The notes under the pieces are model-generated. The model worked only from the letters and a program-made list of their open reading frames with translations, was not told the DNA's origin and did no database searches. The translations under genes and the position numbers were made by a program. From NCBI RefSeq assembly GCF_003938655.1, contig NZ_RJJT01000014.1:62001-126000 (forward strand): 64,000 nucleotides of DNA, read 5' to 3'. The DNA is from Rhizobium pisi. GTDB taxonomy: Bacteria > Pseudomonadota > Alphaproteobacteria > Rhizobiales > Rhizobiaceae. This document shows, one piece after another, positions 1 to 64,000 of the stretch; position 1 is the stretch's first letter, and each line of letters starts with the position of its first letter.

Positions 1-176
1 ACAAGGTCGTCGAGAGCGCCAGCTTTATCGACGATCTGGGCGCTGACTCGCTCGACACGGTCGAACTTGTCATGGCTTTCGAAGAAGAATTCGGCGTTGA
101 AATTCCTGACGACGCTGCTGACTCGATCCTGACGGTCGGCGATGCCGTGAAGTTTATTGAGAAGGCCCAGGCCTGA
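1..176 (+). CDS. acpP: Acyl carrier protein, 3' part
   Basis: Only the C-terminal part is in the window; the reading frame is open from the left edge to a TGA at 174-176. It carries the DSLDTVE motif, whose serine (codon 48-50) is the usual 4'-phosphopantetheine attachment site, followed by the acidic helix and the EIPDD segment typical of AcpP. The protein carries growing acyl chains for cytoplasmic fatty-acid synthesis and lipid A precursors. It is followed 94 bp later by fabF, its partner condensing enzyme, on the same strand, with a hairpin terminator between them. Identification is firm; the start lies outside the window. Confidence 0.97.
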
Positions 177-192
177 TCCTGTGCATTTGAGT

Positions 193-223
193 AAAGGGCG
201 GGCCTGGAGTCCGCCCTTTTCTT
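193..223 (+). terminator. Rho-independent terminator after acpP
   Basis: A 9-bp stem (aaagggcgg at 193-201, ccgcccttt at 211-219) with a nine-base loop runs into a short T-rich stretch. It lies 17 bp after the acpP stop and before fabF, so acpP can be transcribed as a separate abundant message with limited read-through into fabF. Confidence 0.8.
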
Positions 224-270
224 ATCGGCATATTTCTCCATAGAACATAAGAGACGGGGGAAAGCACGCG

Positions 271-1533
271 ATGAGACGTGTCGTCATCACCGGTACCGGC
301 ATGGTATCACCCTTGGGATGCGGAACGGAGGTGACGTGGTCCCGGCTGCTTGCCGGTCAGAACGGCGCCCGCCTCGTTACCGAATTCGAGGTCGATGACC
401 TTCCCGCCAAGATCGCTTGCCGCATCCCGCTCGGTGATGGCACTGACGGCACCTTCAATGTCGATCAGTGGATGGAGCCGAAGGAACAGCGCAAGGTCGA
501 CCCCTTCATCATTTACGGCATGGCTGCCGCCGACATGGCGCTTGCCGATGCCGGCTGGCATCCCGAGACCGATGAGGACCAGATCGCCACAGGTGTGTTG
601 ATCGGCTCCGGTATCGGCGGCATCGAAGGCATTGTCGAAGCGGGTTATACCCTGCGCGACAAGGGCCCGCGCCGCATTTCCCCCTTCTTCATTCCCGGTC
701 GCCTGATCAATCTCGTCTCCGGCCAGGTCTCGATCCGCCACAAGCTGCGCGGACCCAATCATTCCGTCGTCACCGCCTGCTCGACGGGCGCGCATGCGAT
801 TGGTGATGCCGCGCGGTTGATTGCGCTTGGTGATGCCGACGTCATGGTCGCCGGCGGCACGGAATCTCCCGTCAGCCGCATTTCGCTGGCAGGCTTTGCC
901 GCCTGCAAGGCGCTGTCGACCCAGCACAACGACGACCCCCAGAAAGCGTCGCGCCCCTATGACCGCGACCGGGACGGTTTCGTGATGGGCGAGGGTGCGG
1001 GCATCGTCGTGCTTGAGGAACTGGAGCACGCCAAGGCGCGCGGCGCCAAGATCTACGCCGAAATTGTCGGCTACGGCCTGTCGGGCGACGCCTATCACAT
1101 CACCGCGCCGTCCGAAGATGGCGAGGGCGCCGGCCGCTGCATGGCGATGGCGCTGAAGCGCGCCGGGTTGACGCCGGCCGATATCGACTACATCAACGCC
1201 CATGGCACCTCGACCATGGCCGACACGATCGAACTCGGCGCTGTCGAGCGGCTGGTCGGCAACGCGGCGTCGAAGATCTCCATGTCCTCGACCAAGTCGG
1301 CGACGGGGCACCTTCTCGGTGCCGCCGGCGCCATCGAGGCGATCTTTGCCACGCTCGCCATCCGCGACAACATCGCGCCGCCGACGCTCAATCTCGACAA
1401 TCCCGAACGTGAAACGGCGATCGATCTTGTTCCGCATAAGGCTCGCGAGCGAGAAATCAACGTGGCGTTGTCCAACTCGTTCGGATTCGGCGGCACGAAC
1501 GCATCGCTTGTGCTGCGCCGCTACGCGCAATAA
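271..1533 (+). CDS. fabF: 3-oxoacyl-ACP synthase II
   Basis: Beta-ketoacyl-ACP synthase II (420 aa) condenses malonyl-ACP with acyl-ACP in cytoplasmic fatty-acid elongation. The thiolase-fold catalytic triad is visible: Cys170 in TACSTGA, His311 in NAHGTST and His347 in the GHLLGAAG motif. Length is normal for FabF. The start ATG follows a purine-rich stretch (gacgggggaaag). It lies directly after acpP and before mltG, the usual arrangement in Rhizobiales. No key residue is missing. A FabB-type enzyme is possible in principle, but the length and the acpP linkage favour FabF. Confidence 0.96.
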   Translation: MRRVVITGTGMVSPLGCGTEVTWSRLLAGQNGARLVTEFEVDDLPAKIACRIPLGDGTDGTFNVDQWMEPKEQRKVDPFIIYGMAAADMALADAGWHPETDEDQIATGVLIGSGIGGIEGIVEAGYTLRDKGPRRISPFFIPGRLINLVSGQVSIRHKLRGPNHSVVTACSTGAHAIGDAARLIALGDADVMVAGGTESPVSRISLAGFAACKALSTQHNDDPQKASRPYDRDRDGFVMGEGAGIVVLEELEHAKARGAKIYAEIVGYGLSGDAYHITAPSEDGEGAGRCMAMALKRAGLTPADIDYINAHGTSTMADTIELGAVERLVGNAASKISMSSTKSATGHLLGAAGAIEAIFATLAIRDNIAPPTLNLDNPERETAIDLVPHKAREREINVALSNSFGFGGTNASLVLRRYAQ

Positions 1534-1572
1534 GCGTCCCGTACGCGGTGTAGCGGGTATTCCTTGCGCCGC

Positions 1573-1586
1573 AGACCGGCCGGTCT
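1573..1586. repeat. Perfect 14-bp palindrome after fabF
   Basis: The sequence agaccggccggtct is a perfect palindrome about 40 bp after the fabF stop, flanked by partly complementary GC-rich bases. There is no T-run, so a rho-independent terminator is not well supported. It may be a transcript-end hairpin or a protein site. Confidence 0.35.
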
Positions 1587-1716
1587 TCTGCGCTCTGTAG
1601 CAGGCGTGCGAAAGCATAACGACCGGCAACGGCGTCGGCGAACGGCGGCAGAACCTGCTTTTGCCGCATTGCTTCGCGAAATAGCGAAGTGAGGGTCAAG
1701 TTTTAGAGGATTGCCG

Positions 1717-2955
1717 GTGAGCGATACGACGAACCAGAGCAACGATACCCCGCAGGGCGAGAACGGCCGGCAGGCGCAGAAGGGACCAATCATCCCGAAG
1801 TCGCCGAGCGAAGCCCTGCGTCCGGAGCGCGTTCCGGAGCCGCCGAAGCGCTCCAAGAAAGCCCGCGGACAGGTTGTTCTCTTTCTGAATTTCATCATGA
1901 CGCTGGCAGTTTTGGTCTGCGTCGTCGCCGTCATCGGCTTCTATTACGCCACGTCGACCTATCGAAGCCCCGGTCCGCTGCAGACCAACACCAATTTCAT
2001 TGTCCGCAATGGTGCGGGCCTTGCCGAAATCGCCTCGAACCTCGAGCGCAATGCAATCATCAGCGATGCCCGCATCTTCCGCTATCTCACTGCAACGCAT
2101 CTTTCGGCCGGTGAGAGCCTGAAGGCCGGCGAATACGAGATCAAGGCGAAGGCCTCCATGAGCGATATCATGGAGCTCCTGAAATCGGGCAAATCAATCC
2201 TCTATTCCGTTTCCTTCCCCGAGGGCCTGACGGTCCGCCAGATGTTCGACCGCATGCTGCAGGATCCGGTGCTGGAAGGCGATCTGCCGGCAGCACTCCC
2301 GGCCGAGGGCAGCCTGCGTCCGGATACCTACAAATTCTCGCGCGGCACCAAGCGCTCGGAAATCATCGACCAGATGGCGGCAGCGCAGCAGAAGCTCGTC
2401 GAGCAGATCTGGGACAAGCGCGATTCTTCGCTGCCGCTGCGTTCGAAAGAGGAATTCGTGACGCTTGCCTCGATCGTCGAAAAGGAAACCGGCGTTCCCG
2501 ACGAGCGCGCCCATGTCGCCTCCGTTTTCCTCAACCGGCTCGGCAAGGGCATGCGCCTGCAGTCGGACCCGACGATCATCTACGGCCTCTTCGGTGGCGA
2601 GGGTAAACCGGCCGACCGGCCGATCTTTCAGTCGGACCTGAAGCGGGACACGCCTTATAACACCTACGTCATCAAGGGCCTGCCGCCGACGCCGATCGCC
2701 AATCCCGGCAAGGATGCGCTGGAAGCCGTCGCCAATCCCTGGAAGACGCAAGATCTCTATTTCGTTGCAGACGGCACCGGCGGTCATGTTTTCGCCGCCA
2801 CGCTCGAAGAGCACAATGCCAACGTCAAGCGCTGGCGTAAGCTCGAGGCCGACAAGGGCTCGGACCCGAACATCGTCGTCGACGGCCAACCGGAAGAGCA
2901 GCCAGTAGATAATGGCACGACTGCCGTGCCGCCGAAGAAAAAGAAGATCAACTGA
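1717..2955 (+). CDS. mltG: Endolytic murein transglycosylase
   Basis: MltG (YceG family) cleaves nascent peptidoglycan glycan strands at the inner membrane and sets chain length. The N-terminus is a hydrophilic, proline- and lysine-rich cytoplasmic segment of about 55 residues, then one transmembrane helix (FIMTLAVLVCVVAVIGFYY), then a LysM-like region and the YceG domain. The catalytic glutamate is in IVEKETG near residue 255, and LQSDPTIIYGL is also typical. I chose GTG at 1717 because AGAGGA at 1705-1710 sits six bases before it; the TTG at 1711 would have no spacer. The gene has 412 codons. It is followed by yicC 16 bp later. Confidence 0.93.
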   Translation: MSDTTNQSNDTPQGENGRQAQKGPIIPKSPSEALRPERVPEPPKRSKKARGQVVLFLNFIMTLAVLVCVVAVIGFYYATSTYRSPGPLQTNTNFIVRNGAGLAEIASNLERNAIISDARIFRYLTATHLSAGESLKAGEYEIKAKASMSDIMELLKSGKSILYSVSFPEGLTVRQMFDRMLQDPVLEGDLPAALPAEGSLRPDTYKFSRGTKRSEIIDQMAAAQQKLVEQIWDKRDSSLPLRSKEEFVTLASIVEKETGVPDERAHVASVFLNRLGKGMRLQSDPTIIYGLFGGEGKPADRPIFQSDLKRDTPYNTYVIKGLPPTPIANPGKDALEAVANPWKTQDLYFVADGTGGHVFAATLEEHNANVKRWRKLEADKGSDPNIVVDGQPEEQPVDNGTTAVPPKKKKIN

Positions 2956-2971
2956 TATTCGGGAGGCTCGT

Positions 2972-3859
2972 ATGGCTTTGCAGTCCATGACCGGTTTTGC
3001 ACGGCGCGAGGGAACGAGCGGCCGCTGGCGCTGGGCATGGGAGTTGCGTTCGGTCAACGGCAAGGGCTTTGATCTGCGCCTGCGCCTGCCGCCGGGCCTC
3101 GAACGCATGGAGGCAGAAGTCCGCCGCCTTGCCGGCGAGAGCTTCAGCCGCGGCAACGTGCAGGCATCGCTGTCCGTCACCGCCGATGAGAACCGCTTCG
3201 AGGCGGTGCTGAACAGGGAAGCGCTCGCAGCTGTGCTTGCCATGCGTGAGCAGTTGGACGGGGTGATCGATCCGGCGCCGCTGAAGCTCGATACGCTGCT
3301 TCTGGTACGCGGCATCGTGGAATTTCGCGAAGGCGAGGATAGCGAAGAGGCGCTCGCCACGCGTGACGCCGATATCGCCGCCGGTCTGCTGGCCGCCCTT
3401 TCGGATCTAAGAGCCATGCGCGAACAGGAAGGGGCAGCACTTGCCCGCATTCTTCTTGATCATGTCGCGACGATCGAAGGGTTGACGCGGACGATCGAGA
3501 TCGATCCCTCGCGTTCACCGCAGGAGATTGCAGCGCGGCTTGTCGCGCAGGTCGCCTTGCTGATGGACGGCATGGCAGCACTCGACCGCGACAGGCTGCA
3601 CGCCGAAGCCGCGCTGCTGGCGACCAAGGCGGATCTGCGCGAGGAAATCGATCGTCTGAAGGCGCATATCGCCGCAGCGCGCGATCTCCTGGTGAAAGGT
3701 GGCCCTGCCGGCCGCCGGCTGGACTTCCTTGCACAGGAATTTAACCGCGAATCAAATACCATCTGCTCGAAGTCGAATACCTCGGCCGTCACCGCCGCTG
3801 GCATCGAGTTGAAAGTCGTGATCGACCAGTTCCGCGAGCAGGTCCAGAATTTGGAGTAG
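2972..3859 (+). CDS. YicC-family endoribonuclease
   Basis: A 295-aa YicC/YloC-family protein. The N-terminal MALQSMTGFARRE segment is the family signature, and the C-terminal DUF1732-type region contains GRRLDFLAQEFNRE and SNTICSKS. E. coli YicC is an endoribonuclease acting on small RNAs; the same role here is inferred from the family. The start is the ATG at 2972, preceded by GGGAGG. A longer in-frame reading from 2912 would overlap mltG and lacks family similarity. It lies three bases upstream of gmk, a linkage seen in many bacteria. Confidence 0.9.
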   Translation: MALQSMTGFARREGTSGRWRWAWELRSVNGKGFDLRLRLPPGLERMEAEVRRLAGESFSRGNVQASLSVTADENRFEAVLNREALAAVLAMREQLDGVIDPAPLKLDTLLLVRGIVEFREGEDSEEALATRDADIAAGLLAALSDLRAMREQEGAALARILLDHVATIEGLTRTIEIDPSRSPQEIAARLVAQVALLMDGMAALDRDRLHAEAALLATKADLREEIDRLKAHIAAARDLLVKGGPAGRRLDFLAQEFNRESNTICSKSNTSAVTAAGIELKVVIDQFREQVQNLE

Positions 3860-3862
3860 GAC

Positions 3863-4525
3863 ATGAAACCGGCGAAAACTTCGCCCGTACAGATCGCCCG
3901 CCGCGGTCTGATGCTTGTCATTTCGTCGCCGTCGGGCGCCGGCAAGTCCACCATCGCGCGCACGCTTCTGGAGACCGACAAGCATATCGGTCTTTCGGTT
4001 AGTGTCACCACGCGCCAGCGCCGCCCGAGCGAGGTCGAGGGTGTGCACTACCACTTCAAGAGTGTGCGCGAGTTCGAGCGGCTGCGCGATAGCGACGCGC
4101 TGCTCGAATGGGCCGAGGTGCATGGCAATTTCTACGGCACGCCGCGCGAGCCGGTCGAGCAGGCCATGGCCGAGGGCCGCGACATGCTCTTCGATATCGA
4201 TTGGCAGGGCGCCCAGCAATTGCAGGAGAAAATGTCGGCCGATGTGGTCTCGATCTTCGTGCTGCCGCCGACCATGACCGAGCTCCAGTCGCGGCTTCAT
4301 CGCCGCGCTGAGGATTCCGAAGAGGTCATCCAGACGCGCCTCGCCAACAGTCGCGCCGAGATCGCCCATTGGCGCGAATACGACTATGTTATCGTCAACG
4401 ATGACCTCAACACGGCCTTCGACGCGGTGCAGTCGATCGTCAAGGCCGAACGCCTGCGTCGCGACCGGCGCCATGGCATGTTCGATTTCGTCCGCGAACT
4501 GCTGGAAGAGACGCCGTCGCTTTAG
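3863..4525 (+). CDS. gmk: Guanylate kinase
   Basis: Guanylate kinase (220 aa) phosphorylates GMP or dGMP to the diphosphate with ATP in the cytoplasm. The P-loop [10 protein letters not shown] lies near residue 20, followed by [19 protein letters not shown], which holds GMP-binding residues, and by the [10 protein letters not shown] segment. The length is usual. The ATG is three bases after the yicC stop, so translation is probably coupled. Its end overlaps the end of rsmA on the other strand by four bases. Confidence 0.96.
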
Positions 4526-5349
4526 AGACTGTTTGCAAGAAGGCAGAATTCCTCCACCGACAAGGTCTCCGCCCGCCGTGCCGGATCGATCCCGGCCTTG
4601 ACGAGCAGGCTTTCACCACCGAGCGGTTTCAGGCTTTGGCGCAGCATCTTGCGGCGCTGGCCGAAGGCGGCCTGCGTCACCTTTTCCAGATTGGCGACAG
4701 CGCAGGGAATGGGGTTTTCGCGGGGGACCAGATGCACGACCGTCGAAGTCACTTTCGGCGGCGGTGTGAAGGCTTGCGGCGGCACGTCGAAAGCCATGCG
4801 CGCCTCCGTCCGCCAGCCGCAGAGCACACCCAGACGGCCGTAGTGATCATCGTCTTCGCAGGCGACGATCCGCTCGCCGACTTCCTTCTGAAACATCAGC
4901 GTCAGCGACTGCCAGAACGGGGGCCAGGTTTTCGGCAGCAGCCAATTGACCAAAAGCTGAGTGCCGACATTGTAAGGCAGGTTGGCGATGATCTTGACCG
5001 GGCCTTCCGGAGCCAATGTCTCGAAATCAGTCTTCAGTGCGTCACCTTCGATCACCTCCAGCCGGCCGGGATAGTGATCAGCGATTTCGGCAAGGGCCGG
5101 CAGGCAGCGTGTGTCCCGCTCGATGGCGATAACCTTCCTGGCGCCGAGCGCCAGGATTGCGCGCGTCAGTCCGCCGGGGCCGGGGCCGACCTCGAAGACG
5201 GTCGCATCTTCCAGCGCTCCCGCCGTGCGGGCGATCTTCTGCGTGAGGTTGAGGTCGAGCAGGAAGTTCTGCCCGAGCGCCTTGCGTGCGTCGAGGCCGT
5301 GACGCTGGATGACGTCGCGAAGCGGCGGGAGGCCATCGAGTGCTGCCAT
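4522..5349 (-). CDS. rsmA: 16S rRNA dimethyladenosine transferase
   Basis: RsmA (KsgA, 275 aa) dimethylates two adjacent adenosines in the 3' terminal helix of 16S rRNA late in small-subunit assembly. Visible motifs are GQNFLLD near residue 26, the SAM-binding VGPGPGGLT and the catalytic NLPYNV. The ATG overlaps the pdxA stop by one base (TGATG), so it is translationally coupled to pdxA. The surA-pdxA-ksgA order is shared with enterobacteria. Confidence 0.96.
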
Positions 5350-6377
5350 CAGCGACGGCTTTCCATGCTGCGGCCGAGCTGCGCTGCAAGCTTCAGCGCT
5401 GCAACGAGGCTCTGCTCGCGCGCCAGCCCCTTGCCGGCAATGCCGAAAGCGGTGCCGTGATCCGGCGAGGTGCGCACGAAGGGAAGCCCGAGCGTGACGT
5501 TGACGCTATCGTCGAAACCGAGGGTCTTGGCCGGGATCAGCGCCTGATCGTGATACATGCAGACGGCGACGTCGTATCGCGCCCGCGCCTCATCATGAAA
5601 CATTGTGTCGGCGGGCAGGGGGCCAATCGCATCGATGCCCTCGTCGCGCAGGCGCTCGATCGCCGGGCGGATGATCGCTTCATCCTCCTTGCCCATCGCC
5701 CCGCCTTCGCCGGCATGCGGGTTAAGGCCGGCAACCGCAAGCCGCGGCGCCTCTATGCCGAAGCGCTGCCTCAGGTCCTGATGGGCGATCCGGCAGGTTT
5801 CCATGATCAATTCGCCCGTCAGCGCCTGCGGCACTTCCCGGACAGGAATGTGAATGGTGACAGGGATGGCTCTCAGCTTCGGGCCCGACAACATCATTAC
5901 AGGCGTGACCGGCTTGCCTGTCGCCCTGGCGGCGAGATCGGCGAGAAATTCGGTATGGCCGGGAAAGCGGAACCCGGCGTCGTAGAGCACGGCCTTGGAG
6001 ATCGGATTGGTAACTATTGCGAGCACCTCGCCACCGATCACGAGTGATACGGCTTTCTCGATCGCCGCGACCGTGCCTTTCGCCGTCGCCTCGTGCGGCT
6101 CGCCCGCCACGACCTCGATGCCAGCCGGTATTGGCATGACGGGCAGGGCGTCGGCAAACATGCCGGCCGCCTCGCTGGCCTTATGGGTTTCACGGATCGA
6201 AACCGCGAGATTGAGCTGGCGGGCTCTCAGTGCCAGCACATCGGGATCGCCGATCAGGAAGAAAGGCGGCAGCCCGAGTTCACGCCGCCGGAGCCAGGCC
6301 ATCAGAGTGATATCCGGCCCGATGCCGGCGGGATCGCCCTGGCTCAGGGCAAGCGGTCGCGAAAAGGGTGTCGCCAT
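5349..6377 (-). CDS. pdxA: 4-hydroxythreonine-4-phosphate dehydrogenase
   Basis: PdxA (342 aa) oxidises 4-phospho-hydroxy-L-threonine in the DXP-dependent pathway to pyridoxal phosphate. The family signatures are [13 protein letters not shown] at the N-terminus, the metal-ligand histidines in [19 protein letters not shown], and the C-terminal [12 protein letters not shown]. It is six bases downstream of the SurA-like gene and overlaps rsmA by one base, so all three are probably one transcript. Confidence 0.96.
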
Positions 6378-6383
6378 CGTCGG

Positions 6384-7325
6384 TCAGCGGTAGGCGATCT
6401 GCGCCTTCTTGCGCAGTTCATCCAGGTATTTCTTGCTGTTCTCGTTTTCCGGCTTCGCTTCCTTGTCGCCCTTGGACTTGTCGAGATCCTCCTGGCGGAA
6501 GACCATCTCTGCGGCCTGATCGTCGGAAACCTGGCGCTGACTGCAGATTGCCAGATACTCGACCCCCTTGTCGGTGACGCGGGTACCTGTCGTGTTGCCC
6601 TTGGCCTGCTCGACCAGCGGCTTCCAGTCCTGCGGAATTTCAGGAGCGAGCATGCGGCCGAGATCGCGCACGGAAACGTCGCGCATCGTCGCGGCAAAGA
6701 CCTTTGCCTGGTCGCAGCCCGGGAATTTCGAACGCGACGCTTCGGCCTCGCTCTTGCGTTTTCCGGTAATGGCGCTGCGCTTGGCTTCAGGAACGACGAA
6801 AATGATCTGCTGCAGCATATATTCCGTCGTCACCGGCTTCTGCTTGTTGTTCTGCATCATGCGCGAGACGAGATCATAGTTCGACAGCCGCGAAGTCGAT
6901 CCGTAGCGCGCATTGACGATACGCGGCCAGCTCATCTGTACGGCGATGAAAGCCTTGAAATGGTCGACGCCGACGCCGGCGCGATCGAGGATCTGCGACA
7001 TCTGCTCGACGGAAAGTTTGTTGCCGGTCGAAAAGCGCGCGAAAGACGCGTCGACGTCCTGCTGCGAAACCGACATACGGACGCGAGCGATTTCCTGTCG
7101 CTTGAGCGTCTCGTCGATCAGCTGCTCCTCCGCAGCCTTCGCATCCGCCTTCGTATGCTGCAGGCGCAGAAAGGCCTGGCGCTTGGCGACATCGCCGCTG
7201 GTGATGGCGGTGCCGTTCACCACGGCCTTGACTTCACTTGCCGCCGCCGAACCTGCAAAGCCTGCCATCAGCGCCAGCGCTGCTCCGGCGATGAAGGTTC
7301 TTATGGCTTTCTTCGCGTCAATCAT
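6384..7325 (-). CDS. SurA-like periplasmic chaperone / PPIase
   Basis: A 313-aa secreted SurA-type protein. The N-terminus has a signal peptide with a hydrophobic core (FIAGAALALMAGFAGSAAA) and likely cleavage after AAA-S. A SurA N-terminal domain follows, including VNGTAITSGDV, then a parvulin-like region. The family helps outer-membrane proteins such as LptD fold. The start is the ATG at 7325, seven bases after GGGAGGT; a longer reading from 7388 would bury the signal peptide. It lies 178 bp downstream of lptD and just before pdxA. PPIase activity is uncertain because the parvulin region is divergent. Confidence 0.86.
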   Translation of the reverse strand: MIDAKKAIRTFIAGAALALMAGFAGSAAASEVKAVVNGTAITSGDVAKRQAFLRLQHTKADAKAAEEQLIDETLKRQEIARVRMSVSQQDVDASFARFSTGNKLSVEQMSQILDRAGVGVDHFKAFIAVQMSWPRIVNARYGSTSRLSNYDLVSRMMQNNKQKPVTTEYMLQQIIFVVPEAKRSAITGKRKSEAEASRSKFPGCDQAKVFAATMRDVSVRDLGRMLAPEIPQDWKPLVEQAKGNTTGTRVTDKGVEYLAICSQRQVSDDQAAEMVFRQEDLDKSKGDKEAKPENENSKKYLDELRKKAQIAYR

Positions 7326-7503
7326 CTGTTGACCTCCCGATGGCGCCGCGAGACGGGTTCGCGGCGTTCTTACCACAGTGCGAGACACGCGGAATTCGCT
7401 TCCAACATGACGCGAAACCCCTATGCCTCAGATATCGATTGGCAGCAATGTCCTGCACAGGCTTACGGCGAAAGAATGACCTGAGACCATCTTTCGCCGT
7501 CCG

Positions 7504-9831
7504 TTATTCGAGGGTGTTGGTGCCGATCTTGATATCGCCGAGCGTGCGGAAAGTCAGCCGCGCGCCGATTGTCCAGTCGCTTGCCGACTCGTTGCTGGGG
7601 TCCCTGGTATCGGTATAGGCGATCGTAAAGATCGTGCATTCGTCGTCATAGGAGAGGCCGATCGTCCGGCGGCTGATGACATCATTGTTCAAATCCCAGG
7701 CGATGCCGCCAAAGATCGACCAGTAATCCTTGAACTTGACGCTGCTGTTGCTCTGGATCTCGTCATTGTCTGTGTCGAAGCCATATGCTGGCTGGGCGCT
7801 GATATGCGTGTAGGTCAGCTGCGTGGCGAAGGTGTCGTTCTGGTAGGCCGTCGTCAAGTCACCGCGACGGAAGTCGAAATCCTTTTCGTCGAGGCGGTAG
7901 GAGCCCGTCATGGAAACGCCGTACGGTGTCTCGATGCCGCCGAGGCCCACATAGTCGGAGCGGGCGGTTTCGAGGCCTGAATCCGCGCCGACGTTGACGA
8001 GATCGTCGGTCGCAAAGGAGTTCTGGCCGGCGATCTGATAGGACTGGCCGAAGATGCCGTGCAGCTTGTAGCCGCTGTCGAAAGTGCCGGTATACTGGAT
8101 GCCGATATTGGCGCGGGTGCCGCCTTCGATACGGTCATAGCCGGAGAATTTGTCGCGGTCGAACAGCGAGGTGGCGTCGAAGACGAAGCTCTGCGCATCC
8201 TCGTTCGGCAACCGACCGGCAAGCTGTTCGTCCGGACGTGCATAGATCTGCGCGATCGGCTCGAGGATATGGGTACTGTTATCGGTCGTCATCAGGATCG
8301 GATAACGCATCTCCAGCCCGGCCGTGAACATCGAGCGGGTCGCAGAATTGCCGTCGTCGTAGCCGCCGGTGTAACCGGTGGGGTCGTCCATATTAAGCGC
8401 GAAGGCATCGCCACGCCCGGCCAGAAGCGGCGTGATCACCAGGCCGGTCGGCGTAACATAGGTGCGCTTCCACTGCAGTTCGGCGGTCAGGCGCGAGGTC
8501 TGCCCCCTCAGGCCGCGAAAGCGCTCGAAGCCGTCGACGGTATAGAAGTCTTCGTGGGTGCGCGAAAGGTTCGTCAGGTTGACGTCCGCCGAAAGCTCAC
8601 CGCCTGCAAGCGGCTGCGGCGCCACATAGTGGTAGTCGAGCGAGGGATAGACGATCGCCTGCTGCTTTTCGGCCGTGTTCTTCCGGTCGGCATCCTGGAT
8701 GTCGAAATAGAACGCCCGCATGTCGAAATAATTGCGCTTCCCGAGACCCGTCAAATAGACTTGGTTCGTGCGGTCCGTGGCGCTCAGTCCGCGGAGTTTG
8801 TAGGTTTTCGAGAAATTGTTGTCGCTCTGCATCATGACGTCCCAGCCGAACGTCCATCGCGGATTGATGCGGAATTCGGCCTTCGACGCCACCATGCCGC
8901 GCTGACCGGCTTCGGCATCGCTGGTGCCGGAGGTGAAATTGTCGGGCTTTGCCTGGTCTATGCCGGCGACGCGCAGGATATGCGTGCCGTTTTCGAAGCG
9001 CTGCCGGAACTCACCTTCGACGAGAAAGCCCTGCGCGGTGTAGCCGGTGGCGGTGACCGTCGCATCCATGCTCGGCGAGATCACGTAATAATAAGGAATG
9101 GAAAGACCGAAGCCGAGATTCTGCGACAGGGCCATCGTGGGGAAGAGAAAGCCCGACTTGCGCTTCACCGTGTTATCGGGAACCTCGATGAATGGCAGGA
9201 AAGCGATCGGATGGCCGAGCAGCTCGAAGCGAGCCCGTTCCAGGCGAATCGTGTGTGTCACGCCGTTCTGAATCACCCGCTTGGCCTTGACCTGCCAGAA
9301 TGGCGCGCGCTTCGGATCTTCGGCGCAGGGAAGGCAGGCCGTGTAGACGCCCTTGTTGAGGATCATCATCGTGCCGCCGACGCGCTCGCCGCTTTCGGCG
9401 GCGATACGTGTATTGTCGGAAGTTTCGATGCGCAACGCGTTCAAAAACCCGTCAGCGAAATTGTCGGTCACGTCAAGGTTGTCGGCATAGATCCGGTTGC
9501 CGTCGGGGCTGACCAGCTCGATATTACCGATGGCCATCATCCGGCCCGTCTTCTGATTGTACTCGACCTTCTGTGCGACCATCTTGTAGCCGCCATAGTT
9601 GATCTGCACGCCGCCAACCGCCGACACCAGCTGGGAGTCACGATTATAGAGGAGTTCGTTGGCGGAAAGCATAAGCTTGGCGCCTTCGGGAATCTTCTTT
9701 TCGATGTTTTGTTCAGGGGCAGTGGCCTGGCCGTAAGAAGCCGGGACGCTGCCGAAATAGGAACATAGAGTCGCGCCGACCAGCAGGGCAACCAACTGTT
9801 TACTAAAATACTTGCGGTCGCCTGCCGCCAC
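7504..9831 (-). CDS. lptD: LPS-assembly outer-membrane protein
   Basis: LptD (OstA/Imp, about 775 aa) is the outer-membrane beta-barrel that inserts lipopolysaccharide into the outer leaflet. An N-terminal signal segment ends near SVPASYGQA. It is followed by an OstA-like jellyroll (MLSANELLYNRDSQLVSAVG) and the LptD barrel domain with many alternating aromatic strands. The GTG at 9831 is the chosen start: it overlaps the lptG stop (TAGTG) and has AGGAGG upstream. The ATG at 9897 lies far inside lptG. Cysteine pairs typical of LptD disulfides are few (CLPCAEDP and DECTIF). Confidence 0.93.
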   Translation of the reverse strand: MAAGDRKYFSKQLVALLVGATLCSYFGSVPASYGQATAPEQNIEKKIPEGAKLMLSANELLYNRDSQLVSAVGGVQINYGGYKMVAQKVEYNQKTGRMMAIGNIELVSPDGNRIYADNLDVTDNFADGFLNALRIETSDNTRIAAESGERVGGTMMILNKGVYTACLPCAEDPKRAPFWQVKAKRVIQNGVTHTIRLERARFELLGHPIAFLPFIEVPDNTVKRKSGFLFPTMALSQNLGFGLSIPYYYVISPSMDATVTATGYTAQGFLVEGEFRQRFENGTHILRVAGIDQAKPDNFTSGTSDAEAGQRGMVASKAEFRINPRWTFGWDVMMQSDNNFSKTYKLRGLSATDRTNQVYLTGLGKRNYFDMRAFYFDIQDADRKNTAEKQQAIVYPSLDYHYVAPQPLAGGELSADVNLTNLSRTHEDFYTVDGFERFRGLRGQTSRLTAELQWKRTYVTPTGLVITPLLAGRGDAFALNMDDPTGYTGGYDDGNSATRSMFTAGLEMRYPILMTTDNSTHILEPIAQIYARPDEQLAGRLPNEDAQSFVFDATSLFDRDKFSGYDRIEGGTRANIGIQYTGTFDSGYKLHGIFGQSYQIAGQNSFATDDLVNVGADSGLETARSDYVGLGGIETPYGVSMTGSYRLDEKDFDFRRGDLTTAYQNDTFATQLTYTHISAQPAYGFDTDNDEIQSNSSVKFKDYWSIFGGIAWDLNNDVISRRTIGLSYDDECTIFTIAYTDTRDPSNESASDWTIGARLTFRTLGDIKIGTNTLE

Positions 9832-10919
9832 TAGCCGTCCTCCTGATGAAGCAGAATAGTCGCGCCCAACGCCAACGCGACGACCACCGGTATCCACGTC
9901 GCCACGAAGGGAGGCACGACTCCACTGCTTCCGAATGCTTTTACAAGCACGGTGATGACATAAAGCATGAAGCCCGAGAGGATTCCACCCAGAATCACGG
10001 AGCGGGATTGGTTGAACCGGCTAAATTTTAGGGACACTGTTGCAGCAATGAGAGTCATGGCCACCAGCAGCAAAGGCTGGGACAACAGTGAGTTGAATTG
10101 CGTCTCCAGTGCCTTGGTTGAAATGCCGAAGGACTTGGCCGCCGCAATGCGGTTGGAAAGGTCAAAGAAACCAATTGTTTCCGGCGCTGTCAGCCGCTCC
10201 TGGACGAAATCCTGTTTCAGATTGGTGCGAAGTTGAGCCGAAGCTTTACGCACGGGGATTTCGCCAGGCTTGCGCTCGACGACGTTGTTAAGTTGCCAGT
10301 AACCATCTTCCAATTTTGCAGTGGAAGCGTCCTGTCTCAGAATGACTTGGCCGCCTGAATCGAAATGGATCAGCACGGCGTCGACCAGCTTGGTTCCGTT
10401 TTCCTGGACCATCTGAGCGCCGATGATGACATCGTCCCGGCCGCTGATCTGGCGCAGCCACGGAATCTGAGGCGCCTTGCGCAGGACCGCGTTTTCGCCG
10501 CGCCAGTCGGATTCAACGAGCAGCGCCTGGCGCTGTCCCCAGGCGGCAAGCGGATTGAGCGCCGTCATGGTCAGTACGCCGAGCGCCAGCGAGCCGATGA
10601 TGAAGGGGAACATGAACTGCCAGACCGAAACACCGGCCGCGCGCGTGACGACAAGTTCGTATTTGCGATTGAGCCCGATCAGCACCGTTATGCCGACGAA
10701 GAGCGCGACGAAGGGGATCGTCTGCTGCAGAATGAGCGGCAGGCGCACGGCGGTCATCAGAACGCCGCCACCGATCGTGTAGCCGGGCAGGCCGGACATG
10801 CGGCCGGCCGTCTCGCTGAAATCGAGGAGGAAGGAAATCGCCGATACGCCGACCAGGAACCAGCCTGTCGTCACCAGGTAGCGGCGAAAGAAATAACGCG
10901 ATAATGTCCCGAACATCAT
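9831..10919 (-). CDS. lptG: LPS export permease LptG
   Basis: LptG (362 aa) pairs with LptF in the inner-membrane LptB2FG transporter that extracts lipopolysaccharide for transport to LptD. The N-terminal half has transmembrane helices beginning YLVTTGWFLVGVSAISFLLDF, then a periplasmic beta-jellyroll, then C-terminal helices (ILGGILSGFMLYVITVLV). It overlaps lptF by four bases at its start and lptD by one base at its end. lptF, lptG and lptD are thus tightly coupled, which is common in Alphaproteobacteria. Confidence 0.94.
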   Translation of the reverse strand: MMFGTLSRYFFRRYLVTTGWFLVGVSAISFLLDFSETAGRMSGLPGYTIGGGVLMTAVRLPLILQQTIPFVALFVGITVLIGLNRKYELVVTRAAGVSVWQFMFPFIIGSLALGVLTMTALNPLAAWGQRQALLVESDWRGENAVLRKAPQIPWLRQISGRDDVIIGAQMVQENGTKLVDAVLIHFDSGGQVILRQDASTAKLEDGYWQLNNVVERKPGEIPVRKASAQLRTNLKQDFVQERLTAPETIGFFDLSNRIAAAKSFGISTKALETQFNSLLSQPLLLVAMTLIAATVSLKFSRFNQSRSVILGGILSGFMLYVITVLVKAFGSSGVVPPFVATWIPVVVALALGATILLHQEDG

Positions 10920-12097
10920 TGTGCAGTGCCCCCGTCTGTCCCGCTTGTGGCGGAAAGCACTCTTTCCTGAGTCCGCCTCCAGACAGATGACATCCGATCC
11001 CTGAGGAACGATGGCATGACCAGTCGTTTGTGCAAACCGAGGAAGGCGATCGAGACGACGCTGCTGACAATCGGAATTGCGTAAAGGACAGCTATATATT
11101 CAGGATCGGTATCGATCTGATTGGCCGCGTAGAAGGCCGCCCAGCGCAGTGCGAAGGCATAGGCGAGCGCGCTGACCATGGGGTGCAGCCGCGCCTCGCG
11201 GTGCGAGCGCGCGTCGCCGGCGATCGCCAGCGAAAACAGCGCGAATACCACGGGCAGGATCCAGTCCGTCAGCCGGCGATGCAATTCGGCGCGGTAGGTC
11301 TGCGGCCGGATCGTATAGTCCTTGTCGTTCGGATCGGGATTGAACAGGAACCAGAGGTCGCGGTCGCTGGCTTTCAGCGTCGCCTGACCGCGATTCTCGG
11401 TCATATCCGAGAGGTCGAAGGAATAGGAATCGAAATTGATGACCGAGACGTTGCCGTCGGGCGTTTTGCGATGCACTTCGCCCTCGTGCATGATCAAGGT
11501 CGTGCCCGTGTCGTCGACGGCGCCTTCCTTCGCATAATAAATCAGCTCGTAGTTCGGATCGCGCTCATCGGCGACGAACAGGCCTTTCAGCATGCGACCT
11601 GCCATGCGCTGCGAGATTTGCACATAGAGGCCCTCGTCGAGCTTGCGAAAGGTCTTTTCCTCGATCACCGAGGAGAGAAGGTCTGCATAGGTCTCCGCGA
11701 TCATCTGGCGCACCACGGTCTTTGCCCGCGGCTCAACCACATTGTCGACGAAGAAGGAAAAGACGCTGACGGCAGCGGCAAGCAGCAGGATCGGGCGGAC
11801 CAGCACACTTCGCCGCGCTCCGGCCGCATCGATGACGGTGAGCTCGGAATCATTGTTCATCGTCGTCAACGTCTGCGTGATGGCGATGACAAGGGCGAAG
11901 GGCAGGACGACGGGAATGATCGACGGCAGGATCATCGTCGCAAGCTTTGCGAACGAACCGATAGACTGGCCGCTATCGGTGACGAGGTTGATGCGTTGCA
12001 GAACCTGAGTCGTCCATATGATCGCCAGCACGGGCAGGAGCGCCACGAGAAACATCTGGCTGACGCGCCGCAATATGTATGTCTCGAGTAGTTTCAT
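10916..12097 (-). CDS. lptF: LPS export permease LptF
   Basis: LptF (393 aa), partner of LptG. It begins MKLLETYILRRVSQMF, a family-typical start with a first membrane helix, followed by the large periplasmic domain and C-terminal helices. The ATG at 12097 is chosen over 12127 because the family starts at MKLLE and AAGGG lies at suitable spacing. The upstream 100 bp hold a 7-bp stem-loop. The gene is downstream of a PAP2 phosphatase gene on the same strand, and may have its own promoter. Confidence 0.93.
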   Translation of the reverse strand: MKLLETYILRRVSQMFLVALLPVLAIIWTTQVLQRINLVTDSGQSIGSFAKLATMILPSIIPVVLPFALVIAITQTLTTMNNDSELTVIDAAGARRSVLVRPILLLAAAVSVFSFFVDNVVEPRAKTVVRQMIAETYADLLSSVIEEKTFRKLDEGLYVQISQRMAGRMLKGLFVADERDPNYELIYYAKEGAVDDTGTTLIMHEGEVHRKTPDGNVSVINFDSYSFDLSDMTENRGQATLKASDRDLWFLFNPDPNDKDYTIRPQTYRAELHRRLTDWILPVVFALFSLAIAGDARSHREARLHPMVSALAYAFALRWAAFYAANQIDTDPEYIAVLYAIPIVSSVVSIAFLGLHKRLVMPSFLRDRMSSVWRRTQERVLSATSGTDGGTAQ

Positions 12098-12157
12098 GCC
12101 GGCCCTTGAAAGCACCTGCAGGCCCAAACGGCTTGCAGGAAAATCCCTCTACGCTCT

Positions 12158-12177
12158 TTGTCGCGCTTTTGCGACAA
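12158..12177. repeat. Stem-loop upstream of lptF
   Basis: TTGTCGC at 12158-12164 is perfectly complementary to GCGACAA at 12171-12177 with a six-base loop. It lies between the PAP2 gene and lptF, about 60 bp before the lptF start. No T-run follows on the minus strand, so it could be an operator or an mRNA leader hairpin rather than a terminator. Confidence 0.45.
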
Positions 12178-12196
12178 GCTGGTGTCAAAAATTCAT

Positions 12197-12970
12197 TCAA
12201 ATTTCAGAATTTTTTTGGCTCTGTTGCGACTCAGTTAGTGCCAGTAGCGCGGCGAAGATGACAAGCGAGGAAAGCCATCCGAGCACGACGTCGGAAAGAT
12301 AGTGCGCGCCGAAGGATAACCGCATTGCCGGCGTGAGGATCGAGATCACGGCTATGGGCGGGAACAGCGCATAGCGCAGGGATTTCGGAACGAAGAGCAG
12401 AAGGCAGAAGAGCCAGCCGGCGCTCGCCGCTTCGCCAGAGACAAAAGAGCAGTTCGAAACGCATTTGCCGGCAAGTGAGCCTGCCTCGGCGAAATGCAAC
12501 GTGCCGCCGAAAATGTCGGTCTGCACCGGCCGCGGCCGTCCCCAATGTTCCTTCAGGATGACATTGACGAGCAGCACCGGCCCGATCAGCAGCGTTCCCA
12601 AGGCAACCTTGAGCTTGCGGGCGCGCTCGGCGTTGAAGGTCGCGCCGTGTTGCTGGTAGCATTCGATGAGCTTCCACGCCATCACGATCGCCACAATATA
12701 AGGAAGGCGAAAGAAGGCGGTGCGCACCAGGTCGAGGATCGCCGAGTCGCGATAGGGAAATCCGCCGCAGATGCTGCCGGCGGCGGCAGTGGCGTCGCAA
12801 TCCGCGGCCACGAAAAAAATCCGGGAAAAATAGATGTCTATTCCAGGGAAGGCGCGGAATACGACAAGCAAGGCCCACCACGTCCAGAACAACAGCACGA
12901 ATGCGCCGAAAGTGGTTTTCGGCAGGCGTATTGCCAGGTCCCGCCATCGATTTTTCGAAAAAATTGTCAA
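12197..12970 (-). CDS. PAP2-family membrane phosphatase
   Basis: A PAP2-superfamily phosphatase of about 257 aa with around six membrane helices, the first being FGAFVLLFWTWWALLVVF. The three phosphatase motifs are KEHWGRPRP, CSFVSGEAAS and RLSFGAHYLSD. The first and third are canonical, but the second has SGE where most members have PSGH. Lipid phosphates, undecaprenyl pyrophosphate or lipid A are possible substrates; which one is not visible here. The start is unsure: TTG at 12970 is the furthest upstream candidate and has no clear ribosome-binding site. Confidence 0.78.
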   Translation of the reverse strand: MTIFSKNRWRDLAIRLPKTTFGAFVLLFWTWWALLVVFRAFPGIDIYFSRIFFVAADCDATAAAGSICGGFPYRDSAILDLVRTAFFRLPYIVAIVMAWKLIECYQQHGATFNAERARKLKVALGTLLIGPVLLVNVILKEHWGRPRPVQTDIFGGTLHFAEAGSLAGKCVSNCSFVSGEAASAGWLFCLLLFVPKSLRYALFPPIAVISILTPAMRLSFGAHYLSDVVLGWLSSLVIFAALLALTESQQSQKNSEI

Positions 12971-13046
12971 CGCGAATATCTACGAAACTGACGAAAACAT
13001 GAGGGGTCCCGATGGACGCGGGCGACCATAACAATTGTCGCAAGCC

Positions 13047-13075
13047 ATTGACAGACCCGCCAAACGCGAAATTAT
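13047..13075 (+). promoter_or_regulatory. Candidate sigma-70 promoter for pepA
   Basis: TTGACA at 13047-13052 is separated by 17 bp from ATTATC at 13070-13075. The pepA start follows about 40 bp after the -10 element. The -35 is perfect and the -10 partial, and the spacing is ideal. Confidence 0.5.
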
Positions 13076-13115
13076 CCGCAAGGGACGGATTTCAAAGAAT
13101 CCCTGCGGAGAAGAC

Positions 13116-14606
13116 ATGTCATCAAAGTTCGAAATTTCATTCTCAAAGTCGGCGAAGCTCCATGGCGGCCTGGCGATCCTGTTGAAGACGACGGATGCCG
13201 AGAGCGCCGCGGGCGTCGAATCGGTCGATCCGGCAGGCGTTGTCGCCAAGGCTGCGAAGATCGGCCGATTCTCCGCGAAATCCATGAGCGCACTCGATAT
13301 CGTCGCCCCGGAAGGTTCATCGGTCGAGCGTATCGTCGTCATCGGGCTTGGCAAGGCCGCCGAACTCACTGCGCATGACTGGCTGAAGGCCGGCGGCGCC
13401 GCGGCATCGAAAATCAAGAATACCGACAGGGCCGCCGTCTTCATCGACGTGCCTGGCCTTGAGACGAGCGCGCGGGCCGCCGCCGATTTCGCGCTTGGCA
13501 TGCTGCTGCGCGCCTATAGCTTTGATACCTATAAGACGAAGAAGGGCGACGAAGAGGAGAAGCCGGCGAAATCCGTCAAGGTGACGATCGTCACCGCCGA
13601 TCCGGGCAGCGCCAAGAAGGCGTTTTCCGATTCCGAAGCCGTCGTCGGCGGCGTCAATCTTGCCCGTGATCTCATCAATGAACCGCCGAACGTGCTCGGT
13701 CCCGTCGAGTTCGCCGCCAAGGCGAAGGATCTGGAAAAGCTCGGCGTCGAAGTGGAAATCCTGACGGAGAGGGAGATGCGCCGCCTCGGGATGGGCGCCC
13801 TTCTCGGCGTCGCCCAGGGCTCCGTACGCCCGCCGCGGCTCGCGGTCATGCAGTGGAAAGGCGGCAAGGGCAAGGATCGCCCTGTTGCCTTCATCGGCAA
13901 GGGCGTCGTCTTCGATACCGGCGGCATTTCGATCAAGCCGGCCGCCGGCATGGAAGACATGAAGGGCGATATGGGCGGTGCTGCAGCCGTCACCGGTCTC
14001 ATGCATGTGCTTGCCTCCCGCAAGGCCGCCGTCAACGCCGTCGGCATCATCGGCCTGGTCGAGAACATGCCTGACGGTAACGCCCAGCGTCCGGGCGATA
14101 TCGTCACCTCCATGTCCGGCCAGACGATCGAGGTGATCAACACCGATGCCGAAGGCCGCCTCGTGCTCTGTGATGCGCTCTGGTATTGCAACGATCGCTT
14201 CAAGCCGCAGTTCATGATCAATCTCGCCACGCTGACAGGCGCGATCGTCGTGGCGCTCGGCAATGTGCATGCAGGCCTGTTTTCCAACGACGACCAGCTT
14301 TCCGCCCAGCTGACGGCGGCCGGCCTCTCGACCAACGAGAAGCTCTGGCGCATGCCGCTCGGCAAGGACTACGACAAGCTGATCGACAGCAAGTTCGCCG
14401 ACATGAAGAACAGCGGCGGCCGGCAGGCGGGCTCGATCACGGCGGCGCATTTCCTCAAGCGCTTCGTGCAGGACACGCCCTGGGCGCATCTCGATATTGC
14501 CGGCACGGCGATGGGCTCGCCCCAGGACGAGATCAACCAGTCTTGGGGTTCCGGGTTCGGCGTGCGCCTGCTCGATGAACTCGTTCGCGCCCATTATGAA
14601 TCCTGA
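13116..14606 (+). CDS. pepA: Leucyl aminopeptidase
   Basis: A cytosolic M17 leucine aminopeptidase (496 aa) that removes N-terminal residues from peptides using two metal ions. The catalytic domain shows [10 protein letters not shown], metal and active-site residues in [11 protein letters not shown], and the family signature NTDAEGRL. The ATG at 13116 is chosen: the family starts near here, GCGGAG lies before it, and the longer reading from 13035 overlaps the promoter region. Its stop overlaps the holC start (TGATG). In some bacteria PepA also binds DNA at recombination sites; nothing here shows that. Confidence 0.94.
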
Positions 14607-15055
14607 TGACGGAGGTCCTCTTCTACCATCTGACCGAAACCAGGCTGGAGGACGCGCTTCCGCCGCTCATCGACAAAAGCGTCGAGCGCGGCTGGCGCGT
14701 TGCCGTCCAGACGCGTGAGGCGGCGCGGCGCGATGCGCTCGATCAGCATCTTTGGACTTTTCGCGAAGAGAGTTTCCTGCCGCACGGCACCGACGAGGCT
14801 GATTTCGCCGAAAGCCAACCGGTGCTTTTGACGGTGACATCGGACAATGCCAATGCAGCGACCGTGCGTTTCATCGTCGATGGCGCCGAGCCGCCGCCGG
14901 TCGACGCCTATGAGCGCGTCGTCTTCATGTTCGACGGTCACGACCAGGAGCAATTGGAAGCCGCCCGTGCACACTGGAAAAGACTGAAAGGCGAGGGGCA
15001 TAATCTCACCTACTGGCAGCAGACGCCGGAAGGGCGATGGGAGAAGAAGGCCTGA
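14606..15055 (+). CDS. holC: DNA polymerase III chi subunit
   Basis: HolC/chi (149 aa) links the clamp-loader complex to single-strand binding protein. It begins [12 protein letters not shown], and contains GWRVAVQTREAARRDALDQHLWTF and a later VFMFDGHD segment typical of chi. It starts within the pepA stop codon, a pepA-holC pair that is widely conserved. It ends convergent with a GrpB-family gene, nine bases apart. Confidence 0.92.
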   Translation: MTEVLFYHLTETRLEDALPPLIDKSVERGWRVAVQTREAARRDALDQHLWTFREESFLPHGTDEADFAESQPVLLTVTSDNANAATVRFIVDGAEPPPVDAYERVVFMFDGHDQEQLEAARAHWKRLKGEGHNLTYWQQTPEGRWEKKA

Positions 15056-15064
15056 CGTCGATTG

Positions 15065-15616
15065 TCAGGCCAATCCGGCCTCGGCCAGAACCTTGTCGAT
15101 GAAATCCTTCTTTGCGCCGGTATAGGCCGCGCGGCTCTCAGCAAATTTCTGTGCAAGGTCGATCTTCAGCTCTTCGTAGGCGAAGGCCAGGGCGGGATCG
15201 TTTTGCAGTCTGTCGCGGAAGAAAATGTTCCGCCTCCAGTTGAAACCCTGATATTCGACCACGTGGGCGAGATGCGTGCGCGTCTCGCCCGTGATGCCCC
15301 GGCCGAAGAGGTGGTCGTCGGGCACGATGTCCGCGCCGGCATAGTCGTAGCCGATCTTTTCCATCGGTCCGATGCAGGCAAGCCCATCCTCAAGCCGCGG
15401 GACACCGATCAGGATGTCGATGATCGGCTTTGCCTTGATGCCTGGAATGGCGGTGCTGCCAAAATGCTGGATATCGAGTGCCATAGGACCGAGCGCGTTG
15501 CGGATCCTGGTCTCTTCCAGCAGGTAGGCCTCGCGCCATTTCGCATTGGGGTCGGAAAGCCTGACCGTCAGATGCCGGACGCCCAATCCAAACGATTCAT
15601 CCTGCCCCTGCTGCAT
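15065..15616 (-). CDS. GrpB-family (UPF0157) protein
   Basis: A 183-aa member of the GrpB/UPF0157 family, a nucleotidyltransferase-like fold. Visible family features are DIQHFGSTAIPGIKAKP, KPIIDILIGV and the C-terminal YEELKIDLAQKFA. The GSTA(I/V)PG plus D-x-D-like pattern resembles the nucleotidyltransferase core. The biological substrate is unknown; related domains occur fused to dephospho-CoA kinase. It appears to be a single-gene unit. Confidence 0.8.
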   Translation of the reverse strand: MQQGQDESFGLGVRHLTVRLSDPNAKWREAYLLEETRIRNALGPMALDIQHFGSTAIPGIKAKPIIDILIGVPRLEDGLACIGPMEKIGYDYAGADIVPDDHLFGRGITGETRTHLAHVVEYQGFNWRRNIFFRDRLQNDPALAFAYEELKIDLAQKFAESRAAYTGAKKDFIDKVLAEAGLA

Positions 15617-15690
15617 GGAAGCGGCCCTCGTGTGTTAGGACCACTATTTTAGCATCTAGCCGAAGCAATGACATCTGTCGGCGCAGACCA

Positions 15691-16617
15691 TCAATCGTGG
15701 AAGGCGTCCACGAATTTCCGCTTGCCGAGCATGAAGGCGTCAGCGACGTGGCGCAGCGGCGCGAGATCGACATCCGATTTGCCGGCCTTGATGATCTCGG
15801 CGAAACGCCGGTAGAGCGAGGGATATTCCTGCTCCGGCTCGGCGAATGTCAGCGCGCCGTTGACGGAAAGCTTGGCGCCGCCTTCCGAAAGGACCATTTG
15901 GCCGGCTGCCGTTTCCGCGACGATATCCCAGCTCTGCTTGCCGGTCTGACGCCAGTCGAATTCGGCATGAACCGGAAGGCCGTTGGCATTCCGGAAGCGG
16001 ATGTCAGCAGCGATCGGCGCGTCGCGATTCTCGGGGAATTCCAGCACGGCCTCGGTGATGAAGATCGGCCGCGGCAGGATGTGGGTGACGATCGACAGCG
16101 CATTGATGCCGGGGTCGAAAACGCCGAGGCCGCCGGCCTGCCAGATCCATTCCTGGTTCGGATGCCAGTGGCGGACATCCTCCTTCCAGATCACGTGCAC
16201 GCTGTCGATCGTCGTCGCGGCGAGAAAGGCCTTGGCGGCCTCGACGGCCGGCGCATAGCGCGAATGCCAGCTGGCAAAGAGCGATGCGCCCTGTTTTGCG
16301 GCAAGTGCCTCGAGATCGGCGACTTCGCTGAGCGTCGCGCCGGGCGGCTTTTCCAGGAAAACGTGCTTTCCGGCGACCAGCGCCTTATAGGCTGCCTCAT
16401 AACGGTACTGCGGCGGCATGCAGAGCGAAACGGCATCGATCGAGGGTTCGGCATCCAGCATGGCGTCGATCGTCGTATAGCTCTTGACGCCTTCGACCGT
16501 ACCGTGGCGGCTTGCCGTCGCGACGAGCGCGAAATCCGGGTTCTTGGCGATGGAGGGAAGGTGCTGATCGCGGACGATCTTGCCGACGCCGACGATGGCG
16601 AGGTTGATAGGAGACAT
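15691..16617 (-). CDS. Gfo/Idh/MocA oxidoreductase, galactose/arabinose 1-dehydrogenase
   Basis: A 308-aa NAD(P)-dependent sugar dehydrogenase. The Rossmann motif VGVGKI near residue 11 is followed by the EKPPGAT sugar-dehydrogenase motif near residue 91 and WKEDVRHWHP. From memory it closely resembles the D-galactose / L-arabinose 1-dehydrogenases of Azospirillum and rhizobia, which oxidise the sugar to the lactone in a non-phosphorylating pathway. No other pathway gene adjoins it here. The family is certain and the substrate probable. Confidence 0.82.
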   Translation of the reverse strand: MSPINLAIVGVGKIVRDQHLPSIAKNPDFALVATASRHGTVEGVKSYTTIDAMLDAEPSIDAVSLCMPPQYRYEAAYKALVAGKHVFLEKPPGATLSEVADLEALAAKQGASLFASWHSRYAPAVEAAKAFLAATTIDSVHVIWKEDVRHWHPNQEWIWQAGGLGVFDPGINALSIVTHILPRPIFITEAVLEFPENRDAPIAADIRFRNANGLPVHAEFDWRQTGKQSWDIVAETAAGQMVLSEGGAKLSVNGALTFAEPEQEYPSLYRRFAEIIKAGKSDVDLAPLRHVADAFMLGKRKFVDAFHD

Positions 16618-16733
16618 GGTGTTTCGCTCGAGCCTATGAAAAGTATGATTTATTGAGCTTCTTGTAGCAGAAAGAGGAGCGCCGACAAGCTCTCCTCCGC
16701 CATTCTATAGCATCCTAACGCATGATGGCCCGT

Positions 16734-18773
16734 CTACCTCATGATAGTTTGGCGAAGGAAGCTATAACCCATCGCCGCGCGGGCGGCACGCTCTTCGGAA
16801 TTGCCGTCGCCGCCGTGTCCGCCCGAACCGAATTCATGTAAGAGCGGCCGGTGTCCTGCCTCTTCCAGCCGTGCGGCAAAGCGGCGCGCATGCGAGGGGT
16901 GCACGCGATCGTCATTGGCGGAGCTTTCGATATAGATCGGCGGATAAGTAACCTCGCTCGCCGGCCCAACATTGTGAAGCGGCGAATAGCTAAGCATGAA
17001 GTCCCGGTCTTCCGGCACATCAGGGTCGCCATATTCGTCCATCCAGGCTTGCCCTGCGCTGAACAGTTGGAAGCGTATCATGTCTAGAACCGGCACCTGG
17101 CACCAGACGGCGCCGAAATCGTCTGGGTAGCGCGTCAGCATCACGCCTGTCAGCAGACCGCCATTGCTGCCGCCCTGGCAGGCGATTCGTGACGGCACGG
17201 TGTAGCCGCGAGCGACGAGGTCGCGGGCGATGGCGACGAAATCGGCAAAGGCCTTGTCTCGTCCTTGCCGTTTGGCGCTGCGATACCAGTCAGGCCCGAA
17301 TTCGCCGCCGCCGCGAATATAGGCCTGCACATAGGCGCCGCCCTGTTCCAGCCAGCGTCCGGTGACGCCGGAATAGTTCGGCGACAGCGGCACGTCGAAG
17401 CCGCCATAGCCATAAAGCAGCACAGGCAGCGCCCCCTTGGTCCATTGCTTGGGCAGGACCAGCCGGTAGGGAACTTTCGTTCCGTCCTCGGAAACAGCCT
17501 CCAGCAGTTCGGACGACATATCGGTCGCATCGAAATAGCTCGGCGCAGCCGCGACGAAAATCGGCTCGGCCTCTCTGCGGCGATCCGACAACTCCAGGCG
17601 ATAGCAGGTCGGAGGCTGCAGAAAGCCCTGACCGACGATGTAGAGCGTATCGTCGCCGAGATGCAGTTCCGCGTGAAGGGGCCTGAAATGAGCCGTCTGC
17701 ATGTCTGCGGGCAGCGCGATCTCGCGCTGTTCGGCATCGGGCTTCGTCAGATCCAGCACCATGAGACGCGGGCGCAGCCGATCGGAGATGATGAAGACGC
17801 ACCACTCGCGCATCAGCATCATCTGCGAGATGGACTGGCCCTCGGCAGGCTGAAACAGGATCCGCTGCGGCCCCAGCATCGTCTGAAAGGTTGGGTCGAA
17901 GCGTTGCAGTACGAGGCTTCCGGTCGCAACGCGCTCGTCGGTCTTTGCCCGCCAGAGGCAATGATCGCGATTGAATTGAAAGTCCGCCTCTTTGGGCAGA
18001 TCGATGCGCCGCTGCGTGCCGTCGTTCGCAACGAGGAAAGCGCTCGCGACGCCGATCTCATGGGCGGCGCCGAAAATGCTGATCACTCCGGCAGCCGCCG
18101 AAGCGCCCGACAGGGCAGGGTCGATAACGATATTAAAGCCATAGACGTCGTCGTCGGCAGCCTCGAACATGATCGTGGCATCTTCGGGTCGCTGCCCACG
18201 CTTCAGTCGCCGCCCGACCCGCGGCCATCCCGAGCGGGTCGCCGAGAAACGATCGATGGAGCCGAAATAGCAGATCTCATCGCGGCTCAGCCAATTGGCG
18301 TGCGATCGTACGGCGGGCAGGTCGAAGCCCCCTTCGACAATCTGCTTGCTCTCGGCATCGAATTCGACCTGGCGGATGAGGTCGGAGCCGCCATCCGAAA
18401 GGCTGAGCAGCACCCGCGTCGGTTCCCAGGCGCAGGTCACCGCACCGCGCCAGCTCCAGCGCTTGCCCTCGCTGGCGCAGAAGGCATCGAGATCGAAGAC
18501 CGGCTCCCAATCGGCATCAGGGAGAGGATTCTGATCGGCGGGCAAGCGAAGCCAGACGCCGAGCGGATTGTCCTTGCTCTGACGGAAGTCGAACAACCAG
18601 TCGCCGCGCCGCGCCGGGACGATAAGCCTGTCCTGCCGCTCGATCAGCGCCTTGATCGCGTCCCGATCCTCGGCGAATTCGGGTGTTCTGAGCGCCGCGT
18701 CGGAGAGTGCGTTGTGTTCGTCGATGAACCGGCGCGTCTTCGGATCGTCATCCGTTTCGAGGTGAAGATTCAT
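16734..18773 (-). CDS. Prolyl oligopeptidase-family (S9A) peptidase
   Basis: A 679-aa serine peptidase with an N-terminal beta-propeller and C-terminal alpha/beta-hydrolase domain. The nucleophile serine is in CQGGSNGGLL, the oxyanion region in LYGYGGFDVP, and the catalytic histidine in FGSGGHGG near the C-terminus. No signal peptide is seen, so it is probably cytoplasmic and cleaves short peptides. The start is the ATG at 18773 (MNLHLETDDD), since the extra residues of the longer reading from 18836 are Arg/Pro-rich and not family-like. It lies 69 bp downstream of a deacetylase gene on the same strand. Confidence 0.88.
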   Translation of the reverse strand: MNLHLETDDDPKTRRFIDEHNALSDAALRTPEFAEDRDAIKALIERQDRLIVPARRGDWLFDFRQSKDNPLGVWLRLPADQNPLPDADWEPVFDLDAFCASEGKRWSWRGAVTCAWEPTRVLLSLSDGGSDLIRQVEFDAESKQIVEGGFDLPAVRSHANWLSRDEICYFGSIDRFSATRSGWPRVGRRLKRGQRPEDATIMFEAADDDVYGFNIVIDPALSGASAAAGVISIFGAAHEIGVASAFLVANDGTQRRIDLPKEADFQFNRDHCLWRAKTDERVATGSLVLQRFDPTFQTMLGPQRILFQPAEGQSISQMMLMREWCVFIISDRLRPRLMVLDLTKPDAEQREIALPADMQTAHFRPLHAELHLGDDTLYIVGQGFLQPPTCYRLELSDRRREAEPIFVAAAPSYFDATDMSSELLEAVSEDGTKVPYRLVLPKQWTKGALPVLLYGYGGFDVPLSPNYSGVTGRWLEQGGAYVQAYIRGGGEFGPDWYRSAKRQGRDKAFADFVAIARDLVARGYTVPSRIACQGGSNGGLLTGVMLTRYPDDFGAVWCQVPVLDMIRFQLFSAGQAWMDEYGDPDVPEDRDFMLSYSPLHNVGPASEVTYPPIYIESSANDDRVHPSHARRFAARLEEAGHRPLLHEFGSGGHGGDGNSEERAARAAMGYSFLRQTIMR

Positions 18774-18842
18774 GTCTGACCTGCTTGGTTCCGTTGAACG
18801 TCGCACAGGTCTAGGCAGCCAAACCCGACTTGGCAACCCGCC

Positions 18843-19694
18843 TCAGCGGGTCATCACGAAGTCGGCCGAGGCGACGAGATTGCTCGGCGCCTGTGTCTTC
18901 CTGAATTTCAGCGTCACGACCTTGTAGCCTTCGCCTTCGAGTTTCGAAAGCAGGGTCGGCAGCATCGTCGCGGTGCGTTTGTGGATGTCGTGCATCAGGA
19001 TGATGCCGCTGCCGCGCTTATGCAGCAGGTTCATGGTCCGCTGCATCACGGAGGCTGGCGTCGTGGTGAAATAGTCCTTGCTGTCGATGTCGACATCCAT
19101 GACCACCAGGTCGCGCATGGCGATTGCGGCGCGCAGCCTGTGGCTCTCGGCGAGGTAGGGGAAGCGGAAGAAGGCGACATCCGTTCCGGTCGCCTTGGTC
19201 ACCGCCATTTCGCCCTTCGTCACCTCAGCCATCGCCGCGTCGAAACTCAGTGCACTCAGGTTGGCGTGCCGGTAGGTGTGGCTGCCGATCGCGTTGCCGT
19301 CCATCGCCACCTTGCGGGCGAGCGCCGGATGCATCTCGGCCATTTGGCCGACCATCATGAAGGCACCCTTGACGCCGAACTGGTCGAGGATCGCCAGCAC
19401 CTTGTCCGTCCGGCCGGGGACCGGACCGTCATCGAAGCTCAGGATCACTTCCTTGTCATGCAGCTTGAGATCGGCGAGCGAAGAGATCTCCAGCGTCCGC
19501 CCCGCCAGGTGATGCGGGCCGGCAAGCAGAGGTGCCGCGGCATCGCCATCGGCCGAGTAGGCAAGTTTCCGTCCCTCAGGCGCAATCACCGAAGAGGTCT
19601 TGATCGATGTATCGGGAGAGGATTGTTTTGTGGTGCTGCAGCCGGATAGCGCTGCGGCGAGGGCAATGCAGGACAGAACGAAGAAACGGTACAT
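18843..19694 (-). CDS. Polysaccharide deacetylase lipoprotein
   Basis: A NodB-homology (CE4) deacetylase of 283 aa. The N-terminus is a lipoprotein signal with lipobox LSGC near residue 19, so it is probably anchored in an envelope membrane. CE4 motifs are all present: LSFDDGP (metal-ligand Asp), GSHTYRH (ligand histidines), FRFPYL and ILMHDIH. It would remove acetyl groups from an envelope N-acetylated glycan; which one cannot be read from sequence. The 127 bp upstream show no clear operator. Confidence 0.87.
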   Translation of the reverse strand: MYRFFVLSCIALAAALSGCSTTKQSSPDTSIKTSSVIAPEGRKLAYSADGDAAAPLLAGPHHLAGRTLEISSLADLKLHDKEVILSFDDGPVPGRTDKVLAILDQFGVKGAFMMVGQMAEMHPALARKVAMDGNAIGSHTYRHANLSALSFDAAMAEVTKGEMAVTKATGTDVAFFRFPYLAESHRLRAAIAMRDLVVMDVDIDSKDYFTTTPASVMQRTMNLLHKRGSGIILMHDIHKRTATMLPTLLSKLEGEGYKVVTLKFRKTQAPSNLVASADFVMTR

Positions 19695-19821
19695 TGAAAG
19701 GGCTCAACAAATCGGTAACGAATGTTGAGACAACCTTTCGAATTATGGTTAACGATCGGTTGAGAGCCGCAAGAATTATGCCGAAACGCGGCACTTCGCC
19801 GCGTTTCCTTGAAGCCTGTGG

Positions 19822-21705
19822 CTATCCTGCCATCGCCTCTTCGTATTCGGCCGACAGCATCAGCCAATCCTCCTCGGCGGCGGCGAGTTTTGCTGCGGCC
19901 TCGCCGCGCTGCTTTGCCTTTTCCGCTGCCTTGGCGGGTGTCTTTTCATAAAGAACAGGGTCTGCAAGTTCCACATCAAGCGCCTGAATCTGTTTCTCCA
20001 GCTTGGCCGTCAAGGATTCGATTTCGTTGATCTTTTTCCTGAGCGGTGTTAGCGAGGCACGCTTTTCCGCATTGAGCTTGCGCTGGTCGGCCTTCGACGT
20101 CGCGTCGTCAGCTAGCTGTGGCTTTTCTTCTTTTTTTTTGCCCGAAGTGACGATCAGGTCGCGATATTCGTCCATATCGCCTTCGAAAGTGGTGACGGTG
20201 CCGCCGTTGACCAGCCAGAGCCGGTCGACCGTCGCCTCGATCAGGTGGCGGTCATGCGAGATCAGGATGACTGCGCCTTCATAATCGTTCAGCGCCTCGA
20301 TCAGCGCGCGGCGGCTGTCGATGTCGAGATGGTTGGTCGGCTCGTCGAGGATCAACAGATTGGGCGCATGGAAGGCCGCAAGCCCCATCAACAGCCGGGC
20401 TTTCTCGCCGCCGGAAAGATCCTTGGCGGCCGTCGCCATCTTCTCCGTTGCCAGTCCCATCTGGGCGACGCGGGCGCGTACCTTTGCCTCAGGCGCGCCG
20501 GGCATCAGGCGGCGGACATGCTCTACCGGCGACTGCTCGGGGATGAGGTCGTCGAGCTGGTGCTGCGCGAAGAAGCCGATCTTGAGGCCCGGCGCGAGCC
20601 TGACCTCGCCGCTCTCCGGTCCAAGTCGGCCGGAGATGAACTTCGCGAAAGTCGACTTGCCGTTGCCGTTCGAGCCGAGCAGGGCGATGCGATCGTCGTT
20701 GTCGATGCGCAGGCTGAGGTTCTTCAGGATCGGCTTGCCGGGCTCATAGCCGACGGCGCCGCCCTGGATCGCGACGATCGGCGAGGCCGGCTGCTTCTCC
20801 GGCTCGGGAAAGGTGATCGGCTGCACGTGATCCTCGATCACCGCAGCGACCGTTCCCATGCGCTCAAGCGCCTTGACGCGGGACTGCGCCTGCCGGGCCT
20901 TGGAAGCCTTGGCTTTGAAGCGGTCGATGAAGCCTTGCAGATGCTTGCGCGCCGCCTCGTTCTTCGCCTTGGCCTTGGTCTGCAGCTCGTCGGCTTCCGC
21001 CTTCTGCCGTTCGAACTGGTCGTAATTGCCGCGATAGAAGGTGAGTTTCTTCTGGTCGAGATGAACGATCGCATTGACTGCGTTGTTCAGGAGGTCGCGG
21101 TCGTGGCTGATGATGATGACGGTGTGGGGATAGCGGCGGATATAATCCTCCAGCCACATCGTGCCTTCGAGATCGAGATAGTTGGTCGGCTCGTCGAGCA
21201 GAAGCAGGTCCGGCTCGGCGAAAAGAACGGCCGCGAGCGCCACGCGCATGCGCCAGCCGCCTGAAAAGGAGGAGGCGGGGCGGGCTTGTGCCGCTTGGTC
21301 GAAGCCGAGGCCGGCGAGAATGCTTGCAGCGCGTGCTTCAGCCGAATGCGCGTCGATGTCGACGAGACGCATCTGGATTTCGGCGATGCGGTGCGGATCA
21401 CTGGCCGTTTCCGCTTCGGTGAGCAGCGCCGCGCGCTCCTTGTCGGCAGCAAGCACGATTTCGATCAGGGTATCCTCGGTTCCGGGCGCCTCCTGCGCCA
21501 CCTGGCCGATGCGCGCGCCCTTCGGGATCGATACCGATCCGCTCTCAGCGCCGAGATCGCCGGTGATGACGCGAAACAGCGTGGACTTGCCCGCGCCGTT
21601 GCGCCCGACGAGTCCAGCCTTGGTGCCCGAAGGCAACGAAACGGTGGCATTGTCGAGAAGCAGGCGCCCGACGATGCGAGCTGAAATGTCGGTAATCGTG
21701 ATCAT
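19822..21705 (-). CDS. ABC-F family ATPase
   Basis: A 627-aa soluble protein with two ABC domains and no membrane segments. Walker A motifs are GRNGAGKST (near residue 35) and GSNGNGKST (near 345); signatures are SSFSGGW and DLSGGEK. A charged linker lies between, and a C-terminal coiled coil (KKINEIESLTAKLEKQIQ) follows. ABC-F proteins act on the ribosome. The arrangement most resembles the YheS/Uup type. A run of nine A on the coding strand near 20131-20139 encodes three lysines before the coiled coil. Confidence 0.88.
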   Translation of the reverse strand: MITITDISARIVGRLLLDNATVSLPSGTKAGLVGRNGAGKSTLFRVITGDLGAESGSVSIPKGARIGQVAQEAPGTEDTLIEIVLAADKERAALLTEAETASDPHRIAEIQMRLVDIDAHSAEARAASILAGLGFDQAAQARPASSFSGGWRMRVALAAVLFAEPDLLLLDEPTNYLDLEGTMWLEDYIRRYPHTVIIISHDRDLLNNAVNAIVHLDQKKLTFYRGNYDQFERQKAEADELQTKAKAKNEAARKHLQGFIDRFKAKASKARQAQSRVKALERMGTVAAVIEDHVQPITFPEPEKQPASPIVAIQGGAVGYEPGKPILKNLSLRIDNDDRIALLGSNGNGKSTFAKFISGRLGPESGEVRLAPGLKIGFFAQHQLDDLIPEQSPVEHVRRLMPGAPEAKVRARVAQMGLATEKMATAAKDLSGGEKARLLMGLAAFHAPNLLILDEPTNHLDIDSRRALIEALNDYEGAVILISHDRHLIEATVDRLWLVNGGTVTTFEGDMDEYRDLIVTSGKKKEEKPQLADDATSKADQRKLNAEKRASLTPLRKKINEIESLTAKLEKQIQALDVELADPVLYEKTPAKAAEKAKQRGEAAAKLAAAEEDWLMLSAEYEEAMAG

Positions 21706-21795
21706 GGCCGGCGTTTTGGCCGAAAGCGCCCGTCAAGGCAAGAGCACTTATCCCGCGCCAAGCTTGCTTCTGCGCTGGCAAGAGGCTTCTCCGCC

Positions 21796-22845
21796 TCAGC
21801 GGCCGAAAGCCTGCACCGGCTGGCGCGGGTTCGACTGCGCGGCGAAAAGTGCCACGCGTGCGTTGGCCTGCAACTGTCCCGGTGTTGCCGCATCGGCGCT
21901 CAGGGCCACGCCGATAGAGATGGTGAGGCTGTCGGGATTGACCTTGTCGGACGTTGCGAAGACGAGATTGTCCTCGACGGATGCGCGCAGGCGCTCGGCG
22001 ATCGCCATTGCATCCTGCATGCCGACATTGGAAAACAGGAAGGCAAATTCATCGGCTTCCGTGCGGGCGACGAAGTCGTTTTTCTTGATCGATTTGCGAA
22101 AGAGGCCAGCGAGCTTTTTCAGGAGCTTGTTACCGGCTTGCGTGCCGTATCTGTCCTTGAGTTCGGCGAAGTTGTCGATGTCGACTAGGATCAGCGCGCT
22201 GCCGGCTGCACCCTCCTCGCGCTCGTAGAGCTCTGATATCACCCGGTTCAGCGCGATGCGGTTGGCAAGGCCGGTGATCTTGTCGGCCGCGGTGGCCGAT
22301 TGCATCGCCGAAATCCCGCGTTCCAGCACCTCAAGCGCCTTTATGTCTTCCTGAAGCTTGGCGCCGATTTCCATTTCCGCCGATAGCACCGCCGTCAGCG
22401 AAGCAGAGAGGTAGTCGACCTCGCTGAGGAAGGCGGCAAGGCTCTGGTCCTCGTGACTGGAGACGGATTTCAGGATCGTGCTGCAGGCGCGTGCAAAGGC
22501 GTTCTTATGCCTGAGACCTTCGGCAAGCCGCTCGGCAACGTCGCGCAGCATCCGGCTCGCCTCGTTCCGTGATGTTTCGCCTACCAGGCCGCAATGGCCG
22601 ACGAGACGGTATTTGACGCCGAGTTCGTCGAGCATCGCCTGTTGCGGCTGGGATCCGAGCGCAGCGATATCCTGCGCAAGGCCCGGATTGAGCCCGATGA
22701 TCGCCTCGTGGAAGAGTTCGTAGTTGCGCGGCAGGGCGGCGACGTTCAGGCGCGCCATATGCTGGGCGATCTTCTGGATATCCGCCATCGGCGTCGGGCG
22801 CGCGGCCTCGCGCGCCACCAGTGCGTTTGCGCTTGCATTCTGCAT
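21796..22845 (-). CDS. GGDEF-domain protein with degenerate active site
   Basis: A 349-aa protein with an N-terminal alpha-helical region of about 185 residues and a C-terminal GGDEF domain beginning DKITGLANRIALN. VDIDNF carries a metal-binding aspartate, but the signature loop reads TEADEF instead of GGDEF, and GH..GD nearby is GT..GN. Diguanylate cyclase activity is therefore doubtful; it may bind a nucleotide or partner instead. No signal or membrane segment is seen. ATG at 22845 is chosen, with GAGGGA before it. Confidence 0.82.
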   Translation of the reverse strand: MQNASANALVAREAARPTPMADIQKIAQHMARLNVAALPRNYELFHEAIIGLNPGLAQDIAALGSQPQQAMLDELGVKYRLVGHCGLVGETSRNEASRMLRDVAERLAEGLRHKNAFARACSTILKSVSSHEDQSLAAFLSEVDYLSASLTAVLSAEMEIGAKLQEDIKALEVLERGISAMQSATAADKITGLANRIALNRVISELYEREEGAAGSALILVDIDNFAELKDRYGTQAGNKLLKKLAGLFRKSIKKNDFVARTEADEFAFLFSNVGMQDAMAIAERLRASVEDNLVFATSDKVNPDSLTISIGVALSADAATPGQLQANARVALFAAQSNPRQPVQAFGR

Positions 22846-22986
22846 GACGATCCCTCGCGGCACGGCCTCTTTCCTACGTTCCGCTATGCCCGCAAGCTTT
22901 TAAGAGAGGCTGAATTTACCAAGGAAAACGCCGGATTGGCGGCGGAACTGGTAAAGGCGGTTAACGCAGTCTTGATGGTGGAAGTG

Positions 22987-23496
22987 TTACATCCACTCAC
23001 GGCCCTCGCTGCGCAGGAAGTAGATGAGATCAAGCTGAAGGCTCGGCTTGCCGAGCGCGGTCAGCGTCATGTGGCACTGGCCGCGATGGTGGGTCTGGTG
23101 GTTGAAGAGATGCGAGAGCGCCGCCCACAGCGGATGCGTGATCTCGACCGGTTGCGTCACCGCCACGTAGGTAAAGTTTGCGGCAAGGGTTGCCTCATCA
23201 AGCGTGGCTGTCCAGGCAATGATACGCTCGTCCTCCGCCTTGCGTGCGGCGGCAAGCATATCCAGCTCTTCGTAGAGAACGGCATCGAGTGTCGTCGGCG
23301 CTTCGCCGGTGCCAGTGAAGCGCTTCATCCATATCCGGTCGGCGACGAGCAGATGATTGAGTGTTCGGTGGAGCGAGCCGAAAAAGGCGCCGCGGTCGCT
23401 GCGGAATTCCGCATCGGTAACTTCGGCCGCGGCCGTATAGACTCGCGTGTTGGCCCAGCGATTATAGGCTGCGAGCATTCTGTACTGCCTGAGCAT
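22987..23496 (-). CDS. DinB-family four-helix protein
   Basis: A 169-aa DinB/YfiT-fold protein of the DUF664-like metal-binding group. The three-histidine metal site is suggested by LNHLLVADRIWMKR and HLFNHQTHHRGQ. It begins MLRQYRMLAAYNRWAN, typical of the family. Members include thiol-dependent transferases and uncharacterised proteins; no substrate can be inferred. It is unrelated to DNA polymerase IV despite the family name. It stands alone, divergent from a glutathione transferase gene. Confidence 0.82.
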   Translation of the reverse strand: MLRQYRMLAAYNRWANTRVYTAAAEVTDAEFRSDRGAFFGSLHRTLNHLLVADRIWMKRFTGTGEAPTTLDAVLYEELDMLAAARKAEDERIIAWTATLDEATLAANFTYVAVTQPVEITHPLWAALSHLFNHQTHHRGQCHMTLTALGKPSLQLDLIYFLRSEGREWM

Positions 23497-23631
23497 CTGA
23501 TCCCCTCATCGTTGCCGCAGTCTAGCCCGGTTTCACAGTAAGTCGCAGTGATGTGCCCATGAAATTTCCTGATTTGATCACAGGCGTCTTCTGTCGTGGA
23601 ATGGAGGGAGCTGCAATCTCGAAAGGACGTT

Positions 23632-24321
23632 ATGACCAGAGCGCTCTATTCCCTATGCGGCGCCGACGAGCGCCACTTCTTTTCGCCCCATTGCTGGAAG
23701 GCAGTGATGGCGCTGGCGCACAAGGGGCTCGATTTTGAGGAGATTCCGACCACCTATGCCCGCATCCGCGCGATCGGCGGGGGTGTTTCGTCGATCGTCC
23801 CTGTCCTCGACGACAATGGCCGGCTGATTTCCGACAGTTTCGAGATCGCCCTCTATCTGGAAGAGGCCTATCCCGAGCGGCCGCCGCTGTTCAAAGGGGA
23901 GGGCGGCAAGGCTCTGTCGCGCATGGTGGAAGGCTATTCGCAGATGGTCATCCATCCGGCGATCATGCGGATCGCCCTTCTCGACATCCATGCGATCCTT
24001 GACGAGGGAGACAAGGCCTATTTCCGCGAAAGCCGCGAGGCCCGTCTCGGCAAGCCGCTGGAAGTCTTTGCGGCCGACAGCGAGGCCGAGAAGGCCACCT
24101 TCGGCGCCAGGCTGGAGCCGCTGCGCCATATGCTGAAGTTCCAGCCCTTCATCGGCGGTCAGACGCCGCTCTTTGCCGACTACATCGTCTTCGGGGCATT
24201 GCAGTGGCTGCGCGTATCCGCCGGTCTTGCCATGCTTGCCGCAGATGATCCCGTCATGGCCTGGTTCGAGCGCTGCCTCGATCTTCACCAAAGCCGGGGC
24301 AGGACTGTGACAGCGGCGTGA
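23632..24321 (+). CDS. Glutathione S-transferase-like protein
   Basis: A 229-aa two-domain GST-like protein. The thioredoxin-like N-terminal domain reads ALYSLCGADERHFFSPHCWK then SIVPVLDDNGRLISDSFEIALYL, with the cis-proline VPVL and the glutathione-binding DS pair. The helical C-terminal domain follows. ATG at 23632 is chosen with AAAGGA upstream; an earlier in-frame ATG at 23596 lacks a good site. The substrate is unknown. It is followed by a weak hairpin terminator before ndk. Confidence 0.82.
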   Translation: MTRALYSLCGADERHFFSPHCWKAVMALAHKGLDFEEIPTTYARIRAIGGGVSSIVPVLDDNGRLISDSFEIALYLEEAYPERPPLFKGEGGKALSRMVEGYSQMVIHPAIMRIALLDIHAILDEGDKAYFRESREARLGKPLEVFAADSEAEKATFGARLEPLRHMLKFQPFIGGQTPLFADYIVFGALQWLRVSAGLAMLAADDPVMAWFERCLDLHQSRGRTVTAA

Positions 24322-24353
24322 AATTGCCGCCGGCCTCTTGTTTTCAGGCGTCG

Positions 24354-24380
24354 GGGCGGTTAAAGACCGCCCACTTTTCC
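24354..24380 (+). terminator. Weak terminator between GST gene and ndk
   Basis: GGGCGGT at 24354-24360 pairs with ACCGCCC at 24366-24372 across a five-base loop, followed by acttttcc. The short T-run makes termination partial; the ndk start follows 30 bp later. Confidence 0.5.
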
Positions 24381-24402
24381 CGAGAAAACAGAGGATTTGA
24401 CT

Positions 24403-24825
24403 ATGGCGATTGAACGCACCTTCTCGATGATCAAGCCTGACGCAACCAAGCGCAACCTGACGGGCGCCATCACCAAGATGCTCGAAGATGCCGGCCTGCG
24501 CGTCGTCGCCTCGAAGCGCGTCTGGATGAGCCGCCGTGAAGCCGAAGGCTTCTATGCCGTTCACAAGGACCGTCCCTTCTTCGGCGAACTCGTTGAAGGC
24601 ATGACCTCCGGCCCGACCGTCGTCCAGGTGCTGGAAGGCGAAGGCGCGATCCTCAAGAACCGCGAGATCATGGGCGCAACCAACCCGGCAAACGCTGACG
24701 AAGGCACGATCCGCAAGGTTCACGCTCTGTCGATCGGCGAAAACTCCGTTCACGGTTCGGATGCTCCGGAAACGGCTGCCCAGGAAATCAAGTACTGGTT
24801 CTCCGACACCGAAATCGTCGGCTGA
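24403..24825 (+). CDS. ndk: Nucleoside-diphosphate kinase
   Basis: Ndk (140 aa) transfers the gamma-phosphate of ATP to NDPs in the cytoplasm. It begins [18 protein letters not shown]; the catalytic histidine is in the [10 protein letters not shown] motif near the C-terminus. The ATG at 24403 fits the family and has GAGGA seven bases upstream; a TTG at 24397 would leave too little spacing. It ends in a strong terminator and appears monocistronic. Confidence 0.97.
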
Positions 24826-24870
24826 GGCTACGCTTCGGCATTTGCTCGCAATGCCTTGAATTGACTCTCG

Positions 24871-24897
24871 AAAGCCGGGGCTTGCTCCGGCTTTTTC
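24871..24897 (+). terminator. Rho-independent terminator after ndk
   Basis: The stem AAAGCCGG (24871-24878) and CCGGCTTT (24887-24894) is followed by a T-rich tail, 46 bp after the ndk stop. Confidence 0.85.
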
Positions 24898-24913
24898 TAT
24901 GCAGGCATTTCTT

Positions 24914-25417
24914 CTATGCCGGGCACTTGTCGGTATTCGAAAAATCGACGCTGCCATCAGGCTTGAAGACCTCCGGGTTCTTGTCATAAAGCGCACCAAC
25001 GACGAGCGGCTTGCTTGGCAGGACGGTCTGGTCGAGGTCGGACCGGAACTGCGTCTTCAACTCCTGAAGCACCTTGCCATCCTTATCCACCAGCCGGACA
25101 TTCACCGAATAGGGACGGTCCTTGCGCACGCAGTGCAGATTTTCGCTCTGCAGCGCGATCTTGTCGTCGATCGGATAGATTTTCTGGTTCAGCACCAGCG
25201 GATCGCCACCCTGCGGGTTTTCGAATTCGGCGATGATGACGGACCCATCGGGGATGGGGCCGGTCTTCTTCAGCGTCAGCAGATAGGTGGCGGTCGCCAC
25301 GCGATAGTTGAAAACGAAGAGATGGCCGGTGACCTCGACCAGATTTTCGGCCTGGCGCTGGCAGGCGGCAAGCAGAAGGCCGATTGCTGCCGCCGCTACG
25401 ATCATGTGTTTCCTCAT
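24914..25417 (-). CDS. Putative lipoprotein of unknown function
   Basis: A 167-aa protein with a clear lipoprotein signal: MRKHMIVAAAAIGLLLAAC, lipobox LLAAC with cysteine 19. The mature part is beta-rich (VTGHLFVFNYRVATATYLLTL) with a single later Cys pair (C near 110 and near 165). I do not recognise the family. The ATG at 25417 has AGGAGGAGA upstream and overlaps the stop of the CGNR regulator by four bases, so the two are cotranscribed and probably coupled. Its role may relate to the permease across the shared operator, which is inference only. Confidence 0.75.
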   Translation of the reverse strand: MRKHMIVAAAAIGLLLAACQRQAENLVEVTGHLFVFNYRVATATYLLTLKKTGPIPDGSVIIAEFENPQGGDPLVLNQKIYPIDDKIALQSENLHCVRKDRPYSVNVRLVDKDGKVLQELKTQFRSDLDQTVLPSKPLVVGALYDKNPEVFKPDGSVDFSNTDKCPA

Positions 25418-25959
25418 GGCGTCTCCTCCTTCTTGCGGCGATAATGCCGGTTCGCCTTGGCGCGGTTGCCGCAGACCGCCATGTCGCACCAGGCGCGGCT
25501 CCTGTTCTTGCTTCGATCGATGAACAGCCAGCCGCAATTGCCGCAGATCTTCATACGTTCCGGGTCGGGCATGGCGATCAGCCGGAGCACTGAATGGGCG
25601 GTTGCGGCGGCCAGATTGCCGGAGCTTGTGCCACGCAACGTCTTCGCCAGCGCCTTCAGCAGACCGGCCAGCAATTGGTCGTCGTTGCCATCAAGTATAC
25701 GCTTGCGGAAATAGAGGTCGATCGCTTCCCGCAAGGCGATAAAATCCACCTCCTGTTCCGGCGTTACCGGCGCGATGTCGCCGAAGAGGGCGCGTTCGGC
25801 GCAGAATTCCGCGGCAGCGTGCGGGAAACTGCGCATCTGGTCCCTGACCGCGAAACGGTCGATCCGGCGCGTCGTATCGTGGCGCAGCACGACGCTGTTG
25901 GCGACATCGAGCGCCAGCGCGCCGCCGGAGAAGCGGTGAGGGGTCCAGGAAAAGCTCAT
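25414..25959 (-). CDS. CGNR zinc-finger transcription regulator
   Basis: A 181-aa protein with an N-terminal ABATE-type ligand domain (GGALALDVANSVVLRHD) and a C-terminal CGNR zinc finger with cysteines in CGNCGWLF and the AVCGNRAKANRHYRRKK tail. Such proteins are predicted DNA-binding regulators. ATG at 25959 is chosen; the ORF extends to 25986 but this would overlap the palindrome. A 42-bp near-perfect palindrome begins four bases before the start codon, suggesting autoregulation. The lipoprotein gene overlaps its end. Confidence 0.86.
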   Translation of the reverse strand: MSFSWTPHRFSGGALALDVANSVVLRHDTTRRIDRFAVRDQMRSFPHAAAEFCAERALFGDIAPVTPEQEVDFIALREAIDLYFRKRILDGNDDQLLAGLLKALAKTLRGTSSGNLAAATAHSVLRLIAMPDPERMKICGNCGWLFIDRSKNRSRAWCDMAVCGNRAKANRHYRRKKEETP

Positions 25960-25962
25960 GCT

Positions 25963-26004
25963 GAAAATATAACTGGCTAAATGCATTTTACCAGTTATAT
26001 TTTC
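25963..26004. promoter_or_regulatory. 42-bp palindromic operator, CGNR gene / permease
   Basis: Two 14-bp arms (gaaaatataactgg at 25963-25976, ccagttatattttc at 25991-26004) are perfect inverted repeats around a 14-bp centre that is itself largely palindromic (aaatgcattt). Nineteen of 21 base pairs match. It fills nearly all the 65-bp gap between the divergent CGNR and permease start codons. It is AT-rich in a GC-rich region, and probably holds both promoters. The regulator binding it is presumably the CGNR protein; that is inferred from position. Confidence 0.75.
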
Positions 26005-26024
26005 AATGATCCGGAGTGTCTGGA

Positions 26025-26921
26025 ATGGCCTATCTCTTGCAGCAGCTGGCGAATGCGGTTCCGCTCGCGGCTCTCTATGCCACGCTCGCCTTCGGCTATG
26101 CCGTGGCCTTCGGCGTGACGAAGCGGGCAGACATCACCTATGGGGCAATTTTCGCCTTCTCGGGCCAGATCCTGCTGCTGTTCACCGAACTCGCTTATGT
26201 CAGATTCTGGCTGGTGCTGCCGGCGGCTCTTGCCATCGGCGCCTGCGCCTCCATCGTCTACTCGCTGGGCGCAGGCATATGGATCGGCCGCGCGATCATG
26301 ATGCCGCTGGTCAAAAAGTCGCCGAACACCGTCATCGTCGCCGCCCTCGGCATGATGATCGTGCTGATGGAGACCGCCCGGCTTGCCGCCGATACCCGGG
26401 CCATCTGGTTGCCGCCGTTCCTGAACGACGTCGTTGTCTTCTGGAGCGACGGTCTGTTCAAGGTGACGCTCACCTACATACAATTGATCGATACGGTGCT
26501 GATGTGCGCCGTCGTCGCGATCGGCGCGCTGATCCTCAGGCACACGGCCTGGGGTCGCATCTGGCGTGCCGTCACTGACGATCCGCTGGCCGCCGAGCTT
26601 TGCGGCACCAGCGCCAACCGCGTCTTTCTCGTCGCTTATGCGGCGGCCGCCCTCGTCGCCACGATCTGCGGCATCCTGGCGACCTTCTATTACGGCTCGA
26701 TGGATTTCGGTGCGGGCCTGATGTTCGGGCTCAAGGTGCTGCTGATCGCCGCTGTCGGCGGCTATTCCGATCCGCTGCGTTCGGCAGGCGGCGCTGCCGG
26801 GCTCGCCGTCGTCGAAACCCTATGGGGCGCCTATGGCCCCTTTGTCTGGCGGGATCTCGTGATCTTCTCGCTGCTCGTCCTGCTCCTGGTTATGAGCCGC
26901 AGGGAACGCGTTGTTCTCTGA
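26025..26921 (+). CDS. LivH-type ABC transporter permease, orphan
   Basis: A 298-aa integral membrane protein of the branched-chain amino-acid permease family (LivH) with about eight helices. Features include the N-terminal NAVPLAALYATLAFGYAVAFG and the late RAVTDDPLAAELCGTSANRVF coupling-type segment with GLKVLLIAAVGG. ATG at 26025 has GGAG nine bases upstream; GTG at 26016 is an alternative. No LivM, ATPase or binding-protein gene is next to it, so the complex partners must lie elsewhere. The stop abuts moaE tail to tail. Confidence 0.84.
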   Translation: MAYLLQQLANAVPLAALYATLAFGYAVAFGVTKRADITYGAIFAFSGQILLLFTELAYVRFWLVLPAALAIGACASIVYSLGAGIWIGRAIMMPLVKKSPNTVIVAALGMMIVLMETARLAADTRAIWLPPFLNDVVVFWSDGLFKVTLTYIQLIDTVLMCAVVAIGALILRHTAWGRIWRAVTDDPLAAELCGTSANRVFLVAYAAAALVATICGILATFYYGSMDFGAGLMFGLKVLLIAAVGGYSDPLRSAGGAAGLAVVETLWGAYGPFVWRDLVIFSLLVLLLVMSRRERVVL

Positions 26922-27383
26922 TCATTTCCACTTGTCGCGCGCCGCATCGTCGGCGTCTTTCGCCGAGACCCAGTCGCCGCTGGCGCCATCCTTGCTGTGC
27001 TCCTTCTTCCAGAAGGGGGCTGCGGTCTTCAGGAAATCCATGACGAAACTGGCGCCGTCAAACGCTGCCTGCCGATGCGGCGCGGCTGCGACGACCAGCA
27101 CGATATTCTCACCGGCTGCGATCTTGCCGTAACGGTGGATGGCGGTCAGGCCGAGAAGTCCGAAGCGCGTGATGGCGAGTTCGCCGATGCGGGTCATCTC
27201 GGCTTCGGCCATGCCGGGATAATGCTCGAGTTCGAGGGTAGCCAGCGTCCCGCCCTCATCGCGGCAGAGGCCGGAGAAGGTCACGACTGCACCGATGCCG
27301 GGTTTGCCTTTGGAGAGGCGATCGACTTCGATCTGCAGGTCGAAGTCTTCGTGTTGGACACGGATTGTGGGGATGGCGGTCAT
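26922..27383 (-). CDS. moaE: Molybdopterin synthase catalytic subunit
   Basis: MoaE (153 aa) makes molybdopterin from cyclic pyranopterin monophosphate, taking sulfur from thiocarboxylated MoaD. Typical elements are GAVVTFSGLCRD, LELEHYPGMAE, IHRYGKIAAGENIVLV and the catalytic-lysine segment FWKKEHS. ATG at 27383 is chosen; the longer reading would run into the inverted-repeat element. It is 261 bp downstream of moaD, separated by that element, an unusual gap for this pair. Confidence 0.95.
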   Translation of the reverse strand: MTAIPTIRVQHEDFDLQIEVDRLSKGKPGIGAVVTFSGLCRDEGGTLATLELEHYPGMAEAEMTRIGELAITRFGLLGLTAIHRYGKIAAGENIVLVVAAAPHRQAAFDGASFVMDFLKTAAPFWKKEHSKDGASGDWVSAKDADDAARDKWK

Positions 27384-27444
27384 GATAACGTCCCCAACTG
27401 CTTTGATGCCGTAACGGAGGCTATGGAAAGGGTGTGCCGTGCCA

Positions 27445-27618
27445 ACCCCCCTCTGTCCTGCCGGACATCTCCCCCACAAGGAGGGATATTACGGGCGGCT
27501 TGACCATCGTGCGCATCTACAGTTTTGCCGGGCTGCGACGTTGGTTTTTTGGGGAAGTTCGTGCTGCCAGCCAATCTCCCTCCTTGTGGGGGAGATGTCC
27601 GGCAGGACAGAGGGGGGT
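27445..27618. repeat. Palindromic intergenic element between moaD and moaE
   Basis: Two perfect 42-bp inverted arms (27445-27486 and 27577-27618) flank a 90-bp centre. The outer arm ends carry gtgccgtg on the left and cacggcac on the right, inverted with a two-base shift. The arms are rich in CCCCCTC and CTCCCCC. It has no coding capacity that looks real. It resembles small MITE-like or mosaic elements dispersed between rhizobial genes; family identity is not verified. Confidence 0.8.
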
Positions 27619-27644
27619 AGCGACACGGCACCACCATCACTGCC

Positions 27645-27899
27645 TCATCCCCCCGTCATCGGCGGAAATATCCCGATCTCGCGTGCGGCGCCGATCGGCT
27701 CGTCATGCTCGACATGTTCCATGTCGAGCGCCACGCGGATCACCTCGGGATATTGAAGCGCCGTCTCATATTCTTCGCCCAGCGTCTTCAAATGATTCAG
27801 GAGATCGTCAACGGTGACGACGGAGGAGGGGAGGTCGATTTCTTCCTCGCCCTTGCCGATGCGCTCGCGCACCCATGCGAAATAGACAAGCCGGGTCAT
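27645..27899 (-). CDS. moaD: Molybdopterin synthase sulfur carrier subunit
   Basis: MoaD (84 aa), a ubiquitin-fold sulfur carrier. It begins MTRLVYFAWVRERIG and ends in the diagnostic double glycine (PPMTGG), the site of thiocarboxylation. Its ATG overlaps the pgsA stop by four bases, so the two are coupled. It would work with MoaE, whose gene follows after the inverted-repeat element. Confidence 0.94.
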   Translation of the reverse strand: MTRLVYFAWVRERIGKGEEEIDLPSSVVTVDDLLNHLKTLGEEYETALQYPEVIRVALDMEHVEHDEPIGAAREIGIFPPMTGG

Positions 27900-28486
27900 T
27901 CCTCGTCATCCACGATATGTTTCAGCCCGGCGCGGAAATAGTCGTAGCCGGTATAGATGGTCAGCAGCGCCGCGATCCACAGCAGGGCGATGCCGGTCTG
28001 CGTCGTATAGGGGAAAATCTCGTCGCCGGCCGGGCCTGCGAGCAGAAAGGCGATGGCGACGAGCTGCAGCGTCGTCTTCCACTTGGCGATCCGCGTCACC
28101 GGCACGCTGACCTTCAGCGCCGCCAGATATTCGCGCAGTCCCGAAACCAGGATCTCACGGCAAAGAATGGTGATCGCCGCCCAGATCGACCAGCCGGCGA
28201 TGGTCTGGTCGGCCGCGACCAGCAGAAGGATCGAGGCGACCAGCAGCTTGTCGGCAATCGGATCGAGCATGCGGCCGATATTCGACGTCTGGTTCCAGAT
28301 GCGCGCGAGATAGCCGTCGAGGAAGTCGGTGATCGAGGCGATGACGAAGATCCACAGCGCCACCCAGCGCGCCGTATTGCTGATCGACAGCCTGCCCTCG
28401 ATGAAGAAGCAGAGAACGATCAGCGGCACAGCGAGGATGCGGCCGTAGGTCAGAAGATTGGGGATGCTGTACGCACGCGATGCCAT
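27896..28486 (-). CDS. pgsA: Phosphatidylglycerophosphate synthase
   Basis: PgsA (196 aa) condenses CDP-diacylglycerol with glycerol-3-phosphate, the committed step to phosphatidylglycerol and cardiolipin, in the inner membrane. The CDP-alcohol phosphotransferase motif D-x2-D-G-x2-A-R...G-x3-D-x3-D is seen as TDFLDGYLAR then GRMLDPIADK. Several membrane helices follow. A rhizobial repeat fills the gap to uvrC upstream. It overlaps moaD by four bases. Confidence 0.94.
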   Translation of the reverse strand: MASRAYSIPNLLTYGRILAVPLIVLCFFIEGRLSISNTARWVALWIFVIASITDFLDGYLARIWNQTSNIGRMLDPIADKLLVASILLLVAADQTIAGWSIWAAITILCREILVSGLREYLAALKVSVPVTRIAKWKTTLQLVAIAFLLAGPAGDEIFPYTTQTGIALLWIAALLTIYTGYDYFRAGLKHIVDDEE

Positions 28487-28515
28487 GGGATCGTTTCTCT
28501 GAATTGATGCGCCGC

Positions 28516-28621
28516 TACAGCGCCGCGCGCCTTTTCAGACACGCAAAGGACGCTGTAACACTTTGAATCTACGCATCGTGCTTTCCGAAAATCGAGTCCG
28601 ATTTTCGGGCCGATGCGGTAG
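28516..28621. repeat. Dispersed rhizobial intergenic repeat, copy A
   Basis: This contains tacagcg (28516-28522) and the inverted cgctgta (28551-28557), then a second hairpin ccgaaaatcg/cgattttcgg (28585-28594 and 28599-28608). The first half recurs at 49535-49599 and, degraded, at 61179-61226. The second half recurs as part of a longer palindrome at 33225-33266. It fills most of the gap between uvrC and pgsA and has no coding features. Confidence 0.72.
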
Positions 28622-28700
28622 ATGACGGCTTTGGCCGCAGACCGTCAACATTCTTTCTGTCTTTTCACTGCCTTTGCGTGGAATTTGCGACGGACGCCGG

Positions 28701-30740
28701 TTATTTCGCGGCGTCGTCGTGGAAATGGTTGTAGACCTGCCTGGCAACCGCCTCCGATATGCCTTCCACCGTCATCAGGTCGGACAGGGCGGCACGCGAA
28801 ACCGCCTTCGCCGTGCCGAAATGCTGAAGCAGCGCGCGCTTGCGCGACGGACCGATGCCGCCGATCTCGTCGAGCGGGTTCTTGACCATTTCCTTCTTGC
28901 GCCGCGCCCGGTGCGAGCCGATCGCGAAACGGTGCGCCTCGTCGCGCATGCGCTGGATGAAGTAGAGCACCGGATCGCGCGGCGGCAGCGTGAAACTCTC
29001 GCGTCCCGGCGGAAAGAAGCGCTCGCGCCCGGCATCGCGGTCGACGCCCTTGGCGATGCCGATCGCCGTCACGCTGTCGGTGATGCCGAGTTCGGCGAGG
29101 ATGGCGCGCACCGCCGTCATCTGCCCCTGACCGCCGTCGATCAGGATCACGTCGGGCCACGTGGGGAAGGGCATGTCGGCAGCGTCGGACACGACCGGCT
29201 GCGCCGTTCTATCCGGAATGCCTTCTTCCTTGATCAGCCGCGAGAACCGCCGCGTCATCACCTCCTTCATCATGCCGAAGTCGTCGCCGGGGGTAATGTC
29301 GGTCGATTTGATGTTGAACTTGCGGTACTGGTTCTTCACGAAGCCTTCCGGCCCCGCCACCACCATGCCGCCGACGGCATTGGTGCCCATGATATGCGAG
29401 TTGTCGTAGATCTCGATGCGCTGCGGCGCATAGGAAAGCCCGAACGTCTCCTTGAAACCTTCGAGCAGCCGTGACTGCGATGCCGTCTCGGCAAGCTTTC
29501 GCCCATGTGCCTCGCGCGCATTGCCGACGACGTGATCGACGAGGTCGCGCTTCTCGCCGCGCTGCGGCACGAGGATGGAAACCTTGTGGCCGGCCTTTTC
29601 GCTGAGCGCCGCAGCGAGCAGCTCCAGCTCCTCGACCGTCTCCGACAGCATGATCTGCTTCGGCACCGGCTTGTCGTCGTAGAATTGCGCGAGGAAAGAA
29701 TTCAGCACTTCGGCGCTGGAAAGCTGCGGGTCGGCCTTCGGGAAATAGGCGCGGTTGCCCCAGTTTTGGCCGGTGCGGAAGAAGAAGACCTGGATACAGG
29801 AAATGCCGCCCTCGTGATGAATGGCGAAAACATCAGCTTCCTCGACGCCGGCCGGATTGATGCCCTGGTGGCTCTGCACATGCGAAAGCGCCGCCAGGCG
29901 ATCGCGATAGATCGCCGCCCGCTCGAAATCGAGGTCCTCGGCCGCCTGGTTCATGGCTTCGGCCATATGCGACTTCACCTTCTGGCTCTTGCCGGACAGG
30001 AAGTCCTTCGCCTCCTGCACCAGCTCGGCGTATCCCGCATCGCTGACCTCGTGCGTGCACGGCCCGGAACAACGCTTGATTTGATAGAGCAGGCAAGGGC
30101 GCGTGCGTGTTTCGAAGACGCTGTCGGTACAGGTGCGGATGAGGAAGGCGCGCTGCAGTGAATTGATCGTCCGCCCGACCGCGCCGGCCGAAGCGAAAGG
30201 CCCGAAATAATCGCCCTTCCTCGCTCTTGCGCCGCGATGTTTGAAAATGGCAGGCGCCCGGTGATCCCCGGTGATGAGGATATAAGGAAAGGATTTGTCG
30301 TCGCGCAGCAGCACGTTAAAGCGCGGCCGTAAGCGCTTGATCAGATTCGCTTCCAGAAGCAGCGCTTCGGTTTCCGTGCGCGTCGTCACGAATTCCATGT
30401 TCGCCGTCTGGCGCACCATCTGGGCGATGCGGTTGGAATGCACGCGGCCGACGGCATAGTTGTTGACGCGCTTCTTCAGACTGCGCGCCTTGCCGACATA
30501 GAGCACGTCGCCTTCCGCATTGAACATGCGGTAGACGCCGGGGCTGTTCGGCAGCCGCTTAACGAATTCACCGATCAGTTCCGCGCCGATCAGCCCGGTC
30601 TCATTGAGGCTGCCTGCGTTCCAGTCGACCGCTGCCGCAAGGGGCGAGGCGGAAACATCGCCTTCCACCTCGATATCGTCTTCGCTCTCGTCCGTATCGT
30701 CGTAGAGAACGCCGCCATCCGGCAGCTTTCGTCCGTTCAT
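28701..30740 (-). CDS. uvrC: Excinuclease ABC subunit C
   Basis: UvrC (679 aa) makes both incisions in UvrABC nucleotide excision repair. The N-terminal GIY-YIG nuclease domain shows [10 protein letters not shown] and [14 protein letters not shown] central UVR motif, the RNase H-like domain with [11 protein letters not shown] and [10 protein letters not shown], and two C-terminal helix-hairpin-helix motifs ([17 protein letters not shown]) follow. ATG at 30740 is chosen; the reading frame extends to 31016 but only inside the upstream gene. The start overlaps the FolM-like stop by four bases (ATGA). Confidence 0.96.
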
Positions 30741-31504
30741 TCCGTAATCTCCGCCACATCGGGCGTCTGCCAGGCAAGGTGCTGGCCGCCGTCGAGGGCA
30801 ATCATCTGGCCGGTGATCGAGGGCGTATCGAAGAGAAAGCGGACCGTCCGTCCGAACTCGCCGAATCCCGGCCCCGCCTTCATGATAAGCCCGTCGATCT
30901 GAGCCTGGAAGTCCTCTTCCGACTGCCGTGTGCTGCGCACCGTCGGGCCGGGGCCGATGGCATTGACGCGCAGCTTCGGCGCGAAGGTCTGCGCCATCGT
31001 CTGCGTCGCCGTCCAAAGTGCTGCCTTCGAAAGCGTATAGGAATAGAAGCCCGGATTGAGCGCCCAGACGCGTTGGTCGATGATGTTGACGATCAGCCCA
31101 CTCGCATCATGGGGCAGCTGTTCGGCTAGAACAGCGGCAAGTATGGAAGGCGCCCGTACATGAATGTCGAAATGTTGCGCCCACGCTTCCGCATCGAAGC
31201 TGCGCGCCGAATCCTGGCGAAAGATCGAGGCGTTATTGACGAGCAGATCGAGAGGGCCGAGCGCTTCCGACGCCTTTTTGACGAGCGCGCTTGTCTCGCC
31301 GACATCGGTGAGGTCGGCCCGTATGGCGACCGCGCTAAATCCTTTTCGCCGCAATTCCGCCGCCACTTCTTCGGCCTCTCCGATGGAACCGTTCGCGTGG
31401 ATCGCGACGGAAAATCCATTTGCAGCAAGGTCTTCGGCGATTGCCCGGCCTATTCTTTTTGCGGCTCCTGTTACGAGGGCCGAGCGAAGTCTTTTGTGGT
31501 TCAA
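30737..31504 (-). CDS. FolM/PTR1-like short-chain reductase
   Basis: A 255-aa SDR. The cofactor-binding segment [11 protein letters not shown] has the arginine pattern of pteridine reductases and FolM rather than the usual TGxxxGIG. The NNAS motif and catalytic YTLSK follow. FolM-like enzymes reduce dihydrobiopterin or dihydrofolate; this role is inferred. The start appears to be TTG at 31504 with AAGGAAG upstream, since no ATG or GTG fits. It is coupled to uvrC by a four-base overlap. Confidence 0.8.
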
Positions 31505-31869
31505 AATCTTCCTTTCTGATGCCGCGAGTCTGACTGCAGACTATATAGGGGCGGCCGGAGATTATATAAATAGGCCGCTACCGTTGCGTACGCGAGCGAG
31601 ATATTCTATGTATTATTTAAGAATGCGATTTCCTAAAATAAGTATTTTTGGTTTAACCCTTCAGTAGGGTTAATGAAGTGTATGTTGCTCGCAAGCAACA
31701 TCGAATTTCGGCCATGCGCCAGCCACAATGATATCACAATTTGGCTCTTTCAAATCCGCATTTCAGTTCCAATTTCAGTCTCGATCCGGAAGGGACATCT
31801 GGCAATTTTCCCGCTAATGCTTCGCTGAGAGACAGATGATAAGCGGCGCGGGACTGAAAGGAGAAAAGT
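31505..31869. other. 365-bp intergenic region with two hairpins
   Basis: The region separates the FolM-like gene (-) and the Omp25-like gene (+). It holds no plausible ORF with a ribosome-binding site. Two perfect hairpins are present, ttaaccct/agggttaa (31653-31673, five-base loop) and atgttgct/agcaacat (31682-31701, four-base loop). Near the start are GCGGCC and GGCCGC separated by 16 AT-rich bases (31551-31578). It is AT-rich compared with neighbours and must hold two divergent promoters. Confidence 0.6.
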
Positions 31870-32505
31870 ATGCGTGTACTCATTGCTGGCCTTATGGCCT
31901 CCGCTTTTGCGATTGCTGGCGTTTCGGCAGCTCAGGCGGCTGATGCCGTCGACCAGGTTCCGGAAGCGCCGGTTGCCCAGGACGCTCCGGTCAAGCCCGC
32001 CGGCAACTGGGAGGGCTTCTACCTCGGCGGCGCCGGCACCTACAACATGGGTAACTTCGGTTCCGACCGCCACACCTACGGTTTCGGCGGCCAGGTCTTC
32101 ACCGGCTACAACTGGCAGCAGGGCCAGATCGTCTACGGCGTTGAATCCGATCTCGGCTACAGCGGCGACGACGTCTCTTCGGGCGGCGTCAAGAACAAGT
32201 ATGGCTGGAATGGCTCCGTGCGTGGCCGCGTCGGCTACGACATGAACCCCTTCCTGCTCTACGGCACGGCTGGTCTCGCCCTCGGCAACGTCAAGGTTTC
32301 GGACGACACCTCGTCCGAGAGCAAGACGGCCTACGGCTACACGGTCGGCGCCGGCGTCGAAGCCTTCGTGACCAACAACATCACGACGCGCTTGGAATAT
32401 CGCTACACGGACTACCAGAGCAAGGACTACAACCTCGACTCCGGCAGCTTCTCGCGCGGTTACGACGAGAACAGCGTCAAGCTCGGTATCGGCGTCAAGT
32501 TCTAA
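31870..32505 (+). CDS. Omp25/RopB-like outer-membrane beta-barrel
   Basis: A 211-aa outer-membrane protein. A signal peptide (MRVLIAGLMASAFAIAG, cleavage likely after AQA) leads a mature part with alternating aromatic/glycine strands such as NWEGFYLGGAG and YGVESDLGYSG. It ends with the barrel-assembly signal GIGVKF. It resembles the eight-stranded Omp25/Omp31 family. A strong AAAGGAG lies six bases upstream of the ATG. A terminator follows, so it is probably monocistronic and highly expressed. Confidence 0.88.
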   Translation: MRVLIAGLMASAFAIAGVSAAQAADAVDQVPEAPVAQDAPVKPAGNWEGFYLGGAGTYNMGNFGSDRHTYGFGGQVFTGYNWQQGQIVYGVESDLGYSGDDVSSGGVKNKYGWNGSVRGRVGYDMNPFLLYGTAGLALGNVKVSDDTSSESKTAYGYTVGAGVEAFVTNNITTRLEYRYTDYQSKDYNLDSGSFSRGYDENSVKLGIGVKF

Positions 32506-32530
32506 GCCGACTGAACATGCAAATACAAAG

Positions 32531-32556
32531 AAGCCGGGCACGTCGCCCGGCTTTTT
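32531..32556 (+). terminator. Terminator after Omp25-like gene
   Basis: The stem AAGCCGGGC (32531-32539) / GCCCGGCTT (32545-32553) is followed by TTT. It lies 25 bp after the stop and 18 bp before the end of the convergent GST gene. Confidence 0.88.
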
Positions 32557-32574
32557 GCTGTCCGCGTCTTCGGG

Positions 32575-33171
32575 TCAAGCGCTGGCTTTGAGCTCGCGAT
32601 GGGCAGGGAATTTCTTTTCGAATTGCGCGAGCCACTCGATCAACGGCGCATGATCGGCTTCCCATTGGCCCTTGAAGCGCAGGTCGAGATAATCAAGCGT
32701 GGCGGCCAAGGCGAAATGTCCGCCATTGAGCTTCTTGCCTGTTTTCGGCGGCTTGGCGCCGAGGTGAGCGAGCCCGGCCGTCGCTTTCTTCCATTGGCGA
32801 TCGATCCAGGGCTGATGGACCTTTTCCTCGTCTCGGAAGCGCCGCTCGTAAACGATCGCCAGCAGGCAGTCGCAGATGCCGTCGCAGAGCGCTTCCAGGA
32901 CCTCAGCATCCGTGCGCTTGCCCTTCTTGGAAGGGTAGAGCCCTCCCTTCGTCAGCCGGTCGAAAAAATGCATGATCGCCACGCTGTCGAATATCGAGGC
33001 TCCATCATCGGTCAGCAGCGTCGGGATTTTGCCGAGGGGATTGTTGTCCACCAGGATCGCCGGTCCGGTGTTGGTATCGACCCGGATCGCGTTCACCTCG
33101 AGGCCCAGAAAATGCGCGGCCATCCGCACCTTGCTGGAATAGGGCGAGGCGGGTGAGCAGAGGAGCTTCAT
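32575..33171 (-). CDS. Glutathione S-transferase
   Basis: A 198-aa GST-family protein. The N-terminal thioredoxin-fold domain begins MKLLCSPASPYSSKVRMAA, with the SPYSSKV active-site region, then NPLGKIPTLL (cis-Pro) and DDGASIFDSVAIMHF. The helical domain follows. The substrate is unknown. It lies convergent with the porin gene and downstream of rlmJ. Confidence 0.85.
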   Translation of the reverse strand: MKLLCSPASPYSSKVRMAAHFLGLEVNAIRVDTNTGPAILVDNNPLGKIPTLLTDDGASIFDSVAIMHFFDRLTKGGLYPSKKGKRTDAEVLEALCDGICDCLLAIVYERRFRDEEKVHQPWIDRQWKKATAGLAHLGAKPPKTGKKLNGGHFALAATLDYLDLRFKGQWEADHAPLIEWLAQFEKKFPAHRELKASA

Positions 33172-33224
33172 GGGACACCTGACGAGATTGTGGACTTGCG
33201 GCGCAGATTGTTCCCGAAGCTAAC

Positions 33225-33266
33225 GCATAACCCCGAAAATCGGAATCGATTTTCGGGGTTATGCGC
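33225..33266. repeat. 19-bp-arm palindrome containing ccgaaaatcg
   Basis: Arms at 33225-33243 and 33248-33266 are perfect inverted repeats (cgcataaccccgaaaatcg and its complement) with loop gaat. The core shares ccgaaaatcg/cgattttcgg with the second hairpin of the repeat at 28516-28621. It sits 3 bp after the end of rlmJ and may stabilise or terminate its transcript; there is no long T-run. Confidence 0.7.
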
Positions 33267-33269
33267 GTT

Positions 33270-34148
33270 TCAAGATTCTGGATCGTCCTTGACCGTCTTG
33301 TTCTCCCCGCGCAGCCAGAAGGCGCGGTGCGAGGCGAAGCGGTCCTGCGCCATATGATCCTTCAGCGCCGGCAACATTTGGTGCAACTCGTCCTTCAGGG
33401 TGAAGGGCGGATTGACGATGATGAGGCCGGAGCCCGTCAGCCCCGTCATGCCGCGGTCGCTGCGCACGGTGAGCTCGGCGCAGAGCATCTTCGGGATGTC
33501 GAGCGCCTGCAGCATTTCGTGGAATTCCTTGACCGGCGCACCCTTTTTTAGCGGATACCACAGGCAATAGGTGCCGCCGGGAAAGCGGCGATAGGCTCTT
33601 TCCAGACCCTTGGCCAGGCGCTCGTATTCGTCCTCCTCCTCGAAGGGCGGATCGACGAGCACGATGCCACGCTTCTCCTTCGGCGGCAGATGCGCGCCAA
33701 GCGCCAGCCAGCCGTCGAGCTCGGTGATGCGGGCGTGGTGATCGCCCTCGAACAGCCGGTGCAGGCGGGCGAAATCCTCTGGATGCAGCTCCATCGCCGA
33801 CAACCGGTCCTGCGGCCGGAACAGCATGCGCGCAAGCTTCGGCGATCCGGGGTAGAAGCGGATGCCGCCTTCGGGATTGAGTTCGCGGATGGCCGAGAGG
33901 TAGGGTTCGAGCAGTTCGGAAACCTGCAGCCCGAGTTCCGCCTCCATCAGCTTACCGATGCCGTCAAGCCATTCGCCGGTTTTTTGCGCTTCCTCGGAGG
34001 AAAGGTCGTAGAGCCCGATGCCGGCATGGGTGTCGAGCACGCGGAATGCCCCGTCCTTCTTCTGCATGTAGCGGATCAGCCGCGCCAGCACGGCATGTTT
34101 CAGCACATCGGCAAAATTGCCCGCATGATAGATGTGGCGGTAGTTCAT
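33270..34148 (-). CDS. rlmJ: 23S rRNA (adenine2030-N6)-methyltransferase
   Basis: RlmJ (292 aa) methylates A2030 in 23S rRNA. The family starts MNYRHIYHAGNFADVLKH; the SAM motif LDTHAGIGLYDL follows, and the catalytic DPPFE is in VLVDPPFEEEDEY. The length is normal. It is divergent from a molybdopterin oxidoreductase with 82 bp between starts. Confidence 0.93.
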   Translation of the reverse strand: MNYRHIYHAGNFADVLKHAVLARLIRYMQKKDGAFRVLDTHAGIGLYDLSSEEAQKTGEWLDGIGKLMEAELGLQVSELLEPYLSAIRELNPEGGIRFYPGSPKLARMLFRPQDRLSAMELHPEDFARLHRLFEGDHHARITELDGWLALGAHLPPKEKRGIVLVDPPFEEEDEYERLAKGLERAYRRFPGGTYCLWYPLKKGAPVKEFHEMLQALDIPKMLCAELTVRSDRGMTGLTGSGLIIVNPPFTLKDELHQMLPALKDHMAQDRFASHRAFWLRGENKTVKDDPES

Positions 34149-34230
34149 TTTCGCTGATGTCCGTATGAATTCGCGTTATCGGCAGTTTTTGTGGCTTTTG
34201 GCCGTGGAAGCCTTGCAATATACAAAGGCC

Positions 34231-36369
34231 ATGAACATTGCGACCCCCATTCCCGCCAAATCCCCGAAGCCGGACAAGAGGGTGGGTCACACGGCCTGTC
34301 CGCACGACTGTCCCTCCACCTGCGCGCTGGAGGTTGAGATTTCAGAGGACGGCCGCATTGGCCGCGTACGCGGCGCCAATGATCATTCCTACACCGCGGG
34401 CGTCATCTGCGCCAAGGTCGCCCGTTATGCCGAGCGGCTCTACCATCCCGACCGCCTGATGCATCCCTTGCGCCGTGCCGGCGCCAAGGGAGCAGGGCAG
34501 TGGCAGCAGATTTCCTGGGACGATGCGCTGGATGAGATCGCCGAGGCCTTCGTGAAGGCCGAGGCACGGGACGGCAGCGAGGCCATATGGCCCTATTTCT
34601 ATGCCGGCACCATGGGTTGGGTGCAGCGCGACTCTATCGATCGCCTGCGTCATGCCAAGCGTTACTCCGGTTTCTTCTCGTCGATCTGCACCAACCCTGC
34701 CTGGACCGGCTTCACGATGGCGACCGGCGTGCTGTGCGGCCCCGATCCGCGCGAGATGGGCCGGACCGATTGCGTCGTCATCTGGGGCACCAACGCGGTC
34801 TCGACCCAGGTCAACGTGATGACCCACGCCATCAAGTCCCGCAAGGAGCGCGGTGCGAAGATCGTCGTCATCGACATCTACGACAATCCAACGATGAAGC
34901 AGGCCGACATGGCTCTTATCGTCAGGCCCGGCACCGACGCGGCCCTTGCCTGCGCTGTCATGCACATCGCCTTCCGCGACGGCTACGCCGATCATGACTA
35001 TATGGCCAGATTTGCCGACGATCCCGCTGGTCTCGAAGCGCATCTGAAGACGAAGACGCCGCAATGGGCGGCTGACATCACCGGCCTGTCGGTAGAAGAG
35101 ATCGAAGCCTTCGCCCGTCTCGTCGGCACGACGAAAAAGACCTTCTTCCGCCTGGGCTACGGCTTCACCCGCCAGCGCAACGGAGCGGTCGCCATGCATG
35201 CGGCCGCCTCGATCGCCACCGTCCTCGGCTCCTGGCAATATGAGGGCGGCGGCGCCTTCCATTCGAACAGCGATATCTTCCGCATGAACAACGCGGAGCT
35301 GACGGGCAAGTCGATGAAGGATGCCGAGATCCGCATGATCGACCAGTCGCAGATCGGCCGTGCGCTGACCGGCGATGCCGTCGCACTCCGCCATCGCGGA
35401 CCGGTGACGGCCATGCTGATCCAGAACACCAATCCGGCAAATATCGCGCCGGAACAGCGACTGGTGAAGCGCGGCTTTGCCCGCGATGATCTCTTCGTCG
35501 CCGTCCACGAGCAGTTCATGACCGAGACGGCAGACATGGCCGATATCGTTATTCCCGCCACCATGTTCGTTGAGCATGACGACATCTACCGCGCTGGCGG
35601 CCAGAACCACATCCTGCTTGGTCCAAAGCTCGTCGAGCCGCCGCCGACCGTGCGCACCAATCTCTTCGTCATCGAAGAACTGGCAAAACGTCTCGGTGTC
35701 GCCGATCGCCCTGGCTTCGGCTTCACGGCGCGCGAGATGGTCGACCGCCTGCTGGCGGCAAGCGACCTGCCGGACTATGACCATTTCCTCGAGCATAAAT
35801 GGTTCGATCGGCAGCCGGCCTTCGAGGAGGCGCATTTTCTGAACGGCTTCGCCCATCCCGACGGCAAGTTCCATTTCCGGCCGGACTGGGTGAACGATCC
35901 CGCGCCGAACAAGCCCCCGGCTTCGGTCGGCACGCTCGGCCCCTATGCCGAGCTGCCGGCTTTTCCTGATCAGGTCGATGTCATCGAGGTCACCGATCCC
36001 GAGCATCCTTTCCGTCTCGCCACGTCCCCCGCCCGCAACTTCCTGAATTCGAGCTTTTCCGAGACCAAGACCTCTCGTCAGAAAGAGGGTCGCCCCGAGG
36101 TGATGATCAACCCGGCGGACGCCGAAGCCAACGGCATCGCCCATGGCGATCTCGTCCGCATCGGCAACGGCCGCGGCGATCTGCGCATCCATGCCCGTGT
36201 CACCAATGAGGTCAAACCCGGCGTGCTGATTGCCGAGGGTCTCTGGCCGAACAAGGCGCATGTCGACGGCGAGGGCATCAACGTGCTGACCGGCGCCGAC
36301 CCGGTCGCGCCCTACGGCGGAGCGGCCGTGCACGACAACAAGGTCTGGCTTCGCAGGGACGCAGCATGA
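34231..36369 (+). CDS. Molybdopterin oxidoreductase with Fe-S cluster
   Basis: A 712-aa cytoplasmic MopB-family enzyme. An N-terminal [4Fe-4S] motif, CPHDCPSTC with a further Cys in GVICAK, precedes the molybdopterin domains and the C-terminal MopB-binding region (PEVMINPADAEANGIAHGD). There is no Tat signal. ATG at 34231 is chosen, as the family begins near here. The substrate cannot be told from sequence; the family includes formate, nitrate and other oxidoreductases. No electron-transfer subunit adjoins it. It overlaps a NUDIX gene. Confidence 0.86.
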   Translation: MNIATPIPAKSPKPDKRVGHTACPHDCPSTCALEVEISEDGRIGRVRGANDHSYTAGVICAKVARYAERLYHPDRLMHPLRRAGAKGAGQWQQISWDDALDEIAEAFVKAEARDGSEAIWPYFYAGTMGWVQRDSIDRLRHAKRYSGFFSSICTNPAWTGFTMATGVLCGPDPREMGRTDCVVIWGTNAVSTQVNVMTHAIKSRKERGAKIVVIDIYDNPTMKQADMALIVRPGTDAALACAVMHIAFRDGYADHDYMARFADDPAGLEAHLKTKTPQWAADITGLSVEEIEAFARLVGTTKKTFFRLGYGFTRQRNGAVAMHAAASIATVLGSWQYEGGGAFHSNSDIFRMNNAELTGKSMKDAEIRMIDQSQIGRALTGDAVALRHRGPVTAMLIQNTNPANIAPEQRLVKRGFARDDLFVAVHEQFMTETADMADIVIPATMFVEHDDIYRAGGQNHILLGPKLVEPPPTVRTNLFVIEELAKRLGVADRPGFGFTAREMVDRLLAASDLPDYDHFLEHKWFDRQPAFEEAHFLNGFAHPDGKFHFRPDWVNDPAPNKPPASVGTLGPYAELPAFPDQVDVIEVTDPEHPFRLATSPARNFLNSSFSETKTSRQKEGRPEVMINPADAEANGIAHGDLVRIGNGRGDLRIHARVTNEVKPGVLIAEGLWPNKAHVDGEGINVLTGADPVAPYGGAAVHDNKVWLRRDAA

Positions 36370-36956
36370 TGCAGCCGAAATCACGGGTGAAGATCGTCAG
36401 CGAGCAAACGCTGTCGAACGGGTGGACGCGGTTAAGCAGCTATTTGCTCGACTACATCGACCGCAAGGGGGCGACCCAGCGGCTAAAGCGCGAAGTCTAT
36501 CACCGCACGCCCGCCGCCTGCATCCTGCTCTATGATCCCAAGCGCGATCTCGTCGTTCTCGTCCGCCAGTTCCGTCTGGCCGTTCATCTCAACGGCGATC
36601 CCGCCTGGATGATCGAGGTACCGGCCGGCCTTCTCGATGACGACCATCCCGAGGCGGCGATCCGCCGCGAGGCCATGGAGGAGACCGGTTATCGCCTGCG
36701 CGAGGCACGCTTTCTCTTCAAAGCCTATTCCACCCCGGGCGCCATCACCGAAGTCGTCCATTACTTCGCGGCCCTGATCGATACCGCCGACCGCGTCGCG
36801 GAAGGCGGCGGCCTGGACGAGGAACACGAGGATATCGAGGTCCTCGAAATCCCGCTCGACGAGGCCGCCCGGATGATCGAAACCGGCGAAATCTTCGACG
36901 CCAAGACGATTATGCTGCTGCAATGGGCGCTGCTGAACAAGAGCAAACTTCGATAG
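36366..36956 (+). CDS. NUDIX hydrolase, NudK/ADP-ribose pyrophosphatase-like
   Basis: A 196-aa NUDIX protein. The Nudix box is complete in GLLDDDHPEAAIRREAMEET followed by GY. The whole length matches GDP-mannose pyrophosphatase NudK in outline, with LKREVYHR and LVRQFRL before the box and STPGAITEVVHYF after. It probably hydrolyses a nucleoside diphosphate sugar; which one is inferred only. The start overlaps the end of the molybdopterin gene (ATGATG), so translation is coupled. Confidence 0.86.
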   Translation: MMQPKSRVKIVSEQTLSNGWTRLSSYLLDYIDRKGATQRLKREVYHRTPAACILLYDPKRDLVVLVRQFRLAVHLNGDPAWMIEVPAGLLDDDHPEAAIRREAMEETGYRLREARFLFKAYSTPGAITEVVHYFAALIDTADRVAEGGGLDEEHEDIEVLEIPLDEAARMIETGEIFDAKTIMLLQWALLNKSKLR

Positions 36957-37025
36957 TGGGTGAGGCGATCGAGACCTAATTCGCCAAGTTGCCTCCAGGG
37001 CGGATCGACATGATCCGCGACCGGC

Positions 37026-38324
37026 TTAGTTTTCTCCGCGAACTCGCATCATCTGCCGGAAGGCGCGCCGCTTTAGTGCAGGTATTGCATTGATGGTGCG
37101 CATGACGCCACGCGTCGCAGCGAGTTGCACTCTGCCGACAATCGGCCGATGGGCCAGATCGCCGGCATCCATCTGCTTTTTCGATTCTTGGACTGCTTCG
37201 GTACTGTAGCGAAGCATCTCGACTTCGTACGCCTGTATGGCTTCGACGAGCGGCTTTCGACCCTGGTCCGCTGCGACCAGCATGCGTCCAAGGAGAGCGG
37301 CATCGCGAAGCGCCGTATTGGCACCCGCGCCTCGTCCAGGTGTCATCGTATGGACTGCGTCACCGAGCAGAGTGACATTCGAACTCGTCCAGGGCGTCAG
37401 CGGGACGGAGGTCCTCATCTTGACATCGTGGATCGTCGAGGGCGCCGTCATGCGGATGAGTGCGCGCAAGTGCGGGTGCCAGCCCCGGGTGATCTCCAAG
37501 CCAAGCTCTCGCAATTGTTCGCCGCTCAGGCCGGCCGGGTCCCGCGGGAAATTCTGCCGGGCGCCCCATAGGCCCCAGCCGATGCTGTCCTCGTCGAGTG
37601 CTTCGACGAAATCCGGCCAACGAGCGGCAAAACCCGGGTCGCTTCTCGTATCGGCGAACTCGAGCGAGTGAATGATTGCGCCGAAGCCCATCGGCGCCAT
37701 AATCAGCGACATGCCTTTGAACATTTTGTCCGACAGCAGAGCTTTCGTCTCGACCGTCATAGGAACTTTGCCCCCGAGCGACATGATCCCCGTGTCTTCC
37801 AGACGCGCTTCCGGCAGGCGTTGCTTGCGTACAGCCGAACGCGTGCCATCAGCTCCCACCAGGACATCACCTGTCGCGAAGCTTCCATCCTGAAAGCAAG
37901 CGGTGACCGATCCGTCGGCGAAGTTTGTGTAAGTTTCAAGCGTCTTCCCGAAGAAGACGTCGTCTTCAAGTCCTCTGAGCAGAACCCGCCTCAGCGTCTT
38001 TCGAATGACGTTCTTTTCACCATCGAGAGCGTTCGGGCTCGCATCATCGATGTCGAAACTCAGCACTTCGCCCAGCTGTTCGGTAAGCATGTTGAAATAG
38101 CGCGGCGACCTGGCGCAGGTGGCGACATAGAGATCGTAGAGTTCGCCGGGGATACAGGCTTTCAGCGCTCGGCTTCCCGCCGGGCTGATGCCGACGCGAT
38201 AACCACCGGTGTCGGCGTTCGGCGCGAGGTCGCGCTCATACACCGCTATGCAAACGCCAGCCTGCTTCAGCAGATGAGCGAGCGCCAAACCGCCAGTCCC
38301 GGCGCCGATAATCAAAACCTTCAT
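37026..38324 (-). CDS. FAD-dependent monooxygenase
   Basis: A 432-aa class A flavoprotein monooxygenase. IIGAGTGGLALAHLL is the ADP-binding motif, GDAVHTMTPGRGAGANTAL the second FAD motif, with VLVGADGTRSAVRKQ (DG motif) between. The fold includes phenolic hydroxylases and TetX-like antibiotic-modifying enzymes, so an aromatic or polyketide-like substrate is plausible but unproven. It starts five bases after the end of the PadR gene and is probably cotranscribed with it. Confidence 0.84.
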   Translation of the reverse strand: MKVLIIGAGTGGLALAHLLKQAGVCIAVYERDLAPNADTGGYRVGISPAGSRALKACIPGELYDLYVATCARSPRYFNMLTEQLGEVLSFDIDDASPNALDGEKNVIRKTLRRVLLRGLEDDVFFGKTLETYTNFADGSVTACFQDGSFATGDVLVGADGTRSAVRKQRLPEARLEDTGIMSLGGKVPMTVETKALLSDKMFKGMSLIMAPMGFGAIIHSLEFADTRSDPGFAARWPDFVEALDEDSIGWGLWGARQNFPRDPAGLSGEQLRELGLEITRGWHPHLRALIRMTAPSTIHDVKMRTSVPLTPWTSSNVTLLGDAVHTMTPGRGAGANTALRDAALLGRMLVAADQGRKPLVEAIQAYEVEMLRYSTEAVQESKKQMDAGDLAHRPIVGRVQLAATRGVMRTINAIPALKRRAFRQMMRVRGEN

Positions 38325-38329
38325 GGTCG

Positions 38330-38956
38330 TTAGTCCTGGTCAAATTTGGGATCGATGGAGAACTTCGCGGCAATCTGCTTCAGCCACTCTTCCGTCCAGG
38401 TGATGCGCTGGGCGCGCAGGTCCCCGACAACACTGTTGACCCAGGACAATTCGGCTGCGTGAAGCGCCCGGAGATATTCCATCTCCAGAAGGAAGAGCCT
38501 TGGAACGGCCTGCGCTTCCTGGAGGGCATTGTCGATGCGGCAAAGCTCCGACTCGATGGCTTTTGCTCTGAGCTCAAGCTGGCTCGCCACATCATCAGGC
38601 GTAAGCAGAGGAAGAAACGATATGGCTGCGGGGAATTCCGGATATTCCCGCGTTAAGGTCGACAATATCGCCCGCATCCAGTCCAGCGCGATGTCGCGGC
38701 CCTTCTCGGTTATCTCGTACACCGTGCGCTCTGGACGCTTGTCATCCCGGACTGTTTTCTGCGGAGTGATCAAACCCTCGCGTTCGAGCCGCTGGATTGT
38801 TTGATAAAGGCTCGCCCTCTGCGTGACATTGATCACTTCGTCCTTGCCGCGCTCCTTGATGAGGCGCTGCATGCGATAAGGATGCAGCGGCTCTTCCGTC
38901 AGCATTGCAAGGACAGCGAGCGCGATTGGAGATCGTTTGATTGATGTCATAGTCAT
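38330..38956 (-). CDS. PadR-family transcription regulator
   Basis: A 208-aa PadR protein. The N-terminal winged-helix domain (LAVLAMLTEEPLHPYRMQRL) with NVTQRASLYQTIQRLEREGL precedes a C-terminal dimerising helical domain. PadR members repress detoxification genes and are released by ligand. ATG at 38956 or 38950 is likely; the frame runs to 39070 but without a ribosome-binding site. An inverted repeat overlaps its promoter region. It lies directly upstream of a flavin monooxygenase gene, its likely target. Confidence 0.86.
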   Translation of the reverse strand: MTMTSIKRSPIALAVLAMLTEEPLHPYRMQRLIKERGKDEVINVTQRASLYQTIQRLEREGLITPQKTVRDDKRPERTVYEITEKGRDIALDWMRAILSTLTREYPEFPAAISFLPLLTPDDVASQLELRAKAIESELCRIDNALQEAQAVPRLFLLEMEYLRALHAAELSWVNSVVGDLRAQRITWTEEWLKQIAAKFSIDPKFDQD

Positions 38957-38962
38957 ATAATT

Positions 38963-38983
38963 ACTAGTTAGATTATAACTAGT
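38963..38983. promoter_or_regulatory. Candidate PadR operator
   Basis: ACTAGTTA (38963-38970) and TAACTAGT (38976-38983) form a perfect 8-bp inverted repeat with a five-base spacer, seven bases upstream of the PadR start. On the minus strand it contains TATAAT and overlaps a TTGACT box, so occupancy would block the PadR-monooxygenase promoter. Confidence 0.62.
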
Positions 38984-39111
38984 CAATATTGCAGTCCGAG
39001 ATCGCTGGTTCCGCTGGGAGGTACGGGCTGGATCGATGACAATGAATCCGCCGCCGGTGCGTCGGACCATTTCCCAAACGCAGGTTCCGCATTAAGGTAA
39101 TAGGACTCAAA

Positions 39112-39144
39112 ATTTCATACGACTGTCACGAAGCGGTTCTATCC
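39112..39144 (+). promoter_or_regulatory. Candidate PhoB box upstream of phnM
   Basis: Direct repeats at 11-bp spacing are ATTTCAT (39112-39118), CTGTCAC (39123-39129) and a weak third CGGTTCT (39134-39140). The PhoB half-site is CTGTCAT. A possible -10 (CTATCC at 39139-39144) follows at fitting distance. PhnM genes belong to the phosphate regulon elsewhere, which supports the site; one of the repeats is poor. Confidence 0.45.
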
Positions 39145-39186
39145 GCTGCGGCTTGTTAATCATCGGATACGGTCAGGAGAAAGCCC

Positions 39187-40356
39187 ATGTGGCTCAGCAA
39201 TTTCACCCTCGTTCTCCCGGACGAGGTGGTGAGGGAAGGTTCCGTGCGTGTTGAAGATGGCGCCATCGCCGAGATCAGGCCGGAGCCGGTCGCCGGTGCC
39301 GCCATCGATGGCGGTGGGCGGCTGCTGATGCCGGGATTCGTCGACCTGCATGGCGACATGATCGAGCGCGAGATCGCACCCCGACCGAATGCGCATATGC
39401 CGATCGATTTCGGTATTCACGAGCTCGACAAGAAGCTTGCTGCCGCCGGTGTCACGACGGCGTTCGCCGCCGTCTCCTTTGCGACCGAAAGCGTCTATGG
39501 CCACGTCCGCTCGCTGGAGACGACGTCAGCCGTGATCGAGGGCATCAACCGCCTGCGCGACAATCTGCTGATCGACCACCGCGTCCATGCCCGCTATGAA
39601 ATCACCAATGTCGGCGCCGCACCCGCGCTCGAGCGCCTGCTCAATGCCGACCAGATCGACATGGTCTCCCTGACCGACCACACGCCTGGCCAGGGCCAGT
39701 ACAACAACCTGCAGAGCTACATCCTCAGCATTTCCGAGCGCCGCGCCATCTCCGAGGAAATGGCGGCGGAGATCGTCGCCAAGCGCATCGCCATGCGCAA
39801 CAACCCCGAAATCGAGGCCAAGCTGAAGGAGATCGTCGCGTTGTCGCTGAAGCACGATCTGTCGCTTGCCTCGCATGACGACGACAGTGTCGAAAAAGTC
39901 GCCGAAATGCACGATCTCGGCGTCACCATCAGCGAGTTTCCGGTCACCGCACCCGCGGCGGAAGAGGCGCGCCGCCGCGGCCTCTGGACGCTGATGGGCG
40001 CGCCGAACGCGCTGCGTGGCCAGTCGATGTCGGGCAATCTGAGCGCGCTCGACGCGGCAAGGGCCGGACTGCTCAGCGTCATCGCCGCCGATTATCATCC
40101 GGCCGCCTTCGTGCCCGGCATCTTCAAGCTTGCTGACATGGTGGAGGGCGGTCTGCCGGTCGCCGTTGCCATGGCGACCGGCAATGCGGCCCGTTCCGCC
40201 GGCCTCCTGGACCGCGGCGAGATCGCCATCGGCCAGCGAGCTGACCTGGTGGCGGTCGAACCCGGCGATGTCCACCGGATCCGCGCCACCTTCCGCGCCG
40301 GGCGCTTCGTCTATAGCGACGGCACGCTGCATCCGCTGCGGGCGCTGGCGGCCTAA
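39187..40356 (+). CDS. phnM: PhnM-like phosphonate-metabolism hydrolase
   Basis: A 389-aa amidohydrolase-fold PhnM. In the C-P lyase pathway PhnM releases pyrophosphate from ribose 1-methylphosphonate 5-triphosphate. Metal-site motifs are FVDLHGDMIEREIAPRPN, LTDHTPGQGQY and SHDDDS, and the C-terminus ends in the YSDGTLHPLRAL pattern. The ATG follows AGGAG at good spacing. No other phn gene is in the window. A candidate PhoB box lies before it, and its end overlaps purN on the other strand by four bases. Confidence 0.87.
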   Translation: MWLSNFTLVLPDEVVREGSVRVEDGAIAEIRPEPVAGAAIDGGGRLLMPGFVDLHGDMIEREIAPRPNAHMPIDFGIHELDKKLAAAGVTTAFAAVSFATESVYGHVRSLETTSAVIEGINRLRDNLLIDHRVHARYEITNVGAAPALERLLNADQIDMVSLTDHTPGQGQYNNLQSYILSISERRAISEEMAAEIVAKRIAMRNNPEIEAKLKEIVALSLKHDLSLASHDDDSVEKVAEMHDLGVTISEFPVTAPAAEEARRRGLWTLMGAPNALRGQSMSGNLSALDAARAGLLSVIAADYHPAAFVPGIFKLADMVEGGLPVAVAMATGNAARSAGLLDRGEIAIGQRADLVAVEPGDVHRIRATFRAGRFVYSDGTLHPLRALAA

Positions 40357-41024
40357 GCGCGGTCGCCGATCAGCGAAATCAGTTGGGCCTTGGGCGCAAC
40401 GGTTGAAGCCTCGGCGCCGACGGCCTTGCCGCTTTCCATCGCCACCCGACCTTCGGCAAAGAGCCGCAGCGCTTGCGGATAGATCTGGTGCTCGACGGTG
40501 AGCACGCGGGCAGCCAGGCTATCGGCTGTGTCGCCGGAAAGAATTGGTACAGCCGCCTGGCCGATCGTCGGCCCCTCATCCATGCCTTCGGTGACGAAAT
40601 GCACCGTGCAGCCGGCGATCCGCATGCCGGCGTCGATGGCGCGCTGATGGGTGCGCAGGCCCGGAAACAGCGGCAGCAGGGAAGGGTGGATGTTGAGCAT
40701 CCGGCCTTCGTAACGCTGGATGAAGGTTGCTGTCAGCAGCCGCATGTAGCCCGCGAGGCAAAGGATGTCAGGGGAAAGCGTGTCGAGCGCCGAAAAGATC
40801 GCCGCCTCATGCGCTTCCTTGCTGGCATAGTCCTTGCGCGGGAAGGCGAAGGTGGCGATGCCTTCGGCATTAGCCTTGGCAAGTCCGCCTGCATCGGCCT
40901 TGTCGGAAATCACGCCGACGATCTCGGCCGGATAATCGGCTGCCTTCGCCGCCGCAACCAGCGCCATCATGTTGGAGCCGCCACCCGAAATGAAGACGAC
41001 GACGCGTTTGCGCGGCGTGCTCAT
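40353..41024 (-). CDS. purN: Phosphoribosylglycinamide formyltransferase
   Basis: PurN (223 aa) formylates GAR with 10-formyltetrahydrofolate in purine synthesis. Motifs are [10 protein letters not shown] near the start, the catalytic [12 protein letters not shown] and [15 protein letters not shown]. The start overlaps the purM stop by four bases, so the pair is translationally coupled. The length is normal. Confidence 0.95.
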
Positions 41025-42094
41025 ATGGCAAGCGTACCCTTGTAAACCGTGCCGGCAGCGCCTTCGTCGCGGGCAATCATGCGGCCGAGCGCGACGACCG
41101 TCTCGCCCTCGGCTTCGAGAGCCGTCGATACCGCGGCGACATTCTCTTCAGCGACGACGACGATCATGCCGATGCCGCAGTTGAAGGTGCGCAGCATTTC
41201 CTTGGCTTCAACACCGCCCGTCTTGGCGAGCCACGAGAAGACCGGCGGCACTTTGACGGCCGCAAGATCGATCTCCGCAGCCAGATGCTTCGGCAGCACG
41301 CGCGGAATATTCTCCGGGAAGCCGCCGCCGGTGATATGGGCAAGTGCCTTTAGCGCTCCCGTCTCGCGGATCGCCTTCAGGAGCGGCTTCACATAGATGC
41401 GGGTCGGCTCCAGCAGCGCTTCGCCGAGCCTCTTGCCTTCGGCAAATGGCGCCGGCGCATCCCAGCCGAGGCCGGAGAGCGAAACGATCTTGCGCACCAG
41501 CGAGAATCCGTTGGAATGGACGCCGGAGGAGGCGAGGCCGAGGATCACGTCACCCTCGGCGATGTCGCCTGATGGCAGGAGCTTGCCGCGTTCGGCAGCG
41601 CCCACGGCAAAACCGGCCAGATCATAATCGCCGGAAGAATACATGCCCGGCATTTCGGCCGTTTCGCCGCCGATCAGCGCACAGCCCGCCTCGCGGCAGC
41701 CGGCGGCGATGCCGCCGACGATTGCCGCACCCTGGTCGGGATCGAGCTTGCCGGTCGCGAAATAATCGAGAAAGAACAGCGGCTCGGCGCCCTGCACGAC
41801 GAGATCGTTGACACACATGGCGACGAGGTCGATGCCGACGGTGTCGTGGTAGTCCGCGTCGATCGCAATCTTCAGCTTGGTGCCGACGCCGTCATTGGCG
41901 GCAACCAGAACCGGATCGGTAAAGCCCGCGGCCTTGAGGTCGAAGAGCCCTCCGAAGCCGCCGATCTCGCCATCGGCGCCAGGGCGGCGCGTCGAGCGCA
42001 CCGCCGGCTTGATCTTCTCGACGAGGAGGTTGCCGGCATCGATGTCGACGCCCGCATCGCTGTAGGTCAGGCCGTTTTTCCCAGACTGGCTCAT
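41021..42094 (-). CDS. purM: Phosphoribosylformylglycinamidine cyclo-ligase
   Basis: PurM (357 aa) closes the imidazole ring of AIR from FGAM. The N-terminus [14 protein letters not shown] and the family elements [19 protein letters not shown] and [16 protein letters not shown] are all present. It heads the purM-purN pair, facing perM across 246 bp. Confidence 0.96.
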
Positions 42095-42248
42095 GCTGGT
42101 CTCCGATGGCTATTTTCGTGCGGCTAACATGCCGCGTCATCTGCCGGTCGCAATTGCATGACAGGGGCGTTTATGCAAGCGCTGCATGGGAAAAGCCCCC
42201 AATTTCCCGCGTCTTCCCGTAGCCTTTTCGGGATTTGGCGCAACAGGG

Positions 42249-42277
42249 TTGACCATCTTTGCGCCTGCATCCTATGT
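42249..42277 (+). promoter_or_regulatory. Candidate promoter for perM-hdaA
   Basis: TTGACC (42249-42254), a 17-bp spacer and CTATGT (42272-42277) match the rhizobial CTTGAC-N17-CTATAT pattern. The perM ATG follows about 63 bp later, after GGGGAAG. Confidence 0.55.
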
Positions 42278-42340
42278 GCTGAATGGCCGCGTCGGATCGG
42301 ATGCGGCATTCAGCGGCGGCGAGCGATCAGCGGGGAAGCG

Positions 42341-43465
42341 ATGCCACAGCATGTCAGCGGCAACAGTCTCAAGCGCCAGATCTTCTTCTGGCTGGCCGTG
42401 CTCGTCTTTTTCATCGCCTTTCTTTATGTCTTCAGTTCGATACTTTTGCCTTTCATCGCCGGCATGGCGATCGCCTATTTCCTGGATCCGGTGGCCGATC
42501 GGCTGGAGCGCCTTGGCCTCAGCCGCATGATGGCGACGGTCGGCATCCTCATTGCCTTCGTTATCGTCTTCGCCTTGGCGCTGATGATCCTCATTCCGGT
42601 GCTCGTCAGCCAGTTCAACGATTTCGCCCAGCGTCTGCCGGGTTATATCAGTCAATTGCAGCAGTTCATCACCCAGTCGCAGAATTCGCTGCTGCCGGAC
42701 TGGATCAAGAACCAGATGGGTACGATCAAGGACAATCTCTCCGGTATCCTGTCGGAGGGCATGGGCTTCTTGACCGGCCTCTTCGCGCAGATATGGAATT
42801 CCGGCAAGGCGATCGTCGACGTCATCTCGCTGCTCGTCGTCACCCCCGTTGTTGCCTTCTATATCCTGCTCGACTGGGACCGTATGGTCGCCAAGGTGGA
42901 TGCCTGGATTCCGCGTGACTATATCAATGAGGTTCGCCAGATTGCCAAGGAGATCGATCAGGCGATCGCCGGCTTCATTCGCGGCCAGGGTTCCCTCTGT
43001 CTCATCCTCGGCATCTATTATGCCGTCGGCCTTTCCCTCGTCGGGCTGAATTTCGGTCTGCTGATCGGCCTTTTCGCCGGAATGATCAGCTTTATCCCCT
43101 ATGTCGGCTCCATGGTCGGCCTCGTTCTTGCCGTCGGCGTGGCGCTGGTGCAGTTCTGGCCGGATTATCCCTGGATCGGCCTCGTGCTCGCCGTCTTCTT
43201 CTCCGGCCAGTTCCTGGAAGGCAATGTTCTGCAGCCGAAGCTTGTCGGCGAAAGCGTCGGCCTGCATCCGGTCTGGCTGATGTTTGCGCTGTTTGCCTTC
43301 GGCGCACTCTTCGGTTTCGTCGGTCTTCTGGTCGCCGTGCCGGCCGCTGCCGCCGTCGGCGTTCTTGTCCGTTTTGCGCTTTCGCGCTACCTTCAGAGCG
43401 ATCTTTATTTTGGCGGGTCGCCGAGCGCCCGCGCCCGGAAGACGAAATCAGTTCCCAATGAATGA
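42341..43465 (+). CDS. PerM / AI-2E-family membrane protein
   Basis: A 374-aa AI-2E-transporter-superfamily protein with about eight membrane helices. It starts MPQHVSGNSLKRQIFFWLAV, and has the paired helices FIAGMAIAYFLDPVADRL and the loop region GFIRGQGSLCLILGIYY typical of PerM. The actual substrate is unknown; some homologues export autoinducer-2 or ions. ATG at 42341 has GGGGAAG upstream. The longer frame from 42158 lies over the promoter. It overlaps hdaA by eight bases. Confidence 0.86.
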   Translation: MPQHVSGNSLKRQIFFWLAVLVFFIAFLYVFSSILLPFIAGMAIAYFLDPVADRLERLGLSRMMATVGILIAFVIVFALALMILIPVLVSQFNDFAQRLPGYISQLQQFITQSQNSLLPDWIKNQMGTIKDNLSGILSEGMGFLTGLFAQIWNSGKAIVDVISLLVVTPVVAFYILLDWDRMVAKVDAWIPRDYINEVRQIAKEIDQAIAGFIRGQGSLCLILGIYYAVGLSLVGLNFGLLIGLFAGMISFIPYVGSMVGLVLAVGVALVQFWPDYPWIGLVLAVFFSGQFLEGNVLQPKLVGESVGLHPVWLMFALFAFGALFGFVGLLVAVPAAAAVGVLVRFALSRYLQSDLYFGGSPSARARKTKSVPNE

Positions 43466-44171
43466 CGTGAAGAATGCTGATCCGAAGCGCAAGGCCGGAG
43501 AGCAGCTGCCACTGGTCTTTTCGCACGATGCCGCAAGCGGCCGCGACGATCTCCTGATTTCGGAGCGTCTTGCTGCCGCCGTTTCGATTGTCGACGCCTG
43601 GCCGGAATGGCCGTCGCCGGTCGTCGTGCTCGCCGGTCCCGTCGGCTCGGGAAAATCCCATCTCGCCCGCATCTGGAGCGAATTGAGCGGTGCCGTCAGC
43701 ATCCATCCGGAGCTTGGCTCGGACGCCGCGGTTGCCGCCGCCGCCGGGCCGGTGCTGTTCGAGGACGCCGACCGCCTCGGCTTCGATGACAATGCGCTCT
43801 TCCATGTCATCAATAGCGTGCGCGAAAACGGCACCAGCCTGCTGATAACAAGCCGTCTCTGGCCGATGTCGTGGCCGGTTCTGCTGCCCGATCTGCGTTC
43901 GCGCCTCAAGGCCGCCACCGTCGTCGAGATCGGCGAGCCCGACGAGGCGCTGTTGTCGCAGGTGATCGTCAAGCTCTTTGCCGACCGGCAGCTTTATATA
44001 GATGACAAACTCGTGCTCTATATCGTTAACCGCATGGAGCGGTCGCTGAACGCGGCCCAGACGATCGTCGAAAGGCTTGACCGGCTGGCCCTATCCAGGG
44101 GCACGAAAATCACCCGGTCACTTGCCGCCGAAGTATTGAATGAATTGGGAAATTCGGAACCGTCTGATTGA
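43458..44171 (+). CDS. hdaA: DnaA-related replication regulator HdaA
   Basis: A 237-aa Hda-type AAA+ protein. The P-loop GPVGSGKSHLARIW, Walker B VLFEDADRLGF and sensor LLITSRLWP are visible, and it lacks DnaA's C-terminal DNA-binding domain. With the sliding clamp Hda stimulates ATP hydrolysis by DnaA, preventing over-initiation. A QLPLVF motif near residue 17 resembles the clamp-binding site. It overlaps perM by eight bases, an arrangement that recurs in Alphaproteobacteria. ATG at 43458 is chosen. Confidence 0.88.
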   Translation: MNDVKNADPKRKAGEQLPLVFSHDAASGRDDLLISERLAAAVSIVDAWPEWPSPVVVLAGPVGSGKSHLARIWSELSGAVSIHPELGSDAAVAAAAGPVLFEDADRLGFDDNALFHVINSVRENGTSLLITSRLWPMSWPVLLPDLRSRLKAATVVEIGEPDEALLSQVIVKLFADRQLYIDDKLVLYIVNRMERSLNAAQTIVERLDRLALSRGTKITRSLAAEVLNELGNSEPSD

Positions 44172-44203
44172 CTGTCACAGTTCCGTCGTGAAACTGATAT
44201 AAT
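44172..44203 (+). promoter_or_regulatory. Candidate PhoB box and -10 for ppk
   Basis: CTGTCAC (44172-44178), CCGTCGT (44183-44189) and CTGATAT (44194-44200) lie at exact 11-bp intervals. The first two resemble the PhoB half-site CTGTCAT. TATAAT (44198-44203) is a perfect -10 eight bases beyond the box, with the box in the usual -35 place. The ppk start is 33 bp downstream. Confidence 0.6.
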
Positions 44204-44236
44204 TGCCGTCGCGATTGAAAACGGGGTAAGCGGACC

Positions 44237-46441
44237 ATGGACAGCGCAGTCGCAGAAAATCAGGAAGCCTTCCCGCGAACCAATGACAACGTCCCTCCGC
44301 TGGAAGAATTGCTGACGAGCCCGGAGCGCTTCATCAATCGGGAATTCTCCTGGCTGCAGTTCAACCGCCGCGTTCTGGAAGAGACTTTGAATACCGAGCA
44401 CCCGCTGCTCGAGCGCGTCCGCTTCCTGTCGATCTCGGCCGCCAACCTCGACGAGTTCTTCATGGTGCGCGTCGCCGGCCTCGAGGGCCAGGTGCGCCAG
44501 AACATCGCCATCCGCAGCCCCGACGGCAAGACGCCGGCAGAACAGCTCGACTCGATCCTGCAGGAGATCGACCATCTGCAGATGGAGCAGCAGGCCTCGC
44601 TTGCCGTACTGCAGCAGTATCTCGCCAAGGAAGACATCCTGATCGTGCGCCCCGGCGCGCTCAGCGATGCTGACCGCCAGTGGCTGGCCGCCGAATTCGA
44701 ACAGGCGATCTTCCCCGTGCTGACGCCGCTGTCGATCGATCCGGCCCATCCGTTCCCCTTCATTCCGAATCTTGGTTTCTCGATCGGCCTGCAGCTCGTC
44801 AGCAAGAGCGGCCGCGAGCCGATGACGGCGCTGCTGCGCCTGCCGCCGGCGCTCGACCGCTTCGTCCGCCTGCCGGATGAGGGGACCACCATCCGCTACA
44901 TCACGCTGGAAGATGTCGCCAACATCTTCATCCACCGGCTCTACCCGGGCTACGAGGTACAGGGCTCCGGTACCTTCCGCGTCATTCGCGACAGCGATAT
45001 CGAAGTCGAGGAAGAGGCCGAGGATCTGGTCCGCTTCTTCGAAACGGCGTTGAAGCGCCGCCGCCGCGGCAAGGTCATCCGCATCGAGACCGACTCGGAA
45101 ATGCCGGCCTCGCTGCGCCAGTTCGTCGTCCAGGCGCTCAGCATTCCCGACAACCGCGTGGCCGTTCTGCCGGGCCTTCTCGCGCTGAACACGCTTTCCG
45201 AGATCACCAAGGCCCCGCGCGACGATCTCAGGTTTCTCCCTTACAATGCGCGATTTCCCGAGCGCGTCCGCGAGCATGCTGGCGACTGCTTCGCCGCAAT
45301 CCGCGAAAAGGACATGGTCGTCCATCACCCCTACGAATCCTTCGATGTGGTGGTCCAGTTTCTTCTCCAGGCTGCGCGCGATCCTGATGTGCTGGCGATA
45401 AAGCAGACGCTCTACCGCACCTCCAATGACAGCCCGATCGTCCGCGCGCTGATCGATGCCGCCGAAGCCGGCAAGTCGGTAACGGCACTGGTCGAGCTCA
45501 AGGCCCGCTTCGACGAAGAGGCGAACATCCGCTGGGCGCGCGATCTCGAGCGCGCCGGCGTGCAGGTCGTCTTCGGCTTCATCGAGCTCAAGACCCACGC
45601 CAAGATGTCGATGGTCGTCCGCCGCGAGGAAGGCAAGCTCAGGACCTATTGCCACCTCGGGACGGGCAACTACCACCCGATCACCGCGAAGATCTATACG
45701 GATCTGTCCTACTTCACCTGCAATCCCGTCATCGCCCACGACATGGCGAATATCTTCAACTTCATCACCGGCTACGGCGAGCCGGAACAGGGCATGCAGC
45801 TTGCAATCTCGCCCTATACGATGCGGCCGCGCATCCTGCGCCACATCGAGGAAGAGATTCAGCATGCCAGGAACGGCGCCCCGGCTGCCATCTGGATGAA
45901 GATGAATTCGCTCGTTGACCCCGACATCATCGACGCGCTTTATCGCGCCAGCCATGCCGGCGTCGAGATCGATCTCGTCGTGCGCGGCATCTGCTGCCTG
46001 CGTCCGCAGGTGCCCGGTCTTTCGGAGAAGATCCGCGTCAAGTCGATCGTCGGCCGTTTCCTCGAGCACAGCCGCATCTTCTGCTTCGGCAACGGCCACG
46101 GCCTGCCGTCCGACAAGGCGCTGGTTTACATCGGTTCGGCCGATATGATGCCGAGAAACCTCGATCGCCGCGTCGAAACCATGGTTCCGCTGACGAATCC
46201 GACCGTTCACGAGCAGGTTTTGTCACAGATTATGCTCGGCAACGTGATTGACAATCAGCAAAGCTACGAGATATTGCCCGACGGTACGTCGCGACGCATG
46301 GAAGTGCGCAGGGGCGAGGAACCGTTCAATGCGCAGCAGTATTTCATGACGAATCCGAGCCTGTCAGGCCGCGGTGAAGCATTGAAGTCCAGTGCGCCGA
46401 AGCTGATCGCCGGCCTGCTCGAAGGCCGCAACAACAAGTAA
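44237..46441 (+). CDS. ppk: Polyphosphate kinase 1
   Basis: Ppk1 (734 aa) polymerises ATP gamma-phosphates into polyphosphate. The N-terminal [18 protein letters not shown] is the family signature. The autophosphorylated histidine is in [10 protein letters not shown], and the second conserved His region lies in [11 protein letters not shown]. Length is normal. It follows a possible PhoB box and precedes ppx by 12 bp, so synthesis and degradation of polyphosphate are in one operon. Confidence 0.96.
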
Positions 46442-46453
46442 AACTGGACCTAA

Positions 46454-47974
46454 ATGGTTGAATCTGAAGCCCAGGGGCGCCTTCCGGGGATCGCCCCGGT
46501 CTCCGTCGTCGACATTGGATCGAATTCCATTCGTCTGGTCGTCTACGAAGGCTTGTCCCGTTCGCCCACGATTCTCTTCAACGAAAAGGTCCTCTGCGGG
46601 CTCGGCAAGGGCATAGCCCTGACCGGCAAGATGGATGAGGACAGCGTTGCGCGGGCGCTTCAGGCCCTTCACCGCTTCAAGGCTCTCTCCGATCAGGCCC
46701 GCGCCGCCACCATGTACGTGCTGGCGACGGCGGCCGCGCGCGAGGCGAGCAACGGTCCCGATTTCATCCATCAGGCCGAAACGATCCTGCAGCGCCATGT
46801 CCGCGTGCTGTCAGGCGAGGAGGAAGCGAAATTCGCCTCGCTCGGCATCATCAGCGGCTTCTTCAATCCAGACGGCATTGCTGGCGACCTCGGCGGCGGT
46901 TCTCTTGAGCTGATCGACATCAAGGGCAAGGACGTCAGCAACGGCATCACCCTGCCGCTCGGCGGCCTGCGCCTGTCCGAATATGCCGGCGGTTCGCTCT
47001 CCAAGGCCCGAACCTTTGCCCGCAAGCAGGTGAAAACGGCCAAGCTCTTGTCGAAAGGCGAGGGGCGGACCTTCTACGCCGTCGGCGGCACCTGGCGAAA
47101 TATCGCCAAGCTGCATATGGAGATCACGCATTATCCGCTGCACATGATGCAGGGTTACGAGGTGTCGCTCGAAGCGATGATGCTGTTCCTCGAACAGGTA
47201 GCGACCGCGCGCGATTCCAAGGAGCCGGCGCTGCTGGCCGTTTCCAAGCACCGCCGTTCGCTGCTGCCTTTTGGCGCCGTCGCCATGAAGGAAGTGCTGA
47301 ACGCGATGAAGCCATCGATGATATCCTTCTCGGCGCAGGGTGTGCGCGAGGGCTATCTCTATTCGCTGTTGTCGGAGTCCGAACGCCGTCTCGATCCGCT
47401 GCTTGCAGCCGCAGGCGAGCTGGCGATCCTGCGTGCCCGTTCGCCGGAGCATGCCCGTGAACTGGCCGAATGGACCGGCCGCATGATGCCTCTCTTCGGC
47501 GTTCAGGAAACCGAAGAGGAAAGCCGCTACCGCCAGGCGGCCTGTCTGCTTGCCGATATCAGCTGGCGTGCCCACCCCGACTATCGCGGCCTGCAGGCCC
47601 TGAACGTCATCGCCCACTCGTCCTTCGTCGGCATCAGCCACCCCGGCCGGGCCTTCATCGCGCTCACCAATTATTACCGTTTCGAGGGGCTGCACGACGA
47701 CGGCGCCACAGGCCCGCTGGCGCAGATAGCGACACCCCAGTTTATCGAGCGCGCCAAGCTTCTCGGCGGCATGCTGCGTGTCGTCTATCTCTTCTCGGCC
47801 TCGATGCCCGGCATCGTCAAGAACCTGACCTTCCGCAAATCGTCGAACCCGGACTTCGACCTCGAATTCGTGGTGCCCCCGGAGTACCGCGATTTCGCCG
47901 GCGAACGCCTGGACGGCCGCCTGCAGCAGTTGTCGAGATTGACGAACAAGCGTCTGGCGTTTCGATTCCAGTAG
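46454..47974 (+). CDS. ppx: Exopolyphosphatase
   Basis: A 506-aa Ppx/GppA-family phosphatase of the ASKHA fold. Phosphate-binding loops are VVDIGSNSIRLVVYE and DLGGGSLEL; the C-terminal HD-type region includes AHSSFVGISHPGR. It removes terminal phosphate from polyphosphate or from pppGpp; both are family activities. ppk lies 12 bp upstream on the same strand. No key motif is missing. Confidence 0.94.
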   Translation: MVESEAQGRLPGIAPVSVVDIGSNSIRLVVYEGLSRSPTILFNEKVLCGLGKGIALTGKMDEDSVARALQALHRFKALSDQARAATMYVLATAAAREASNGPDFIHQAETILQRHVRVLSGEEEAKFASLGIISGFFNPDGIAGDLGGGSLELIDIKGKDVSNGITLPLGGLRLSEYAGGSLSKARTFARKQVKTAKLLSKGEGRTFYAVGGTWRNIAKLHMEITHYPLHMMQGYEVSLEAMMLFLEQVATARDSKEPALLAVSKHRRSLLPFGAVAMKEVLNAMKPSMISFSAQGVREGYLYSLLSESERRLDPLLAAAGELAILRARSPEHARELAEWTGRMMPLFGVQETEEESRYRQAACLLADISWRAHPDYRGLQALNVIAHSSFVGISHPGRAFIALTNYYRFEGLHDDGATGPLAQIATPQFIERAKLLGGMLRVVYLFSASMPGIVKNLTFRKSSNPDFDLEFVVPPEYRDFAGERLDGRLQQLSRLTNKRLAFRFQ

Positions 47975-48028
47975 ATCCGATGTGCGACCGTCGTGCCGCA
48001 TCAGGCCGCTAAGTATCGATCGCCATAA

Positions 48029-48058
48029 ACAAAAAGGGCGGCACCGTCGCGCCGCCCT
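48029..48058 (-). terminator. Terminator of phytase-like esterase gene
   Basis: The stem AGGGCGGC / GCCGCCCT (48035-48042 and 48051-48058) ends in a T-run on the minus strand (aaaaa at 48031-48035). It lies 26 bp after the esterase stop, and could also reduce read-through from ppx on the plus strand. Confidence 0.78.
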
Positions 48059-48083
48059 CCGCATTTCACACCAGAACCTCGAA

Positions 48084-49442
48084 TTACTTCGCGTTCAGGA
48101 ACTCGCCAACCTCAAGCAGGCTGAACTCGTTGTTGTCGGCCTTGTCGACGGCGCGGCCGGCGGAGAAGGGCAGGTTGTTGTCGTTGCCGATGATGATGTG
48201 CGTGGCATCGACGCGATCGACGTTTTCGATCGTCACGAACGGCATGTCGTAGACGCCGTCCTTGCTGCCGGCCTTCTTCTTGTTGTCGGGATCCTTGATG
48301 TTCAAGAGATCGATATAGCCGATCTTGCGGACGGCCTTGCCGACATTGGCGTCGTTGAATTCGATCTTGTAGACGCGCTTCAGCTCGGCCGGAGCCTCGA
48401 AGCAATCCGGCTTCGGCTGCTTCGGATCGGCGCAGGCCTTGTCCTTCGTGCCGGCGCCGCTGTCGCGCTCGATGACGAGAGCCGTCGTGTCGTCGAGCAT
48501 GTTGAAGTCGCCGATCGACACACCCTTGTCCTCGAACGGATAGAGCCAGCTGCGGCCGGTCCATTTCTTGGAGGCGACGTCGAATTCGATGACGCGGACG
48601 GCGGTGTGGCCGTCGACCGATTCCATCTGGCCGTCATCCTTGTAGATGGCGCCTTCGAGCAGGCCGTAGAGCTTGGAGCCGTCCTTCGACATGGCGAGGC
48701 CTTCGAAGCCGCCTGAGCGCTTCAGGTTGAAGACCGGCATCTTCGCGGTCGGGTTGCCGGGGAGCTGGATCAGCGGATTGTCGGGCGAAAGCACCGGCTT
48801 GCGGTCGAGAGTCGTGGAGATGACATCCGTCAGGCGGCCTTCGGTGTCGACCTTGAGGATGTAGGGACCGAATTCGTCGCCGAGCCAGAAACCGTCGGCG
48901 ACCGGCTGGATCGATTCGATATCGAAGTCGGCGCCCGTGAGGTAACGCGTATCGGTGCCTTCGAGCACGATCGGGAACGGCGCGACCTTGTTCGGATCGG
49001 AGAGGAAGAGGTTCTTGACGACGTCAGCCTTGTTGGTTGCCCAGTCGAATTTCATCTGGTGCAGGAAGAGCATGGCGTCCGAAGAGTTGGCCTTCGAGCC
49101 GAAACCATTATCCGTCAGCGTCCAGAAGGAGCCGTCAGCCATCGTCTTGATGCCCGAGAAGCCCTGGACTGCCTGACCGTCGAAGGGGAGCCTCAGGTCG
49201 GTGACGCGGGCGCCGTCCTTTCCGGGAACGGTGCCGAGCGCTTCGGTCCGCTTACGGTCCGGCGTCGTAAACTTGCCGGCATGCTTGAGGAATTCAGGAG
49301 CGTCGGCCGGAGCCGGAACCAGGGTGTTCGCGGGCAGGATCGCCTGGCCGGCGAGCTTGGCCGGAAACTCCTGCTGGTCGGCCGAAGCGGAGCCCGCAAT
49401 CAGGATGAAAAGCGATACGGAAGCAAGAAGGACGTTCTTCAT
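48084..49442 (-). CDS. Phytase-like esterase, secreted
   Basis: A 452-aa protein with a clear signal peptide (MKNVLLASVSLFILIAGSASA). The mature domain is the esterase-like activity of phytase family (beta-propeller), with GFSGIKTMADGSFWTLTDNG and FEGLAMSKDGSKLYGLLEG. The family is named from one Bradyrhizobium phytase study; whether this enzyme acts on phytate is unverified. It is monocistronic, with a terminator downstream and a rhizobial repeat upstream. Confidence 0.82.
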   Translation of the reverse strand: MKNVLLASVSLFILIAGSASADQQEFPAKLAGQAILPANTLVPAPADAPEFLKHAGKFTTPDRKRTEALGTVPGKDGARVTDLRLPFDGQAVQGFSGIKTMADGSFWTLTDNGFGSKANSSDAMLFLHQMKFDWATNKADVVKNLFLSDPNKVAPFPIVLEGTDTRYLTGADFDIESIQPVADGFWLGDEFGPYILKVDTEGRLTDVISTTLDRKPVLSPDNPLIQLPGNPTAKMPVFNLKRSGGFEGLAMSKDGSKLYGLLEGAIYKDDGQMESVDGHTAVRVIEFDVASKKWTGRSWLYPFEDKGVSIGDFNMLDDTTALVIERDSGAGTKDKACADPKQPKPDCFEAPAELKRVYKIEFNDANVGKAVRKIGYIDLLNIKDPDNKKKAGSKDGVYDMPFVTIENVDRVDATHIIIGNDNNLPFSAGRAVDKADNNEFSLLEVGEFLNAK

Positions 49443-49534
49443 AATATCCCCACGAAACGGATGCGAATGCCTTCCGCTTAGCAGGGCTTCGGTGTCAGCG
49501 AATTGACGGTTGGGTGAAGCTTTGGTGACGTCCT

Positions 49535-49599
49535 TCCAGCGCCGCGCGGCTTTCTCATGTGCGCAAAGGACGCTGCAACACTTTCAATCCGCGCATCGG
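49535..49599. repeat. Dispersed rhizobial intergenic repeat, copy B
   Basis: It begins ccagcgccgcgcggct and continues gcgcaaaggacgctgcaaca, then ctttcaatccgcgcatcgg, matching the first half of the element at 28516. Its second hairpin is absent. It fills most of the gap between the adenylate cyclase gene and the esterase gene. Confidence 0.72.
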
Positions 49600-49614
49600 C
49601 GGCCAAACCCTTGC

Positions 49615-50676
49615 TCAGCCGTGCAGAATGACCGCGGGCGCGTTCAGCACGGTAACCGCGCGCGAGGAAAGCGCGATGACACCGAGCGCCTGGCCGCGTC
49701 CCCTGACGGCATGGGTTCCGAGATGCTCGCAGGAGATCTCGTCGGGAAATTTCACGCTCCGGGCAAGCTCGGCTGATATCAGCACCGGCCGGTTCAGGCT
49801 GCGGCAGAGCGTCTCCAGCCGGGCGGTGGTGTTCACCGTGTCGCCGAAATAGCTGATCTTGTGATGATCGACGCCGACTTCGGCGGTGATGATCTCGCCG
49901 CCGTGAAGGGCGGCGCGAAGCTTCGGCACCTGTCCGTAATTTTTCCGCCAGCTGGCGGCATTGGCGTCGATATCGGCGAGAATGTCGAAGATACAGCGCA
50001 CGCAGCGGGCGTCCTTGATGCCGCGGGCCAGCGGCCAGGTAATGATCGCGGCATCGCCGACATAGTCGTTGATCATGCCCTTATGGCGTCTGACGGGCTC
50101 GGCGAAGGTCGCGAACAGCGAGCTCAGCAGCTGTTGCGCGCGGAGGTCGCCATGCTTTTCGGCAAAAGCCGTCGAATCGACGAGGTCGATGAACAGGAAG
50201 ACACGCTCTTCCCTCACCGGATTGCGGTAACGACTGACGAGCATGCTGAGGAAAACGTCGCGACCGAGCAGTTCCCGCACGCGCAGAATGAAGATCATCG
50301 CCGAGCAGACCGCAAGCGCATAGAGGAAGACCTCATACGGCATGATGACGAGATCGAGGAAGGACGATGGCTTTATCATGCCGAGCGACGAGAGCAGCAG
50401 GGCGGCGCAGGCAAAACCGATGCTCATCAGGATCTCGTAGATCACCAGCTCGGTCATGATGAAGGCAAAGGTCGGTAGCTTCTGGATGCGTCTGTAAAGG
50501 CCGCGAAATAGGGCCTTGCGCTCGAAGGCGATGATCGGCATGCCGATGAAGAGCGCGAAGATCGCTCCGACAAAGGGCGTCTGGTTTGAGTAGAACATCA
50601 GATCATAGAGGACGCCGCTGGCAGCCAGCACGATCGTGATCAGGATCCAGTTCTGGGTCGGAGATATTTCCCGCAT
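49615..50676 (-). CDS. Membrane-bound class III adenylate cyclase
   Basis: A 353-aa protein. About five or six N-terminal membrane helices (WILITIVLAASGVLYDLMF onward) precede a class III cyclase domain. Metal-binding aspartates lie in FIDLVDST and DYVGDAAI, and the transition-state Asn and Arg are in DTVNTTARLE. The lysine in HHKISYF fits adenine recognition, so cAMP is the likely product. ATG at 50676 (MREISPTQNW) is chosen, with GAGGCGG upstream. It is 77 bp downstream of rnd on the same strand. Confidence 0.86.
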   Translation of the reverse strand: MREISPTQNWILITIVLAASGVLYDLMFYSNQTPFVGAIFALFIGMPIIAFERKALFRGLYRRIQKLPTFAFIMTELVIYEILMSIGFACAALLLSSLGMIKPSSFLDLVIMPYEVFLYALAVCSAMIFILRVRELLGRDVFLSMLVSRYRNPVREERVFLFIDLVDSTAFAEKHGDLRAQQLLSSLFATFAEPVRRHKGMINDYVGDAAIITWPLARGIKDARCVRCIFDILADIDANAASWRKNYGQVPKLRAALHGGEIITAEVGVDHHKISYFGDTVNTTARLETLCRSLNRPVLISAELARSVKFPDEISCEHLGTHAVRGRGQALGVIALSSRAVTVLNAPAVILHG

Positions 50677-50753
50677 GCCGCCTCTTCGCCGTGATGTTCG
50701 CTCCCGCCATTGTTTCAGCCGGGAAAAAAGCGTCAAGCGAATTTGATTCCGTC

Positions 50754-51899
50754 TCACAGACTGACGGTTTCGACCTTCCTGCCGACGAAGCGCAGTCCGA
50801 TCTGCCCCTGGATCAGCTGCAGCGCCGGCTCGCCGAAAAGATCGCGCCGCCAGCCATGCAGGGCAGCGACATCGGCCTTCTCGCCATCGGCGGCGATCTT
50901 GTCGAGATCCTCGCTATTGGCGATCACCTTCGGCGCCACGCCGTGTTTTTCCGAGATGAGCTTCAGGAGCACCTTCAAGAGCTCGACGGCAGCAGCAGCT
51001 CCCTCAGGCGCCTGCGCCTGGCGCGGCGCGTGCGGCATGTCGGTTTTCGGAAGAGCGAGCGCCGCATTGACGGCCTCGACGACCGCACCGCCGGAGGTCG
51101 AACGCTCCCAGCCTTTCGGAATGGTGCGCAGGCGGCCGAGCCCCTCGGTATCCTTGGGCTGCTGCTGGGCGATCTCGTAGATCGCATCGTCCTTCAATAC
51201 GCGGGAACGCGGCACGTTGCGGGCCCGCGCCTCGCGTTCGCGCCAGGCCGCTACATATTTCAGGACCGCCAGTTCCTGCGGTTTGCGCAAGCGCATCTTC
51301 AGCCGCTGCCAGGCATCGTCAGGATGCATGTCGTAGGTTTCGCGCGCTTCGAGAATATCCATTTCCTCGGAGAGCCAGGAGGTGCGGCCTTCGCGATCGA
51401 GTTCGGCCTTCAGCGACAGGTAGACGTCGCGCAGGTGGGTCACGTCGGCAAGCGCATATTCCAGCTGCTTGTCGGAAAGCGGCCGGCGGCTCCAGTCGGT
51501 GAAACGTGACGACTTGTCGATGTGGACGTTCTTGATGCGGCTGACCAGCTGGTCGTAAGAGACGCTGTCGCCGAAGCCGCAGACCATAGCGGCGACCTGC
51601 GTGTCGAAGATCGGATGCGGAATGAGGTTGCCGCGATTGAAGATGATTTCAATGTCCTGGCGCGCCGCATGAAAGACCTTTAGCACCTTCGTATCGGCCA
51701 TCAGCTCGAAGAAGGGGGCAAGATCGATGCCCTTCGCCAGCGGATCGACAAGAACTTCCAGCGTCGGGCTTGCCATCTGGATCAGGCAGAGCTCGGGCCA
51801 GAATGTCGTCTCGCGCAAGAATTCGGTGTCGATGGTAATGAAGTCGGACTTGGCCAGCTCTTTGCAGGCGGCCGCCAAATCGGCGGTGGTTTCGATCAT
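50754..51899 (-). CDS. rnd: Ribonuclease D
   Basis: RNase D (381 aa), a 3'-5' exoribonuclease for tRNA maturation. The DEDD exonuclease residues are seen in FITIDTEFLRE, VFHAARQDIEI and YALADVTHLRDVY. An HRDC-type helical domain follows. The start ATG at 51899 fits the family. A 154-bp gap upstream shows no firm promoter, though ttgaca lies on the minus strand near 51958. Confidence 0.94.
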   Translation of the reverse strand: MIETTADLAAACKELAKSDFITIDTEFLRETTFWPELCLIQMASPTLEVLVDPLAKGIDLAPFFELMADTKVLKVFHAARQDIEIIFNRGNLIPHPIFDTQVAAMVCGFGDSVSYDQLVSRIKNVHIDKSSRFTDWSRRPLSDKQLEYALADVTHLRDVYLSLKAELDREGRTSWLSEEMDILEARETYDMHPDDAWQRLKMRLRKPQELAVLKYVAAWREREARARNVPRSRVLKDDAIYEIAQQQPKDTEGLGRLRTIPKGWERSTSGGAVVEAVNAALALPKTDMPHAPRQAQAPEGAAAAVELLKVLLKLISEKHGVAPKVIANSEDLDKIAADGEKADVAALHGWRRDLFGEPALQLIQGQIGLRFVGRKVETVSL

Positions 51900-52053
51900 A
51901 TCATTTCATTCGCAAGGAAAAGGTCGGTTAAACCTTCCTTCTCCTTTCGGTTCGATATGTCAATACAACAGCATACGCCTTCGAGCATTGCTGGCTAAGA
52001 ATCACGTCTAAACTGAGGCAAGGCGAATATCGGCGTATCGGGTGCCGCCGCCG

Positions 52054-53445
52054 TCAACCCACCCTGAGGTAACTCGTCATCCCCGTCTTCTGGTGCTCGA
52101 TGATATGGCAATGCAGTAGCCAGTCGCCGGGATTGTCGGCGACGAAGGCAAGCTGCACCTTCTCGTCCGGTTGGATGAGATAGGTATCGGACACAAGCGG
52201 CATCACCTCCCGCGTCGAGGAGGAGATCACCGTGAAGCTCATCCCATGCAGGTGAATCGGATGCGCGTGCGGCGTCGTATTTTCCAGGTTGAAGACATAG
52301 CTCTTGCCGAGCTTCAATTCCGCCAGCGGCGCCGTCGGATCGGGCGTGTCGCCCGGCCACGGCACCTTGTTGATTGCCCAGAAACTGTAGCCGAGCGTGC
52401 CGCAGATGCTTTCGACGGCGGTATTCTCCGCGGTGGCGCTTAGCACCAGCGGGATCGGCTCGGCGGTGGAAAGATCGGCCTTCGGGACCGGATTTTCGGC
52501 AAGCGGCCCCAGATCGCCGACATCGCGCTTCAGCGATTGCCCGGTCGCGCGCAAGCTCGCAATGGTTTTCGGCGCCGTGCCGCGGATATCCTCGAGCGTT
52601 GCGACGGCGCCTTCGCCATCCGGCATGCGCACCGCAAGATCGAGCCGTTGGCCCGGCCCGATCTGCAGCAGGTCGAGCGAAAAACGCTTCGGCACCGGAT
52701 TGCCGTCGATCGCAATCACGGTCGCTTCGGCGCCTTCCATCTTCAGCGAGAAGATGCGCGTGACGTCGGTGACCGCAATGCGCAGCCGAACGAGCCCGCC
52801 GGCCGGCGCGTCATATTGCGGCTCCCGTTGCCAGTTGGCCGTGCGCGCCGTGCCGTAGGTGCCGCTCTTGGCGGCGTCGCGCGGCCGGAAGGGAGCAATG
52901 AACTGCCCGTCGCCGCCGAGCCGCCAGTCGCGCAGGTTCAGCACCACCTCCGCGTCGAACTCTGGATCGGCCGGATCCTCGACGACGATGACGCCGGTCA
53001 TGCCGTGGCCCATCTGTGTCAGCGTGTTGCAATGTGGATGATACCAGAAGGTGCCGGCGTCGGGCGGCGTGAAGGCATAGTCGAAGCTGTCGCCGGTATA
53101 GACGTAGGGCTGCGTCATGAAGGGCACGCCATCCATGCGGTTGTCGATGCGAAGCCCGTGCCAGTGGATCGTCGTCGGCTCGTCGAGCCCGTTGGTCAGC
53201 CGCGCCGCATAGGGCCGCCCCTTGGTCATCCTGAGAATCGGCGGCATGCCGTCTTGGCCCCAGCTCATGATATCCTTGGTCGGTCCCGCCTCGGTCAGCA
53301 TAGCCTCGGTCTTCAGCGCTTTCAGCAGCTGCGGCTCGGGAGCTGCCTCGGCAAATCCGAATTTGCCGGCAATACCGATGCCGGCACCATAGGCGCCCGC
53401 GACGGCGGATGCCTTCAACAGGTTGCGGCGGGTAAGGAGAGGCAT
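52054..53445 (-). CDS. Multicopper oxidase, Tat-exported
   Basis: A 463-aa multicopper oxidase. A Tat-type leader (LTRRNLLKASAVAGAYGAG) precedes three cupredoxin-like domains. Copper ligand motifs are HWHGLRID, TFWYHPHCN, HPIHLHG and HCHIIEHQKTGM; the last holds the type 1 cysteine and axial Met. The length is that of short CueO/laccase-like enzymes. It is probably periplasmic and may oxidise Cu(I) or phenols. No other copper gene is adjacent. Confidence 0.9.
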   Translation of the reverse strand: MPLLTRRNLLKASAVAGAYGAGIGIAGKFGFAEAAPEPQLLKALKTEAMLTEAGPTKDIMSWGQDGMPPILRMTKGRPYAARLTNGLDEPTTIHWHGLRIDNRMDGVPFMTQPYVYTGDSFDYAFTPPDAGTFWYHPHCNTLTQMGHGMTGVIVVEDPADPEFDAEVVLNLRDWRLGGDGQFIAPFRPRDAAKSGTYGTARTANWQREPQYDAPAGGLVRLRIAVTDVTRIFSLKMEGAEATVIAIDGNPVPKRFSLDLLQIGPGQRLDLAVRMPDGEGAVATLEDIRGTAPKTIASLRATGQSLKRDVGDLGPLAENPVPKADLSTAEPIPLVLSATAENTAVESICGTLGYSFWAINKVPWPGDTPDPTAPLAELKLGKSYVFNLENTTPHAHPIHLHGMSFTVISSSTREVMPLVSDTYLIQPDEKVQLAFVADNPGDWLLHCHIIEHQKTGMTSYLRVG

Positions 53446-53696
53446 GGGGTGCTCCGCGATGAGAATGCCGTCCTTTTAAAGTTGACCGGTAGTTTCATCA
53501 ATACGTAAGGCGCGGCCAAACTGCCGCAGCGCAGAGATCGCAACCTCGCCATAAAGGCGTGTCAAACGCCCCGCCACGCGTGCCAAGCCTTGACAAATCG
53601 GAGCGTCCATGCGCTTTTCCGCCCGATTTTCTTGTCGGCGCTTGAGGGTCTTGGAGCCCTTGCTGCCGTCTTAAGCCACATCCAGGATTTGAGATC

Positions 53697-55487
53697 ATGC
53701 ATCGCTATCGCAGCCACACATGCGCCGCCCTCCGCAAGACGGATGTCGGCTCGACCGTCCGCATCTCCGGCTGGGTCCATCGCGTTCGCGACCATGGCGG
53801 CGTTCTTTTCATCGACCTTCGCGACCATTACGGCATCACCCAGGTCGTCGCCGATCCCGACAGCCCGGCCTTCAAGATGGCGGAAACGGTACGCGGCGAA
53901 TGGGTCATCCGCATCGATGGCCTCGTCAAGGCCCGCACCGAAGACACCGTCAATAAGGCCATGGCAACAGGCGAGATCGAGCTCTACGCACAGGAGATCG
54001 AAGTCCTCTCTGCCGCCAAGGAATTGCCGCTGCCGGTCTTCGGCGAGCCTGATTATCCCGAAGACGTTCGCCTGAAGTATCGCTTCCTCGATCTTCGCCG
54101 CGAAACGCTGCACCGGAACATCGTCAAGCGCACTCAGGTCATCTCGGCCATGCGCCGCGAAATGGGCAGCGCCGGCTTCACCGAATATACGACGCCGATT
54201 CTGACGGCCTCGTCGCCGGAAGGCGCGCGCGACTTCCTCGTGCCTAGCCGCATTCATCCCGGCACCTTCTACGCGCTGCCGCAGGCGCCGCAGCAGTACA
54301 AGCAGCTGCTGATGGTTGCGGGCTTTGACCGCTACTTCCAGATCGCGCCGTGCTTCCGCGACGAAGACCCGCGTGCCGACCGCCTGCCGGGCGAATTCTA
54401 TCAGCTCGACCTCGAAATGAGCTTCGTGACCCAGGAAGACGTCTGGAACACGATGGGCCCGCTGATGTCAGGCATTTTCGAAGAGTTTGCCGAAGGCAAG
54501 CCGGTCACCAAGGAATGGCCGCGCATCCCCTATGACGAAGCGATCCGCAAGTATGGCTCCGACAAGCCGGACCTGCGCAACCCCATCGTCATGGAAGCCG
54601 TGACAGACCATTTCGCCGGCTCCGGCTTCAAGGTCTTCGCCAACATGATCGCCTCCAACCCGAAGGTTCAGGTCTGGGCGATCCCAGCCAAAACAGGCGG
54701 CTCCAGAGCCTTCTGCGACCGTATGAACGCCTGGGCGCAGTCGACCGGCCAGCCAGGCCTCGGCTACATCTTCTGGCGCAAGGAGGGCGAAAAGCTCGAG
54801 GGCGCAGGTCCGCTTGCCAAGAACATTGGCGAAGAGCGCACCGAAGCGATCCGCACGCAGCTCGGTCTCGATGACGGCGACGCCTGCTTCTTCGTTGCCG
54901 GCGATCCCGCCAAGTTCTACAAGTTCGCCGGTGAAGCCCGCACCAGGGCGGGTGAGGAACTGAACCTTGTCGACCGCGACCGCTTCGAACTGTGCTGGAT
55001 CGTCGACTTCCCGTTCTTCGAATGGAACGAGGAAGAAAAGAAGGTCGACTTCGCTCATAACCCGTTCTCGATGCCGCAGGGCGGCCTCGATGCGTTGCAA
55101 AATCAGGATCCGCTTGGCATAAAGGCTTTCCAATACGACGCCGTCTGCAACGGCTTCGAAATCGCCTCGGGCTCGATCCGTAACCAGTCGCCGGAAACCA
55201 TGGTCGCCGCCTTCGAGAAGGTGGGCCTCAGCCAGCAGGACGTCGAAGATCGTTTCGGCGGCCTCTATCGCGCCTTCCAGTACGGCGCCCCGCCGCATGG
55301 TGGTGCCGCCTTCGGCATCGACCGCATCATCATGCTGCTCGTCGGCGCGAAGAACCTACGCGAAATCTCGCTCTTCCCGATGAACCAGCAGGCCCAGGAT
55401 CTGCTGATGGGCGCGCCGAGCCCGGCAACGCCGACGCAGCTGCGCGAACTCGCGATCCGGCCGATCCCGCCGGTGAAGAAAGACTGA
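53697..55487 (+). CDS. aspS: Aspartyl-tRNA synthetase
   Basis: AspRS (596 aa), class II. An N-terminal OB-fold anticodon-binding domain begins [19 protein letters not shown]. Motif 2 is [19 protein letters not shown] and motif 3 is [15 protein letters not shown] bacterial GAD insertion lies between them. It is in a 250-bp upstream gap with no clear regulator, and ends in a strong terminator. The start ATG matches the family. Confidence 0.97.
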
Positions 55488-55508
55488 GATCCTCTGATCC
55501 CAAATGCA

Positions 55509-55545
55509 AAAAAAGCCCGGCGACCGTTGTCGCCGGGCTTTTTGT
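55509..55545. terminator. Bidirectional terminator, aspS / serine hydrolase
   Basis: Arms AAAAGCCCGGCGA (55511-55523) and TCGCCGGGCTTTT (55530-55542) form a 13-bp stem with T-runs on both strands. It lies between convergent aspS and the serine-hydrolase gene and can serve both. Confidence 0.9.
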
Positions 55546-55563
55546 TTGTCTAAATTAACTCGC

Positions 55564-56733
55564 TCACAACGCCGCGTAGATTGCCTCGCGAAGATCGACC
55601 GTAAACTTGCCCCACATGCCCTCCAGCGTCGTGTTCGTCAGCGCGACGACGGTCAGCTCGTTGACCGGGTCGATGAACCAGCTGTGGCCGTAGACGCCGC
55701 CCCATTTCAGCGTGCCTTTAGGGAAGGGGACGCCCGCCTCGGCCGGATCGGTGATAACAGACCACCCGAAGCCGAAGCCGGAGCCGGGTTCATACTGCTG
55801 GCGGTGGCCGCCGGCTTGGTCCGTCGTCATCATCCTCACGGTTTCGCTCGAGAGCAGCGGTGCGCCGCCTTTGCGGATAGTTTCGAGTATGGCCAGGACG
55901 TCACCCGCTGTTCCCGCCATGCCAGCGCCGCCGGAATGATAGGAGGCGGAATCGAAGATGCGGTTCGGCGCGAAGCGGATAGGCCCCATCAGAGACATCA
56001 CCACCGCATTCTCGCCCATCAGTGCCGGTTCCGGTGAAGCATCCATGTAGGCGGCCGCCAGCCGGCCGCGGTCGCGAACCGAAAATGCGGTGTCGGCAAG
56101 CCCAAGCGGTCGCGTCACCAGTTCGGCGACGGCTTCACCCAGCGGCAGGCCGGTTTCCGCCTCGATTACGCCGCCGAGAACATCCATCGCAACGGAATAT
56201 TGCCAGTCGCTACCCGGCGTGAAGCGCAGTGGCACGCTGGCGATCCGCCGCAGGTTCTCGGCCAGCGGCAATCCCGGCTCATCGAGGCCGTCGGAAATAC
56301 CGGCACGGATATAAGGGCCGCCGTCCTCTTCGGAGAAACTGTAGCCGAGGCCTGATGTGTGGGTCAGCAGGTGGCGGATGCGGATGGTTGCTTCGCCGCC
56401 GTCAGGCAGCCTTGGCCGGAAGTCCGGCAGCCATCTCGTCACCGCGTCGTCGAGCCCGATTCTTGCTTGCTCCAGGAGCCGCATGGCGGCGATGGTGACG
56501 ATCGGCTTGGTGATGGAGGCGAGCCTGAAAATGGTGTCCTCGCGCATCGCCAAACCGTTTTCGCGATCGGCAAGGCCGGCGGCACGGCGATGGGCGATTT
56601 CTCCGTCGCGGGCGACGAGCACCACCGTTCCCACAAGCCGCTTATCGTCAAGTGCACTTGTGATTGTCGCGTCGACCGCCGCGGCAAGGGACGAATTCCT
56701 GTTGGCCTCTGCCTTTTCGAGGGGAAGACTCAT
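55564..56733 (-). CDS. Beta-lactamase-fold serine hydrolase
   Basis: A 389-aa class C beta-lactamase/esterase-family enzyme. The catalytic SxxK is SITK in LASITKPIV near residue 73. YSV in DWQYSVAMDVLG is at the second catalytic position. The usual KTG-box is replaced by a WGG/HSWFIDP-type element, as in esterases of this family. No signal peptide is visible. ATG at 56733 is chosen; the frame extends beyond to 57432 only through the TetR gene. Divergent TetR regulation is likely. Confidence 0.84.
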   Translation of the reverse strand: MSLPLEKAEANRNSSLAAAVDATITSALDDKRLVGTVVLVARDGEIAHRRAAGLADRENGLAMREDTIFRLASITKPIVTIAAMRLLEQARIGLDDAVTRWLPDFRPRLPDGGEATIRIRHLLTHTSGLGYSFSEEDGGPYIRAGISDGLDEPGLPLAENLRRIASVPLRFTPGSDWQYSVAMDVLGGVIEAETGLPLGEAVAELVTRPLGLADTAFSVRDRGRLAAAYMDASPEPALMGENAVVMSLMGPIRFAPNRIFDSASYHSGGAGMAGTAGDVLAILETIRKGGAPLLSSETVRMMTTDQAGGHRQQYEPGSGFGFGWSVITDPAEAGVPFPKGTLKWGGVYGHSWFIDPVNELTVVALTNTTLEGMWGKFTVDLREAIYAAL

Positions 56734-56752
56734 CAGATCAAACCTTCTATAA

Positions 56753-56812
56753 TCACAATGACCGTTCCTGAATATAGCAAATCGTTCAGAATTTCTAGAG
56801 TGACCATTGTGA
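56753..56812. promoter_or_regulatory. Candidate TetR operator region
   Basis: The gap between the hydrolase and TetR starts holds an inverted repeat TCACAATG (56753-56760) / CATTGTGA (56805-56812) with 44 bases between. A shorter CTGAA/TTCAG pair lies within (56768-56789). The 75-bp divergent space fits shared repression. Which element is the operator cannot be decided from sequence. Confidence 0.42.
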
Positions 56813-57441
56813 AAAATAGCGTTGACGTGAAAAATCCTGCCGCCCGCCGCCGTGGCCGCCCGCCCGCGTTCGACCGCGAGACGGTTCTGGCGGCTGCCCG
56901 CGAGACCTTCTGGGCGCATGGATATGAAGGTGCCTCGATCGCCGATCTCACCGCTGCCATGGGTATCACGCCGCAGAGCCTCTATGCCGCCTTCAGCTCG
57001 AAGGCCGATCTCTATCGGGCGGCGTTGCAGCAATACAGAAGACTGGGCACTGACACTTTTTCCGCCCTCGGCGAGCCGATCGACACCGTCTCCGCGTTCG
57101 AGCGTATATTGCGCGGCTCGGCCGCGATCTTTTCGGCGCCGGAACATCCGAAAGGCTGCATGATCTCGACGGCGGTGCTGAACTGCGCCAGCGAGAACGA
57201 CGATATTGCCGATCACGTTGCGACGCTGCGCAGCCAGTCGCTGGATGCCTTTACGGCAAGAATCGAGCGCGGCATCCGAGAAGGTGACATGCAGGCCGGG
57301 ACCAACGCGCGCGCGCTGGCGCGCTTCCTCGGCGCTATCGTGCAGGGGATGTCGGTGCAGGCGAGGGACGGGGCATCCCTTGAGGAATTGCTCGATGTGG
57401 CGGATCTCGCCATCGCCGAAGTCGCCCGCCACCGCGCCTGA
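56809..57441 (+). CDS. TetR-family transcription regulator
   Basis: A TetR regulator of about 210 aa. The N-terminal helix-turn-helix reads FWAHGYEGASIADLTAAMG then ITPQSLYAAFSSKADLYR. The C-terminal ligand domain includes GCMISTAVLN, as in AcrR/NemR-like members. The start is uncertain: GTG at 56809 is preferred because starting at ATG 56758 leaves only 24 bp between divergent start codons. It is a candidate repressor of the divergent serine hydrolase. Confidence 0.84.
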   Translation: MKNSVDVKNPAARRRGRPPAFDRETVLAAARETFWAHGYEGASIADLTAAMGITPQSLYAAFSSKADLYRAALQQYRRLGTDTFSALGEPIDTVSAFERILRGSAAIFSAPEHPKGCMISTAVLNCASENDDIADHVATLRSQSLDAFTARIERGIREGDMQAGTNARALARFLGAIVQGMSVQARDGASLEELLDVADLAIAEVARHRA

Positions 57442-57447
57442 AATCGA

Positions 57448-57480
57448 AAAGGCCCGGCATAGGCTGCCGGGCCTTTCATC
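57448..57480. terminator. Bidirectional terminator, tetR / periplasmic protein
   Basis: Arms AAAGGCCCGGCA (57450-57461) and TGCCGGGCCTTT (57467-57478) with a five-base loop lie between the two convergent genes. T-runs are short on both sides. Confidence 0.8.
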
Positions 57481-57495
57481 GCGAGATCGAAGCGA

Positions 57496-58683
57496 TCAGT
57501 CGTTGGCCGAAACCTTGACGCCGAGCACCTGCGGCAGCGTGTTCGGAGCGCCCATGGCGGCGCCGACGATCGTCGGGAACGGCACCGGCTTCTCAGGGGC
57601 GGCGCTCACCGTCAGGCTCTTCGGGTCGTCCAGGAACGTGTTGACGGCGGCCGACACGGCATTCTGCAGCTCCGGGATATTTAACTGCGCCAGCATGATC
57701 GGCGTCATCGCCTTCAGCGAATCCGCCATCTGCTTGCCGGACATGTTCTGCTGCGAACCGGCATAGTCGAGCGCGCGCTTGGTGATCGAAGCGTCTTCGA
57801 AGCGCACCTTCGCCCCTTCGAAGGACAATTGCTGCATCAGGCCGAGCATGGCAAGGCCGAGCGCCTGCTGCGACTGTTCCTTGTTCGCACCGGCTTCGGA
57901 TTCCTTCATCGCATCCTGCATCGATTTCATGAAGGCCATCGTGTAGCCCGAGATCTTGAAGCCGAGATTGAGCTTGCCGATGTTGGTGAAGTCGAAGGCG
58001 AATTCCGAAATATCGATCGTGCCGGGTGCAAGTTCCCATGCGCCCTTCATGGTGATGTCGCCCTGGACGTGCTGCAGCGCGAGCTTTTCGATCGCGTCCT
58101 TGCTCTGCGCATCCTCGGCCTTGCTGAGGTCGGCCTTTATGCTCTTGAAGGCGCCGTCGAAATCGAAGCCGGATTCGTCCTCGCGCAGCGTCAGGTTCAT
58201 GTCGCTTTCGAGCACGGAGAATACTTCCGCGCCGTCCTTGACCACCTTCAGCGGGCCGGTATGGGCGGTTTCATAGAGCATCATGGTATCGAGCGTATCA
58301 CCGCCAGCCGTTGCCGGGACCGAGATGCCGCCGAGGGTCAGTCCCTCCGCGGTCACCGTGACGCCGTCTTGCGTCTTGTTGATGTCGGGGAAGGCGGCTT
58401 CTTCGATATAATAGCCGCCATCCTCGTCTTCTTCGACGCCGGAGAGGGTGACTTCGCCGATGGGCAGGGTTTCGCCGCCGGTCGGCTTGACGGTGACATT
58501 CTTCAAGGTCACGGTCGTGCCGTCGATATCGATGTTCTCAGCCGCAATCGTCCCGCCCTGAGCGGCATAGGCGGCATTGAGCTTCTTCAGCAGATCGGTA
58601 CCGTCGAGAGCGAAAGCCGAGCCGGCGAGCGAGAAAAAGGCTGCGCCCGACAGCATCAGCCGCGTTGTCCGGGAAATGTTCAT
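57496..58683 (-). CDS. Conserved-type periplasmic protein of unknown function
   Basis: A 395-aa exported protein with signal peptide MNISRTTRLMLSGAAFFSLAG, likely cleaved after AFA. The mature part is beta-rich and acidic, with repeats of the type GTTVTLKNVTVKP and VTAEGLTLGGISVP, then an amphipathic middle (FKSIKADLSKAEDAQ). I do not recognise the family. It stands alone, ending at a terminator shared with tetR. Length and exported character suggest an envelope role. Confidence 0.72.
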   Translation of the reverse strand: MNISRTTRLMLSGAAFFSLAGSAFALDGTDLLKKLNAAYAAQGGTIAAENIDIDGTTVTLKNVTVKPTGGETLPIGEVTLSGVEEDEDGGYYIEEAAFPDINKTQDGVTVTAEGLTLGGISVPATAGGDTLDTMMLYETAHTGPLKVVKDGAEVFSVLESDMNLTLREDESGFDFDGAFKSIKADLSKAEDAQSKDAIEKLALQHVQGDITMKGAWELAPGTIDISEFAFDFTNIGKLNLGFKISGYTMAFMKSMQDAMKESEAGANKEQSQQALGLAMLGLMQQLSFEGAKVRFEDASITKRALDYAGSQQNMSGKQMADSLKAMTPIMLAQLNIPELQNAVSAAVNTFLDDPKSLTVSAAPEKPVPFPTIVGAAMGAPNTLPQVLGVKVSAND

Positions 58684-58917
58684 GGGGTGATTCCTCTGGT
58701 GGCGTGTGGCGGTTGGAAATCTGCAGTTACGCTACTACGGATTGGGCTCGCTTTATATTTGCGGACTTCTAAATTTCTGTTGAAAGGAACGGCAAACGAA
58801 GTCCAAATTGCGGCGGAACGTTTGTCTCATCCTTTGATGTCACTCCCAAGACTTCATCCACAGCTGCAATGGCCCGGATTCCTTGCCCCCCGGCCTCTTC
58901 TGGGCTAGTCAAGACCC

Positions 58918-61173
58918 ATGGGACAAGAGATTTTGCCGCCTTCGGGCGGAGACGACGATCACATCCAACCGGTCGACCTCAAGGCGGCGCTCGAGCAGCG
59001 TTATCTCGCCTATGCGCTGTCGACCATCATGCATCGCGCCCTGCCTGACGTGCGCGACGGACTGAAGCCCGTCCATCGCCGCATCGTCTATGCGATGAAC
59101 GAAATGGGATTGAGGCCGACTTCGGCCTTCCGGAAATGCGCCAAGATCGTTGGCGAGGTGATGGGTAACTACCATCCGCACGGCGACCAGTCGATCTACG
59201 ACGCGCTTGCCCGTCTCGCCCAGGATTTTTCGCAGCGCTACACTCTGGTCAACGGTCAGGGCAATTTCGGCAATATCGACGGCGACAGCCCCGCCGCCAT
59301 GCGTTACACCGAATCGAAGATGACGGCGGTCTCCGAACTGCTGCTCGAAGGCATCGATCAGGATGCCGTCGATTTCCGCGATACCTACGACGAATCCAAT
59401 TCCGAGCCGGTCGTTCTTCCCGGCGCCTTCCCGAACCTGCTTGCCAACGGCTCCTCCGGCATCGCCGTCGGCATGGCGACCTCGATCCCGTCGCACAATG
59501 CCCATGAGCTTTGCGACGCGGCCCTGCACCTGATCAAGCATCCCGATGCGACCGTCGAAAAGCTCGTCGAATTCATTCCCGGCCCGGATTTCCCGACCGG
59601 CGGCATCATCATCGACAACCGCGACAGCATCATCGAGAGCTACCGCACCGGCCGCGGCGGTTTCCGAGTGCGGGCGAGGTGGCAGACGGAGGATCTCGGC
59701 CGCGGCGGCTATCAGATCGTCATTACCGAAATTCCCTTCCAGGTTCAGAAATCGCGGCTGATCGAGAAGATCGCCGAGCTGCTGATCGCCCGCAAGCTGC
59801 CGCTGCTCGAAGACATCCGCGACGAATCGGCCGAGGATATCCGCGTTGTGCTGGTGCCGAAGAGCCGCAGCGTCGATCCGACGATCCTGATGGAATCGAT
59901 GTTCAAGCTGACGGAGCTCGAAAGCCGCTTCCCGCTGAACATGAACGTTCTCTCCATGGGTCGCATTCCCAGGGTCATGGCGCTGAACGAAGTGCTGAAG
60001 GAGTGGTTGGATCACCGCCGCGAGGTTCTGCAGCGTCGTTCGCGTTTCCGCCTGGCGGCGATCGACAGACGCCTCGAAATTCTCGGCGGTCTTCTGATCG
60101 CCTATCTCAACATCGATGAAGTGATCCGGATCATTCGCGAGGAGGACGAGCCCAAGCCCGTCATGATGGCGCGATGGGATCTGACCGACAATCAGGTCGA
60201 GGCGATCCTGAACATGCGGCTGCGCGCCTTGCGCAAGCTCGAAGAATTCGAGATCCGCAAGGAGTTCGACGAACTCACCAAGGAAAAGGGCGAGATCGAG
60301 GCGCTGCTTGCCTCCGACGACAAGCAGTGGCAGACGGTCGCCTGGGAAATCGGCGAGGTGAAGAAGAAATTTGCCAAGGCGACCGAGGTCGGCCGCCGCC
60401 GCACCCAGTTCGCCGACGCGCCCGAAGCCGACGAGGAAGCGATCCAGCAGGCGATGATCGAGAAGGAACCGATCACCGTCGTCATTTCCGAAAAGGGCTG
60501 GATCCGCGCATTGAAGGGCCATATTGCCGATACGGCGACGCTGACCTTCAAGGAAGGCGATGGCTTGAGGTTGGCCTTCCCGGCGCAGACGACGGACAAG
60601 ATCCTGATTGTCACGACAGGCGGCAAGGCCTTCACGCTCGGTGGCGACAAGCTGCCGGGTGGCCGCGGCCACGGCGAGCCGCTGCGCATCATGGTCGACA
60701 TGGATAACGACCAGGCGGTGCTGACCGCTTTCGTCCATGACCCCTCGCGCAAGCAGCTGATCGTCTCGACTGCCGGCAACGGCTTCGTCGTTCCCGAGGC
60801 CGAGCTGGTCGCCAATACGCGCAAGGGCAAGCAGATCATGAACGTCGCGCTGCCCGAGGAAACCCAGCTGCTCGTGCCCGTCAACGGCGACCATGTCGCC
60901 GTCGTCGGCGAAAACCGCAAGCTGCTGGTTTTCCCGCTGGTGCAGGTGCCGGAAATGTCGCGCGGCAAGGGCGTGCGCCTGCAGCGCTACAAGGACGGTG
61001 GCATTTCCGACGTCCGCTGCTTCGCGATATCAGACGGCCTCGTCTGGGAAGACAGCGCGGGCCGCACCTTCACGAAAAACAAGGACGAGCTCGCCGAGTG
61101 GCTGGCCGATCGCGCCACCGCCGGCCGCACCGTGCCGAAGGGTTTTCCGCGCAGCGGCAAATTCACCGGGTAA
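58918..61173 (+). CDS. parC: DNA topoisomerase IV subunit A
   Basis: ParC (751 aa) carries the DNA-cleaving tyrosine, in [11 protein letters not shown] near residue 125. The N-terminal [20 protein letters not shown] is the family start, [12 protein letters not shown] is the quinolone-contact helix region, and a C-terminal beta-pinwheel follows. Length and the shorter C-terminal domain favour ParC over GyrA. The ATG lacks a strong ribosome-binding site. A partial rhizobial repeat follows its stop. Confidence 0.94.
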
Positions 61174-61178
61174 GCTTT

Positions 61179-61226
61179 TATAGCGCCGCGCGTCTTCTCA
61201 GGGGCGCGGAGGAAGCTGCAATGCAG
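61179..61226. repeat. Dispersed rhizobial intergenic repeat, copy C (degraded)
   Basis: It begins tatagcgccgcgcgtctt then ctcaggggcgcggaggaagctgc, matching the first half of copies A and B but with several changes. Only about 48 bp is recognisable. It lies just after parC. Confidence 0.6.
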
Positions 61227-61378
61227 TAAATTCCGCGCTCGGCTCTTGGCGTGTGCGGGAACTCCTCTATCTCATTCCTGTTACCAAAAATAAGAGAAGG
61301 CCGCTTCCGAGGCTGGCGGAATGGCCGAAGTGCATGTGCGCTCAGGGAACGGCGCGCGCCTTTACCGGAGGAAAATCG

Positions 61379-61840
61379 ATGTCAGCCAGCACCATCAAAT
61401 TGCATGTCAGCCACACCTACAGAGCCCCGCCCGCCGTCGTCTACGATGCCTGGCTCAACCCCGAAATCGCCCGGCGTTTCCTGTTTGCGACCGATGACGG
61501 CCATGTCATCCGCGCCGAAATCGATCCGCATGTCGGCGGCCGCTTCCTCGTCGTCGACCGCCGCCCGACCGGCGATGCCTTCCATCAGGGGGTTTTCCTG
61601 GAACTGAAGCGTCCTCGGCACATGGCCTTCAGCTTTTCCGTCGAGGACCACGACCACAATTGCGACCGTGTCGAAATCGACATCGAACCTCTCGGCGGCG
61701 GCAGTCGTCTGACACTGACTCACGAAATGTGCGCCGAATGGGCCGAACACGAGGAAAAGACCCGGCAAGGCTGGGCTCATGTGGTTGAAGGGCTCGCCAG
61801 GGAGCTGGAACAGCAGCAGCAGTTGAAGGCTACGGGTTGA
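61379..61840 (+). CDS. AHSA1/SRPBCC-domain protein
   Basis: A 153-aa START-like (SRPBCC, AHSA1) protein. It begins MSASTIKLHVSHTYRAPP and contains VYDAWLNPEIARRFLF, GGRFLVVDRR and FHQGVFLELKRP, then LTLTHEMCAEWAEH. The family binds hydrophobic ligands; none can be named. ATG at 61379 has GGAGG seven bases upstream. Its end overlaps the Doc gene on the other strand by 11 bases. Confidence 0.85.
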   Translation: MSASTIKLHVSHTYRAPPAVVYDAWLNPEIARRFLFATDDGHVIRAEIDPHVGGRFLVVDRRPTGDAFHQGVFLELKRPRHMAFSFSVEDHDHNCDRVEIDIEPLGGGSRLTLTHEMCAEWAEHEEKTRQGWAHVVEGLARELEQQQQLKATG

Positions 61841-62219
61841 GTGGCACGCTGAAATCCCGAAGGAAGCGGGTCGCACCGTCCTCGTCGATCTCGCCTGATG
61901 CGACGGCAAGAACGAAAGTGTAGAGATTGGCATCGGTCGTTTCGATCTCGTAGCCGTTTTCGAGAAGGAATACGCCCGCGGTGACGATCGCTATCCGCTT
62001 GTTGCCGTCGACAAACGCGTGGTTGCGGGCAAGGCCGAAAAGATATGCGGCGGCGAGTTCGATGACGTCGTCGCAGCCGTAATTTGCCTTATACATTGGC
62101 CGGCCAAGGGCGGACTCCAGCGCACCTTCATCACGCAGTCCGGCGAGTCCACCGAAGCGCTCGATCTGTATCTTCTGCAGACTCTCCACCAATGGTCTCG
62201 TTAGGAACCTGAAGGCCAT
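61830..62219 (-). CDS. Doc/Fic-family toxin
   Basis: A 129-aa Doc-type protein. The catalytic Fic motif is HAFVDGNKR near residue 70, with intact His, Asp and Lys/Arg pattern. Doc phosphorylates EF-Tu in phage P1, inhibiting translation; the same is inferred here. Its ATG overlaps the antitoxin stop by one base (TAATG), giving coupled translation. The C-terminus overlaps the AHSA1 gene end. Confidence 0.88.
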   Translation of the reverse strand: MAFRFLTRPLVESLQKIQIERFGGLAGLRDEGALESALGRPMYKANYGCDDVIELAAAYLFGLARNHAFVDGNKRIAIVTAGVFLLENGYEIETTDANLYTFVLAVASGEIDEDGATRFLRDFSVPLNP

Positions 62220-62440
62220 TATTCGGCCAGCTTTTTCAAGGCGACCTTATACTTGTCCATGAAATAACGTGCTGCCTCGAGCTGGCGAGACAAATCCTCA
62301 TCGACCGGCTTCATATTGATGCCGCCGTTTTCCATCTGCAGTTCCAGTGAATCGCCCGTCTTCAATCCAAGACGGTCGAGAACCTCCTTGGGGATAATAA
62401 TACCGTCGGAATTGCCGATCTTGCGGATCGTGACGTTCAT
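62219..62440 (-). CDS. AbrB/MazE-type antitoxin
   Basis: A 73-aa swapped-hairpin AbrB-fold DNA-binding protein. It begins MNVTIRKIGNSDGIIIPKEV and continues LDRLGLKTGDSLELQ, the AbrB core. The C-terminal tail (DLSRQLEAARYFMDKYKVAL) probably wraps and inhibits Doc. It is the upstream gene of a two-gene module and is likely the autorepressor; a palindrome and promoter lie just upstream. Confidence 0.87.
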   Translation of the reverse strand: MNVTIRKIGNSDGIIIPKEVLDRLGLKTGDSLELQMENGGINMKPVDEDLSRQLEAARYFMDKYKVALKKLAE

Positions 62441-62466
62441 CGCTTCATCCTTCGCGTGGTAACGGA

Positions 62467-62495
62467 GTTATAACAGAGGGACGAGCAGGCGACAA
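62467..62495 (-). promoter_or_regulatory. Candidate promoter/operator of antitoxin-toxin pair
   Basis: On the minus strand TTGTCG (62490-62495), a 16-bp spacer and TTATAA (62468-62473) form a promoter. The -10 is inside the palindrome GTTATAAC (62467-62474), so binding there by the AbrB-type antitoxin would repress it. Confidence 0.45.
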
Positions 62496-62498
62496 TAT

Positions 62499-63377
62499 CT
62501 ATCCCGCCATTTGCCTGATGCTTTTTCTCCGCACCATCCATGCAGAATGCGCTGCGATCGCCGCCACCAGGATGCCGCCGCCGAGGAGTGTCATCGTCGC
62601 CGGCGTTTCTGCAAGAATCAGCCAGACCCAGATCGGTGCAAGCACCGTTTCGAGCAGGTAGAACATGCCGACTTCAGGGCCGGAGAGGTAACGCGGGCCG
62701 GTCGCCAGGCACCAGAAGGCGAGCGGCATCATGACCGCGCCGTTGAGGACGATCCAGGCGGGATGTGCGATCGAAAAACCGCCCGCCGGCATGAGGGCGA
62801 TCAAACCGACCGTCGCCGGCAGCACCGTCGAAAGCAGCGAGACGAAGCCCATTTCACTGCCGGAGGCGCGGCTGATGGTGATGGCGGCTGCGATGATAAA
62901 GGCGGTCAGCAACGCCATGGCGTCGCCGAAGAGATGTCCGCCCGAAAGCCCATCGCGCACGATCAGGCCGACGCCGAAGATCATCGCCGCCATGGCGATC
63001 AGCGTTGCTGCCGCCGGCCGTTCCTTGAGGAAGATCCAGGAAAGCAGGGCGGCGAACATCGGATTGAAGGCGACGATGAAAACCACATTGGCGGTCGAGG
63101 TGTTGAAGACCGCTAGAAGAAAGATCACCGTTGTCAGGCCGTAGAGCACACCGGTGATGAGCCCCGGCCAGCCTGGTACGAGCAGCGGCCAGCGCCCGTT
63201 GGCGATCCGCAGCACTGCGGCAACCACCAACGTCACGACAAGGGTCGCGATGCTTCTCGCTGCAAGGATCGACCACAGCTCGCCATCGGCAAGCCTCGTG
63301 AGCGGGATATCCACGGAAAGTGCCAGCCCGCCGATCGCCGTCAGCAGCAGGCCCTTCCGATGGTTGGTGGGGAACAT
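62499..63377 (-). CDS. EamA/DMT-family transporter
   Basis: A 292-aa drug/metabolite transporter with about ten helices in two EamA repeats. It begins MFPTNHRKGLLLTAIGG, the first repeat ends near AAMIFGVGLIV, and the second includes GPEVGMFYLLETVLAPIWVWL, a well-known conserved element of the second EamA domain. The substrate is unknown. Its ATG immediately follows the bpt stop (TGA-ATG), so it is coupled to bpt. Confidence 0.87.
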   Translation of the reverse strand: MFPTNHRKGLLLTAIGGLALSVDIPLTRLADGELWSILAARSIATLVVTLVVAAVLRIANGRWPLLVPGWPGLITGVLYGLTTVIFLLAVFNTSTANVVFIVAFNPMFAALLSWIFLKERPAAATLIAMAAMIFGVGLIVRDGLSGGHLFGDAMALLTAFIIAAAITISRASGSEMGFVSLLSTVLPATVGLIALMPAGGFSIAHPAWIVLNGAVMMPLAFWCLATGPRYLSGPEVGMFYLLETVLAPIWVWLILAETPATMTLLGGGILVAAIAAHSAWMVRRKSIRQMAG

Positions 63378-64000
63378 TCAGTCGTGGGTACTCTCGGGCA
63401 TGGATGCGGGATCGAAACGTTCCCAGCCGCGCGGGGTCAGATGTTCCTGCGGCTGGAAGCGCGTCTTGTAATCCATCTTCCGCGATCCTTGCACCCAGTA
63501 TCCGAGATAGACATGCGGCAGGCCGAGCGCTTTCGTGCGCCTGACATGGTCGAGAATCATGAAGGTGCCGAGCGAGCGCCGCTCGAGCGCCGGGTTGAAA
63601 TAGGAATAGACCATCGACAGCCCGTCGCTCATCGTATCGGTCAACGCCGCGGCAAGCAGCTCGCCCTTCGGCCGCTGCTCCAGCCCGGAGCCTTCCTCGC
63701 GTCGGCGATATTCGATGATTCTCGTGTTCACATGCGTGTCTTCGACCATGATCGCATAGTCGAGCACGGTCATATCGGACATGCCGCCCTGCTGGTGGCG
63801 AAAATCGAGATAGCGTCGGAAGAGCGAATATTGCTCGCTGGAAGGCTGGGCTGCGAATTCGGTGGCGATGACATCCGAATTGGCGGCGAGCACCCGCTTC
63901 ATCGATTTCGTCGGCTCGAATTCCTGGGCGAGAATTCGTACGGAAACGCAGGCGCGACAGGATTCGCAGGCCGGGCGATAGGCGATGTTCTGTGAACGGC
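63378..64000 (-). CDS. bpt: Leucyl/aspartyl-tRNA-protein transferase, 3' part
   Basis: The C-terminal 206 residues of Bpt, which adds leucine to N-terminal Asp/Glu of proteins for N-end-rule degradation. The frame is open to the right edge. Visible are [16 protein letters not shown] with clustered cysteines, then [18 protein letters not shown] and [18 protein letters not shown]. The start lies beyond the window. The EamA transporter follows immediately. Confidence 0.93.

Follow-up and report, generated by a model that had tools for sequence, protein, structure and literature searches.

A conserved unit of a CGNR regulator, a lipoprotein and an orphan LivH-like permease around a predicted palindromic operator in Rhizobiaceae

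Organization of the locus

The locus lies in a 64,000-nt stretch of the 6.67-Mb genome of Rhizobium pisi, referred to here as the window, and comprises three genes and a palindrome (Table 1). The gene for a CGNR zinc-finger regulator is coupled to that for a lipoprotein, the start codon of the lipoprotein (ATG, 25417-25415) and the stop codon of the regulator (TGA, 25416-25414) overlapping by 4 nt as ATGA, and a gene for a LivH-like permease diverges from this pair, with the palindrome in between. An initial annotation of this DNA had described both the coupling of regulator to lipoprotein and a 65-bp intergenic region holding a palindrome; the overlap bears out the first, and the second is correct for the starts ATG 25959 and ATG 26025.

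Table 1. Features of the locus, in window coordinates
Feature	Position	Strand	Remarks
Lipoprotein gene	24914..25417	-	167 aa; lipobox LAAC; predicted beta-sandwich ectodomain
CGNR zinc-finger regulator gene	25414..25959	-	181 aa from ATG 25959
Palindrome, predicted CGNR operator	25962..26005	.	44 bp
Operator core, TAACTGG..AAA-N4-TTT..CCAGTTA	25970..25997	.	28 bp, conserved
TATATT, possible -10 box of CGNR	25966..25971	-	6 nt before CGNR ATG; from reading of the sequence
TATATT, possible -10 box of permease	25996..26001	+	from reading of the sequence
Orphan LivH-like permease gene	26025..26921	+	298 aa from ATG 26025; GTG 26016 is an alternative start

A GST-like gene and ndk flank the locus on one side, and moaE, moaD, pgsA and uvrC on the other (the GST-like gene and moaE assigned by Pfam, the other four by reading the translations). 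As stated in the initial annotation, neither the translations nor Pfam showed a LivM, an ATPase or a binding protein among the flanking genes, and by its position the permease is an orphan. Since ndk and moaE serve other functions, the three-gene group stands alone. Between moaE and moaD there are two identical 30-bp copies in inverted orientation (GGGGGAGATGTCC..., at 27446-27475 and 27588-27617), with no further copies in the window at up to 3 mismatches; they resemble the Rhizobium intergenic mosaic element.

Conservation of the three-gene unit

The initial annotation had staked its reading on this adjacency being conserved in related genomes, and it is: all three genes were found in divergent arrangement in 124 of 125 Rhizobiaceae loci, with the regulator present in 125, the permease in 124 and the lipoprotein in 124. 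The 125 loci comprise 64 from the same genus, picked by a permease match (L010-L073), and 61 from the family's other genera, selected through a CGNR match (L118-L178; 22 + 39), L179 being a 10-base filler row. Because each locus was picked by the match of one gene, the value of 124/125 is conditional on that gene being present. Of 90 genomes of the genus, 89 encode a close relative of the permease (70-94% identity, own sequence excluded), and the remaining one is an 82%-complete assembly (G003). Ranked by CGNR, the 80 closest named relatives were Rhizobium species or Rhizobiales isolates, and all three genes were present in 80/80 of their loci, a set that overlaps with the other loci examined. 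The unit is present in R. leguminosarum (R. johnstonii) 3841, a symbiont of pea nodules (L267).

The coupling of regulator and lipoprotein genes is likewise retained. Of 124 loci, 113 have the two genes overlapping or directly abutting (94 of them with an overlap of exactly 4 nt), nine have 1-60 nt between them, and two have a larger gap. Shortened permease matches were seen at L146 and L154. Across the family, CGNR was detected in 170/394 genomes, some of the matches being weaker, so the unit is common rather than universal. From these sequence comparisons, confidence in the unit and its conservation is very high.

The intergenic palindrome

The arms of the palindrome (25962-25983 and 25984-26005) are 22 nt each, have no spacer and pair at 20/22 positions (91% complementary). 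It had been described earlier as 42 bp with 19/21 pairs; its existence stands, and its size is corrected to 44 bp and 20/22. Within the 64-kb window it is the only centre with 20/22 pairs, the next best being one at 19 and two at 16, and on this ground a chance palindrome was rejected.

Its core has the form TAACTGGTAAAA-N4-TTTTACCAGTTA, with the consensus TAACTGGTAAAATGAATTTTACCAGTTA, and was kept in 122/124 of the family loci that have the permease, a site being counted as kept at 17 or more of 24 consensus positions; 86 of the 122 reach 22 or 23. Two family loci lacked a clear operator (L154, L172). The central four bases of the consensus carry 0.1-0.5 bits, against about 2 bits for each of the outermost 4-5. 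In 108 of the 120 loci measured, the core ends 9-11 nt before the CGNR start codon. The operator occurs once per genome in 98/100 same-genus genomes, among the matches listed, and a reversed control pattern matched in 8/100. It was absent from G027 at 3 mismatches and from G003, the incomplete assembly that is also without a close permease. A CGNR regulon within the genus was rejected, there being one site per genome among the matches listed, and in the window's genome the operator is not at the liv operon, which is on another contig (its genes assigned from motifs and visual inspection).

Similar sites accompany some of the more distant regulators. Outside the order, L244 has an operator-like site scoring 21/24 about 9 nt upstream of CGNR, and weaker sites (14-18/24) are found at similar positions in L216, L223, L234 and L245, outside the family; no convincing operator was detected near CGNR in L239 and L240. 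Of 300 random windows drawn per locus, which may overlap the site itself, 7-12 reached the score of the site in L216, L223, L234, L244 and L245, 3 did so in L239 and 113 in L240.

One family locus, L155 (2697-3480, in a 3.0-Mb genome), retains the order ndk, CGNR, palindrome and moaE (ndk and moaE identified by inspection of their translations), the palindrome still being paired at 19/21 positions, and lacks both the lipoprotein and the permease at this place. The absence of just these two genes from the locus links the site to CGNR, and the lipoprotein to the permease. L155 is also a natural deletion that could be used to ask what CGNR does alone.

The comparative evidence for an operator is strong, and the palindrome very probably belongs to CGNR. 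Its strong inverted repeat would also be expected of an RNA hairpin, a terminator or the end of a mobile element, a reading made highly improbable by the presence of one copy per genome among the matches listed and by the variable central four bases between fixed half-sites; no terminator-like site and no Rfam family was found, and a terminator or known RNA was rejected for this reason.

The -10-like sequences bear on how the site might act. Among the matches listed, most sites carry TATAAT or TATATT in an arm, which would put a -10 box some 6 nt ahead of the CGNR start codon and suggests a possibly leaderless mRNA. No complete sigma-70 promoter was detected by consensus scanning, which counts against the model favoured below and is what activator-dependent promoters would show. 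CGNR would in that case be an activator, with the palindrome recruiting RNA polymerase, but both arms overlap the -10-like boxes, the usual position of a repressor, and an activator is judged unlikely.

The CGNR regulator

The regulator matches zf-CGNR (PF11706) at 61.5 bits, against a Pfam cut-off of 24, and is the only zf-CGNR match found in the window's genome. Its start was set at ATG 25959 because this methionine is invariant in an alignment of 20 rows. The best solved relative, by sequence and by structure, is Jann_2411 (DUF1470, with ABATE and CGNR zinc finger domains; 3h0n). The sequence profile matched 3h0n at E 2.5e-6, the sole other match among solved structures having E 0.17, and the predicted model, which is weak (pLDDT 67.9), gave 3h0n as the top structural match (E 1.1e-3, the next being 1.0). 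The window protein differs in that its match to ABATE (PF07336; 16.5 bits) is under the cut-off of 24.4; CGNR proteins beside the unit elsewhere scored 71.9 (L245), 35.5 (L240) and 29.6 (L239).

The authors of the Jann_2411 structure proposed a ligand-dependent DNA-binding regulator (PMC2954205), and within the literature found the role of the CGNR family is a proposal from this one structure. The words palindrome, upstream and transporter are absent from the main text of that paper.

The orphan permease

The permease belongs to PF02653 (83.8 bits, cut-off 26.8) and scores below the cut-offs of both the LivH equivalog (88 bits against 379) and the equivalog of UrtB, the urea transporter permease (45.7 against 250.3). 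In an unrooted tree of 64 permeases, 19 canonical LivH proteins, all of which have an ATPase encoded no more than 5 kb away, grouped in a single long-stemmed clade supported at 100/100, and the window permease and the other orphans fell outside it, their status as a single clade depending on the root. Three residues, R37, W183 and R279 (numbered from GTG 26016), are common to orphan and fused permeases, the corresponding residues of canonical LivH being M, Q and K. Among 39 orphan permeases the best conserved 12-residue window is WGRIWRAVTDDP (0.69, against 0.68 for the next), a cytoplasmic loop which we take to be the ATPase-contact loop. A profile of the permease found no solved relative up to E 1. 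A decayed LivH copy was rejected, given the position outside the canonical clade and the conserved loop; the permease is not a stray LivH.

An ABC ATPase lies within 5 kb in 4 of 25 orphan or fused loci outside the family (L222, L224, L232, L240) when a looser motif is used, and the strict motif flags one of the 25. These four ATPases match PF00005 and are 25-30% identical to LivF and LivG. Those of L224, L232 and L240, which come from one genus, are 83-87% identical to each other and are encoded 2-5 kb from the permease-lipoprotein pair. The low identity to LivF and LivG, together with the mutual closeness of these three, leads us to read the ATPases as parts of other transporters, and the presence of an ABC ATPase of another kind in 4/25 loci counts against the model favoured below.

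Compared with the Liv/Bra system (livHMGFK / braDEFGC), the window permease has PF02653 and the cytoplasmic loop motif in common with LivH, but it lies outside the fully supported clade of the 19 canonical proteins, has no adjacent LivM, LivG/LivF or binding protein, and is linked to a lipoprotein.

The lipoprotein and its association with the permease

Pfam returned nothing for the lipoprotein up to E 0.1 except one match at 0.1, and none of its sequence-profile matches to solved structures was convincing (best E 0.15). Of 126 homologues, 118 match a simple lipobox pattern; the other eight, as listed, also have a cysteine there. The gene was found in 43/297 genomes of the order, and in 5 more among 385 genomes of the class. 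The predicted model (pLDDT 74.8) is a seven-strand sandwich. With residues 23-128, VIA-align gave its best matches to GH2 enzyme domains, presumably Ig-like, at a Z of about 10 and 7-17% identity, and the Foldseek list was mixed, with RhoGDI first (TM 0.36). The sandwich is a common fold and so gives no indication of function.

Outside the family, 36 genomes have the lipoprotein, of which 32 were taken as wide loci, leaving out G098 (a short contig, L075, which has the permease), G581, G669 and G675; in L219 and L220 a contig end is near the lipoprotein. In 18 of these 32 loci (19/33 when L075 is counted) the permease either adjoins the lipoprotein or has just CGNR in between. CGNR is nearby in only 7/32, which weighs against the favoured model. 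In family f23, permease and lipoprotein genes are co-directional in six loci, and overlap by 4 nt in four of these. In 17 genomes the lipoprotein is present and an orphan permease was not found, a further point against the model. Pfam scans of nine lipoprotein neighbours, two from L216 (which has the permease) and seven from L217, L219, L220, L221, L227 and L235, revealed no shared partner gene except the two Extensin-like genes of L216.

Six relatives of the permease (L248-L251, L351, L352) are fusions with 135-188 extra N-terminal residues, a part that carries a lipobox and a conserved two-cysteine domain and that gave no Pfam match over cut-off in the four scanned. A profile alignment of this ectodomain with the lipoprotein spans the signal peptide only; kinship was not detectable beyond it. 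Without such detectable kinship, the fused domain looks like a parallel solution. From these comparisons it is probable, with good confidence, that the permease and the lipoprotein work together.

Genes of the same similarity group flank the lipoprotein in L216, L223, L228, L231 and L236 (families f14 and f21), and both of those in L216 are Extensin-like_C by Pfam.

Co-occurrence with Liv and a proposed mechanism

A close LivF was found in 44/44 genomes with the permease or the lipoprotein and in 16/47 genomes of the order with neither (Fisher p 8e-13 by genome), and kinship is handled in this statistic only by a tally by family (19/19 against 15/37, p 5e-6). The query was LivF of the window's genome, with matches counted below 1e-85; part of the set was searched at a looser threshold, and the best LivF matches there were all at or below 1.5e-105. 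In many genomes the scoring of LivF covered part of the first-look candidates, 56 at most. The 44 positives are made up of 21 genomes with the orphan permease, 4 + 2 with fused permeases, and 17 with the lipoprotein only. Two controls (G130 and G140) carry fused permeases and were moved to the positives, reducing the controls from 49 to 47. Absence of the lipoprotein from controls was judged by their absence from the 43 positives, among the matches listed, and absence of the orphan permease by the close-permease search. G111, with LivF and with neither permease nor lipoprotein, is in neither count; with it, the controls become 17/48. LivM was present in 26/26 genomes searched.

In families f14, f21 and f41 there is a single control genome each without the unit, and it is also without LivF; in f28 (G116) and f23 (G111), LivF is present and the unit absent. 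LivF without the unit, in 16 control genomes plus G111, counts against the favoured model. The unit appears, from these co-occurrences, to be retained by cells that have Liv, from which binding to Liv does not follow.

These data bear on the earlier suggestion of a small uptake or sensing unit. One conserved unit there is, but with LivF in 44/44 carriers of the permease or lipoprotein it is probably not self-sufficient, and an accessory or alternative subunit of Liv/Bra probably fits better than a stand-alone uptake unit. A self-contained receptor or carrier without an ATPase, in which the lipoprotein would capture a ligand on the outside for the permease to relay inward, either as such or as a signal, would agree with the lack of a recognised LivF/LivG-type ATPase near orphan or fused permeases outside the family and with the fusion of an ectodomain in six loci. 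It is nevertheless improbable, since the presumed ATPase-contact loop is the best conserved stretch of the permease and every carrier tested has LivF.

Alternatively, the lipoprotein could be an active modulator of the canonical Liv complex, with the orphan permease as its dedicated anchor or decoy. LivF occurs in 17/17 of the lipoprotein genomes in which no orphan permease was found, and in 16 of these 17 the best LivH-like match is beside LivF (in G703 they are on different contigs). In Rhizobiaceae, however, the permease is as regular as the lipoprotein (124/125 each) and has retained its cytoplasmic loop, and this role for the lipoprotein appears doubtful.

The model favoured here, given about even confidence as a whole, is that CGNR represses itself and the permease, and that the permease and lipoprotein serve Liv/Bra in trans. 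CGNR would bind the palindrome, probably as a dimer on the two TAACTGGTAAAA half-sites, and would repress two divergent promoters, its own, serving the CGNR-lipoprotein operon, and that of the permease. A small ligand would lift this repression, after which permease and lipoprotein would act jointly at the inner membrane, the lipoprotein as the periplasmic partner of the permease, and the permease would pair in trans with Liv/Bra parts, altering what is imported or when. The permease keeps the ATPase-type loop yet comes with none of the usual partners (LivM, LivG/LivF, binding protein), which makes such pairing in trans with Liv/Bra the most likely arrangement, and a partnership with Liv of this kind is credited with slightly less than even confidence. 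The comparisons support the unit, the predicted operator, the link between permease and lipoprotein, and the co-occurrence with Liv.

Relation to known systems

A precedent is BraC3, an orphan binding protein reported to work with the Bra membrane complex (PMC2978685). An orphan part working in trans with Bra is the same model as proposed here, the difference being that BraC3 is a binding protein, and here a membrane protein and a lipoprotein would be involved. In the same paper, uptake by an aapJ braD mutant of S. meliloti is at background, so that no other permease stood in for BraD, which argues against the favoured model; this result would be understandable if the strain lacked the unit, kept it repressed, or could not use it in place of BraD. 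Pea nodules depend on amino-acid transport through Aap and Bra (symbiotic auxotrophy; PMC2978685).

No description of the unit, or of any CGNR operator, was found in open-licence PubMed Central papers, in agreement with the initial annotation, which had considered the unit undescribed. The predicted operator provides a concrete DNA site with which to test a CGNR regulator and, if confirmed, this would be the first regulator of that type with a defined operator. An inducible alternative subunit, if true, would be a new way of retuning an ABC importer. More tentatively, a second alphaproteobacterial family of LivH-like permeases, with a dedicated lipoprotein or a fused ectodomain, might constitute an inducible alternative subunit of Liv/Bra that is switched by CGNR in rhizobia.

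Two minor observations concern the wider set of loci. The fused permease adjoins hemB in the four loci examined, and in G810, outside the order, two tandem lipoprotein homologues lie by one orphan permease (L243 7329-8713).
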